Positions 1 to 39,878 of a stretch of DNA of 39,878 nucleotides are shown in pieces; the stretch's first letter is position 1, and each line of letters begins with the position of its first letter. The DNA comes from a virus. The stretch covers positions 1 through 39,878 of the IMG/VR virus record IMGVR_UViG_3300044617_001250; one strand, written 5' to 3'. The notes under the pieces were generated by a model. That model was not told the DNA's origin. It did no database searches and saw only the letters and a program-made list of their open reading frames with translations. Position numbers and translations under genes: made by a program.

Positions 1-79
1 AAAATGAGCACCGTTGACTTTCCGTTGAAAACTCCATGGATGACGGAATTATCAACGGAAAGTCAACGGTGCTCATTTT
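1..79. repeat. Perfect 28-bp inverted repeat at the left edge
   Basis: Positions 1-28 and 52-79 are exact reverse complements, separated by a 23-base spacer. Each arm starts or ends with four A or T and holds two copies of the 7-mer CCGTTGA/TCAACGG, so four copies lie in 79 bases. The stop codon of the tail-tip gene (73-75) is inside the right arm. It could be a bidirectional terminator at the end of the late operon, since the arms end in A and T tracts, but the stem is long and not very GC-rich. It could also be a fold-back assembly artefact, because it sits exactly at the edge of the window. Confidence 0.8.
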
Positions 80-3000
80 AAGATCTCCCAGTTGGCGTTG
101 GATGATGTCCCTCCCCAATTCTGGGACAGAACCAGCCTGCCCGAGCTATCAATTGGCGATTCAATAAGATCAAGGGTGAAGCCAGCGTTTTCGCTGGGAT
201 TTATGTCAGTAATCCTGTAAGTTTTAAGGTCTGAGCTGGTTTCCTTTATGGAAAAAATAGTCCCCTCTGGCTGCGCTGTTCCATCAGTCGCTACAACAAT
301 GCTTCCCTCCGCTGGGCTGTCTTCGGCTGTTCCACTCCAAACCAGGGCCGGATACGTGCCAGGCCCTATGTCTTGAGTTGCAACTAGAACACCGTCACTC
401 CTGATGATTCCAGTCTTAAACTCGCTATAGAAAGTCATTTCTACGGGGATTTGAACATAATCCCCTGGCCTAAGCGGAGAAAGAAGAGAATCCTGTGTAA
501 GCTCAATCGTGCAGCCATGAGTTGAAAGGCGACGAACTCTTGCTTTGTACTTGAGATAGTCAATTAAATGCTTTTCGTTTGTAGCGAAGTCTGAAAGGTC
601 AAACGATTGAATTGGATCGGAATCGGAAGACTTCGGATCCGCCTCCCTGACCAGAACTTCTCTTTCGTTCGGGAATATGCCAGGATTTGTTACGTTGCTG
701 ACCTTTCTTTCCTCTCTCCACTTGCCCGAAGCTTGAATTGGCCTGCGAGCCTCTTCTTCAACAGCAGCGAACGAGAAAGACTTGATCTGCAGCAGGCCAA
801 ACATCCCTTTGATGTCAACTTTTTGGCTCCAGTCTGTGTAGTTACCCGGTGTATAGGGAAAAAGCGGCTTAAGCACAAATTTTCCGTCGATCTCAAGGAA
901 CAGCAGAAGGTGTTGTTCGGCTGTTTGACTGATCCATTCGATGACATTTTGTGGTGTGTAGCCGATGTCGCAGAAATACCTGTTAGCATGGCACCAGTCT
1001 GCGGCCTCCTTGAAGGAGTCAAAATCTATTTGGTCATCGCTTACGTCTTCACCAGTTCCATAGATAGAATTTGTTAAAAGCTCTAGCGCTATATCTGGCA
1101 ATAGGTGGCTGGGGCCAAGTGTCAAATTATTCCTTAAGCGCCTGCAGTCTGGGAATCCAGCGTTGACGTAAGCGGAGTGCTGGCCAAGCTGCTGAAAAGT
1201 ATTTCCAGGAAGAATGTTGAGCCCGCCTGTTGCTATATCGGGATAAAGCGGAGTCGTGGTATTTTCGACAATCTCATTTATTGCAACAATCTCGTGCTCG
1301 GGGCCGCCCTCAGCGGTTGATGTCACTTCAGAAAAGACAAAGGTCTCAGCGAGTGCGCCAAAAACGTCCACAAACTGAGTTCTGTTATCACCGTCGTCAT
1401 CGGTGTATCCATAGCCCAAATCTCCGTATCCCTGGCTTGGTGCCTTGCGGACAGCAGGAAGCCTGAAAGGCTCATTCCCCGGCCCAACACCAATATCAGC
1501 GCCGCTGCCCTCCCTACCGTAAACCTGAAGCGTTACCCCGTTCCGAGTTTTGGTGATCAGGGTTGAGTTTGATTCCTGCTTCCCATCAATCAAGACATAA
1601 GTTCCGCTGGCGTTGCCTGATCTGATTTCCCAGCCAGAGAGGGGCTCTAGCTCAATCTCCCATTGGGCCACACTCGGAAACTGCAAGCGAATAGTGTTGA
1701 ACTGATTTTGCTGGCTAATGCCACGGAAGCAGTAGCACTGCTGAAATTCAATCCATGGGTCATTGGAGCCGCTAATGCGGACGCGAACCCTGAAAAACGA
1801 GTACCTCATTTGAGAGGTTGTTACGGCACCCGATGTATAGATATACTGCTTTAATGTTGCACCAGGGGAAACTGTGTCTCCTTTATAGTCAAGACAAGCC
1901 TTGTCGTCAGCGGCTCCATAAGATATTGTATCCCTGAAGTTGCAAAGACCGTTGATTCTAATCCCAAGGTTACTCCTTACAATAAGCTCAACAAGTTCCG
2001 TTGGGCGATTAGTTGTGATAGTTGCAATATCAATTCTGAACAGATGCGGGAAGTTTGTGCCCACATATCTTTGTGGCTGCTGGTCTTCATTTCCATCAAC
2101 ACGAAGATCAGCAAGATTCGTCAGTGCGACAACCCCTGGCCTGACGACGGTGAAGGTTGCTGTAATGCTTTGCCCTGGAGGGGGATCTTCTTCGCTCGGC
2201 TGTTCAAAACCGGCTTCGCTGTAGAAAACCTCACCATCGGGGCTGCGAGAGCTGCAAACAAGGAGGGCTGTGCCAAATTTATAGAGAGCGCCGAGTTGTA
2301 TAGAGTCGTCCCACTGCTCTTGCTTGCCAGCAATTGTAGATGCAACGTCAGCGGCCAGCTCACTGATCAGTTCGCTTTTGTTGATACGAGCGGTTACGGT
2401 TTTCCTTGAATCCACTGAGGACTGAACTTGATAGGCTGTCGTGCTTGAGCCGTAGTCAAGTGAAAATGTTTCATTGCCAAAGTCAATGTCGTAGTTTATC
2501 GGGATATTTTTGTTTTGCTTTACGCCAACCCTGTAGAAAACAGATGGCTCGTCATCGTTATCAACCGCGCTATTTACAAAAGTAAGCTTAAATCTTGAAT
2601 AAAGGAGCTGGGCTTTTTCTGCGTCTGTCAACCCTGATGCGCTGTACTGAAGTTTTGTGCTAAGTTCTACCTTTCTGCTTGATACATTAGTGATTGTAAC
2701 AACTGGACTAGAAACAACATTATCGCTCGCATTCAGCCACTGAATTCCACCAATAAGTGCAGACTGATTTATGGTCGGTACGTCTGCACCGAAAGAAAGA
2801 GAAGATGAAGAAGATGTTGAACTGTAATCGACACCAGTTGTAGCACTGCCAGATAAACGCTGAACTTCAACATCGACACTCCACGCGCCAGGGTCAAGGG
2901 CTTTACCAAAGTCAGTTTCTACATCGCTCGACCTGTCAAGAACATAGGTTAGCGTATTACCAATAGCGTTTGCATTGCCACTAATAAAACCAGAGCGAGT

Positions 3001-3948
3001 GGAAAAGAATGCTTTTGCTTTTCGCCTTTGAGCCGCAGCAACTTCATCGACTTGGCATTTTACCCTAGAATCGCCGTCATCACCCTTGGGCACCAGTTGC
3101 GCCTGGTACTTCGGCTTAATTACAGGGTTAACTCTGTAGCCAAGATTATTGCCAATTGGCGAGTGAACACCAAAAGCCGTGTTTGTCCCTGGCCTGCTTA
3201 CAGAGCAGAAGTCGGGGGCAAGGACACCATCAATTGATCGAACTTCAAAAACATCCCCGCCACCTTGGTTCTGAGCGTTGCCTGGATCAAGGTTTGCTTG
3301 CCTGCCTGCAATACGATTGACCGACTTTATGCGACCACCATTCGCTCTCAGATAAGCGGAATAGGAGGCACCGAGCTGCGTCCCATCGCCAAGGTTGTAA
3401 GCGTTCAATAGGTTATTGCCAATAGCAAAACCATTTGGATCAACTTCGCTAACACCCCCATCGCTAATCAGAAAAATCAGCCTAAGAAGCTGCCTGCCAT
3501 TTATGGTTTGTATCTGGCTCCAAAGAAGCGGCGTGTTTACCCTGATACCGCCATAAGTGACACCACCAATCGTTTCGCGCAATGCAAAAACAATCGGCAT
3601 TCGCTCGCCAATCGGCGCAACATCCTGTAGCGCGTCAAAGCCGTCCCTCGGGGCATACCGGCGGCCATCGCTGATCGTCTTCCCCTCCCTGGCGACCGGC
3701 TTCAGGCGCCCAGGAGCGGCATCACTGGGCCGGAAGAACTGGGCAACGATGGTCAGGCCAACGCTGATGGCAGAGGAGACCAGAGCGATGATCGCCAGGG
3801 TCTCGGCACCAGTGCCTGCCACGACAGCGGGTTGAGGCCCCTCGGCGGCCTTCTTGGCGGCCTCCCAGTAGAAGCGCTTGACATCCTCCGGCCTCATGCC
3901 CAGCAGGCGCCCCAGCCGGTAGTGCATGGGCAGAAGATGTGGCTTCAC
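73..3948 (-). CDS. Tail-tip/central hub protein, J-like (host specificity)
   Basis: A 1,291-residue protein that is the last gene of the leftward virion module, directly after the L-like and K-like tail genes. That is the place of lambda gpJ, the hub and receptor-binding protein at the tail tip. Residues about 47-72 form a hydrophobic stretch (LAIIALVSSAISVG) followed by a Pro/Arg-rich linker, as in many J-like proteins. Around residues 1,010-1,130 is the segment QHLLLFLEIDGKF, then LKPLFPY, which fits the conserved hub region of the family. The middle is rich in Ser/Thr/Gly and beta-type sequence. The start ATG overlaps the stop of the preceding gene (ATGA), so translation is probably coupled. 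The assignment rests mainly on position, length and the hub-like segment. Confidence 0.75.
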   Translation of the reverse strand: MKPHLLPMHYRLGRLLGMRPEDVKRFYWEAAKKAAEGPQPAVVAGTGAETLAIIALVSSAISVGLTIVAQFFRPSDAAPGRLKPVAREGKTISDGRRYAPRDGFDALQDVAPIGERMPIVFALRETIGGVTYGGIRVNTPLLWSQIQTINGRQLLRLIFLISDGGVSEVDPNGFAIGNNLLNAYNLGDGTQLGASYSAYLRANGGRIKSVNRIAGRQANLDPGNAQNQGGGDVFEVRSIDGVLAPDFCSVSRPGTNTAFGVHSPIGNNLGYRVNPVIKPKYQAQLVPKGDDGDSRVKCQVDEVAAAQRRKAKAFFSTRSGFISGNANAIGNTLTYVLDRSSDVETDFGKALDPGAWSVDVEVQRLSGSATTGVDYSSTSSSSSLSFGADVPTINQSALIGGIQWLNASDNVVSSPVVTITNVSSRKVELSTKLQYSASGLTDAEKAQLLYSRFKLTFVNSAVDNDDEPSVFYRVGVKQNKNIPINYDIDFGNETFSLDYGSSTTAYQVQSSVDSRKTVTARINKSELISELAADVASTIAGKQEQWDDSIQLGALYKFGTALLVCSSRSPDGEVFYSEAGFEQPSEEDPPPGQSITATFTVVRPGVVALTNLADLRVDGNEDQQPQRYVGTNFPHLFRIDIATITTNRPTELVELIVRSNLGIRINGLCNFRDTISYGAADDKACLDYKGDTVSPGATLKQYIYTSGAVTTSQMRYSFFRVRVRISGSNDPWIEFQQCYCFRGISQQNQFNTIRLQFPSVAQWEIELEPLSGWEIRSGNASGTYVLIDGKQESNSTLITKTRNGVTLQVYGREGSGADIGVGPGNEPFRLPAVRKAPSQGYGDLGYGYTDDDGDNRTQFVDVFGALAETFVFSEVTSTAEGGPEHEIVAINEIVENTTTPLYPDIATGGLNILPGNTFQQLGQHSAYVNAGFPDCRRLRNNLTLGPSHLLPDIALELLTNSIYGTGEDVSDDQIDFDSFKEAADWCHANRYFCDIGYTPQNVIEWISQTAEQHLLLFLEIDGKFVLKPLFPYTPGNYTDWSQKVDIKGMFGLLQIKSFSFAAVEEEARRPIQASGKWREERKVSNVTNPGIFPNEREVLVREADPKSSDSDPIQSFDLSDFATNEKHLIDYLKYKARVRRLSTHGCTIELTQDSLLSPLRPGDYVQIPVEMTFYSEFKTGIIRSDGVLVATQDIGPGTYPALVWSGTAEDSPAEGSIVVATDGTAQPEGTIFSIKETSSDLKTYRITDINPSENAGFTLDLIESPIDSSGRLVLSQNWGGTSSNANWEILK

Positions 3949-4352
3949 TGCTTGAACTTCCTGAATTGAAACTTTGGCAGTCCGGGTGTAGATAGCGGTA
4001 GCCAGATCACACCCTTTCTTGCATGAATCATAACAATGCCCAGCGATCCGCCTGTTTCAATCAGTGTTGAAACGCCAAGTCTTGGGTGATCGGGTCTTGG
4101 CTTGTTGCGGTGGAGGGTAACTGCAAATGGCTCAGGGCCATCAACAGCAACCGTCATTCTGTTCCAGATTGCCTCAAGAGAGCCCCAGAGGCCAGCTCTT
4201 GCCATCTCAATCCAGCTTGGGTCAAGCTTTGGGGCAAAAGCACCACCCTCTTCAAGAAGTGCAAAACAAAGGAGGAGGCAATCTGCGGCTTTACCGTCTC
4301 TTGGGTCAGCTCCAAATCCATGTTTGAGCCCAAGGTAGTCATGCAGGCTCAT
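3945..4352 (-). CDS. Tail-assembly protein, K-like (possible NlpC/P60 fold)
   Basis: A 135-residue protein between the L-like and J-like genes, the place of lambda gpK and its NlpC/P60 cysteine peptidase. Near the N-terminus, YLGLKHGFG is followed by DGKAADCLLLC, so Cys25 sits at the start of a helix as in the NlpC/P60 catalytic Cys. His89 in DHPRLGV could be the catalytic His, and IVMIHARKGV (His110) matches the family's FIHA..G pattern. Seen: the residues and the order of genes. Inferred: peptidase fold and a role in tail-tip assembly or local cell-wall cleavage during entry. It lacks the N-terminal JAB-type domain of lambda gpK. It overlaps both neighbours by ATGA. Confidence 0.5.
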   Translation of the reverse strand: MSLHDYLGLKHGFGADPRDGKAADCLLLCFALLEEGGAFAPKLDPSWIEMARAGLWGSLEAIWNRMTVAVDGPEPFAVTLHRNKPRPDHPRLGVSTLIETGGSLGIVMIHARKGVIWLPLSTPGLPKFQFRKFKQ

Positions 4353-4837
4353 ACGCTAATGGTCCCGCTTGTTGGCAGTGCTCCAACCATAAACTGAGAA
4401 AGAGGTCTGCCGCCAACTATAGCATTAGCCGTGTCAAGAGGGCTCGACAGCTGTAAAACGGAATACCCAGGCTTGCCAATTTCAATGTTGCCTTCAATGC
4501 GGCAGGACCAAAACTGCTTGGTTATCAGTGCAAGTTCTTGATCGCTCTGTGTATCAACCTCAACTGAGGCGATTTCCACCAGCCACCTATTTGAGTCCGC
4601 TTCCCAAAAAATGTTCTGAACAAGGGTGTTAGAGGGGCAGACAATTGCACCTCTGCCACGCTCGCCCCCTTGCCTGCCGCCACCGCCTGAGACACCAAGC
4701 GGGGCAAAATTGTAATCTACACCTTGGTACTGTCTTGTTTCGTTGATGTAATAGTTCTGGTAGGCGAATGGCAGATAAGGGCCTCCACGACGCTCCTTGA
4801 AGCGAATGTAACTAACAATTGCAAAATCACTTTTCAC
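4349..4837 (-). CDS. Minor tail protein, L-like
   Basis: A 162-residue protein with a GTG start two bases beyond the tape-measure stop. It lies between tape measure and K-like protein, where siphoviruses keep the tail-tip protein L or its equivalent. The C-terminal half has a beta-type pattern and ends with VLQLSSPLDTANA and LPTSGTISV, which I associate with short minor tail proteins of cyanophages. A Gly/Arg-rich loop (GVSGGGGRQGGERGRG) lies at about residues 48-63. It has only two cysteines (in VCPS and SCRI), so the Fe-S cluster of lambda gpL is not expected. Function is inferred from position. Confidence 0.5.
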   Translation of the reverse strand: MKSDFAIVSYIRFKERRGGPYLPFAYQNYYINETRQYQGVDYNFAPLGVSGGGGRQGGERGRGAIVCPSNTLVQNIFWEADSNRWLVEIASVEVDTQSDQELALITKQFWSCRIEGNIEIGKPGYSVLQLSSPLDTANAIVGGRPLSQFMVGALPTSGTISV

Positions 4838-4838
4838 T

Positions 4839-7800
4839 TCAGAGTCCGATGCGCTTACGGGTCTTCAGGCTATCAGCAAGTTCGCGGATTGTCTGCGCCC
4901 TCGCAGCCTTCGCGGTCCTTGCGTTGGACTCCTCAAGCTGGTCAGGGGTGACAAACTCATACTGATTGACTCGCTGGGTTTCATACTTGATCGGGGGCAG
5001 CTCGCGTGGGTTTGCGGCGACCCGCTCAAGGCGATCAATCTCCCTTGTGGTCTCACTGCGCTGGTATGGCACGGATCGGCCATAGGACAGAGGTGCGCCA
5101 GATTGATCGTAGTCAGACTCCGAAGAGAACCCGCCAGACTCCTTGCGAGAGTACCTGCCAGCAGGAACCGGAGGACTGTTTTTGTCATCAAGTCCTGGGA
5201 CATATAGATCATCTAGGTCATCGTTTGAGATGATCGTCCCCGGCTTATCAGGAACCCACAGCTCCATTCCCTCTTCCCCGATCCAGGCTGGCTCGTTGGG
5301 GGTAGGTCTGCCACCATCCGCAAAACCTTTCAAGCCAAACATGTTACCAAAGCCGCCTATGCCAGAAGCGACGCTGGAGATGCCACCAAAGATGGAGGCG
5401 ATGCCCATCAGGGTGTTGTAGGTGCCACCCTTGCCGATCATCTGGGCGCCGCCAATACCCATCGCAACACCGCTTAGGGTTTGGATGCTTGCGCCAGCGA
5501 ACTGGCCAATCTTCTTCAGCCTTTCGGACTCTTGATTGGCTGTCCTCTCCGCAGTCGATCCGGCCCTTTCCTGTGTGCTGGCGCTTTGGCCAAGGCTTGC
5601 ATTCCACATTTCAGTGGACTGGGATGCGCTAAGAAGCTTCTGGTCGAGCTGATAAACAGATTCTCCAACCTTGGAGAATTGGCCATTTAGATCAATCGTC
5701 GTAAAGCCAAGCTCGCTAAGCTGCCCCTCATATTTGAGTATCCCGTTGAGGGGCGAACCTTCACCGCTGGGCATGGATTGCTGAGCAGTAGAAAGCTGGC
5801 TCATGCGATTGTTGACAAGTTCCACAAGAATTTCGCTCATGTCAGGGCGCATTGCCTTGTCTGCTGCGGGTCCAACTGCGCCCAGTGGGGCTTTATTCTT
5901 GACCCAATCCAGTGCGTCAAGTCCAAAACCCTCCACCTCTTTTAGTGAATTCAGCGAATTAAGGTCTTTCTCGACAGCGACCTTAAATCTTTCGTAGTTC
6001 TCAACGGCACCCTTCACGACCTGTGGAAGGATCCCCTGCACCTGCTCAACGGCAAACAGTTCATCGGGTCCGCCCATCCCGGTGAAGGCGCCGGGGAGGG
6101 AAGACTGAGGACCTCTGTTCATTGAAGCAGGCGAACCGTATATCGCTTTGCGCAGTCTGTCGCTTGGGTCGAGCAGGTTTCCTGCGGGACCTCTTTGCTG
6201 CTTCCACCATTCATAATGAAGATGGCTGTTATTCCCGCCACCTGGCCGAATATCAGGGGTTATGACGCCAATTTGCTGACCAGCCGCAACAGACTGACCG
6301 GCTTCTACGCCAGGGGTCATGTGTCCATAGACTCCCAGCCTGTCGCTGTTGGCGTAACGAAGAACAACTGCATCGCCAGCTTTGCCGAAGCCCCTAATAA
6401 TGCTTTCGACTACAGCAGCCTCCATTGCGTGAATCGTGGTGCCAACGTCCACCCCAACGTCCCGCCCTTGATGTCCACGTCCAGCACCAAGCCCCTCGTT
6501 CCAGTTGGGCGGCAAACCGCTGCTCTGGGGGCCTACCGGGCTTACAGGAGAGAGATTGCTGAATTGGGTAATCTGCTGAGAAGCGGGAATTCCGCTTAGT
6601 CCAGGTCCCGGCACGATGCCATTAGCAGCCTGCGGCTGAACAGGTAGAGCGGCTGGGGCATTCTTGAGGAAGTGGTCTTTTATCGCCTTGAGGTCAGTGT
6701 AAATCTTCTCGTTAAGGTTGTTGATTGAATCAAGGGGCTTCAGCAGTGGATTCTTTTCGGCCTCAAAGCCAAGAAACTTCGCCATGTCCTTGAACATTTT
6801 TTCCTGCATTGGACGCAGGGTAAATTCAAGGATCAAGTCAAGAGCCCTATCCGCCGTGCTCTCCAAGAAGGTCTTAAGAGACTTGATCAAGCCCTCACCC
6901 TTGAGAAGCTCTTTGTTGAAGCTAATGAACGAATCAGTCCAGCCAGCTGCAAGATCGTTCAAGGCGTTGAGCGCCTCAAGCTTCTCCCTAAGCCTGTCAG
7001 TATTTGCCGCAGCCTCAAGAAGCCTGGTATTCAGTTCTGGATTGACTTGGATGCCACCAGACTCATTGATACGCTGAAGTTCTTTTTCATAAGCTGACGT
7101 GGGGCCAAGGAGATCGTTAATCGAGCCTTTGAGCTGATCAATCTCACCTGTGTAGCCACTTATGGCATCGTTGTAGAACCTTTGCGTAGGGGCAAGTTCC
7201 TCTAGTGCAATCTGTGCCTTGCGGTATCCCTCAAGCAGCTTCTCCAGCTCTGGGGTAACTGGGCGCTTTTGTCGAGCAAAGGAATTGCGAAGTTCTTCGT
7301 AGGATTGGTCAACGCCATCAATGATCGGTTTCAGGTCTCCGACCGCCACTCCATATTCCTTGACTGCATCAGACAGTGATGTGGCGAGCTGCCTGCCAGC
7401 GGTGAGCGCAATTCTGTCAAGTTGATTGACTAACTCTTGGGCATCCCCAGCTTTCACTAGGGCAACAAGCTGGTCTTCAAGCTCTTGGAATTGCCTGCTA
7501 AGAGCGACACCCCTTGCGAAGGCCCTATCAACGCCAGCAGTGCTTACGGATTTAGCTGAAATTGGCGCAACAGGGCGAATTTGCGCAGGAGGGGGCATGG
7601 CCTCCACCTCCTTGATCATGCCCAGGATTTCGTCAGTCGCTTTCCTGGTCTCCGCAACTCTCGTTTCCAGCACCTTTACTTGCGCATCTAGCACCGGGTT
7701 GCTCGGCAGGGAAGCGTTGCGCGTTCTCAGCGCCTCAAGGTCGATTTCATCCTGACTCCGCGAAAGAACAAGCTCCCTGGTAGTTGCCTTTAACTTAAGC

Positions 7801-10800
7801 GAGGCAATCTTCTTCTCAAATTCAAAAGTGTTCTTTGCCGCGTCCTCGTTTCTCCTGGCGATGTTCAGATTGATAGCCTGAATTTTCTCGTTTGTATCAA
7901 GATTTAACCTTGACACACTCTTGGCAATGTCAATTTTGAACTTACCAATCTCAATCTCTTGGTTAGCAAGGTCAAGCTCAAACTGTGCGCGGCGCTGCTC
8001 AATCTGGTCTTGCGCGGAAAGCTGAGCACCGAGATAGGTGCTAACAGCATCAGCAAGGCTGGATGCAAGCTCGTCACCAGCAAGCTCGCCCTGAATCGCA
8101 AGAGCAGCATTCCTGAATTGAGCCTGACGGATCTCGCCCTGCTTAACGATCAGGTCAATCTCTTTCTGCTTATTTTCTTGATTGATCTGAGAGACCCTAT
8201 TCTCTACGCTTTCACGAATGTCCGCAATCTGACGCTCGTAGTCACGGCGGGCTTCAAAAGCTTGGCGATCAATATCTTCCTGCTCTCTCTTGGCAGCAAC
8301 AATGCGCTGCTCAAAGCCTTTCAGGATGTCAATGCTTTCAAGCTCTCTGGAGACAGCCTGGAGATCGCGCTGGGCGCGAGAGACCTCAACTTCGGCCTCC
8401 CTTATCGCAGCCGACCTCTTCTCCTCCTCTGTCTGGGGAGTAGATGGGACAAAAGCCTCAAACTTGGCAAGAATTGCGGAGAGCTGGCCAAGTGTGGCAA
8501 TGCGGGCAACTTCTCCCTCGTCTGGCTCAAGATTTTGAGTGCCAAGCAGAGGAGACCTTACACGGAAGGGATTGAGTTGCCCTGCTTGAGCGACAGCCCC
8601 CAGAGTCTCTTGACGAAGTTGTTGAGCCCTCTCTGGCGGCAGCTGCTGTAACAAGAGCCCATATCTGTTGACCTTGTTGCCCTCTTCGACAACTCCAGAA
8701 ACCCAGTTGAGCAGTGCTGCAAGAGGGCCGGAAACAGCTTCTTGGATTTGAATACCAAGCTCAGCCATTGCACGCTTCATGCGATCACCAGCGTCAGCTG
8801 CGGCGCGAAGCCTGGAAACACCTTCTCCGCCAAGTTTTCTATTCAGCTCCGCCTGAATGATCGAATATGCAGCGGTTTTCTCGCCACCTTGAATCAGGCT
8901 TTCAACCAGCTTCTCCTGAGTCCGACTTGCAAGCAGTCCAGCTTCCTTGATCTGATCAAAGTTCCCCGTCAGGTCGCGGAGCATGTCCCCCGTGTCCTGA
9001 GCCGCCTGCATCAAGTTGTCAGCCGCCGTGCCAATCGCCGTGCCAGTCAGGGACAGGCCGAAGCCCAGCATCCCGCCAGCAGCACCGCCAAGAGCACCAC
9101 CAGCAGCACCACCAGCAGCCGCTCCAATGCCCTGCCCGAACAGGAGGGGGAACGCACCACCAATCAGGCCCTCGCTGGCCGCCCTGCCGCCCCTGACGCC
9201 TAACCGGCGGGTCAGGAAGTCGGCATCGGGATCAGTTCTTTGGATCTGGCGATTGACCCGAGCAATCGTGTCACCGATCTGATCGAAGCCTTTGTCAGTA
9301 GTCCGCATTCCAGCGCGAACCATTGTCAGAGTTTCCGATAGCAGCTCAAGCTCTCTTGTAGAAGCCTTGGAGACTTTCGCAAGATCATTTAGGCCCAGTT
9401 GTTGACCGGCCTTGCCAGCCGTAGCTCCAGTGCCAACGCTGCGGTTGAAGGTCTGAACGATTTGCTCAATTGCGCCTTCGGCACTCCTGCCGCCCATCAG
9501 CACGCGACCGGCACCGCCAGACTCTCGAATATCGCCAAGAAGACCAGAGAGAGTGTCCCGCCTGATACGTGGAAGATTCTCGCCGGAAATCTTTCTGAGC
9601 TTTGACTGCTTTTCCTGCTCTGCTGTTACAGATTTTTCGGCTGCAACCAAGGAACGAACGGCCTCAAGCTCGCGCTCAAGCTCTTGCAGATTATCTCTTG
9701 TAAGCTGGAAAGTAGACTGTTTGGCATTGTTTATCGCATTTTGCAGGTTTGCCTTGGTTTGTGCTACATTGACACCCTTCAGCTCAAGAGTGTTAAGCTG
9801 CTCCTGAAGCACTCGACTGGAATTGAGCGCCTTGCTTAGTCGGGTCTGAGCCTCTGCCGGGTCAATTGCGCCGCCCGCAGCCTTCTTGCTGGCAGCCATT
9901 CCAGCCCTTGTAGCCGCCAGCGCCTCTGCGCTCACTTTCGCGGCACGCTCAAATTCACGGAAATTGCCAGCCTGCTCAAGGGCGGGCAGTCTGCCAATAA
10001 ACATCTCGGCCCGCTGGAAGCTGACACCCTTGGCTCCAGCAGCGCGAAGCTCGTTGAGCTGCCTTTCTAGTTTTTCGAGCTTGAGAGTTCTGCTGACTTC
10101 CGCATCGAGCGCATCTTCCCTCTGGGAGGCAAGGGCAACCGCTGCTTTGCTCTGCTTTTCATTTTCCCTTGTAACAGCTTTGGAGGCATTTACTCTCTTT
10201 TTCTCCTGCGATTCAACTGACTTAGCAAGGCCAAGCTCTCGACCAAGCACCTCAACCCGCCTATTGGCAATATCCAACAGTTCACTGGCTCTTGCGGGGT
10301 CGCCAAAAGCTGCCTCAGAGGAGGCTCGGTTGATGATCTTCTGGAGGGAGGTTGTTTTTCCGCCTACAGGAGCTGCGAGCTGGCGAGGATCAACACCTTT
10401 TGTCGTGAGCTGGCGAAGCTTGAATTCGGCATCCTGTGCGCCCTTGGTTGCAGCGGCCCTTGCTTTGTCGGCGGCGGCAACATCTCTCGATGCCGAAGCT
10501 TGAAGCCTGGAGGCAGAGGCAGCGTCAAGGAGGGAGGCAGAGGCTCGCGCAGCAACACGGTCGAACTCGCCTAGATTGCCGCCCTGCTCAAGGCCGGGAA
10601 GTTTTCCGATGAGACCTTGAGCGCGTTGCAGGGCTGGTCCGCCTACGCCAGCGGCTGTCAGCTCCCCAAGCTTTCTTTGTAGGCCCAGGAGTTTATTGGT
10701 TCTAGCCGTTTGGCCGTCAAGAGCATCTTGCTCAAGCTTGTTGCGCTTCGCTACTTGTGTAATTACCGCTCTTTCCGCGCTCACAAAGGAGCGGGTATTG

Positions 10801-12872
10801 CTAAGTTGATCCTCAATCGCCTCTAGGCTACTCCTGTTCAGCTCAAAATTGGTTTTCCTGGTAGCCTTGAGGGCGGCTTCCAGTTTGATCCTTTCTTGCG
10901 CTACATTGACTCCTTCGACCTCAAGCGTGTTAAGTTGCTCCGTAAGCGCTCGACTGGAGTTGAGTGCCTTATTGAATCGAGTCTGGGCCTCTGCGGGGTC
11001 AATTGCCCCAGTAGCAGCCTTGCCGCCAGCGCCCTGTGATGTAGCGAGCTTTCCAAATCCTTTGGCAAAGCCCTGGAAGGCTTCAAATATGCCCCTGCCC
11101 GTGATGGCACTTGTACTCGCCTCTGCCAGTGCTTCAACAAACTTCTGACCAACGGGCTTGGCGGCCTTCTTGATGAAGTCGGATTGGATCTCGCGCAGAG
11201 CGGTAGATGCTTCTTCGGCGGTTCTGCCAATCATGCCCTCGCCAGCGGGTCTTGCGCCGCCCCTGAATCGAGGCAGAGAGGGGTCGCCAGAGGGCAGAGC
11301 AAGCTGAGCAGGGCCAAGGCCGCGTTCACGACGCTGGGCCTCGTTGAACGCTTGTAGGCGACTAGCCTCCTCAAGTGTAATTTGCTTGTTTTGGGCGATT
11401 TTACCTTCAATCTTGGCGATTCCCTTCTGAAAGCGAGAGATGGTCGCCGTGCTTTTGTTTTGTCGTGTCAGCGCAGAGCTAGTAGCAGAAAGTAGATCCG
11501 AAGCCTGCTTGCTGACGCGATTAAATTCACCAAAATTGCCAGCTTGCTCAAGCTCAGGCAGCCTCGCCACCAGGCCCTCAGCACGTTGAATCGCAAAGCC
11601 ACGGGCGCCGCCGCCGCGAAGCTCATTGAGCTTTCTTTGCAGGCTGTTGAGTTTGTTGGTTCTGTCAACTTCGGCGTCAAGTCCGCCCTCTCTCTCTCTT
11701 GTGATGTTTCTCTGCAGTTTTAATTCTCTTTCTCTTGCGGCAATCGTTCTTTCAGCACCCTTTAACACCTCCTTTGCTGTTTCTATGTCTCCGGCATCTC
11801 TTAGTGCCCCGGCCCTTTCCAGGGCAGAATTAACCCTATCAAGGGTTCTTGGTTCAATCGCTTGTTCTGCTACAAGTCGATCCCGTCGCTCACCAAGCCT
11901 GCGAGAAAAATCGAATCCCTCCCTGCGACCCCTACCAGTCCTGAGAGCCTCCCGCAACCTCTCCGCAAGGCTGCCTTGCTCTGTAACCAGCCTGGCCCTT
12001 GTCGTCTGAAAGCCGCCCGATCTAGCGGCAACTTCATTGAGTATGTCGTTAATCTGGTCCCTGACTGCACGCGCCTCTGGTTCTTGGCGCCCTGAGCCCA
12101 CCTCTCCCATTATTCTCCTAGAGGCAAGCTCACCGCGCAGCATTCTTATTCGCGCAGCGGCTCCCGAACGCACAGCCGCCTCAGCCTCCTCAAGTCTGTC
12201 CAACTCGACAGACCTGAGCGAAGCCGATTGGCGAATTTCGGCAAACCTTTGCCTTAATCCAGACGTGGGCCTGTCACCAAATTCAGCCCCGGTGCCAAGT
12301 CTTTCTATCGCTTCTTCGTACCTAGCTCGCCTTGTATTTGTCGTTCTTATTGCTGACCTGTTTCGTGTTTGCCTGAGCTGACGCGCCATTTCATTGGCGT
12401 TTTGGCGAATCTGATCCGCGTAATCACCCTGAGCGTCAATAAGATTGTCGAATTGCCGTCGAAGTTCAGTGCGGCGAGTTTCCTCTACTCCACTTTGCTC
12501 CATTGCGGATCGAGTTCTCTGCTCAAGCCGCCGCCTTTCTGTGGCTCTTTCGCGCAGTTCGCGGCGAATTGCCGTAGCTCTTAACCTGAGACTGCTTCTT
12601 GTTGCGGCTGTCTCGGCCTGGCTCGCACCAGCCCCAGAGCCAAGATCCATCTCCAGCTGACGCGCTCTCCTTGCTTGTGTGCCAAGCCTGCGAGTACCCT
12701 GTGTAAATGCTCTTTGCTCTGCACCAAGGGCTTGAAGTCTCTCTTCCGCGCCAGCGAGACTTTGATTTAGCTCGTCAACTCCACGAGCGGCGTCCCTTAG
12801 CGCCCTGTCAAGATCCCTTATTCTATCGCCACCGGATATTTGAATCTGAATCGTTTCTCTGTTGACCGCCAC
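4839..12872 (-). CDS. Giant tape-measure protein with M23 peptidase domain
   Basis: A 2,677-residue tape-measure protein, about three times lambda gpH, directly after the frameshifted tail chaperone. The N-terminal third is charged coiled coil rich in Arg/Glu/Ala. Residues about 400-1,075 contain repeated modules. A Gly/Ala-rich hydrophobic stretch around residues 1,235-1,290 (LLFGQGIGAAAGGAAGG) is the likely membrane-insertion segment. A second coiled-coil block follows. Residues about 2,120-2,240 are an M23 zinc endopeptidase domain: H2134-Q-G-R-D2138, then YGHM, then H2217-L-H2219-Y-E, the usual metal ligands. The start is GTG with no clear ribosome-binding site. Its role is to set tail length and, after injection, to open the cell wall. 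At about 0.15 nm per residue (lambda relation) the tail would be near 400 nm. Confidence 0.93.
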   Translation of the reverse strand: MAVNRETIQIQISGGDRIRDLDRALRDAARGVDELNQSLAGAEERLQALGAEQRAFTQGTRRLGTQARRARQLEMDLGSGAGASQAETAATRSSLRLRATAIRRELRERATERRRLEQRTRSAMEQSGVEETRRTELRRQFDNLIDAQGDYADQIRQNANEMARQLRQTRNRSAIRTTNTRRARYEEAIERLGTGAEFGDRPTSGLRQRFAEIRQSASLRSVELDRLEEAEAAVRSGAAARIRMLRGELASRRIMGEVGSGRQEPEARAVRDQINDILNEVAARSGGFQTTRARLVTEQGSLAERLREALRTGRGRREGFDFSRRLGERRDRLVAEQAIEPRTLDRVNSALERAGALRDAGDIETAKEVLKGAERTIAARERELKLQRNITREREGGLDAEVDRTNKLNSLQRKLNELRGGGARGFAIQRAEGLVARLPELEQAGNFGEFNRVSKQASDLLSATSSALTRQNKSTATISRFQKGIAKIEGKIAQNKQITLEEASRLQAFNEAQRRERGLGPAQLALPSGDPSLPRFRGGARPAGEGMIGRTAEEASTALREIQSDFIKKAAKPVGQKFVEALAEASTSAITGRGIFEAFQGFAKGFGKLATSQGAGGKAATGAIDPAEAQTRFNKALNSSRALTEQLNTLEVEGVNVAQERIKLEAALKATRKTNFELNRSSLEAIEDQLSNTRSFVSAERAVITQVAKRNKLEQDALDGQTARTNKLLGLQRKLGELTAAGVGGPALQRAQGLIGKLPGLEQGGNLGEFDRVAARASASLLDAASASRLQASASRDVAAADKARAAATKGAQDAEFKLRQLTTKGVDPRQLAAPVGGKTTSLQKIINRASSEAAFGDPARASELLDIANRRVEVLGRELGLAKSVESQEKKRVNASKAVTRENEKQSKAAVALASQREDALDAEVSRTLKLEKLERQLNELRAAGAKGVSFQRAEMFIGRLPALEQAGNFREFERAAKVSAEALAATRAGMAASKKAAGGAIDPAEAQTRLSKALNSSRVLQEQLNTLELKGVNVAQTKANLQNAINNAKQSTFQLTRDNLQELERELEAVRSLVAAEKSVTAEQEKQSKLRKISGENLPRIRRDTLSGLLGDIRESGGAGRVLMGGRSAEGAIEQIVQTFNRSVGTGATAGKAGQQLGLNDLAKVSKASTRELELLSETLTMVRAGMRTTDKGFDQIGDTIARVNRQIQRTDPDADFLTRRLGVRGGRAASEGLIGGAFPLLFGQGIGAAAGGAAGGALGGAAGGMLGFGLSLTGTAIGTAADNLMQAAQDTGDMLRDLTGNFDQIKEAGLLASRTQEKLVESLIQGGEKTAAYSIIQAELNRKLGGEGVSRLRAAADAGDRMKRAMAELGIQIQEAVSGPLAALLNWVSGVVEEGNKVNRYGLLLQQLPPERAQQLRQETLGAVAQAGQLNPFRVRSPLLGTQNLEPDEGEVARIATLGQLSAILAKFEAFVPSTPQTEEEKRSAAIREAEVEVSRAQRDLQAVSRELESIDILKGFEQRIVAAKREQEDIDRQAFEARRDYERQIADIRESVENRVSQINQENKQKEIDLIVKQGEIRQAQFRNAALAIQGELAGDELASSLADAVSTYLGAQLSAQDQIEQRRAQFELDLANQEIEIGKFKIDIAKSVSRLNLDTNEKIQAINLNIARRNEDAAKNTFEFEKKIASLKLKATTRELVLSRSQDEIDLEALRTRNASLPSNPVLDAQVKVLETRVAETRKATDEILGMIKEVEAMPPPAQIRPVAPISAKSVSTAGVDRAFARGVALSRQFQELEDQLVALVKAGDAQELVNQLDRIALTAGRQLATSLSDAVKEYGVAVGDLKPIIDGVDQSYEELRNSFARQKRPVTPELEKLLEGYRKAQIALEELAPTQRFYNDAISGYTGEIDQLKGSINDLLGPTSAYEKELQRINESGGIQVNPELNTRLLEAAANTDRLREKLEALNALNDLAAGWTDSFISFNKELLKGEGLIKSLKTFLESTADRALDLILEFTLRPMQEKMFKDMAKFLGFEAEKNPLLKPLDSINNLNEKIYTDLKAIKDHFLKNAPAALPVQPQAANGIVPGPGLSGIPASQQITQFSNLSPVSPVGPQSSGLPPNWNEGLGAGRGHQGRDVGVDVGTTIHAMEAAVVESIIRGFGKAGDAVVLRYANSDRLGVYGHMTPGVEAGQSVAAGQQIGVITPDIRPGGGNNSHLHYEWWKQQRGPAGNLLDPSDRLRKAIYGSPASMNRGPQSSLPGAFTGMGGPDELFAVEQVQGILPQVVKGAVENYERFKVAVEKDLNSLNSLKEVEGFGLDALDWVKNKAPLGAVGPAADKAMRPDMSEILVELVNNRMSQLSTAQQSMPSGEGSPLNGILKYEGQLSELGFTTIDLNGQFSKVGESVYQLDQKLLSASQSTEMWNASLGQSASTQERAGSTAERTANQESERLKKIGQFAGASIQTLSGVAMGIGGAQMIGKGGTYNTLMGIASIFGGISSVASGIGGFGNMFGLKGFADGGRPTPNEPAWIGEEGMELWVPDKPGTIISNDDLDDLYVPGLDDKNSPPVPAGRYSRKESGGFSSESDYDQSGAPLSYGRSVPYQRSETTREIDRLERVAANPRELPPIKYETQRVNQYEFVTPDQLEESNARTAKAARAQTIRELADSLKTRKRIGL
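9625..11040 (-). repeat. Two-copy protein repeat B in the tape measure
   Basis: Two copies of a module of about 88 residues lie at about 10770-11040 and 9625-9905. Both start with GAIDPAEAQTR, continue with KALNSSR, EQLNTLE and GVNVAQ, and end with a helix carrying SFVSAE or SLVAAE. They alternate with repeat A in the order A-B-A-A-B, which points to duplication of blocks larger than one module. Confidence 0.8.
9945..11660 (-). repeat. Three-copy protein repeat A in the tape measure
   Basis: Three copies of a module of about 50 residues lie at about 11517-11660, 10557-10700 and 9945-10085. Each begins with a KL..LQRKL.EL or KLEKLERQLNEL helix, followed by QRAE/QRAQ, a LP.LEQ.GN turn and EF.R. 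The copies differ at many sites, so these are old duplications rather than assembly duplicates. Repeat of coiled-coil modules is a way a tape measure can grow in length. Confidence 0.8.
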
Positions 12873-12910
12873 GGCGCACTATCGACCCAAGTAGCACCAG
12901 CGTAGCCAAG

Positions 12911-12933
12911 AAAAAGGGGGGCCTAGCGCCCCC
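12911..12933 (-). terminator. Intrinsic terminator overlapping the chaperone extension stop
   Basis: On the minus strand a six-pair stem GGGGGC/GCCCCC with loop GCTAG is followed by CTTTTT. The TAG stop of the frameshifted chaperone is the last three bases of the loop (12923-12925). It would reduce transcription from the chaperone into the tape-measure gene. Ribosomes finishing the frameshift product would cover it. Confidence 0.75.
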
Positions 12934-13488
12934 TCTTTGCCTTCTTCATCGACTCGTCTTGATCCTCTTTCTTGATCTGAAAGTATCCAGACCACATCAA
13001 GAGTTCTTCGTCCGTAATCGTTGAATTGACTTCAACATAGAACTTGCCGAGGGTCTCGGCAACCACCATCTTCAGGTAGGTCCAGCGGTCTTGCCGGAGT
13101 TCGTCTGCGATTTTTTTGACGAGGTTTCAATGCTGTCATCGTCACTGCCAAGCACAGCAAGCTGAAGCTTTTGCAGGTCTTCGTCACGCACTTCGCGCTT
13201 CAGCTCCTCGATTTCACCAGAAGTGAACATCGGATTGCCGTCTTCATCTTTGGCCTTCAGCACCAAGAGGTGCATTAGCCAGTTGCTGTCGTCATCGGAC
13301 TTGGAAGCCTTCTTGGCGTTTGCGCGAGCACGATCACGCTCTGCGGCCACCAAGGGGGTCACATACATTGTCAGGGTCGTAACACCATCGTTCAGGTGGA
13401 TGTCCTTGCGGACAGGCTCAAGGTTCGCTACTTTCTTGAGCTTCTCAAGAGCGGCACCAAAGCCCATCGGCGCATTCGGGGAGGCCAT
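12923..13488 (-). CDS. Tail-assembly chaperone, long form made by -1 frameshift (GT-like)
   Basis: The 126 codons of the short chaperone frame are read to the slippery run at 13111-13117. A -1 shift then opens a 62-residue extension ending at the TAG at 12923-12925, for 188 residues in total. The extension starts IADELRQDRW and contains DEELLMWSGYFQIKKE, a helical sequence in keeping with T-domains of siphovirus chaperones. The extension has no start codon of its own in a sensible place. In lambda the G and GT proteins, made in a fixed ratio, coat the tape measure and recruit tail-tube subunits. Position just upstream of the tape measure fits exactly. The frameshift is inferred from sequence. 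Confidence 0.85.
13072..13488 (-). CDS. Tail-assembly chaperone, short form (G-like)
   Basis: A 138-residue product of normal decoding, starting at ATG 13488 after a terminator and lying between major tail protein and tape measure. The body is acidic and helical (EIEELKREVRDEDLQKLQLA at about residues 91-110), typical in length and place for lambda gpG. The last 12 residues beyond the slippery site (SQTNSGKTAGPT) are unstructured, as expected for the non-shifted tail. It should be made in excess over the long form and act as a chaperone of the tape measure; it would not be in the virion. Confidence 0.85.
   Translation of the reverse strand: MASPNAPMGFGAALEKLKKVANLEPVRKDIHLNDGVTTLTMYVTPLVAAERDRARANAKKASKSDDDSNWLMHLLVLKAKDEDGNPMFTSGEIEELKREVRDEDLQKLQLAVLGSDDDSIETSSKKSQTNSGKTAGPT
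13111..13117 (-). other. Slippery heptamer for programmed -1 frameshift
   Basis: The minus strand reads TCA AAA AAA TCG in the zero frame, which is the X XXY YYZ form A AAA AAA, one of the most efficient bacterial -1 slippery sequences. After the shift the next codon is ATC and the new frame stays open for 62 codons. A shift at this point joins two halves that each look coding. Confidence 0.85.
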
Positions 13489-13521
13489 GTGAATAATCGG
13501 AGGCCCATCTACTATAGCAAC

Positions 13522-13547
13522 AAAAAAGCCCCCGGATAACCGGAGGC
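13522..13547 (-). terminator. Intrinsic terminator after the major tail protein
   Basis: On the minus strand an eight-pair stem GCCTCCGG/CCGGGGGC with one U-G pair and loop TTAT is followed by TTTTTT. It lies between the major tail protein gene and the chaperone. It would keep transcription of the abundant tail tube protein separate from that of the low-copy chaperone and tape measure. Confidence 0.85.
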
Positions 13548-13571
13548 CATGGGACCATCGAGAGAGCTGAA

Positions 13572-14327
13572 TCAGGCGCTCTGCAGGAAGTCGAGAGTCA
13601 CGTTACCGCTGGGTCGGAAATTGACGGTGATAGCGAGAGCGTCGTCGGGGTTTGCCGCGAAGTTGGCGGACGTGAGCACCACGGGCGCTTCGATGTAGCG
13701 GCTGAGGATGTCACTGACAGTGCCGCCAGATGAAACGGTATCAATGTAGAGCTTCACCGCAGCACCCTTTTGCTTACGCTGCATCACGTCAGTAATGAGG
13801 CGGTTGGCCAGGGCGCTATCATCTTCGGTGAAGTAGATGGTTGCGGTGCCAGTGCCATCAGCGTAAGAGGTTTGGTAGCGCCGGAAAGGCGCAAACTGAC
13901 CAGCAGGAACACCGATGGTAGTTACATCAATCTCGGAAAGAGTAACCTCAAAGCTCCAATCCCGAGTCTGAGCAACAGGGGCAAAGCTCCGATAGACAAT
14001 GGTGGCCAGCGAATCACCAAAGCCGGTGGGAGCGGCGGTTGCGGTAACGGCAGTGCCACCAGCGGTGGAGCTGAGCGTTATCACCCCGGTTGGAGCATCG
14101 TAGGTTTTGATGAAGTAGTTGCCAGCAGCGATTGCCCCGGTGACAGTTGCACCAACAGGGTAGGCAAGGGTTACAGGATCATTGACACGGAAGCCCAAGA
14201 AAGCTGGACCCGTAATGTTTGCGCCAGTTGTGGGAAAAGCGGCGGCGGTGAGACAGGCTTCGGTGTTGGCAGGTTTATACCAAAAAGCGCCCGAAGAGCC
14301 GGTCAGTACCGTGGTTTCACAGGACAT
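13572..14327 (-). CDS. Major tail tube protein
   Basis: A 251-residue protein between tail terminator and chaperone genes, the place of the major tail protein. The N-terminus MSCETTVLTG matches, from memory, the start of cyanophage tail tube proteins, and this decides the ATG at 14327 over an upstream GTG at 14360. AAGG lies just before it. The body is Thr/Ala/Gly-rich beta sequence with an apparent insert (IAAGNYFIKTYD ... VITLSSTAGG), then SFEVTLSEIDVTTIG and YFTEDDSALANRLI. Base composition is more GC-rich than the neighbouring tail genes, as is common for the most highly expressed structural genes. Two terminators flank this transcription segment downstream. Confidence 0.8.
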   Translation of the reverse strand: MSCETTVLTGSSGAFWYKPANTEACLTAAAFPTTGANITGPAFLGFRVNDPVTLAYPVGATVTGAIAAGNYFIKTYDAPTGVITLSSTAGGTAVTATAAPTGFGDSLATIVYRSFAPVAQTRDWSFEVTLSEIDVTTIGVPAGQFAPFRRYQTSYADGTGTATIYFTEDDSALANRLITDVMQRKQKGAAVKLYIDTVSSGGTVSDILSRYIEAPVVLTSANFAANPDDALAITVNFRPSGNVTLDFLQSA

Positions 14328-14377
14328 GGACCTTGGTGCGGAGAACAGCAGTGCGGGCACTGCCCGATGTCACAATC

Positions 14378-14809
14378 CTAGCCAAGATCACTGGCCTGCC
14401 ATGTCGCCTCAAGGCGGGCCATAAAGTGAGGTTCGGTATTATCAGCAAAGAAAGCTGGCCCCTCTACATCTCTTGTTCTTAGGAATATCCCAGACACACC
14501 CTTTGGCCCCTTTGCCAGGTCCTCCAGAACAGTTCTTGCGCTAGTCGCAAGTTGTCTTGCGCGAGCGGCGCCAGCATTCTTGGGCGTAAAAATCCTGGCA
14601 ATGATGGCACCCCTTGCTCGATCAAGCAGGCAGCCAAGGGCGTCTTCACTTGTCATCCCAAATGTGATATTGATCCTGACATACTCGCCGGGGGCATCAG
14701 GCGGCATTGCCGTAACATTATCAAAGTAAATCTTGACAGGTGGTGTCAGCGCTTTGAAGGCGGTGTTAAATGGTTTCTCAATCGCTGCGCATATCTTTTG
14801 GTGATCCAT
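14378..14809 (-). CDS. Tail terminator protein (DUF4128-like)
   Basis: A 143-residue protein between the neck protein and the major tail protein, the usual place of the tail terminator that caps the tube at its head end. It has the length and alpha/beta layout of the DUF4128/gpU-like group: N-terminal helix (QKICAAIEKPFNTAFKAL), a strand with KIYFDNV, EYVRINITFG, then a long helix around ARARQLATSARTVLEDL and a C-terminal strand FMARLEATW. Assignment by position and pattern. Confidence 0.65.
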   Translation of the reverse strand: MDHQKICAAIEKPFNTAFKALTPPVKIYFDNVTAMPPDAPGEYVRINITFGMTSEDALGCLLDRARGAIIARIFTPKNAGAARARQLATSARTVLEDLAKGPKGVSGIFLRTRDVEGPAFFADNTEPHFMARLEATWQASDLG

Positions 14810-14822
14810 TTCACTGCCTCAA

Positions 14823-15419
14823 CTATCTGATGTTAACGCCGGGGCCAGCACCAAAGGCAAGCTTCACGGCTCTTTTCACGCCATCCGAAAGTCCGCCACC
14901 GCGAACATAGTTTGAGTACCAATCCTGCGCCGCAGTTGATACGTTATCGCCATCTCCGGGTTGCACCTCCCAGCGGAACGTTGTTCCTTTTTCTCTATCG
15001 CCGTATTTGACGCCAAAATCAATACCACCGAGCGGCTCAACGCCTTTTGGTTTTCTCCATGTGCCAGGGATTAAATCCATAGCATAGAGAGCGTAAGGAG
15101 ATGTATTTGCAATCTCAAATACGGCAACACGATCCATCTCCCTTGCTGTAGTCGGCAGCATAGGAATCCTGCGAGTTGTGTATGGATAGCCACCGGCTGA
15201 AGTTGCACCAGTGGCAATCGCACGAGCCTGCCAACTATCACGAAACTTGCCGCTATAGGCGGGGCCAGCCTCGGCAAGGTCGTTCATTACGTTCGCTGCC
15301 GCTTGTCTGGCTGCAAGGTTGACTCGATTCTTAATTCTTTCAGAAACCGAGCCCCAGCCACCTCTACCCCTGCGCCTTAGGTCAGACTCTCTTGGTGTTG
15401 GTCGATTCGCTCTTTGCAT
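14823..15419 (-). CDS. Neck protein, HK97 gp10-like
   Basis: A 198-residue protein following head closure, where siphoviruses have the HK97 gp10-like neck/tail-completion protein. Near residues 30-65 is a helix with NLAARQAAANVMNDL, then AGPAYSGKFRDSWQ, the family's typical 'P..TG.L..SW' turn. ANTSPYALYAMDLIPG matches the family's 'N..pYA..ve.G' segment. The basic N-terminus (RESDLRRRGRGG) is an addition. The start ATG overlaps the previous stop by one base (TAATG). Confidence 0.7.
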   Translation of the reverse strand: MQRANRPTPRESDLRRRGRGGWGSVSERIKNRVNLAARQAAANVMNDLAEAGPAYSGKFRDSWQARAIATGATSAGGYPYTTRRIPMLPTTAREMDRVAVFEIANTSPYALYAMDLIPGTWRKPKGVEPLGGIDFGVKYGDREKGTTFRWEVQPGDGDNVSTAAQDWYSNYVRGGGLSDGVKRAVKLAFGAGPGVNIR

Positions 15420-15805
15420 TACGTCAACCTCGCAAATACAGCATGAAGAATTGGACCCGTTCCACGGTAGGACGTAGGCGCAACAATTTTGGCGACTCGT
15501 GTGACACCAGCCTGAGAGTATTCAATCCAGTCTGCAACCTTGGGGTAGTAGTCACCAAGCTTTTCAGCAGCAATCAGGATTTTTACGTCCGTAAGCTGAA
15601 CCTCACCCTTTGCCTCTTCGGGCTGAATCTGCAAGGGCAGGATGCTCACATTCACCCTGGCATCAGGCGCGGTTGTCGCAGCAAACGTCCCCAGATCAGG
15701 ATCGTACTCAGGCTCAAGAGGCTTCTTGACGTAGACGCCAGGAATCCCCCACTCATCAATTAACGGGCCAGGTAAGTCACCAAAAATGTCATCTACAAGA
15801 GACAT
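15419..15805 (-). CDS. Head closure / head-tail connector protein
   Basis: A 128-residue protein between the adaptor and neck genes. Length, position and beta-rich character (ARVNVSILPLQIQ, EVQLTDVKILIAAE, RVAKIVAPTSYR) fit the head closure proteins of the SPP1 gp16/HK97 gp9 group, which seal the portal and bind the tail. The starting MSLVDDIFGD and PGVYVKKPLEPEYDP are in keeping with this. The call rests on order more than on a motif. Confidence 0.55.
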   Translation of the reverse strand: MSLVDDIFGDLPGPLIDEWGIPGVYVKKPLEPEYDPDLGTFAATTAPDARVNVSILPLQIQPEEAKGEVQLTDVKILIAAEKLGDYYPKVADWIEYSQAGVTRVAKIVAPTSYRGTGPILHAVFARLT

Positions 15806-15807
15806 GA

Positions 15808-16464
15808 TCAGAACCTATTGCTCCAGGTGCCGCCATAGGGCCAGAGCTGCCCATTGATGTATCGCACGCCAGAAGCCTTCTGCCTGGCCACGAATCCCCT
15901 GTAACCAATCCTTGCGTTCGATTCCCTTCTGACCCTGGGCTGGTTAAATTCTCCGCGAATCATGTATCGCGCAAAGATGTCCATGCAAAAAGGCGGTATG
16001 AAGAGGGCGCCAGTCTGCAGCGCCCCACTCTTATCAAACTTGACCCTTAGATCACTTCGGCCAAGCTCAACCTCTTCATACTCGCTATTGCGATACCTCT
16101 TAGAGCCGCCGTCTGCGTTAGCGATTCCTGTGTAGCCACCATTGATACCAAGAAATGCTGCCATGTAGGCAACGGCAGTCTTAAAATCAATCGGCAGCTC
16201 GTCATCGGCCACAAAGTAGTGGTCCGCAATGACGCGCCTGGGCCACGCAAGACTCTGCTCGGTAGAGGATGGCTGACCCTTCCAATGCAAAGGGTTGATC
16301 GCCATCGTTGCAGCTACCAGCGTTTGCTCCTGCTGCTCTTCCGTGAAGTCCAGCCAGGCAGCAACACCAAAACTCTGAGGCAAGACCTCAAGCAGCTCGA
16401 TGGCCTCTGCTACCGACAGGTAGGAGTTGGCGTCAGTCGCCCCCAGTGTCGAGACAAAGGCCAT
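15808..16464 (-). CDS. Head-tail adaptor (DnaT-like family)
   Basis: A 218-residue protein immediately after the capsid genes in transcription order. It has the hallmark pattern of phage proteins often annotated 'DnaT-like ssDNA-binding': TLGATDANSYLSVAEA at the N-terminus, W.DFTEEQQEQTLVAATMAI, and a tryptophan followed by QSLAWPRR. In siphoviruses this family binds the portal as the first connector layer, so a structural role is more likely than DNA binding. The C-terminal part (GYRGFVARQKASG) is a basic extension. Confidence 0.7.
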   Translation of the reverse strand: MAFVSTLGATDANSYLSVAEAIELLEVLPQSFGVAAWLDFTEEQQEQTLVAATMAINPLHWKGQPSSTEQSLAWPRRVIADHYFVADDELPIDFKTAVAYMAAFLGINGGYTGIANADGGSKRYRNSEYEEVELGRSDLRVKFDKSGALQTGALFIPPFCMDIFARYMIRGEFNQPRVRRESNARIGYRGFVARQKASGVRYINGQLWPYGGTWSNRF

Positions 16465-16472
16465 GGCTCACC

Positions 16473-16745
16473 TCAGGCGGGCCGAGAAGCGGTACTCGGC
16501 TTCGCTTTGGCAACCGTAGCTGCGGGTTTCGCCTTCGGCTCTGCGGCGGCCCCCTGGGCGGGCTCGGGCGCGGAAGCGGCAGCAGGAGCGGCAGCCTCCT
16601 CGTCGGTCTCCTCGTCGGTCTCCGGGGCGGGCTCCGGGGCGGGCTCGGGGGCGGGCTCGGGGGCGGAAGCGGCCTCTTGGGCAGCACGCTCAGCAGCAGC
16701 ACGCTCGGCGGCCTCGCGTCGCATCCTGAAAGTACCAGCACTCAT
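16473..16745 (-). CDS. Short Ala/Pro/Glu-rich protein downstream of the capsid gene
   Basis: A 90-residue low-complexity protein with start ATG preceded by GAGGA. It begins MSAGTFRMRREAAERAAAER (charged helix), then has an EPAP repeat and two copies of DEET, and ends Ala/Lys-rich. At DNA level the repeats are 12-base tandem units at 16621-16666 and 16597-16620, prone to copy-number change. No family recognised. Position between major capsid and adaptor is compatible with a head-associated or disordered linker protein. Confidence 0.6.
   Translation of the reverse strand: MSAGTFRMRREAAERAAAERAAQEAASAPEPAPEPAPEPAPETDEETDEEAAAPAAASAPEPAQGAAAEPKAKPAATVAKAKPSTASRPA
16597..16666. repeat. 12-base tandem repeats coding DEET and PEPA units
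   Basis: On the plus strand the unit TCCGGGGCGGGC or TCGGGGGCGGGC is repeated almost four times at 16621-16666, and a different 12-mer (CTCCTCGTCGGT) twice at 16597-16620. Both keep the reading frame of the overlying gene. Slippage would change protein length by four residues per unit. Confidence 0.8.
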
Positions 16746-16769
16746 GGTTGAATCCTCAGAAAGATTGAA

Positions 16770-16787
16770 GCCCCGGCGAACCGGGGC
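16770..16787 (-). terminator. GC-rich hairpin after the major capsid gene
   Basis: A perfect seven-pair stem GCCCCGG/CCGGGGC with a four-base loop lies between capsid gene and the Ala/Pro/Glu-rich gene. On the minus strand it is followed by TTCAATCTTTC, so the U tract is poor. It may be a weak terminator or a 3'-end stabilising hairpin for the capsid mRNA. Confidence 0.55.
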
Positions 16788-16807
16788 ATTTGAACTTCAG
16801 TGACCAA

Positions 16808-17800
16808 TCAGACGTAGCAGAGCATTCGGGTGATCCGAATGTTGCGGTCGTCGTCGAACACCTTCTTCCAGTTGGCAGAAGTTTGCAGTTCGGCGTTGCT
16901 CGGAGCGTTGGCGGCTGCGTTGCCGGTCCAAGAGATCCCGTTGGGATGTACCAAGTAGTGGGTGCGATTGATCAGGAAGTCAATCCCAAGGAACTTGTCC
17001 CGATCGGTTTCAACCGGATTCTTGGCCGGAGCGGTTGCATAGGCGAAAGCGCCGGGGCCGAAGAAGTAGGTGTGATACACGGTCTTACCGCTACCACCAC
17101 CAGTGCCAGCACTCAGGTCGAAGGGCAGCTTGTCATCCACAAACACCGGGCGGCCCAGGTAGGTGGGGCGCTCCAGAGCCTCAGCAGACAGGCGGGTGTC
17201 GATCTGAGAGGTCTGGCTGGCGGGAACGATCAGATCCAGATTCATCAGGGCATAGAAGACCTGAGAGTGCATCATCACGCCGGTCAGCTCATCACCAGCG
17301 TCACCAAGCTTGGCGATACCAGCAACCATCAGACTTTGCGAAAGAGCTTCGCCTGTGCCGCCAACAGAGTGGCTTGTGACCAGGGGGCCGCCGCTTCCGA
17401 ACACACCGCGCAGGATGCTGGTGCAGCTCTTCTGCATGTCACGGATCCAGTAGCGACCAGTGCTACGGGCGATTGCCTGAGCAGGGTCAGAACCGGACAG
17501 ATCAGCAGCAAGGTCGCTGGACTTCCAGGATTTCCGGCGCATCAGGCGCACGCCAACCTGGAGATCACCGGCAATGTCCTCGGGCACGGAAGGCACGGTG
17601 TCAGAGTCAATCTCCGAATCACCGCCGAGATCACCGAAGAAAGGAAGGTCAATAGTCTTGCCACCTTTCTGGAATTCTTCTTGGATGGCGCCGTTCGTGA
17701 CCATGAGGCCAGAGGTCACGAGAGCGTTTTTGTCCTTGATCTCTTCCTGCTGATAGCCAAGGAAAAGCTCAGGGATAAGGGGAACACCTGCGAGAAGCAT
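16808..17800 (-). CDS. Major capsid protein
   Basis: A 330-residue protein downstream of the scaffold and followed by connector genes, the place and length of a phage major capsid protein. N-terminal sequence IPELFLGYQQEEIKDKNALV, an interior helix ARSTGRYWIRDMQKS and the segment AGDELTGVMMHSQVFYALMN match the HK97-fold coat proteins of the type whose monomers need a separate scaffold (P22-like/gp13-like). The late strand block with GIDFLINRTHYLVHPNGISW is also typical. The gene is GC-rich with a strong bias of codons, fitting very high expression. It has its own leader of about 230 bases, containing a terminator, and a hairpin after the stop. Confidence 0.88.
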   Translation of the reverse strand: MLLAGVPLIPELFLGYQQEEIKDKNALVTSGLMVTNGAIQEEFQKGGKTIDLPFFGDLGGDSEIDSDTVPSVPEDIAGDLQVGVRLMRRKSWKSSDLAADLSGSDPAQAIARSTGRYWIRDMQKSCTSILRGVFGSGGPLVTSHSVGGTGEALSQSLMVAGIAKLGDAGDELTGVMMHSQVFYALMNLDLIVPASQTSQIDTRLSAEALERPTYLGRPVFVDDKLPFDLSAGTGGGSGKTVYHTYFFGPGAFAYATAPAKNPVETDRDKFLGIDFLINRTHYLVHPNGISWTGNAAANAPSNAELQTSANWKKVFDDDRNIRITRMLCYV

Positions 17801-17926
17801 TGTTTTGAAAGCGAGGGGATAAATCTGCGGCTAGGCCGCCGTTGATTCAGCTTCACAGCACTGCTGCTGGACCGTTCAGGCCCTTGCTGCGAGGCACTGC
17901 CTCTCTCCCCCAAATAGTAGCCAAAG

Positions 17927-17953
17927 AAAAAGGCCGGGGTCTCACCCCCAGCC
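17927..17953 (-). terminator. Intrinsic terminator in the capsid leader
   Basis: Minus-strand stem GGCTGGGG/CCCCGGCC (one U-G pair) with a short loop, followed by TTTTTC. It ends transcripts coming from the scaffold region before the capsid gene. The rest of the 17801-18050 gap shows no convincing coding frame. A TTGACA hexamer on the minus strand at 18032-18037 is a possible -35 element but no good -10 follows at the right distance. Confidence 0.75.
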
Positions 17954-18050
17954 AAACTCTCATGACAGTGATAAGTTAAATTCTTCTGAACCTGAAAACA
18001 AGAAATGTTTGCAGACCAGCAAAACTCACTGTGTCAAGGAATACATTCGC

Positions 18051-18416
18051 TTAGTTCTGGGTGTAACCCTTTGCAAGGAAGGCGGCAGTCATCGCGGTCT
18101 TTTCACCGGCAGACAAGGCGGCCCACCCAGCGGTGCCAGCGGCGGTGATCGTCTTGGCGGGCGACGCGGCCACGGTGGGGGCGGAAGCCAGGAGCTGATT
18201 CAACTGAGCAGCAGTAAAGGCGTCGGGCAAAACAAAAGTCCAGTTTTTCATGCCCCGAGTGCAAAGTGTGATTGCAGACAGGATCTCATCAACTGCGGAA
18301 GCAGACTGCATACCACGCATGTTGGTGGTAGTGCGGAGAACGCCAGAGACGGTCATTGGATCAAGGGGTTGGCTCTGGTCGAAGTCTAGGGCGCTGGTGG
18401 GAACCCCTCTGCCCAC
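18051..18416 (-). CDS. Unknown protein upstream of the capsid gene
   Basis: A 121-residue protein, Ala/Thr-rich, with the tail GWAALSAGEKTAMTAAFLAKGY and a central NWTFVLPDAFTAAQLNQLL. The annotated start is GTG; an internal ATG at 18356 (MTVSGVLRTT) is an alternative and neither has a strong ribosome-binding site. No family recognised. It lies in the capsid block between the small basic proteins and the major capsid protein, so a minor head or decoration role is possible but unproven. Confidence 0.6.
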   Translation of the reverse strand: MGRGVPTSALDFDQSQPLDPMTVSGVLRTTTNMRGMQSASAVDEILSAITLCTRGMKNWTFVLPDAFTAAQLNQLLASAPTVAASPAKTITAAGTAGWAALSAGEKTAMTAAFLAKGYTQN

Positions 18417-18444
18417 CTAGACTTGGGCCGTAAACACTAAGGCA

Positions 18445-18648
18445 ATGGAAAGGCGAACTTGGGATACCCCCGTGCGTGAGGGATGGAATCCCATAATTCA
18501 TCATTGCCTGAAGGCAATAGATTTACATAACTCCCTGTATTTTAAGACCGGGGAGAAATGGCACGTCCTGAAAGCGGCAGAGCTTCGCAGATATGTAACT
18601 GAATTGAAAGAGTGGATTAAGAGTCAGGAGAATTCTGACCATGCGTGA
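18445..18648 (+). CDS. Small conserved-looking protein on the opposite strand of the late block
   Basis: A 67-residue protein, the only credible rightward gene in the virion module. It reads VREGWNPIIHHCLKAID and then EKWHVLKAAELRRYVTELKEW, a pattern of a Gly-Trp turn and two helices that I associate with small cyanophage proteins of unknown role. AAGG lies three bases before the ATG. There is no good leftward frame in the same place. It would need its own promoter. Antisense overlap with its neighbours is nil. Confidence 0.5.
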   Translation: MERRTWDTPVREGWNPIIHHCLKAIDLHNSLYFKTGEKWHVLKAAELRRYVTELKEWIKSQENSDHA

Positions 18649-18670
18649 AACCTGCCGCCATCCTGTTTCT

Positions 18671-18892
18671 TTACTCAGCAGCCTCCTCCAAAACCCTGAA
18701 CTTTCGTTCAGCGATAAAATCAGCAAGGGCCTCGACCTGTTCCTTGTCCGGGTAGTAAGTAGCCTTCACATAGACTGCGCTATCAGCGTCAAAGTGAATT
18801 GAAAAGCTGGAAATATGGTCAACCCCTTCAAGTCCAATTCGCTTTGCGATTTCAAGGCAGGAGTCGCTGGAGCCGGTAAGGATGACAGCCAT
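18671..18892 (-). CDS. Small acidic unknown protein
   Basis: A 73-residue acidic protein with an alternating pattern (SFSIHFDADSAVYVKATYYP) followed by a helix (KEQVEALADFIAERKFRVL), a small alpha/beta fold by appearance. No ribosome-binding site of note. Unknown function. It lies in the stretch of small genes between scaffold and capsid. Confidence 0.6.
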   Translation of the reverse strand: MAVILTGSSDSCLEIAKRIGLEGVDHISSFSIHFDADSAVYVKATYYPDKEQVEALADFIAERKFRVLEEAAE

Positions 18893-18947
18893 TTGAAGAA
18901 AAAACGGAACGCCTTTATTCTAGTGATCATCTTCGGTCAATCAGCAC

Positions 18948-19280
18948 TCATGTAGTAACTTGGCTGGCGGCTAAACATAAGATAACTGCCCATTTTGTAA
19001 CATTGCTCCAGTAGCGAGCCGAAAGCTTTGATGGATTTGGGTCTTGAGCGTTATGGCGCTCATAGTAAAGTCTGCGGCGCATTTTTTCAGCTTTTGTTTT
19101 TGGCTTTTTGCCAGCTCCAACAACTCCTTGCTGACCAAACCGAATCAGCTTGTACTTCTCGCCCTCCTTGGCCATTACAACATGTGATTTGGTCTTGTGG
19201 CCTGGGGTTTTCTTTGGCTTGTTTACACCAGAAAGCACAAGCTCTTTCATTTTGCTTTTGACGCGCTCTGGAACTGCCAT
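18948..19280 (-). CDS. Basic protein of the FGQQGV/GAGK type (DUF6321-like)
   Basis: A 110-residue very basic protein. The core reads HKTKSHVVMAKEG, then LIRFGQQGVVGAGKKPKT and ARYWSNVTKW, a highly conserved pattern in cyanophages and other marine phages that I recall as DUF6321. Proteins of this kind sit next to capsid and scaffold genes, as here. Function unknown. The last 13 residues (AVILCLAASQVTT) lie beyond the family's usual end and may reflect a read-through of an earlier stop. Confidence 0.7.
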   Translation of the reverse strand: MAVPERVKSKMKELVLSGVNKPKKTPGHKTKSHVVMAKEGEKYKLIRFGQQGVVGAGKKPKTKAEKMRRRLYYERHNAQDPNPSKLSARYWSNVTKWAVILCLAASQVTT

Positions 19281-19304
19281 GGTTCTGCTTCCTTTTTCGC
19301 AAGG

Positions 19305-19607
19305 TTAGCGGCGCGGCCTGCGACCACTCTTGGCCAATCTGCGCCTGCCACCATGGCCATTTCTTGCGCGATTGGTTGACGGGTTCTCTCGCTTAAACCC
19401 CCCGCCAGTTGTGTGACTCAGATCACCGCCGCCCTTGCCATCAATACCCCTCGCCCTGCGCTCTGCAGACAAGGCCGCTCTATACTTTCTGCGCTCCGGC
19501 GTAGAGTGATACTTCTTATCATAGGCAGCTTTCTTTTTGCGAGCTTCCGGGTTAGCCGCATAGTAAGCCGCAGTGCGGCGCTTGTTTTTGACAGGGCGAG
19601 GGGCCAT
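19305..19607 (-). CDS. Short Arg/Lys-rich protein with KKYH.TPERRKYRA
   Basis: A 100-residue very basic protein: EARKKKAAYDKKYH, TPERRKYRAALSAERR, then GIDGKGGGDLSHT and NPSTNRARNGHGGRR. This order (helical basic N-terminus, 'G..GK.DLSH', 'S.NR.RN') is known from many cyanophages next to packaging genes. Charge suggests binding to DNA or RNA, which is inference only. Unknown function. Confidence 0.65.
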   Translation of the reverse strand: MAPRPVKNKRRTAAYYAANPEARKKKAAYDKKYHSTPERRKYRAALSAERRARGIDGKGGGDLSHTTGGGFKRENPSTNRARNGHGGRRRLAKSGRRPRR

Positions 19608-19630
19608 TTCTCTCGTGCCTCCAGCTAATG

Positions 19631-19894
19631 CTAGGACCGCTTTTTGCGCTTATGCTGATAGCCAATTCGCTTGGAGCCTGTCTTTTCGCGCTTGAACTTT
19701 TCTTTCTCTTTTTTCGATAGCTCTCCGGCTGTTTTTGGGGTATCGACTGAAACCCGCTTTGATGGCCGACAGGCTGGGTAGCTTCGGCGTTTTTCGCCAG
19801 CCTGTCTACCGCATGGCTTTCCGGTTTTTACGTCAATCCACTTTTCGGCAAACCAGCGACCAAGGCCGCCCCTCGGCTTTCTACTTTTTGCCAC
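19631..19894 (-). CDS. Basic protein with W..KWIDVKTGKPCGR
   Basis: An 87-residue basic protein with GTG start, reading RWFAEKWIDVKTGKPCGRQ, then RRSYPACRPSKRV and a Lys-rich C-terminus. The pair of Cys in the PCGR and PACRPSK contexts is a recognisable pattern of small phage proteins from this genomic place. Its start overlaps the end of the upstream gene by 14 bases, so translation is likely coupled. Unknown function. Confidence 0.65.
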   Translation of the reverse strand: MAKSRKPRGGLGRWFAEKWIDVKTGKPCGRQAGEKRRSYPACRPSKRVSVDTPKTAGELSKKEKEKFKREKTGSKRIGYQHKRKKRS

Positions 19895-20051
19895 CTTTCA
19901 CCTCTCGGCTTCTGTAGCCGCCGCCGCGTTTCTTGTACTCACGAACAAGCCAAGAATTTGCATAAACACTCGGATAGACCTTAAATTTTCTTTTTGCTTC
20001 AGCCTTGACCCGAGCATACAAAGCCTTGTCAGTGGGGATGTTCCTTTTCAC
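19881..20051 (-). CDS. Small conserved protein with [21 protein letters not shown] (DUF5872-like)
   Basis: A 56-residue gene, GTG at 20051 to TAG at 19881. It reads [34 protein letters not shown] and [11 protein letters not shown], the highly conserved core I recall as DUF5872, often called a hypothetical protein of phages and giant viruses. The GTG overlaps the TGA stop of the preceding gene (GTGA), and its end overlaps the next start, so the three genes are translationally linked. It is short, but the match leaves little doubt that it is real. Function unknown. Confidence 0.85.
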
Positions 20052-20236
20052 CTTGCTTTACCGTATTTCTTACCCTTTCCCTTTGGCTTTGGCTTTTTCT
20101 TGTTCATGCCGGCCTTGTTCATAGCAATTGCTACGGCCTGTTTTTCGGGATAGCCTTCTTTCCTGAGAGTAGAGACGTTCTTAGAAATAGTCTTCTGGGA
20201 TTTGCCCTTTTTCATTGGCATGGTCTGTCTGGGCAT
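20048..20236 (-). CDS. Small basic protein with [12 protein letters not shown]
   Basis: A 62-residue basic protein starting at ATG 20236 (or at ATG 20221, MPMKKGKSQ). The core [18 protein letters not shown] and [16 protein letters not shown] is a very common pattern in phages, often attached to packaging or head genes; I recall it as DUF6496-like. The frame is open further upstream, but that part crosses the terminator at 20259-20280 and antisenses the scaffold gene, so the short form is chosen. Function unknown. Confidence 0.75.
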
Positions 20237-20258
20237 CGCTGCCCCAAGGGTAGGCCAT

Positions 20259-20280
20259 AAAAAAGGCCCCTTTCGGGGCC
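20259..20280 (-). terminator. Strong intrinsic terminator after the scaffold gene
   Basis: Minus-strand stem GGCCCC/GGGGCC with a GAAA tetraloop and TTTTTT. It lies 26 bases downstream of the scaffold stop and 22 bases upstream of the next start, so transcripts of packaging, portal and scaffold genes can end here. Confidence 0.9.
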
Positions 20281-20306
20281 GAATGCAAGATGGTGCAGCT
20301 GAACGC

Positions 20307-21146
20307 TCAGCGCTTGTCAACGGTTCCGCAAAGGATGGGATCGAAGTCACCACGTCCACGAGCTTCGCGTGCAAGCTTGCGGGCCAGGGCCATGTCGCTT
20401 GCCATAATCCGTGATGCTTCAGTTCCGTTGCTGCCAGTCTTGGTGAATGGATTGGAGCTGGCAGGCATGGAAGAGCGGGATGTGGGGAGTCCCGATCCAC
20501 TTGCAACAATACTCGGAAAGTAGATCGAATACTCGTCATCCTTTTCAAAGTCCGAGACGGCACCTGCAACGTTCACCGGGTTTTCTTCGGTGCCGAAGAC
20601 CACTTCATGGGTTCCATCCGGTCCCTCCAGTATGCGAAAGTTTCTTTTCTGCAGCTCATAGAGATGGTGAGGGCGCTTGCAACCAACTTTTTCAAGCTCT
20701 TGAACAACAACCGACCTCTGATATTCCTCAAGTCGCGCTTTGCGCTCTTGCTGCTTCTCCTTCTCCGTCTGCTGAAGCTTGTCCGACATCTTCTCCAGCA
20801 TTCGCTCCATCGTGGCGAGACGCGCCTTCAGCGCCTCTTCGCTGCTGTTGCCGCCAGGCGCAGGCGGTTCGGGATTCGCTCCATCGCCAGAGGGAGGGGT
20901 CGGTGGCGCAGCGGGGGGCGCAGCAGGGCGCTTACCAAGAACCTCGGCAACCTGATCCTCAAGGTTATCGGCCTCAAGGTCGATACCGGCAGCCCTCACC
21001 AGCCGCTCAACGCTTTTGCGCTTGGTCAGGTCGTTAAGAAGGCCGGTCTTCGTCCGCTCCAGAGCCTCAAGCTTGGTCTGGCTCTCTTGCAGCCTGGCCT
21101 CAGTTTCCTGAAGCCTGGCAAGCGCCTGTTCCGGGGTCAGTTCCAC
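20307..21146 (-). CDS. Capsid scaffolding protein
   Basis: A 279-residue acidic, helical protein after the portal gene, the standard place of a scaffold. Residues 1-45 are a coiled coil ([16 protein letters not shown]). A Pro/Ala-rich linker ([11 protein letters not shown]) follows at about 72-100. A second coiled coil rich in Lys/Glu/Gln lies at about 105-145, and the C-terminal region ends basic ([13 protein letters not shown]), as needed to bind the coat protein. Start codon is GTG. It directs assembly of coat subunits and leaves the head before DNA packaging. No protease gene was seen nearby. Confidence 0.8.
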
Positions 21147-21177
21147 AAAGTCAAAACGAGACTATTGAGACTATAGC

Positions 21178-22860
21178 TCACCCTTCAGGATTTTCTACGG
21201 CCCCTTCAGCCGATTCCCCTTCCAGCGAATTACCGGCAGACTCCTCCATCAGGTTTTGGACCCTGATGGTCGGATTGCGAGTCGGCTCCCGTGCGGGCTC
21301 GGGGGACGCCTCGACGTAGCGCTCATCACCTGTCAGCCCCATGCGCTCAAGAAGCTTAGGAACATTGAAACCGTGAATACCTTCAAACATTTCGCCAGCT
21401 TCCAGTATTTCAAGAAACTCCCTAATCGGGATAGCCCCAGAATCCCTATAGAGAGAGCTTACTGCCATTACCTGTTGGCTGTGTAGCTTAGCAGGGATAA
21501 AGTTTTTGCTAATAATGATTTCAACGATTGGGTAGTCATCTGGTCTGTAACCAGAGGCATACCAAAGGGCGCGGTTCAGGCAGTCCTGCAAAGAGCCCAC
21601 GAGAACAGCGAGCTGCGAATCCGACTGCGATCTGTCAAGTAACTTTGCAAAGCCGGATTCAACCTGAGTTTTACCAGGGGCAATTGCGATTGCTGCAAGC
21701 CTGTCCATTGCGCTTTCAATACGCGCAAGCTCTTTCAGGGTCGTCTCGGCACCCTCCATGCCGGGTCTCAACATACCAAATCTTGCATTTGGGTCTTGAC
21801 TGAACAGGCTGCGACCAGATCCAGAGTAAATCTCTTCTTCTGGTTTAACACCAGTACCTGTAAGCATTGGCGAAGCGTTAAGGTGAATCGTTTCAGACAG
21901 GTCCGCACACGTTGCCCAGTGATGAAGATTGAGGCGTGCAATGTCAAATAGAAGCGGCCTCGCTCGACAGAAAGCCTCTTCCTTCCCTCCGTAACAAGGT
22001 ACAAAGGGGATATACTCAATAGAAAGAAAACCGATATTCTCCTGAGGAAGAATGTACTCATTTGTATTGCTTGATAGCTTTTTTTCGTAAATTCTTACAC
22101 GAACTCTTTTTGGAATCTCTTCTGACTCTGGTTCTGGAATGTCATAGACGACAACCGTTGGCACAACCTCCTCAAAGTGTTCGTTAGTTGCGCTGGCACG
22201 TCTAATCTCTGATTTGATTCTCAGGTAAATAACTTTTGTTTCGTAAGAGGTTACGCCGTTAATTGTTACCGGACCATTTTCGTGGCGACAGTCAAGAATG
22301 TCATCTACTTTAATAACAGTAAAATATGGCCGAAGATTCATTCTTCGCTGTGCCGCCCGATCCTGATCTGTAACGCGGGGGTAGTCCGCCATCAAACCGG
22401 CAATGCCACCATTAAGGGCTTCGGTGAAAAGAGTCTTGGTAAAAGAGGTTATCGACTTACCTTCAAGATTTACATTCTTGAAAAATTTCTCCCAGGTAGC
22501 TGGAACCTCTGGCGGCGTGATAACACCTTTGCGAAGAGCAGTACCAACAACGATGTCAACATAGTGAGAATAGAAGGATTCAAAACACGAAAGCGCCCTT
22601 GTCTTCCGAACGTTGTAGCTGTCGTTGTGCTCCCTAAAATCCTGCGGTATGCTATCGCTGATAGCTTCATCCAGGTAAAACTCTGGCAGCACGCAAAACT
22701 TGATTGGCAGGACTCTTGAAATCTGTTCGGCCTGATCAATCGAGTATGCGTCTACATCTGTGACTGACGAGTAGACACTTTCCGTATTAGGATCACGCCG
22801 GTCGAAGGGGACCGGCAGATCATCCGCGCTTAGGACAATAGAATTTGGAACGTCAATCAC
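21178..22860 (-). CDS. Portal protein (DUF4055-like)
   Basis: A protein of about 560 residues following the terminase, with the pattern of DUF4055-type portals: EHNDSYNVRKTRALSCF, the helix FTKTLFTEALNGGIAGLMADYP, and RLNLHHWATCADLSETIHLN. It forms the ring through which DNA enters and leaves the head. GTG 22860 (MIDVPNSIVLSADDLP) is preferred. The only earlier start, TTG 22911, lies inside a hairpin and would add 17 unconvincing residues. The C-terminus is Glu-rich. Codon use is less biased and less GC-rich than in the capsid gene. Confidence 0.85.
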   Translation of the reverse strand: MIDVPNSIVLSADDLPVPFDRRDPNTESVYSSVTDVDAYSIDQAEQISRVLPIKFCVLPEFYLDEAISDSIPQDFREHNDSYNVRKTRALSCFESFYSHYVDIVVGTALRKGVITPPEVPATWEKFFKNVNLEGKSITSFTKTLFTEALNGGIAGLMADYPRVTDQDRAAQRRMNLRPYFTVIKVDDILDCRHENGPVTINGVTSYETKVIYLRIKSEIRRASATNEHFEEVVPTVVVYDIPEPESEEIPKRVRVRIYEKKLSSNTNEYILPQENIGFLSIEYIPFVPCYGGKEEAFCRARPLLFDIARLNLHHWATCADLSETIHLNASPMLTGTGVKPEEEIYSGSGRSLFSQDPNARFGMLRPGMEGAETTLKELARIESAMDRLAAIAIAPGKTQVESGFAKLLDRSQSDSQLAVLVGSLQDCLNRALWYASGYRPDDYPIVEIIISKNFIPAKLHSQQVMAVSSLYRDSGAIPIREFLEILEAGEMFEGIHGFNVPKLLERMGLTGDERYVEASPEPAREPTRNPTIRVQNLMEESAGNSLEGESAEGAVENPEG

Positions 22861-22909
22861 GAAAGTTGTCCAAAAGCCTTGCGGTGATTGTAGCGACAGA
22901 CCGCAGCAC

Positions 22910-22937
22910 AAAGCCCCCCGATTTCTCGGAAGGCTTT
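22910..22937 (-). terminator. Hairpin between terminase and portal genes
   Basis: A 12-pair stem starting AAAGCC and ending GGCTTT with a GAAA tetraloop lies in the 86-base gap. Two of its pairs are U-G. The U tract is only three bases and belongs to the stem, so it may act as a weak terminator or a processing site rather than a strong stop. Confidence 0.5.
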
Positions 22938-22997
22938 ACAGCGGTTCGCGTCGTCGGCCCCCGCCCCAGGTTGAACCGCTGGTGCAGCAAAATTCTA

Positions 22998-24401
22998 TCA
23001 ACGCCAGCGACCACCGTGACCAGCTCTTGCACCAGCCCGTAGGAATACTTGCCAAATCAGATACCTAAGAGCATCTCCTGGGTGTGAGTAATCAGTAGCA
23101 CCACCCTTTGCGGGCTTGAGCGTTTTAGAATCGTAAGACCATCGCTCGGTCGCGCTTATGGTGCTCTGGCATGTCGTCGGGTTGATCAAAACCAGTCCAC
23201 GGTGCATGTGAACATTGGCATGTGCAAGTGTTTCCGCGATGGGCGGATTCCTGCGCTCAGTCACCACCTGGATACCAGCGGATCTGAGAATTTCATGATC
23301 ACTCTGGGTAGAGGATGTTGAATCGTGGGATCCACTGGCATCTGGGTAGCAGGTGATTTTCCCTCTTGACAGATGGAATGGGTATGTCTTTTGCAAATGT
23401 GCGACCAGAGCAAAAGTGTCCGCGACTTTCGATTCCGCAAAGCAATGGAGCTGCTGACCCTTTTGCCCCGGCCTTACAACTCCGTAAACAGCGTGGCACT
23501 GACCAACGTTGAAGTCAACTCCAAATACAATTCTTTCGCCCTTTTCTGGAAGAAAAACACCAGTCGTATGGAGTTCGCGGTTGAACTCATAAAACACAGT
23601 TGCCGACTCAAGATTGACAAACTCTCCATTCAGGTACGCCTTAATCAGCTGCGGATGATACTTCGTTTTGAGATCCTCCACGAATCCTGGATCTAGGTAT
23701 GGGTTGTCCTCAGACTTGCCCCTGTAAAGCTTTTTGTTGTCAGCTTTTTGTTCTTCAAAAAACGAGTACATCCAGCCATATCCTTCTGGCGTAGATGCAG
23801 CTACAATTTGAGGGCAGTTGCCAACACGAACACGACCCTGCAGTTTGATCATCGCCTTTTCGGCAATTTCCGCCCTTGTAGTATCTGTCTCGTCTGATGC
23901 AATAGATGCGGCGTTCACACCAATCAGGCGCTCAAAGTTCTCCATCGAGCGCAAGAGCACAGGGGTTTCCCCGCCGGGAAGATGTAGAGTGAAGACCGGA
24001 CGCGGAGACACCCTGAACGAGTGGGGAATCCCGTACTTCTCAAGTACAAGATTCCAAGTCGGAAGCGCTACGTCATCAATCAGTGGAATGGTCGGCTCAA
24101 GAAAGAGATGTGTAAAACCCTGAGACCGGAAACATAAAAGTAATTGTTTTACAACAAGGGAATAGCTCTTACCTGAGCCATAGCCCCCACAGAAACCTAC
24201 ATACTTATGATCAAAGTCACATACAAAATCTTTCTGATAGGGAAGTAGGTTATTAACCATGCGAGCTTCTGCCGCATCTACATCGAATGTGGTATTCGAC
24301 CTCCGCTTTAGCTTCTGCAGCAGTGTTGGATCGGAAAGTAGGCCAAGACCTCTCACTGCGGCCCTGTCTATGTAAGCGTTCGCCCTCGTTCTTCCCGGCA
24401 C
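22998..24401 (-). CDS. terL: Terminase large subunit
   Basis: A 467-residue packaging motor and nuclease. The ATPase half shows Walker A GGYGSGKS at residues 72-79, an acidic Walker B region ASIASDE with D170/E171, and the coupling motif AASTPEG at 201-207. The RNase H-like nuclease half shows GVDFNVG (D296), CYPDASG (D354) and DYSHPGDALRY (D437 and D443). It cuts concatemeric DNA and pumps it into the head through the portal encoded next. The start is GTG. No separate small subunit was recognised with certainty; the HTH protein just upstream is the best candidate. Confidence 0.95.
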   Translation of the reverse strand: MPGRTRANAYIDRAAVRGLGLLSDPTLLQKLKRRSNTTFDVDAAEARMVNNLLPYQKDFVCDFDHKYVGFCGGYGSGKSYSLVVKQLLLCFRSQGFTHLFLEPTIPLIDDVALPTWNLVLEKYGIPHSFRVSPRPVFTLHLPGGETPVLLRSMENFERLIGVNAASIASDETDTTRAEIAEKAMIKLQGRVRVGNCPQIVAASTPEGYGWMYSFFEEQKADNKKLYRGKSEDNPYLDPGFVEDLKTKYHPQLIKAYLNGEFVNLESATVFYEFNRELHTTGVFLPEKGERIVFGVDFNVGQCHAVYGVVRPGQKGQQLHCFAESKVADTFALVAHLQKTYPFHLSRGKITCYPDASGSHDSTSSTQSDHEILRSAGIQVVTERRNPPIAETLAHANVHMHRGLVLINPTTCQSTISATERWSYDSKTLKPAKGGATDYSHPGDALRYLIWQVFLRAGARAGHGGRWR

Positions 24402-24425
24402 TTCAAGGGAAACAGATAGCGCATT

Positions 24426-24743
24426 CTAGCCAGCAGAAGAGGACTGAAAAAGATTGCACTCCCTGGCATAAAAAACTCCAACTATAAGTGGCTCTGGAAA
24501 ATCAAAGGAGCATGGATTCGGATCCCCTTCCGAAACATTTTTCCTTCTGTGATAACACTTATAGCAACTCATGTTACCAGTGCCTGTATTTCTGGGTATT
24601 TCTGGAAAAAGACTTGAATAGATTTTTCCAGTCCTTATCTGCTGAACCGTTTGCCTTGTAGTGCCAACCCTCCTTGCCATTTCAGAGTTGTTGCACGTCT
24701 CCGTCAAAATCCTGTAAACAATTTCATCTGACAGGCTTCTCAT
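24426..24743 (-). CDS. HTH protein with C-terminal Cys pairs (candidate small terminase)
   Basis: A 105-residue protein starting at ATG 24743 behind GAGGG, which decides against a longer frame. Residues 1-50 read LSDEIVYRILTETCNNSEMA then RRVGTTRQTVQQIRTGKIY, a helix-turn-helix of the kind 'stop at each step, next by threonine'. The second half has CYKCYHR and two later cysteines, a possible zinc site. I recall HTH-zinc proteins of this form in cyanophages next to the terminase. A role as terminase small subunit (DNA recognition) or late regulator is inference. Confidence 0.65.
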   Translation of the reverse strand: MRSLSDEIVYRILTETCNNSEMARRVGTTRQTVQQIRTGKIYSSLFPEIPRNTGTGNMSCYKCYHRRKNVSEGDPNPCSFDFPEPLIVGVFYARECNLFQSSSAG

Positions 24744-24839
24744 GTAAACCCTCGGGATCAAAGATAGCAATAAAATACAAAGCCCCAGCATCGCTAGGGC
24801 TAAGGACTCCGAGAAAGCTACCTTAATATAGGAGGCTTG

Positions 24840-25379
24840 TTAGGCGGCAAAAAGAAGCTTACGCAAAGCGGATGTGATCGGAATCGGCCCATCGAACTCC
24901 CAGTAGAAATCAACTCCGCTGACAGTTATGTGATCAAGCCTGCCTCGCTCAATCATCTCCTTAATGGTGTGAAAGCTTTCAGCTTTGAGCTTTTCGGCAA
25001 AAACAGAAAGCATCTTTAATGCCTCCCCCTGGTCCTCAAGTTGAATGGATACAGGTGCGGCCATTCCAAGCTCTTGCATCGCTTCAACAAGGCCAGCTAC
25101 GCAACCCTCAAGGTAGTCGCCGTCGTCTTGGTTACTTGAGGCCACAATGTCAAGGGCGTGACTTTTTGTAATTTCCTTGAGGTTGGCGTTTTCGCCAGCA
25201 AGGAGAATCTTTAGGTGGTCGCCCTCCCTGTTTAGCTGCCCTACGGAAACTTCTTTGATTCTGAAGTTGGCTGGAGAAAAGCACAAGGGATTCCTGACGA
25301 GATCAGAAAAGTCTTGACCCTCTTCTGCGATAACAATAAAGGGCTGTTGCTCGATGGGATCAACTCTAAAGGCTTGCAT
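24840..25379 (-). CDS. Unknown 179-residue protein
   Basis: No family recognised. The protein starts MQAFRVDPIEQQPFIVIAEE, has an acidic central part (SSNQDDGDYLEGCVAGL) and a helical C-terminal half (EALKMLSVFAEKLKAESF). It is separate from the virion operon, 96 bases upstream of the HTH gene. No signal peptide or membrane segment is visible. Confidence 0.65.
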   Translation of the reverse strand: MQAFRVDPIEQQPFIVIAEEGQDFSDLVRNPLCFSPANFRIKEVSVGQLNREGDHLKILLAGENANLKEITKSHALDIVASSNQDDGDYLEGCVAGLVEAMQELGMAAPVSIQLEDQGEALKMLSVFAEKLKAESFHTIKEMIERGRLDHITVSGVDFYWEFDGPIPITSALRKLLFAA

Positions 25380-25385
25380 TGATTT

Positions 25386-25547
25386 TTAGTTGGTGGGTGA
25401 GTGGTCTTTGTTGCAGGGTCTGACGGCTATCACTTTGTAGCGTTTTTCCCTTGTTCCCCTTACGAACTCCATGTAACTATTCGCATCTACACGAATGTCA
25501 CGAGTTCGCTGAGGGTCAATCTGGACCGTGATCCAGTAGTCTGCCAT
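25386..25547 (-). CDS. Unannotated 53-residue protein
   Basis: ATG 25547 to TAA 25386, preceded by AGGGATGACC as a good ribosome-binding site. It reads MADYWITVQIDPQRTRDIRV, then MEFVRGTREKRYKVIAVRPC, and has a beta-strand pattern with many charged residues. It overlaps the 3' end of the next upstream gene by 61 bases in another frame and fills a gap that would otherwise be empty. It is short and the evidence is the start signal and coding-like composition. Function unknown. Confidence 0.65.
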   Translation of the reverse strand: MADYWITVQIDPQRTRDIRVDANSYMEFVRGTREKRYKVIAVRPCNKDHSPTN

Positions 25548-25753
25548 GGTTGGTCATCCCTGATTCTAATCGTTGGCGGTGCTGATGGCTGTTGTCGCAT
25601 AACCCAGGCTGTTGCAGCTTTTTGAGACATCCAGGCTTGCAGGAGCTGCTTGCACAGACCCCGAAGCTCTGCAATGTCTGAAACCTGATCAATCGCTCTA
25701 CCCATCCTTTCGATTTCAAACCTTTGAGAAGTCGAAAGAGATAAGGGCTCCAT
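25487..25753 (-). CDS. Small helical protein (weakly NblA-like)
   Basis: An 88-residue protein. The first 55 residues form two helices: LSLSTSQRFEIERMGRAID and LRGLCKQLLQAWMSQKAATAW. This has the shape of a group of small cyanophage proteins. The start LSL...F.I and the helix pair bear a weak resemblance to NblA, the adaptor for phycobilisome breakdown, but this is a guess. The C-terminal part (TIRIRDDQPWQTTG) overlaps the 53-residue gene in another frame and may be poorly constrained. Confidence 0.6.
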   Translation of the reverse strand: MEPLSLSTSQRFEIERMGRAIDQVSDIAELRGLCKQLLQAWMSQKAATAWVMRQQPSAPPTIRIRDDQPWQTTGSRSRLTLSELVTFV

Positions 25754-25761
25754 TGCGATCT

Positions 25762-26103
25762 TCAGTTAAGGCCGATCCTGCCAGCACTAGACATGCCAGC
25801 AACAGCGTCAACCTCTTTCTTGAGCGCAGATGCTCTCAGCAAAAATTCGATTCTCCTTTCGATCTCGTTTCGTTCCTCCGTCTCTTTTGATGCCGCTACC
25901 GCAAGAGCGCCACTAGACAGCCAGCACAAAGAAGAAAGGGCTAGAGTTCTGTTTTGCAGAACCACGCCACCAAATAGCGCAAGCAAGGCGATAATGGAGG
26001 ACCAGCCAGCAGCTGCCGTAATAGCAACTTTGGTACTTTTTTGCTTTCTCAGACCCTTGAGAAGTTCATCCGTGTTTGGCCGAGGGCCGCCTGTGTCAAT
26101 CAT
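25762..26103 (-). CDS. Two-helix membrane protein
   Basis: A 113-residue protein with two predicted membrane segments: about residues 27-50 (VAITAAAGWSSIIALLALFG) and 54-70 (LALSSLCWLSSGALAVAAS). A charged helical C-terminal part follows (EERNEIERRIEFLL). This topology is compatible with a holin, but phage genomes contain many unrelated two-helix proteins and no endolysin is adjacent. Function unknown. Confidence 0.65.
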   Translation of the reverse strand: MIDTGGPRPNTDELLKGLRKQKSTKVAITAAAGWSSIIALLALFGGVVLQNRTLALSSLCWLSSGALAVAASKETEERNEIERRIEFLLRASALKKEVDAVAGMSSAGRIGLN

Positions 26104-26174
26104 GGCGCGATGTTAAATGTTTAGGCAAGGCCAAGATAACAGATCCACGGACCCTTTGCAACCCTTTTACAGTC

Positions 26175-26630
26175 TCACAGAGTCTCGTAATCGTCTGGAG
26201 GTAAGACAGTGAAGTTCTGCAACTCATAAAGTGCAATCTTCACACTGTCATTAACATAGTCAAGCCTTCTCTGCAGCTTCTCAAAAGCTTTTTTGTGTTT
26301 TTCCGACATGGCGCGACCTTTCCCGTCAATTCTAAGTTTCAGGTTGTGAAACCTCCCAAACGCCAACAGCTCAAGAGGGGAGCCAATCTTGACACCAGAT
26401 GGAGACCGAACCTCAATCGGCGCTTTCCACCGACACAAGACGCGATTGATATTCCCATCTGCAAAATCAATTGAGACAGGGACTGCGATCGGGGGTTCAT
26501 CCGTAAAATGCGGGGATTGAATGCCAATCCCGGTTTCAGTGTCAATTTCCATACAGTGCCTGATCTCGACACCATCAGCATCAAAAAGCGACACCGGGGG
26601 CACCGGGCCATCCGAAGCAGAAAGAAGCAT
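26175..26630 (-). CDS. Unknown 151-residue protein
   Basis: No family recognised. The first half is beta-type (IRHCMEIDTETGIGIQ, AVPVSIDFADGNI). The second has a basic helix (EKHKKAFEKLQRRLDYVND). It ends just 2 bases before the upstream gene's end region, in an array of closely packed small genes. No membrane segment. Confidence 0.6.
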   Translation of the reverse strand: MLLSASDGPVPPVSLFDADGVEIRHCMEIDTETGIGIQSPHFTDEPPIAVPVSIDFADGNINRVLCRWKAPIEVRSPSGVKIGSPLELLAFGRFHNLKLRIDGKGRAMSEKHKKAFEKLQRRLDYVNDSVKIALYELQNFTVLPPDDYETL

Positions 26631-26632
26631 GT

Positions 26633-26827
26633 CTAGGACTTTGGTGGATTTGCAATACGGTCAAGCCATTGACCAGTAAAAACAAAATTGTTTAGCCTGG
26701 CCTCAGTGCCGATCCTTTTTAGAATCGCCCGACTTTTATCAAGACAGGCTTCGCAAGCTTGTTCGCAGGGATTCGGACAGAAAGATTCAATTGCGATTTC
26801 TTCAAGCATGGGTCGTCGATTAGGCAT
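26633..26827 (-). CDS. Small Cys-rich protein
   Basis: A 64-residue protein starting at ATG 26827 (or ATG 26809, MLEEIAIESF). It contains CPNPCEQACEACLDK, four closely spaced Cys that could bind zinc or an Fe-S cluster. The start overlaps the stop of the preceding gene by eight bases. Unknown function. Confidence 0.55.
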   Translation of the reverse strand: MPNRRPMLEEIAIESFCPNPCEQACEACLDKSRAILKRIGTEARLNNFVFTGQWLDRIANPPKS

Positions 26828-27176
26828 TGCTTTGGGCCTCCCAGATGCCACGGGCCTTGCCCCGAGCAAACGCCTCCTTGATCAGCCACATCTCCCGCCT
26901 GACACCGGCATCCCGGTAGACCGGGGCATCACCCCGCAGGCTGCTCACAAGCTCCTCAGTGAGGTCCACCGGGGCCTGCGGGGTGATCTGAACCAGGCGG
27001 CCAAAGATGGCGCCCAGGCAGCGGCTGCAGGGCAGCAGCGGGCTCTCCGGCTCCAGCGCCTCAAGCGCTTCGGAAGCATCTGCGAAGCGCGGACCCACGT
27101 AGGATGAATCCTCGCACCAAGAGTTTCCTGTAGAGCGGTTCTCTATGCACTGAACATAATCTGGCCTTTCAGGCAT
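26820..27176 (-). CDS. Unknown protein with four Cys, GC-rich gene
   Basis: A 118-residue protein; ATG 27176 is chosen because GGGGA lies just before it. Cys occur in VQCIEN, SWCED and LPCSRCL, a possible zinc-binding set at the N-terminal half, followed by an alpha-helical C-terminal part (REMWLIKEAFARGKARG). The gene is clearly more GC-rich than those on both sides, which suggests later acquisition. Unknown function. Confidence 0.6.
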   Translation of the reverse strand: MPERPDYVQCIENRSTGNSWCEDSSYVGPRFADASEALEALEPESPLLPCSRCLGAIFGRLVQITPQAPVDLTEELVSSLRGDAPVYRDAGVRREMWLIKEAFARGKARGIWEAQSNA

Positions 27177-27432
27177 GATTCCCCTGGCTTGCATCTAGCA
27201 ATCTAGCTGACTGCTGCCAGGCCGAAGAATGAGCCCAGTATTCGCCAGCCCTTACACCTCGCCAATCCATCAAAAGTCCATCTTGTTTGCCCCATAAAAC
27301 CATGCCATGAATATCGCCATCAACCTTGTCTGGCTTGCGATTGTTAATCCAAACAGTCATCGTTAACAAGAGAAAAAGAATAAGTACGCTTAGCGCTGGA
27401 CTTGGACAGCAAAAGCCTCTAATGGCTCGCAT
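27169..27432 (-). CDS. Single-pass membrane protein
   Basis: An 87-residue protein, start ATG 27432. Residues about 8-29 (CCPSPALSVLILFLLLTMTV) form one membrane segment, then NNRKPDKVDG and a Trp-rich soluble part (MVLWGKQDGLLMDWRGV). The C-terminal end overlaps the next gene. Cys near the N-terminus is not in a clear lipobox. Unknown function. Confidence 0.55.
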   Translation of the reverse strand: MRAIRGFCCPSPALSVLILFLLLTMTVWINNRKPDKVDGDIHGMVLWGKQDGLLMDWRGVRAGEYWAHSSAWQQSARLLDASQGNHA

Positions 27433-27452
27433 TCTAACAAGACTGAGCAAGA

Positions 27453-29858
27453 TTATTTGTAGAATGAATCAGCAAGATCCTTGAGTCTACTTTCCCAGGA
27501 GTGGGCCTTCATTATTGCATGTATCTCCTCTGCGGAAAGATTTTGATCTTTTACTATAGCCGATCTAACATGCTTTGCGAATCTAGCATGTTGGCCAACC
27601 ATGCGAATCTGCGGCAATTGCGGCATATTCGGACAATTTGTTGCCACTATTGGAATACCAAGTGTCGCATAAACATAGCTCTTAAGAGGATTCATGTTTT
27701 CTGTTAGATCATTTGTTATGTGTGGTATAATGGCAACATCGAAAACCTGCAAATACAGCTTCAGGTGCATGTAGGAAACGGGGCCAATGTATTTAATGTT
27801 TGGCCTTTGTGGCAGATTTTCCGCCATGTGAGTGCTGCCAATCATTAGCACCAAGGCATCTTTGTTTTTGTCGGCTACGTGTTCGACAAGTGGCCAGTTG
27901 ATTTTACTTTCGAGATTTCCGGTATAACCAATTATGTAGCGCCAGTTCCCCGGTGAAACCAAGGACTCCCTCAACTCCTCTACCTTAGGGCCACCCTTAT
28001 AGATAAGGTCAACATCAACTCCATTCGGAACAAGGTGAGTCGGCTTGCTTGACAGCTTGCCAATGGAATTCATTGCAGGCTTGCAGTTGTAAACACTGCA
28101 ATCACTTTTTCCAAGGACTTGCGCATACTGCTCTGTAAGTTCCCTCTTCTTTTCTTCACTTGTGCCGGGCCAGGCTCTATGGTCGTCTACGATGTCAGCC
28201 ACGACATGATCAAAAGGCAGACTATCCAGTATTTCGACGGCATTACGAAAATGAGGGTAAACCCAGGCACCAACGAAGGAGCCAGGCAAATCCACAAGAG
28301 CCTCTTGCAAAGCATCCTTACAGTATTTTAGTATAAAATCTTTTTGCTGAGCCAAGTCCAGCCCAGGTGGCATCAATGGGGTCCAGACCGAAATCTTGTC
28401 AGTATCTAATAGACCGGCTCGTTTTTTTTGGATAAATTTATAGATTAGCCTAAAATGAGAATTTGAACTGTTTTTGTAGCGCTTAAGATCAAGAGTTGAA
28501 ACAGGTTTCTCGATGACGATCACACGAGATATGTCGCTTCTGGATGCTAGATACTTTACTACCATATCGACTCTTCGACCAAAAACGCCGAAGTCGTTTT
28601 GTTTCCAGAAAACGACAACAATCTTTTTTCTTGAATTTTTTTTGAAATTTAGCAGGGCATCCAGAATCCCACTAACGCTGTGCTTAACTGGTGGTAACAA
28701 CAGTTTTTTCATGGTTTCCGCGCCAGCATCAAATGAAAGCGTTTTAGCGAAAAGTTTAAGGTTGTACTCTTTGTCGGCCTTGCTTAAGGGGCTGCCAATT
28801 GTCGCCTTGATTGCAGGGGTTAAGTCATCGGCGGACTCAATCAGAGTAATCCCCTTGAAACCCATGTCAACAAGCATTGCCATAGGTTCTGTGCGCGAGG
28901 CTACAATTTGAACGCCAGCGGCCAACGCATCAGAGGCTTTCGCTGGCAACTGGTAGGCACTTGCTACAGATTTAACGTTTTGAAGCAAAACCACTAGATC
29001 AGCTTGCCTTACGCAAGACGGCACTAGGTCAAAAGACAGGCTCTCTATTAAAACAGCTTTTTGGCATGATCTTGTAATATCATTCTCAACTCCCCTGTCG
29101 GCAATAGTTCCAATATAAACTGGGGCAACTCCCTCAATTTGTTGGCAGGCTTTTGCGATCTCAACGACTCCCTTGTGTCGATTCGGCGTCCCAAGAAACA
29201 TTACAATTGAACCGTTTTTCTTGCGAGCCTCCTCAAGTTCACTAGGCAGGGGCTTTGGGGGTTCCGCAAAAAGATTTGGATCGCGCAAATGCGGTATTAC
29301 CTCGCCTCCATACATTGATTGCAATGGGGTATCGCAAGTAGTAATTCCATCGGCGCAGGAAATCACTTCCTGTGCAACCACGGTCCAAAAAGGTGAGTAC
29401 GGAGGTTCTTCTATATGCTTCGGCAGCTCTTGCAGTAGCTCAAGCGCTGTCATGCGCTTAAAAAGTTTCGACTCTGGAGCGCCTGCAACAAAAGATGGTT
29501 CGTAGTCATCAATGTCAACAATTAGGCGAGAGCCCGTCTTGCGCTTGATGCAATAGCCAAGCAGCAAAGAAGGTAGTCTAGCCTTGCAAGCGATAACTAG
29601 GTCGGTCTGTATTTTGCTTGATACTCGACTACAAATGCGAATTAAATCTTCTGTGTTTTTTGGCTCAGGCAGTGACGTAACAGAAGCCTCTCCGAGCGGC
29701 TGCCACACCGTATCCGAAATATGAGTAAAGCCAAAGCCAATAAGATCGACATGTGAGTAGAGCTTTTGAGCTGTCTGGGCAATTAGATGTGCTCGCCCCA
29801 AGCAGTTGTGATTAACATCCCAGGAGATGACTGTGCAACGGTATGGTTTCACTGCCAT
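27453..29858 (-). CDS. Tandem double glycosyltransferase (two GT-B/GT4-like domains)
   Basis: An 801-residue protein with start ATG 29858, behind AAAGGTG. Domain 1 (about 1-395) has IVMFLGTPNRHKGVVEIAKA and LPAKASDALAAGVQIVAS, the phosphate-loop and nucleotide-sugar-binding regions of family GT4. Domain 2 (about 410-801) has PNGVD, IIGYTGNLESKINWPLVEHV and NPLKSYVYATLGIPIVAT, the same set again. This indicates two active GT-B sites in one chain. The likely role is adding sugars to phage proteins or to host surface glycans. No signal peptide or membrane helix is visible. The gene is more AT-rich than the late module and is coupled by overlap to a small upstream gene. The acceptor is unknown. 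Confidence 0.85.
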   Translation of the reverse strand: MAVKPYRCTVISWDVNHNCLGRAHLIAQTAQKLYSHVDLIGFGFTHISDTVWQPLGEASVTSLPEPKNTEDLIRICSRVSSKIQTDLVIACKARLPSLLLGYCIKRKTGSRLIVDIDDYEPSFVAGAPESKLFKRMTALELLQELPKHIEEPPYSPFWTVVAQEVISCADGITTCDTPLQSMYGGEVIPHLRDPNLFAEPPKPLPSELEEARKKNGSIVMFLGTPNRHKGVVEIAKACQQIEGVAPVYIGTIADRGVENDITRSCQKAVLIESLSFDLVPSCVRQADLVVLLQNVKSVASAYQLPAKASDALAAGVQIVASRTEPMAMLVDMGFKGITLIESADDLTPAIKATIGSPLSKADKEYNLKLFAKTLSFDAGAETMKKLLLPPVKHSVSGILDALLNFKKNSRKKIVVVFWKQNDFGVFGRRVDMVVKYLASRSDISRVIVIEKPVSTLDLKRYKNSSNSHFRLIYKFIQKKRAGLLDTDKISVWTPLMPPGLDLAQQKDFILKYCKDALQEALVDLPGSFVGAWVYPHFRNAVEILDSLPFDHVVADIVDDHRAWPGTSEEKKRELTEQYAQVLGKSDCSVYNCKPAMNSIGKLSSKPTHLVPNGVDVDLIYKGGPKVEELRESLVSPGNWRYIIGYTGNLESKINWPLVEHVADKNKDALVLMIGSTHMAENLPQRPNIKYIGPVSYMHLKLYLQVFDVAIIPHITNDLTENMNPLKSYVYATLGIPIVATNCPNMPQLPQIRMVGQHARFAKHVRSAIVKDQNLSAEEIHAIMKAHSWESRLKDLADSFYK

Positions 29859-30118
29859 GGCATAACACCTTTCATACGACGCTCTACAAGTTGCAAAAGG
29901 GAGCACGGAATAACAGGTGGACGGGGAATCCAGTAAAATGGATTCCAGTGATCAAAACTCCAAAGAGCTGAAAAGACTTCAGCCGAGCCGCCCTGCTTGC
30001 TGAGAACAAAGTTCACGCGGCTACAAATTCGCTCGACATGGCAGCTGTCACCGGAGGCAAACCTAGACAGAAACATGACTTCGGCCCTGTCTCTTGAGGC
30101 GGGCGGGCTGTCTTTCAT
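29849..30118 (-). CDS. Small unknown protein before the glycosyltransferase
   Basis: An 89-residue protein whose stop overlaps the start of the glycosyltransferase, so the two are probably translated together. It is Arg/Phe/Trp-rich, with FVLSKQGGSAEVFSALW and HWNPFYWIPRPPVIPC. No family recognised. The frame is open only from ATG 30118. In another frame just upstream a coding-like stretch also exists, so the exact gene boundary is uncertain. Confidence 0.5.
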   Translation of the reverse strand: MKDSPPASRDRAEVMFLSRFASGDSCHVERICSRVNFVLSKQGGSAEVFSALWSFDHWNPFYWIPRPPVIPCSLLQLVERRMKGVMPWQ

Positions 30119-30136
30119 CAGGCAATTCGCGGTACG

Positions 30137-30157
30137 GGTTGAGCAGGTGACTCAACC
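30137..30157. repeat. Inverted repeat in the divergent intergenic region
   Basis: GGTTGAG and CTCAACC form a perfect seven-base inverted repeat with a seven-base spacer between the leftward small gene and the rightward cluster. It could be an operator or a weak hairpin. Confidence 0.5.
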
Positions 30158-30228
30158 TTAGCAAAGACTCGACCAGAAGAACAGGCTCCGGTTTACCAGA
30201 GAGCACGACATCATCAAACTCAAATCTA

Positions 30229-30258
30229 TTGACAAAACCTGAGGGACGCCGCTATGGT
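30229..30258 (+). promoter_or_regulatory. Sigma-70-type promoter for the rightward cluster
   Basis: TTGACA at 30229-30234, an 18-base spacer and TATGGT at 30253-30258. It lies 32 bases before the preferred start of the first rightward gene. The -35 is perfect; the -10 matches four of six. Confidence 0.55.
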
Positions 30259-30289
30259 TGGTACGCTCCACCAAAGCGGCAATTACTGT

Positions 30290-30526
30290 ATGGGTGAGTT
30301 TGATGTCAAAAATTTCCTTCTTGAGGAGATTGAGTTCTGCCAAAAAATGCAGATGAGAATCACGAAGATAAGGTTGGGTACGTCGGCATTTGCAAACCTC
30401 TGCTCATACGGCTATCCGCTAAAAAAGGAGACAGGGCTTCTTGTTTTTGGTATTCTTTGCGAAGTCGTCGGACATGGAAATCCATGGGCAGTCGGCTTTG
30501 AGCGTGAGCAAATTCAAGAAGGTTAA
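30290..30526 (+). CDS. Unknown first gene of the rightward cluster
   Basis: A 78-residue protein; ATG 30290 is taken as start because it follows the promoter at a normal distance, with an in-frame ATG at 30254 lying inside the -10 element. It reads MGEFDVKNFLLEEIEFCQKM and then has two hydrophobic strands (GLLVFGILCEVV). Three bases separate it from the next gene. Unknown function. Confidence 0.5.
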   Translation: MGEFDVKNFLLEEIEFCQKMQMRITKIRLGTSAFANLCSYGYPLKKETGLLVFGILCEVVGHGNPWAVGFEREQIQEG

Positions 30527-30529
30527 ACC

Positions 30530-30742
30530 ATGGAAAAACGACCCATCTTTCAACCAGAAGATTTTGTAATGACACAGGCTGAGGGTGAGCCTGAAGTAAT
30601 GGAAACGGTAAAAAGCCGAATCGGCAACTATGCCATACTGTCCGGTGGTATCAAGTTTCATGTTCTTGATGACCATCGCAAGGCCGGTGGCTTTTGGTAT
30701 CACAAACCAACGGAAACGAAAATCAAGCTTATCGGAGCCTGA
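30530..30742 (+). CDS. Unknown small protein
   Basis: A 70-residue protein with start ATG behind AAGG. It reads PIFQPEDFVMTQAEGEPEV and NYAILSGGIKFHVLDDHRKA with a beta pattern and ends Lys-rich. No family recognised. It ends two bases before the next start, as in an operon. Confidence 0.6.
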   Translation: MEKRPIFQPEDFVMTQAEGEPEVMETVKSRIGNYAILSGGIKFHVLDDHRKAGGFWYHKPTETKIKLIGA

Positions 30743-30744
30743 AA

Positions 30745-30951
30745 ATGCCAGCAACTCTTGATCGCTCAGACGAGTACAGTCTTTGGCTTAGCTGCACCCT
30801 CCCCTCTCCCCGGCCAACATGGGAACCAATGGCAACAGGCACAAGAGAAGAGCTTGAAGAGACCAAGGCACGTCTTATGCCGTTTGCCGCAAAGAAAAAA
30901 TTTGCGATAGTCCCCGGTACGGATCCGCCTCGATGGGAGCCTAAGCTTTGA
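30745..30951 (+). CDS. Unknown small protein
   Basis: A 68-residue protein with start ATG 30745, two bases after the previous stop. It reads YSLWLSCTLPSPRPTWEP, REELEETKARLMPFAAKK and ends RWEPKL. No family recognised. The middle helix is charged. Confidence 0.55.
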   Translation: MPATLDRSDEYSLWLSCTLPSPRPTWEPMATGTREELEETKARLMPFAAKKKFAIVPGTDPPRWEPKL

Positions 30952-30963
30952 CTAGCGGCTAGC

Positions 30964-31278
30964 TTGTTAATGAGATACCTTGACCTTCCGAGCTACGACT
31001 ACCTGCTAGAAAGCTATCACTACGATCCCGTTAGTGGAGAGATTACCTGGAAGGTGCCGCATGGCCGGTGGGACAGCCTACCGCCCGGTCGAAAAGCCAC
31101 GAGCATTGGCAGGAAGTGCAAGGTGCTCAAAATTGATGGTAAGCTTTATGCCGCCAGTCGAATTGCGTGGCTCATGGGTCATGGCAAAGACCCCGGCGAA
31201 TACGAGGTCAAGCACATCAATGGCAAATGGCAAGACCTCTCTCTCAAAAATCTCGCGCTTAGTCAGCGACTGAGATAA
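30964..31278 (+). CDS. HNH-type homing endonuclease-like protein, possibly degenerate
   Basis: A 104-residue protein with the layout of short phage HNH homing nucleases: YHYDPVSGEITWKV (the usual 'y.p.tG.l.W'), YAASRIAWLMGHGKDPGEYE, then VKHINGKWQDLSLKNLALS. Two key places differ from the family: the usual 'HR.aW' is SR.aW, and the 'DH.NG' pair reads KH. This suggests lost or changed nuclease activity. Start ATG 30964 or ATG 30970. It lies within a close-packed cluster, not inside another gene. Confidence 0.7.
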   Translation: MLMRYLDLPSYDYLLESYHYDPVSGEITWKVPHGRWDSLPPGRKATSIGRKCKVLKIDGKLYAASRIAWLMGHGKDPGEYEVKHINGKWQDLSLKNLALSQRLR

Positions 31279-31301
31279 CACAAATACAAAAAGCTAAATC
31301 C

Positions 31302-31862
31302 ATGGAACAAGCTTCAAAAACTGTGCCAGACCCAGCTTACAAAGCAGTCGGACGTGAAATCAGGTTTTTCAGCAATCTGCGTCAAAAGCTCTACGATCTT
31401 GCAGATGTTAGTGAGCTATCTGACAAAGATATTGACTTCTTGATTTCCGAAAGCCGGAATACAATAGTTTCAGTCAGTCTTGTAAAAGCGGAGGCTCACG
31501 AAAAGATTAAGAATGGTGAGCGGGTGGACAAGCTTTGGCTAAAGCGTGTAACCTATAAATACAAGGCTGTAAAAGCCTTCATGTACGGCCTGCAAGAAGA
31601 GAAGGGGCTTCGATTTATCTCAAAAACGCCTGAACTACTGGAGGAGCTTCGGCAAAAACTTATTGAAAATGACACGCCAGAGAGCGAGTCCGCCAAGGTG
31701 ATTGACGGAGCTATTAACAGTGCAATTTCTCCTAGGAAACAAGAGCTTGGAATTTTCATGGAGCTAGTCACCAAGGAAATCGGCAACCAAAGATTTCAAG
31801 AGTTGAGGCAAGAAGCACGGGACAGGTCGCATGACAGCTGCTTGGCGACTCCAGAAAACTAA
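31302..31862 (+). CDS. Unknown helical protein, 186 residues
   Basis: A largely helical, charged protein: REIRFFSNLRQKLYDLADV, DIDFLISESRNTIVSVSLV, and the helix ELLEELRQKLIEN. No family recognised. The C-terminal end crosses the possible upstream start of the next gene. No membrane segment. Its length and position put it in the same transcript as the HNH and SLOG genes. Confidence 0.65.
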   Translation: MEQASKTVPDPAYKAVGREIRFFSNLRQKLYDLADVSELSDKDIDFLISESRNTIVSVSLVKAEAHEKIKNGERVDKLWLKRVTYKYKAVKAFMYGLQEEKGLRFISKTPELLEELRQKLIENDTPESESAKVIDGAINSAISPRKQELGIFMELVTKEIGNQRFQELRQEARDRSHDSCLATPEN

Positions 31863-31869
31863 GTGCGCA

Positions 31870-32442
31870 ATGAGCAAAATATACGCTGGCATCGGCTCAA
31901 GAAAGGCTCCACCTGATGCCTTAAAGCTTGCACGCTTGATCGCCAGCGCAATGGAAAATGGTGGTTGGAGGCTTCGCAGTGGCGGCGCCCCAGGCATGGA
32001 TGCAGCTTTTCAGCGCGGAGTCAAATCAAGCAAAAATAAATGTATTTATCTACCTAGTGGACTGTTCAGTGACAATGCTGCGGGTCAGGGTGGCTGCATT
32101 GATGCAAGCACATTACCAGCATTCAAGGCAGCACTTGCAACAGTTGATGAATACCATCCAAATCCAGCAGCGCTTTCCTCTTTTGGTAGGCGGCTGATGG
32201 CTCGTAACGCTTTTCAGGTACTGGGACCCGATCTTGAAACTCCAGCGGATTTGATAATTTGCTGGACGCCAGACGGAAAAGCAAGTGGCGGCACTGGCCA
32301 AGCAATACGGATTGCTGAAGCACATGGAATACTGGTTGTCAACCTTAAAAATCCAAGGCACTGCGAGGCTTTTACACAGGCCATTGAAGAATGCAAAAGA
32401 AAAAGTAAAGAGGCAGCTTTTGGCAGGATCAAGCTAGGCTGA
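31870..32442 (+). CDS. SLOG-fold (DprA/Rossmann-like) protein
   Basis: A 190-residue protein with the marks of the SLOG superfamily: YAGIGSRKAPPDAL at 5-18, the nucleotide-binding loop RSGGAPGMDAAF at 36-47, KCIYLP, and later DLIICWTPDGKASGGTGQA at 127-145 with GILVVNL. Members bind nucleotides or nucleotide-derived ligands (DprA, LOG, TIR-associated sensors). Phage copies have been linked to signalling in defence and counter-defence, but the role of this one is unknown. ATG 31870 is used; ATG 31831, overlapping the previous gene, is an alternative. Confidence 0.8.
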   Translation: MSKIYAGIGSRKAPPDALKLARLIASAMENGGWRLRSGGAPGMDAAFQRGVKSSKNKCIYLPSGLFSDNAAGQGGCIDASTLPAFKAALATVDEYHPNPAALSSFGRRLMARNAFQVLGPDLETPADLIICWTPDGKASGGTGQAIRIAEAHGILVVNLKNPRHCEAFTQAIEECKRKSKEAAFGRIKLG

Positions 32443-32485
32443 CCTCTTGACCGAGCGCCTATCATCTATCCAAAGGGACACTCAG

Positions 32486-32803
32486 ATGCTCTCGACTTCC
32501 TACCGGCTAAGGATGCACGCTATCTGCGAGCAGATCGCAAGCAACATGCCCGTTACACTTCAGGAGCGTATCTGGGCGACAAAGCTTGCCGAGGCGAATA
32601 CCACTGCAGCCGGGATGTTGCGGCAGGCGATCCGCAGACAGCAAAACTCCGAAATGAAAGAAGGTGGTGTGGATGATTTCCTGAACAGGCTTGACATTGG
32701 AGATCCAGAAAAGCCCGAGGGAGTCAGGGGTTTCAATTCGCCGGAAGATATTGCAGACTTTTTCAGGCGAGACAAGCCTGAGGACTGGCGGCAGCGTGAT
32801 TGA
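32486..32803 (+). CDS. Conserved cyanophage-type protein with DDFLNRLDIGDP
   Basis: A 105-residue protein with start ATG 32486 behind GGGA. It reads MLSTSYRLRMHAICEQIA, then LQERIWATKLAEANTTAAGM, LRQAIRRQQN, DDFLNRLDIGDP and ends IADFFRRDKPEDWRQRD. I recall this order of features from marine cyanophages, always uncharacterised. It could be an adaptor or regulatory protein by its helical N-terminus and acidic end. Confidence 0.75.
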   Translation: MLSTSYRLRMHAICEQIASNMPVTLQERIWATKLAEANTTAAGMLRQAIRRQQNSEMKEGGVDDFLNRLDIGDPEKPEGVRGFNSPEDIADFFRRDKPEDWRQRD

Positions 32804-32820
32804 CAAAAGCTGTGCAGCCC

Positions 32821-32997
32821 CTAAACCTCAATTACAAATTCGCAGAAAAAAGCAATAATCCTGGGCGGCTGCATTTTGAACTTACTGGGTGCGGCCAGTC
32901 TGCGCAGGCAGTTTTCACAGTCGTCGTGCCATTCCGTCCCTTCCTCGTCCAGCGGGATCCCTGGGCAGCGGGCAATGTGATCGGGCAGCTTGATCAA
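32821..32997 (-). CDS. Small Cys-containing protein in an inverted cassette
   Basis: TTG 32997 to TAG 32821, 58 residues, too short for routine calling. It reads IKLPDHIARCPGIPLDEEG, WHDDCENCLRRL, and MQPPRIIAFFCEFVIEV; the Cys pair and the PPRIIAFFCE end match a pattern I recall from other phages. GGAG precedes it, and the TTG overlaps the TGA of the upstream gene. It runs against the surrounding cluster and is GC-rich. Function unknown. Confidence 0.75.
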   Translation of the reverse strand: MIKLPDHIARCPGIPLDEEGTEWHDDCENCLRRLAAPSKFKMQPPRIIAFFCEFVIEV

Positions 32998-33173
32998 GGC
33001 TCCATCTCCAAGCCAGCAGCATCGAGCAGGAGGTGGGCGATCTCGCGGGCAGAGGCCCGGTGGTGTCGCTCAAGGATCTCTGCGGCGATCACCTGAAGCA
33101 TCCGCTCCGGGCCGCTGTGCCGCTGGCGGAAGACCCGATCCTTGAGCCGGCTTGTATCGAACTGCGTTGCCAT
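32994..33173 (-). CDS. Small helical protein, first gene of the inverted cassette
   Basis: A 59-residue protein from ATG 33173. It reads ATQFDTSRLKDRVFRQ, then ERMLQVIAAEILERHHRASA and REIAHLLLDAAGLE. The frame is open further upstream, but that region holds the operator-like repeat, so the ATG is preferred. It overlaps the following small gene and has the same high GC. Function unknown; a helix-rich DNA- or partner-binding protein would fit. Confidence 0.6.
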   Translation of the reverse strand: MATQFDTSRLKDRVFRQRHSGPERMLQVIAAEILERHHRASAREIAHLLLDAAGLEMEP

Positions 33174-33197
33174 GGGAGGTCTCAGGTCGAGTCCAAG

Positions 33198-33222
33198 GTT
33201 CAACACCGTAGAAGTGTTGACC
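33198..33222. promoter_or_regulatory. Operator-like inverted repeat upstream of the inverted cassette
   Basis: Arms GTTCAACAC (33198-33206) and GTGTTGACC (33214-33222) pair with one mismatch around a seven-base spacer, a form typical of dimer-binding repressors. It lies 25 bases upstream of the cassette's ATG 33173. On the minus strand TTGCCA, 18 bases and TATGTC precede it as a possible promoter. Confidence 0.5.
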
Positions 33223-33280
33223 GCAAGACATAGCAAAAGTATCATAGCCATGGCAAAACGCCAAATCGCCAACAGCTACC

Positions 33281-33511
33281 ATGAGAGTTAAATTCACTGG
33301 AAACGGCTTAATGCTTTTTAAGGCATTTGGCTTGATGCTTTTTAAGGTATTTAAGTTGGTCGCAATGTGTGCAGCAATCTTAGCGTGCATTGGCTTCATC
33401 TTGCTCGCAGCCGTTTGCGTTATTTATCCAGTCTACATGCTTGGAGGTGTACCAGGCTTGATTTTTCTTGTTTTAGCTTGCTCTGGGTTCTTTTTCCTGG
33501 CTCGTCAATGA
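33281..33511 (+). CDS. Two-helix membrane protein
   Basis: A 76-residue protein, start ATG 33281. It has an N-terminal amphipathic repeat GLMLFKAF GLMLFKVF, then membrane segments at about 29-51 (MCAAILACIGFILLAAVCVI) and 55-74 (GGVPGLIFLVLACSGFFFL). Its stop overlaps the regulator's start (ATGA). A holin or a membrane partner of the regulator are both possible, without direct evidence. Confidence 0.6.
   Translation: MRVKFTGNGLMLFKAFGLMLFKVFKLVAMCAAILACIGFILLAAVCVIYPVYMLGGVPGLIFLVLACSGFFFLARQ
33305..33352 (+). repeat. 24-base tandem duplication in a membrane-protein gene
   Basis: Two copies of a 24-base unit, at 33305-33328 and 33329-33352, differ at only two bases. Both read in frame as GLMLFK plus two residues. 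A recent in-frame duplication of an amphipathic segment. Confidence 0.85.
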
Positions 33512-34236
33512 CTTTTATGGTATTACCAAAAACCTACAAAGAGGCGCAGGGCGGCCTACTAAGCTGCCGCAAAGCATTTGGAAGAATGCTGCGCAACTGG
33601 CGCTTGGCTAATGGTTGGACTCAGTACACCTACTGCAACTGGGCAAAAGCAACCGGCAACGAATCTTCAGCTATCAGCTACGGCAACCTTTCAGTTATCG
33701 AACAGGGCACCGCTGGTGAACTTCGGCAAAAGGTCTTCTGGCAACTCTGGGAGCAGAATCGCCGGATTCATGCAAAGGACTGGGATAACCCTGAAGACAG
33801 GGAGCTGGAGCAGCGCCTGATGCAAGCAAGGCACATCCAGACCATAGATCGCATGATCTGGGGGCCTAGTGATTTTTGGGAGTGCTACAACGGATTGCTT
33901 TCGGTTCCAGCCTGGCTACAAGTTTCTGTGCCGCCAAGGATTACAGAAAAGCAGGCCAGGCAAATCTCCACAGAGCTGAGGGGGCGCCTGCATCAATACG
34001 GCAAGATACGGTCGAACGGGAACGTACTTGAGCTACTTGGTGAATTTGCCTCCGCCGTCCCAGAGACAGATCAACTAAAATTCATCAATGTTTTGATGGG
34101 ATTCGACAGTTACAACTCTCACGAGCTGTCAATGCTGTGGGATTCTGAGCATGAGTGCTACCTGCCTCAGCTGTGGATTCCGGGCTTTGTCACCTTGTCC
34201 ACCAAGGACAATCAACAAAATCACAGCACAAAATGA
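33508..34236 (+). CDS. XRE-like helix-turn-helix regulator with long C-terminal domain
   Basis: A 242-residue protein; the ATG overlaps the previous stop. The N-terminal 24-80 (FGRMLRNWRLANGWTQYTY, NLSVIEQG) is an XRE-like helix-turn-helix in which the usual spacing is stretched. This form is common in cyanophages and their hosts. The rest has AKDWDNPEDRELEQRLM, WGPSDFWECYNGLLSVPAW and a helical tail, and may sense a ligand or bind a partner. It is the only clear transcription regulator in the window and is a candidate to bind the inverted repeats at 30137 and 33198. Confidence 0.75.
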   Translation: MTFMVLPKTYKEAQGGLLSCRKAFGRMLRNWRLANGWTQYTYCNWAKATGNESSAISYGNLSVIEQGTAGELRQKVFWQLWEQNRRIHAKDWDNPEDRELEQRLMQARHIQTIDRMIWGPSDFWECYNGLLSVPAWLQVSVPPRITEKQARQISTELRGRLHQYGKIRSNGNVLELLGEFASAVPETDQLKFINVLMGFDSYNSHELSMLWDSEHECYLPQLWIPGFVTLSTKDNQQNHSTK

Positions 34237-34481
34237 ACGCATCCCTCTATTTCAAAAACAAGAAAGGAGAAAAGATCTTGATTGGCAAGCTATTAAGTTT
34301 CACGCTTCAGACATCAAATAGAAGCGAGGCGCAAAGAGTCATCAGTCACAATCCAGACCGAGACAGACCATGGTGGCTTGCGTTTCACCCGGAAAAGGGC
34401 TGCATTGGTCGAATCCGCTGGTTCAACTCGGATCAGGAAGAAGGCACCTGGGGGAGGGTGTTCTTCTCCCGCAATCCGTGA
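34233..34481 (+). CDS. Unknown small protein at the end of the rightward cluster
   Basis: An 82-residue protein; the start ATG 34233 overlaps the regulator's stop (ATGA), so it is probably translated with it. It reads MNASLYFKNKKGEKILIGKL, WWLAFHPEKGCIGRIRWF and WGRVFFSRNP, a small beta-type basic protein. No family recognised. Confidence 0.6.
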   Translation: MNASLYFKNKKGEKILIGKLLSFTLQTSNRSEAQRVISHNPDRDRPWWLAFHPEKGCIGRIRWFNSDQEEGTWGRVFFSRNP

Positions 34482-34875
34482 TACGCTTCTGTTGCGACTG
34501 AAAGCCCGCCCCCATCGGGCCGTAGGCCGCAACAAAGACCTAGCTCTCGTAGCAAGGCGGTTTCCGGGGAGTTGGCCAACGTTGCAACCGGAAAACCTAG
34601 CAAACGTCGGAAATGGGGGTGGATGCCTGTCCGGTAATTTCAAATTGCCACTTTCGGGCTACCCACCCTCGCCCACAACCCTCTCTTTGGTTCTGAATCC
34701 GCGCTAGACGCGATAGTAGGAATCTCCGGGTTGTGTTCCCGCTCTGCACAGACCGGAAGTCTCCAGTTTCTGCATCGGGTAAAGCCCTGTGTTTGCAGGC
34801 CAGGGATTGATCACCCCTGAACTGGTTGATCCACAGTTGCGCCCTCGACCCATTCGGCAAGCGCGAAGGATCACA
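34482..34875. other. Structured non-coding stretch with nested inverted repeats
   Basis: No convincing gene on either strand. The first 140 bases hold three nested structures. GTTGCG/CGCAAC (34491-34496, 34528-34533) encloses GCCCG/CGGGC. GGTTTCCGG (34559-34567) pairs with CCGGAAAACC (34588-34597, one bulge) around the palindrome GTTGGCCAAC (34571-34580). A GGGTGG/CCACCC pair follows near 34615-34670. The stretch is GC-rich relative to the genes beside it. It could be a non-coding RNA, a replication or packaging site, or a remnant. No tRNA fits. Confidence 0.55.
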
Positions 34876-34907
34876 GAAAGACCCGGAGCTTCGGCCTCGG
34901 GTCTTTC
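34876..34907. terminator. Bidirectional terminator between converging units
   Basis: A 14-pair stem GAAAGACCCGGAGC/GCCTCGGGTCTTTC with one wobble and one mismatch closes on a TTCG tetraloop. T runs flank it on both strands. It lies between the rightward cluster's end and the leftward gene at 34920. Confidence 0.85.
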
Positions 34908-34919
34908 TTGTAACTACCG

Positions 34920-35159
34920 TCAATTGCTAGACTGCTCAGCCAGCTTCAACCTAAGAACCTCAATGGCCGCATCTACCTGATCTGCCTCGCAAAACAGATG
35001 GAGCGTATGATCGGCGTCGATGGCCAAAGTCGTCTGTACCATCGGCTCATAAAAGCTATGCACCTCGTCGGCGCAGCACTCCCATTCCCCCAGTGGACTG
35101 GGAATCGGTAACAGGTTTGACCGTCTGGAAGGGAGCGAGATCCTGTGAAGAACAGACAT
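34920..35159 (-). CDS. Unknown small protein
   Basis: A 79-residue protein, start ATG 35159 (an in-frame ATG lies three codons upstream). It reads LGEWECCADEVHSFYEP and LAIDADHTLHLFCEADQ, then a helix VDAAIEVLRLKLAEQ. It forms its own transcript between a promoter and the bidirectional terminator. Unknown function. Confidence 0.6.
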   Translation of the reverse strand: MSVLHRISLPSRRSNLLPIPSPLGEWECCADEVHSFYEPMVQTTLAIDADHTLHLFCEADQVDAAIEVLRLKLAEQSSN

Positions 35160-35211
35160 CGTGACCAAAAAAGACAGGGGGTGTTGAGTGGCCGCGAAGC
35201 CAGCCGAAGAA

Positions 35212-35242
35212 ACTGTAGCGAAAGCTGAAACCTTAGTGTCAA
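35212..35242 (-). promoter_or_regulatory. Possible promoter for the gene at 34920
   Basis: Minus strand TTGACA (35237-35242), a 19-base spacer and TACAGT (35212-35217). It lies after the terminator of the preceding operon, about 50 bases before the start codon. The spacer is longer than ideal. Confidence 0.4.
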
Positions 35243-35266
35243 ACCTTTGTATTCGAGTTTAACAAG

Positions 35267-35304
35267 AAAAAAGAGGGAGCAGCAGTGCCACCCCCTCCCT
35301 CTTT
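35267..35304 (-). terminator. Intrinsic terminator of the leftward operon
   Basis: Minus strand: AAAGAGGGAG pairs with CTCCCTCTTT around a loop of about 15 bases and runs into TTTTTT. It ends the operon starting at 39306. Confidence 0.8.
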
Positions 35305-35336
35305 ACCTGAGCCGATCGTAACACGGCTGCGACCGC

Positions 35337-35699
35337 TCAAGACGTGGAGCCCGGATCTGCCATGGCACAGTACGGAAGCCAGAGCGCGTCGGCGCCAGGG
35401 TGATCCTCGGGGCGGCCAAGCTTCCAGCCGTAGCCCCACGTAGAAGGATCCGACCCCGCAGCATCAATCAGCGCCCACCACCAGCACAGGCCCTCAGGGC
35501 TTAGGTCTCCGGGGCCTTCCGGCTTGGCGTACCCGTGACGCTGTGGAGAGGACCTGTAGCCAAGCCAGTGAGGGCGGATAGATCGAGGTGGCGGGGGCGA
35601 CGAGAACAGGTCGTGATCGTCATCAGGCTCCATGGCAACGGCAACGTCACCACCGCGAGAGCGGAGGCGCTTCAGAAGGTCAAGAACACGAGAAGTCAT
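35337..35699 (-). CDS. Unknown protein with GDLSPEGLCWWW
   Basis: A 120-residue protein with a leading basic helix (LDLLKRLRSRGG), a Pro-rich stretch (FSSPPPPRS), then GPGDLSPEGLCWWWALID and LWLPYCAMADP. The 'G.CWW' and 'WLPY..' places are shared with a group of cyanophage proteins, and resemble the C-terminal end of the gene at 35992 (WLPYWCLPDP). GC-rich. The start overlaps the previous stop. Unknown function. Confidence 0.65.
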   Translation of the reverse strand: MTSRVLDLLKRLRSRGGDVAVAMEPDDDHDLFSSPPPPRSIRPHWLGYRSSPQRHGYAKPEGPGDLSPEGLCWWWALIDAAGSDPSTWGYGWKLGRPEDHPGADALWLPYCAMADPGSTS

Positions 35700-35995
35700 G
35701 TTTCAGTAAATCGGTGGACTTTGATTCTGCCAAGTCCCTCTTGAGTGCGCAAAAGCTCCAACTGTTCGCTGCTAAGCCTAACGTGGTGATCTATGGCAAT
35801 GTCAAGAGAGCGGCGACCAGCAAAACTTTCTCGGCGGATCCAAGACGCCGGAACAAACTTGAGATCAGTTCTGTTCAGTTGGCGAGACAATCGAACTGGA
35901 TAATTAAAGTTTGCATTCGGCCACACGTAAGTAGCGCCAGGTGGAGAGCGCTCAATCTGAAGGGTTGTGCGCCCAGTTAGTTCATTGCTGTTCAT
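35696..35995 (-). CDS. Unknown protein
   Basis: A 99-residue protein joined to both neighbours by ATGA overlaps. It reads RTTLQIERSPPGATYVWP, FNYPVRLSRQLNRTDLKFV and HHVRLSSEQLELLRTQEG. No family recognised; charged with no membrane segment. Its role is unknown. Confidence 0.6.
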   Translation of the reverse strand: MNSNELTGRTTLQIERSPPGATYVWPNANFNYPVRLSRQLNRTDLKFVPASWIRRESFAGRRSLDIAIDHHVRLSSEQLELLRTQEGLGRIKVHRFTET

Positions 35996-36486
35996 CGAGA
36001 GAGTGCCTCGTTGACGGAATCCTCGGGATCAGGAAGACACCAGTACGGCAGCCATACGCACAACCATGAAGAATTCTTCCAGTCCGTACGCCAGCTAATC
36101 TTGACCCAATCGTTTTCTGGCCCTGAGGCCCATGTCCACTTCCCCTCTAAGTGTGCGTCACCTTCGGTGGGCGCATGAACCGAGAAGAGAAATGGCCTAA
36201 GCGATAGACGGCCCCATTTAGCAAGTGCCCGACGAACCAAGTCAACCCGGCCAAGCTCCCGCCGCTCCACTTCTTCGGCAAGCTGGATAATCTGCATAAT
36301 CGTTGGCACAGCCTGGCTTGGCCCAGTTAATTGAGAGCGAGCTTTTTCAGCCAATGCCACAAAATGGGCAAGGGCAGTAAATCCATCCATCGCCTGCCCC
36401 TGCGAAGAAAGCAGCGGCTTGCCGATTTTCATTGCGTCGGCAATGGCAACAAGCTCTTCGATTAAACCCAGGTCTGCCCTGCTCAT
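35992..36486 (-). CDS. Unknown protein with EEVERRELG, paralogue of the next gene
   Basis: A 164-residue protein, start ATG 36486 overlapping the stop of 36483. The region IQLAEEVERRELGRVDLV, then ALAKWGR is the same motif as VLSDEVERHGLG...GRWGR in the neighbour, and SWLCVWLPYWCLPDP is shared with the gene at 35337. I recall these motifs in single cyanophage proteins of unknown function. Here they are split over three genes. Role unknown. Confidence 0.65.
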   Translation of the reverse strand: MSRADLGLIEELVAIADAMKIGKPLLSSQGQAMDGFTALAHFVALAEKARSQLTGPSQAVPTIMQIIQLAEEVERRELGRVDLVRRALAKWGRLSLRPFLFSVHAPTEGDAHLEGKWTWASGPENDWVKISWRTDWKNSSWLCVWLPYWCLPDPEDSVNEALSR

Positions 36487-36989
36487 TGTTGCGTACCTGA
36501 ATGCTTTTGCTGCCATGCCTCGATAGCTTTCATTAGCCGATCCGCCAGTCTGACGTGGCTAACCTGGGGCGACGAGTACGCGCCAACGAAAATTATCCGC
36601 TCAAGCATCCCCCGCAATTCCTGAAGGCTTGCATTGTTGCAGGTCGTCTGCTTTGGCTCGGCTAGCTGTACGCGAGTCTTTTTGGCTTCGGCCTCCGATG
36701 GCCGGCCCCAGCGACCAGTCGCATGTTCAACCAAGACATCACCAAGGCCATGTCTTTCCACTTCGTCGGAAAGTACAATCATTCTGGCGATGACCGACTC
36801 TCTGTCACACTGTTCGGACTGAGCCAGCCTTGCACGAGCGGCTTCGACCAATGCACTTTGCGCTTGGATGGGTTTTTTGAGAAGTTTCTCGCCCCAGTCA
36901 ACCAGCAGGGAATCCTTGTAAATAAAATTTCGCCACATTTCAAGGGCGTCGGCCAGCTCCTTTACCAGCTTGCGATCTTCGGCATTCAT
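36483..36989 (-). CDS. Unknown helical protein with DEVERHGLG
   Basis: A 168-residue helical protein: DRKLVKELADALEMWRNF, AQSALVEAARARLAQSEQ, ARMIVLSDEVERHGLG, and a C-terminal SLQELRGMLERI. It carries the same DEVE.R..LG and RWGR places as the next gene, pointing to a duplication. It lacks the Trp-rich end. The start overlaps the upstream stop by ATGA. Confidence 0.65.
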   Translation of the reverse strand: MNAEDRKLVKELADALEMWRNFIYKDSLLVDWGEKLLKKPIQAQSALVEAARARLAQSEQCDRESVIARMIVLSDEVERHGLGDVLVEHATGRWGRPSEAEAKKTRVQLAEPKQTTCNNASLQELRGMLERIIFVGAYSSPQVSHVRLADRLMKAIEAWQQKHSGTQQ

Positions 36990-37270
36990 TTAATAACCCT
37001 CTTAAGGATGTGGATTTCGGCCTCTGGCCAAATAAATTCAATCAGCTTTTGCCTTTCGGCTTCAATGCCCCTCTTGTAGGTTTCCCGTGGTTCTGGGTAG
37101 CGGGAGGACGCAGAGGCCGTTCTACAACGGAAGCGGCTGCCATCTCTCATATAAACATGAAAATAGTGTTCAACCTCCGTTCCTGTGTCTTGGGTTTTTG
37201 TTTCTGAAATGGACAGAACCTCGCCAACCGGGAGGTACTGCCCTTCTACCTGGATTAAGCGAGTAGTCAT
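36986..37270 (-). CDS. Unknown protein
   Basis: A 94-residue protein, mostly beta type: TRLIQVEGQYLPVGEVLS, VEHYFHVYMRDGSRFRCR, then a helix GIEAERQKLIEF. No family recognised. It is coupled on both sides by ATGA overlaps. Confidence 0.6.
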   Translation of the reverse strand: MTTRLIQVEGQYLPVGEVLSISETKTQDTGTEVEHYFHVYMRDGSRFRCRTASASSRYPEPRETYKRGIEAERQKLIEFIWPEAEIHILKRVIK

Positions 37271-37485
37271 TTGATTTCGGTTCCAGCCAAAAGTGTAATT
37301 TTGATTGACTCGACAATTTTTTTCCAGCAGGCGTCATCTTTGATCCACTTCGGGCGTCGAATGTAAAACAACGGAGATGTGCAATTGCCGCTAGACGCCC
37401 AAGCACCCCAGGAGCTAGGCGTACTGCCAAGACCTTGGCAAATTGAGTAGGACTCGGCAATGAACGGTTGGATGGATTCAGTCAT
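37267..37485 (-). CDS. Unknown small protein
   Basis: A 72-residue protein, start ATG 37485 overlapping the stop of 37482. It reads MTESIQPFIAESYSICQG, STPSSWGAWASSGNCTSP and DDACWKKIVESIKITL. Three cysteines. The longer frame to 37671 lies over another gene and is not preferred. Unknown function. Confidence 0.55.
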   Translation of the reverse strand: MTESIQPFIAESYSICQGLGSTPSSWGAWASSGNCTSPLFYIRRPKWIKDDACWKKIVESIKITLLAGTEIK

Positions 37486-37706
37486 GGCCCAAAGGAGGTT
37501 CCAACAAGAGAAAGGGATGTCACGGTTAGGTCTTTGTCCCATCGCACATCTGGACCCAAGCCAATGGCAATCACCTTTCGTATTGAAGAGTAAAACTCTG
37601 GATGATTGACTGGGTGAAAAGAACGAACGATTCCGTCTGTTAACACAGTAGAACCGTCTTTTTGGTCGCACCTTGCGCAGTAGTGATAGTGGTGAATCTG
37701 TTGCAT
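37482..37706 (-). CDS. Small protein with HH.HYCARC
   Basis: A 74-residue protein. ATG 37706 is preferred to TTG 37712. It begins QQIHHYHYCARCDQKDG, has a predicted strand, and ends RWDKDLTVTSLSLVG, a 'VTSL.L' end known to me in small phage proteins. His and Cys near the N-terminus could bind a metal. Unknown function. Confidence 0.6.
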   Translation of the reverse strand: MQQIHHYHYCARCDQKDGSTVLTDGIVRSFHPVNHPEFYSSIRKVIAIGLGPDVRWDKDLTVTSLSLVGTSFGP

Positions 37707-37708
37707 GG

Positions 37709-37990
37709 TCAAAGCCCTAGTGATTGACGGGTGGGGGAGGGCTGCGTCAGTGCCCGCTGAAACGCCTCCAACTTCGCCACTCGCTGCTCCAGCGCGGCGA
37801 TGCGGTCGGGCTGCTCAGCAGGTGGCTGCCAGTGGCTGGTGTGCTGCCATGGTGCGCCGGCAGCGACGTAGCTCCAGTAAATACGGCAGAAGCTGCCGCC
37901 GCGAGGGTGTATCTTCACATGCACCGACCCGATGTGATCTCCATCCGCCTCAGTCGGTGGGCGGTCTGCAATCCATTTGCTGGGGGTCAT
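37709..37990 (-). CDS. Protein with WI.DRPPTEADGD, first copy
   Basis: A 93-residue protein of the type seen repeatedly in cyanophages: KWIADRPPTEADGD, then YWSYVAAGAPWQHTSHWQPP and a coiled coil PDRIAALEQRVAKLEAF. The conserved opening and the PW...W.PP place suggest a small fold binding a partner. It is a tandem paralogue of the next gene and is GC-rich. I do not recognise a function; DUF551 has some of the same features. Confidence 0.7.
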   Translation of the reverse strand: MTPSKWIADRPPTEADGDHIGSVHVKIHPRGGSFCRIYWSYVAAGAPWQHTSHWQPPAEQPDRIAALEQRVAKLEAFQRALTQPSPTRQSLGL

Positions 37991-38463
37991 GACTGTGCCT
38001 CCGGGGCAGAATTACTGGGGATGGAGACCGGCTGAGCAACGTGCTTGTGAGCCCAGAACAGCGTTTCCAGTTCCCTCAACTGCTGCTCCAGCGCGGCGAT
38101 GCCACCCGGAACACCACGCCCACACTCGGGAATAGCGCCATCGGGCGAAAGGCCCTCCAGCGCTTCCAGTCGCTTAACCAGGGCGGCTGCCAGCACGGAC
38201 TGCGCTCTGATGTGTTCCTTTAGTTGTTGCTCCAGCGCGGCGATGCGGTCGGGTTCGGTGGGGGTGGATTCGGTGGGGGTGGGCTCGGTGGGTGGCTTCC
38301 AGTAGATGGTGCGCTGCCACGGGGCACCAGGGCCGACATGGCTCCAGTGGGCGAGGAAGTTGTGCTCGGAGCTTGACACGTGCCCAATCCACACATCCCC
38401 ATCCCGGTCTCCATCCGCCTCTGTCGGCAGCCGGTCTGTGATCCATTCGTTGGCGCTGCTCAT
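37987..38463 (-). CDS. Protein with WI.DRLPTEADGD, longer second copy
   Basis: A 158-residue paralogue: EWITDRLPTEADGDRDG, HWSHVGPGAPWQRTIYWKPP, and then a repeated threonine/proline linker (PTPTESTPTEP). Two copies of IAALEQQL follow, each the start of a helix. The duplication of the coiled-coil part and of the gene itself shows recent local amplification. GC-rich, coupled by ATGA. Function unknown. Confidence 0.7.
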   Translation of the reverse strand: MSSANEWITDRLPTEADGDRDGDVWIGHVSSSEHNFLAHWSHVGPGAPWQRTIYWKPPTEPTPTESTPTEPDRIAALEQQLKEHIRAQSVLAAALVKRLEALEGLSPDGAIPECGRGVPGGIAALEQQLRELETLFWAHKHVAQPVSIPSNSAPEAQS

Positions 38464-38678
38464 CGCTGAGCCTCCACGCGCAGCTCAACCCACAGAGCAT
38501 CCCAAGCTGTAGCCTTGGGGCCAGTGGTGAAGCGGTTGAAGGCGGCAGCCTCTTGACTGGCTTGCAGCCAGGCCAGGGGAGCAGCAACCGCGACAACGAG
38601 GGCTATCAGAGCGACAAAAAAGCCAAGGTAGGGCAGGACTTCTCGCAGCACCCCTAAAAAGACTTTGAAAGATTTCAT
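38460..38678 (-). CDS. Single-pass membrane protein ending DALWVELRVEAQR
   Basis: A 72-residue protein with a hydrophobic stretch at about 15-38 (LPYLGFFVALIALVVAVAAP), followed by AFNRFTTGPKATAWDALW and ELRV. The 'FNR.TG..AT.WDALWVELRV' end is a conserved feature I recall from cyanophages. Possibly an inner-membrane protein. Function unknown; holin is not excluded. Confidence 0.65.
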   Translation of the reverse strand: MKSFKVFLGVLREVLPYLGFFVALIALVVAVAAPLAWLQASQEAAAFNRFTTGPKATAWDALWVELRVEAQR

Positions 38679-38695
38679 GGAATTCAGTAGGTGAG

Positions 38696-39043
38696 TTAGT
38701 CGATCTTAGTGTCTTGGCTTGACCTAGCATCCATTTTTTGATAGGCGGCTGCAAGCAGATCACTTACGGACATGGAATCAACGCTGCGAAACAGCTTCAT
38801 TCCCTCGTCTAGCGGAATCCGCTTTGGACGACCAGCAACAACACTGATGTTGCAGGTTTCACGGACAGCGACACTTTCCGTAGAGCCGAAAGCCACCCTG
38901 GTCACATCATAGTAGTCAACACTTAGTTCAAGGTTGTTTACGTGGAACTCAGAGAACATAAACATGCTCTCAAGCTCCGGCCATGCAACCGCAAGCTGCT
39001 TGCCATCGCTAAAAAGAGTGCCTCTACCCCAGATGGATCCCAT
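38696..39043 (-). CDS. Unknown protein
   Basis: A 115-residue protein with beta-type first part (GTLFSDGKQLAVAWPEL, VNNLELSVDYYDVTRVAF) and a helical end (EGMKLFRSVDSMSVSDLL). No family recognised. The start ATG overlaps the upstream stop by one base. Confidence 0.6.
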   Translation of the reverse strand: MGSIWGRGTLFSDGKQLAVAWPELESMFMFSEFHVNNLELSVDYYDVTRVAFGSTESVAVRETCNISVVAGRPKRIPLDEGMKLFRSVDSMSVSDLLAAAYQKMDARSSQDTKID

Positions 39044-39279
39044 CAGTCTTCAAGCATCAGAATTTCATCAACGCTGCGGTTGAGCAGTTTTGCAAGATCG
39101 GCTTTCGCCCTTTCAATGCACGCTTCCATGCGCTTGATTTCAAGAAGACGCCCTTGGATGATCTTCTTAGCCCGCTCGTGCTCGGACCTTTCAAAGTCTT
39201 TCATCGCCTCTTTCAGGAGGGCTTGGCAATCCTCGGGAAGCGAAAGGTCGTTTTGGATGGTGGAAAGCGTTGACGCCAT
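39043..39279 (-). CDS. Small coiled-coil protein, first gene of the leftward operon
   Basis: A 78-residue helical protein: PEDCQALLKEAMKDFERSEH, ERAKKIIQGRLLEIKRME, ERAKADLAKLLNRS. ATG 39279 lies about 20 bases after the predicted transcription start of the 39306-39334 promoter. No family recognised. Confidence 0.65.
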   Translation of the reverse strand: MASTLSTIQNDLSLPEDCQALLKEAMKDFERSEHERAKKIIQGRLLEIKRMEACIERAKADLAKLLNRSVDEILMLED

Positions 39280-39305
39280 GGTTGGAGGCGATATACGACC
39301 TGACA

Positions 39306-39334
39306 ATGCTACCTTGAAAGCCCGCCCCGGTCAA
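39306..39334 (-). promoter_or_regulatory. Promoter of the leftward operon
   Basis: Minus strand: TTGACC (39329-39334), exactly 17 bases, TAGCAT (39306-39311). The -10 and the following TTG match those of the divergent promoter. Confidence 0.7.
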
Positions 39335-39381
39335 CGTCCCCCCATTCTTGCGTTGAGATCACTGAGACCCAACCCAAAGCC

Positions 39382-39410
39382 TTGACTCCTTGACAAAAAA
39401 GGCTTAGCAT
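39382..39410 (+). promoter_or_regulatory. Promoter of the rightward unit at the right edge
   Basis: TTGACT (39382-39387), 17 bases and TAGCAT (39405-39410). The same spacing, the same -10 and the same following TTG as in the divergent promoter. Confidence 0.65.
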
Positions 39411-39442
39411 TGACCCGAACCTTACGGTATCCCCGCTTACAA

Positions 39443-39871
39443 ATGGTTTTGCAGCAAAAAACGTTTAAGCGGCTGTTCTGGAAAGGGCGGCCAGCTGAGG
39501 TGCTGAGCGCTCCCGAGCTTTTGGAGGCACTGGAATGGTGCTACGAGCGGCTCACTACTTGCGAAGAGGGGCTTGCAAAGTTTTACGCCGCAGGAGACCC
39601 CGTTTCCGATAGCAGCGAAGACCAAGGGGCTCCGAAGCCCTCAGTGAGCAAGGAGTTCTTGAAGGCGATTGATTTCGATGAGGCCCAAGCAGCCCTCGTG
39701 CTTGAAGGCAACCTTTCTGCGCTTCCCAGCTCCTTCGACTGGGAGAAAGCAGGAGGTTGTAAACACTGGGAAGGAATTTGGAGTGGCGAACGTGACTTGT
39801 GTGAAATTGACAAGCTTATGATACGAAGCTGGGTAGATGCCGCTAAATACTACGAGAAGAACAATGGCTGA
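39443..39871 (+). CDS. Unknown protein
   Basis: A 142-residue protein, start ATG 39443. It reads QQKTFKRLFWKGRPAEVL, PELLEALEWCYERLTTCEE and WEKAGGCKHWEGIWSGE. Acidic, helical; the Cys/Trp-rich C-terminal part is distinctive. No family recognised. It is the first gene of the unit that continues beyond the window. Confidence 0.65.
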   Translation: MVLQQKTFKRLFWKGRPAEVLSAPELLEALEWCYERLTTCEEGLAKFYAAGDPVSDSSEDQGAPKPSVSKEFLKAIDFDEAQAALVLEGNLSALPSSFDWEKAGGCKHWEGIWSGERDLCEIDKLMIRSWVDAAKYYEKNNG

Positions 39872-39878
39872 TTATCGC
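39864..39878 (+). CDS. Start of a further gene cut by the window edge
   Basis: ATG at 39864 overlaps the end of the preceding gene (stop at 39869-39871) and opens a frame reading MADYR to the edge. The overlap is in keeping with the packing of genes here, but only five codons are seen. Confidence 0.35.

Follow-up and report, generated by a model that had tools for sequence, protein, structure and literature searches.

A phage-borne tandem GT-B glycosyltransferase gene with bacterial polysaccharide-type kin, shared as accessory cargo by two unrelated freshwater phage groups

What use does a phage have for two glycosyltransferase (GT) modules joined in one protein, and where did they come from? 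The question is raised by a gene in IMG/VR record IMGVR_UViG_3300044617_001250, of which the whole 39,878-nt stretch analysed here (hereafter the window) is part of a 109.7-kb parent contig. The 801-residue chain announced in a preliminary description of this DNA was borne out: the plus strand of 27453-29858 is interrupted by many stops, and the minus strand reads as a single frame from 29906 to 27453, with an ATG at 29858, a stop at 27453 and 801 codons in between. Two further metagenome contigs carry the gene at 100% protein identity. Its parts are as follows (residue numbers refer to the protein).

27453..29858, minus strand: tandem glycosyltransferase gene, 801 aa (ORF reading, Pfam, full-length relatives)
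28647..29858, minus strand: N-terminal GT-B module, residues 1-404 (PF00534, PDB profile matches, model)
27456..28646, minus strand: C-terminal GT-B module, residues 405-801 (PF13692, own model, Foldseek)
29169..29198, minus strand: N-half donor-site loop FLGTPNRHKG, residues 221-230 (H228 and K229 nearly invariant in the alignment)
28914..28955, minus strand: N-half EX7E region YQLPAKASDALAAG, residues 302-315 (Asp310 replaces the second Glu)
28593..28607, minus strand: C-half signature WKQND, residues 418-422 (almost unchanged among relatives from phages and bacteria)
28176..28196, minus strand: C-half first-domain signature DIVDDHR, residues 555-561 (D555, D558, D559 and R561 invariant in the alignment)
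27888..27929, minus strand: C-half donor-domain loop GYTGNLESKINWPL, residues 644-657 (alignments)
27657..27695, minus strand: C-half EX7E region MNPLKSYVYATLG, residues 722-734 (Val729 replaces the second Glu)

Both halves were recognised by Pfam, the N half as Glycos_transf_1 (PF00534; residues 211-353, 3.5e-9) and the C half as Glyco_trans_1_4 (PF13692; two stretches in the protein, the best at residues 643-748, 9.8e-11), with scores above the curated cut-offs (42.5 bits versus 27 and 36.9 versus 26.4). The full-length AlphaFold model, built from a 19-row alignment, reached a mean pLDDT of 83.6 and a pTM of 0.61, its secondary structure following two successive GT-B modules; modelled alone, the C half reached 88.8 and 0.87, respectively. 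Foldseek matched the latter to PimB' (1.5e-12), MshA, BshA, HepE and WaaG, and a sequence profile of the N half (residues ~128-388) recovered MshA, PimB', BshA and sucrose-phosphate synthase from the PDB, where a single-sequence search of the protein gave one chance match only. Hence, a GT-B fold is predicted in each half, and the earlier claim of two GT-B modules in one chain, for which structure prediction of both halves had been proposed as a check, stands on Pfam and on these models. The halves are not a recent internal duplication, since BLASTP of the protein against itself returned no second alignment. PimB', MshA, BshA and HepE resemble each half in the GT-B fold (and the N-half donor domain in sequence), but they are single-module GT4-type retaining transferases with a canonical EX7E motif (in place of Y/D and N/V in the phage halves), and identity to them is only ~10-16%. 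The arrangement had also been called unusual for a phage, which is only partly right: chloroviruses and giant viruses have multi-GT proteins, and matches of the full model included giant-virus proteins with tandem group-1 modules as well as long proteins from uncultured Caudovirales, so that having several GT modules in one viral protein is not unique.

All motifs quoted in the preliminary description are present (FLGTPNRHKG at 221-230, LPAKASDALAAG at 304-315, GYTGNLES at 644-651 and NPLKSYVYATLG at 723-734), yet calling them two complete GT4 sets was too strong. The canonical EX7E motif is a hallmark of GT4 enzymes, and it is absent from both halves: with the second glutamate located five residues before a conserved glycine, the two glutamates correspond to Y302 and D310 in the N half, and to N721 and V729 in the C half. 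We therefore file the protein as GT4-like and not as a GT4 member. The valine recurs at the same position in most bacterial relatives (a distant TuaH-like GT, L051, has the glutamate), and the comparison thus indicates that the departure in the C half is a property of the family and not damage in the window phage. Because the C half is without the canonical glutamate, the two-step glycan proposed earlier is doubtful.

The same replacements (N721 and V729) are what favours a reading that is independent of what the target may be, namely that only the N half is catalytic and that the C half is a pseudo-glycosyltransferase which binds the acceptor or stabilises the enzyme. We rate this somewhat short of an even chance, as the C half is predicted to fold as a full GT-B module, is better conserved than the N half between the two phage groups described below (54% versus 48% identity), has the lower dN/dS within the second of them (0.10 versus 0.15) and occurs in bacteria without this N half. 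Moreover, EX7E variants can remain active, and the N half departs from the motif as well.

The search for relatives led to bacteria. Full-length relatives at 28-33% identity were found in Sphingobium, Sphingomonas, and Hydrogenophilales and Pseudomonadales MAGs, and a Nitrosomonadales MAG encodes one of nearly full length; those of Sphingobium sp. RAC03 (WP_069063890.1), the Hydrogenophilales MAG (L013) and Sphingomonas (L015) keep the same module order over nearly the whole chain. Phage and bacterial tandem proteins have the signatures SWDxxHN, WKQND, DDxR and NPLKxYVY in common, but the bacterial forms are longer (open frames of ~1000-1530 aa) and usually bear an extra N-terminal region, whereas the phage form consists of the two modules only. 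The family is rare (of 398 genomes sampled from the phylum, 3 matched at 1e-25, and one of these had defined the sample), and a scan of genome contigs for exact peptide patterns matched only Pseudomonadota and one Acidimicrobiales genome. Single modules also occur outside the pair. The bacterial genes sit in polysaccharide or glycolipid loci, next to methyltransferases, an alginate-lyase-family protein and BNR_4 (one relative is fused to a sulfotransferase domain), and the cluster of the Sphingobium relative holds pyruvyl transferases, a GT-A enzyme, an acyl carrier protein, a fatty acyl-AMP ligase and a P450. Among NCBIfam models, the best matches of the C-half donor domain were the teichuronic acid transferases TuaH (NF047676, 3.5e-14) and TuaC (NF047684, 1.2e-11), at 52.5 and 44.2 bits against cut-offs of 550 bits, i.e. 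outside those families. Judging by these comparisons, the tandem GT is not a phage invention and derives from a bacterial polysaccharide-type enzyme family. Trees of the N half and of the C half agree: in each, the phage copies all group together (100/100), at the end of a long branch. Since both give the same clade, a single entry of the already fused pair into phages is probable, an inference drawn from a small sample.

The phage copies come from more than one kind of phage. A relative at 51% identity is encoded by at least 16 IMG/VR contigs of a second, unrelated group, whose terminase, portal and capsid families differ from those of the window phage; among 50,697 records of phage isolates there was one partial match only. 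Taken together with the trees, this distribution indicates that the gene has crossed between two lineages of freshwater phages that are unrelated to each other. We then looked at the insertion sites, for which the following features of the window are needed.

22998..24401, minus strand: terminase large subunit (phrog_2, 6.8e-29), the marker for finding related phages
27169..27360, minus strand: left flanking gene, kept by relatives that lack the GT (ATG 27360, MTVWINNR..., is probably its true start)
30530..30742, plus strand: right flanking gene, 70 aa, kept in relatives without the GT
27361..30529, no strand: accessory interval (related phages have both flanking genes with only ~100-400 bp between them)

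The GT gene was found in none of the 20 records gathered through their related terminases (some of which may be fragments), and in six relatives (L069, L071, L075, L076, L094 and L096) the two flanking genes lie adjacent without it. An equivalent empty site exists in the second group, where the genes flanking its own GT are kept without it in L105, L107, L111-L114 and others, in phages whose sigma factors are 83-96% identical; in that search the gene was absent from 13 of 16 records and all three positive controls were recovered. Given the empty sites in both groups, and the purifying selection that the dN/dS values show for each half, the gene is optional accessory cargo, inserted at two different sites and with both halves maintained. 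Presence and absence between syntenic relatives, the criterion for a phage moron, is what is observed here. The acquisition suspected earlier from AT-richness is thus upheld by empty sites in related phages of both groups, and not by base composition: the GC content of the gene (45.3% versus 52.1% for the window) is low but not extreme, about 4% of the 2.4-kb stretches in the parent contig being equally AT-rich, and as proof of acquisition it is weak, given that the GT genes of the second group (64.5-64.9% GC) are close to their flanks.

In several related terminases (L078:3340-5187, L081:5761-7638, L087:7705-10182, L089:7705-10182 and L094:9001-10866) the Walker A motif is split by an insert that is in frame and resembles an intein (GGYG / CVAGET...HN / SGKT), and the window terminase is uninterrupted (GGYGSGKS). 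Elsewhere on the parent contig (G001), an RtcB-like RNA ligase (L007:11285-12505) has an intein-containing RtcB model as its best NCBIfam match, below the cut-off. Within the window, a 2677-aa ORF at 4839-12872 with a Peptidase_M23 domain (residues 2133-2226) is probably the tape measure protein, from its size and position, and a 203-aa ORF at 31831-32442 has a weak DprA/SLOG-like match (1.5e-4, below the cut-off). A scan of the GT gene for consensus promoter and terminator sites, compared against shuffled sequence, yielded no more than the shuffles predict. The gap that separates the GT stop from the neighbouring left-flank gene (27361-27452) contains TTGCTCAGTCTTGTTAGAATGCG, which by eye resembles a TTGACA... 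region that lies upstream of the same left-flank gene in phages without the GT, and may be a kept promoter.

The empty sites also bear on whether the enzyme glycosylates the capsid or tail proteins of its own phage, with one sugar added per half. The window GT is the first gene of a minus-strand run leading into the terminase, portal and capsid genes, and there is a precedent in A111/114R of chlorovirus PBCV-1, in which three GT domains build a capsid glycan (PMC7826918). Like the giant-virus multi-GT proteins, A111/114R has several GT modules in one protein; however, these belong to eukaryotic viruses and resemble the phage GT by fold only. We regard this use as unlikely: relatives whose capsid proteins are 74-94% identical are without the gene, so that the virion can do without it, and the second group has it in an early/replicative region, near helicase, methyltransferase and exonuclease genes and not among structural ones, a position that makes a connection with virion assembly less convincing. 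The bacterial kin in polysaccharide-type loci also speak against it.

A small ORF just upstream had been presented as coupled to the GT and as a possible partner.

29849..30118, minus strand: 89-aa ORF with a 10-nt overlap with the GT start, gene status unconfirmed

It matched no family, and its relatives were confined to copies of the same phage. In the second group a different ORF overlaps the GT start, and the upstream ORFs there do not match the 89-aa one; a conserved partner at this position is thus not supported. Discarded was also a DUF551-like reading of the upstream ORFs, suggested by eye, for which Pfam gave no match.

The host is probably a freshwater cyanobacterium, as far as gene similarities tell. 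The nearest isolates by terminase are the cyanophages KBS-S-2A and S-H1 (~40%), and among the matches listed for the helicase of the second group the top-scoring one is the freshwater Synechococcus phage S-LBS1. On the parent contig, a sigma factor encoded beside ThyX (L010:15644-16582) has TIGR02997, a cyanobacterial RpoD-like family, as its best match (below the cut-off), and the second group has a similar sigma factor.

We reason that the gene, a moron coding for a tandem GT-B, GT4-like enzyme of bacterial polysaccharide-type origin, may serve to alter a surface glycan of the infected cell, a reading to which we give an even chance. Made in the infected cell, the enzyme would extend an envelope glycan of the host, or a glycolipid precursor, by one or two sugars, and the changed surface would either reduce the adsorption of competing phages or protect released progeny from loss on debris. 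More of the GT4 donor motif is kept in the N half, which would make it the likelier catalyst; the C half may serve as another transferase whose donor site is altered, or as a module for acceptor binding or regulation. The gtr genes of phages P22 and Sf6 modify the O-antigen and block adsorption (PMC11436027), and in cyanobacteria (Nostoc) phage resistance has often been mapped to genes for surface glycosyltransferases (PMC12507012). The possible common role with gtrABC is that of a phage-borne glycosyltransferase cargo, but gtrABC comprises three genes, with a flippase and a bactoprenol transferase, and none such was recognised beside the window GT (the neighbours tested with Pfam and PHROGs gave no flippase or GtrB-like match). 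Surface conversion is best known from lysogeny, and no integrase was seen in the annotated part of the parent contig.

A target other than surface polysaccharide, i.e. DNA (by base glucosylation) or a small molecule (a metabolite or glycolipid), seems distinctly unlikely to us. Phages do glucosylate DNA (PMC4691112), and the acyl carrier protein, fatty acyl-AMP ligase and P450 near the Sphingobium relative suggest a glycolipid-like product; against this, the examined parts of the parent contig showed no base-hydroxymethylating gene, and the enzymes matched by fold are GT4 transferases that act in envelope or metabolite pathways, not DNA glucosyltransferases. A bolder reading of the protein as a whole, which we consider improbable, is that the halves act in sequence and furnish the host surface or the virion with a disaccharide specified by the phage, the C half using a donor site that can do without the EX7E glutamate, and that this is a competition gene spreading among unrelated freshwater phages.

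Whichever glycan is its target, this is a real, selected and horizontally moved tandem GT-B gene, a phage-borne addition both to the GT4-like transferases and to phage cargo genes. It makes a clean case of a cargo gene that two unrelated phage groups carry at different, unrelated sites and that relatives of either group lack there, and the natural pairs of phages with and without it allow its benefit to the phage to be tested by comparison. Its product, a compact two-module GT-B enzyme, also lends itself to the question of whether sugar transfer is still possible for a conserved module that lacks the EX7E glutamate.
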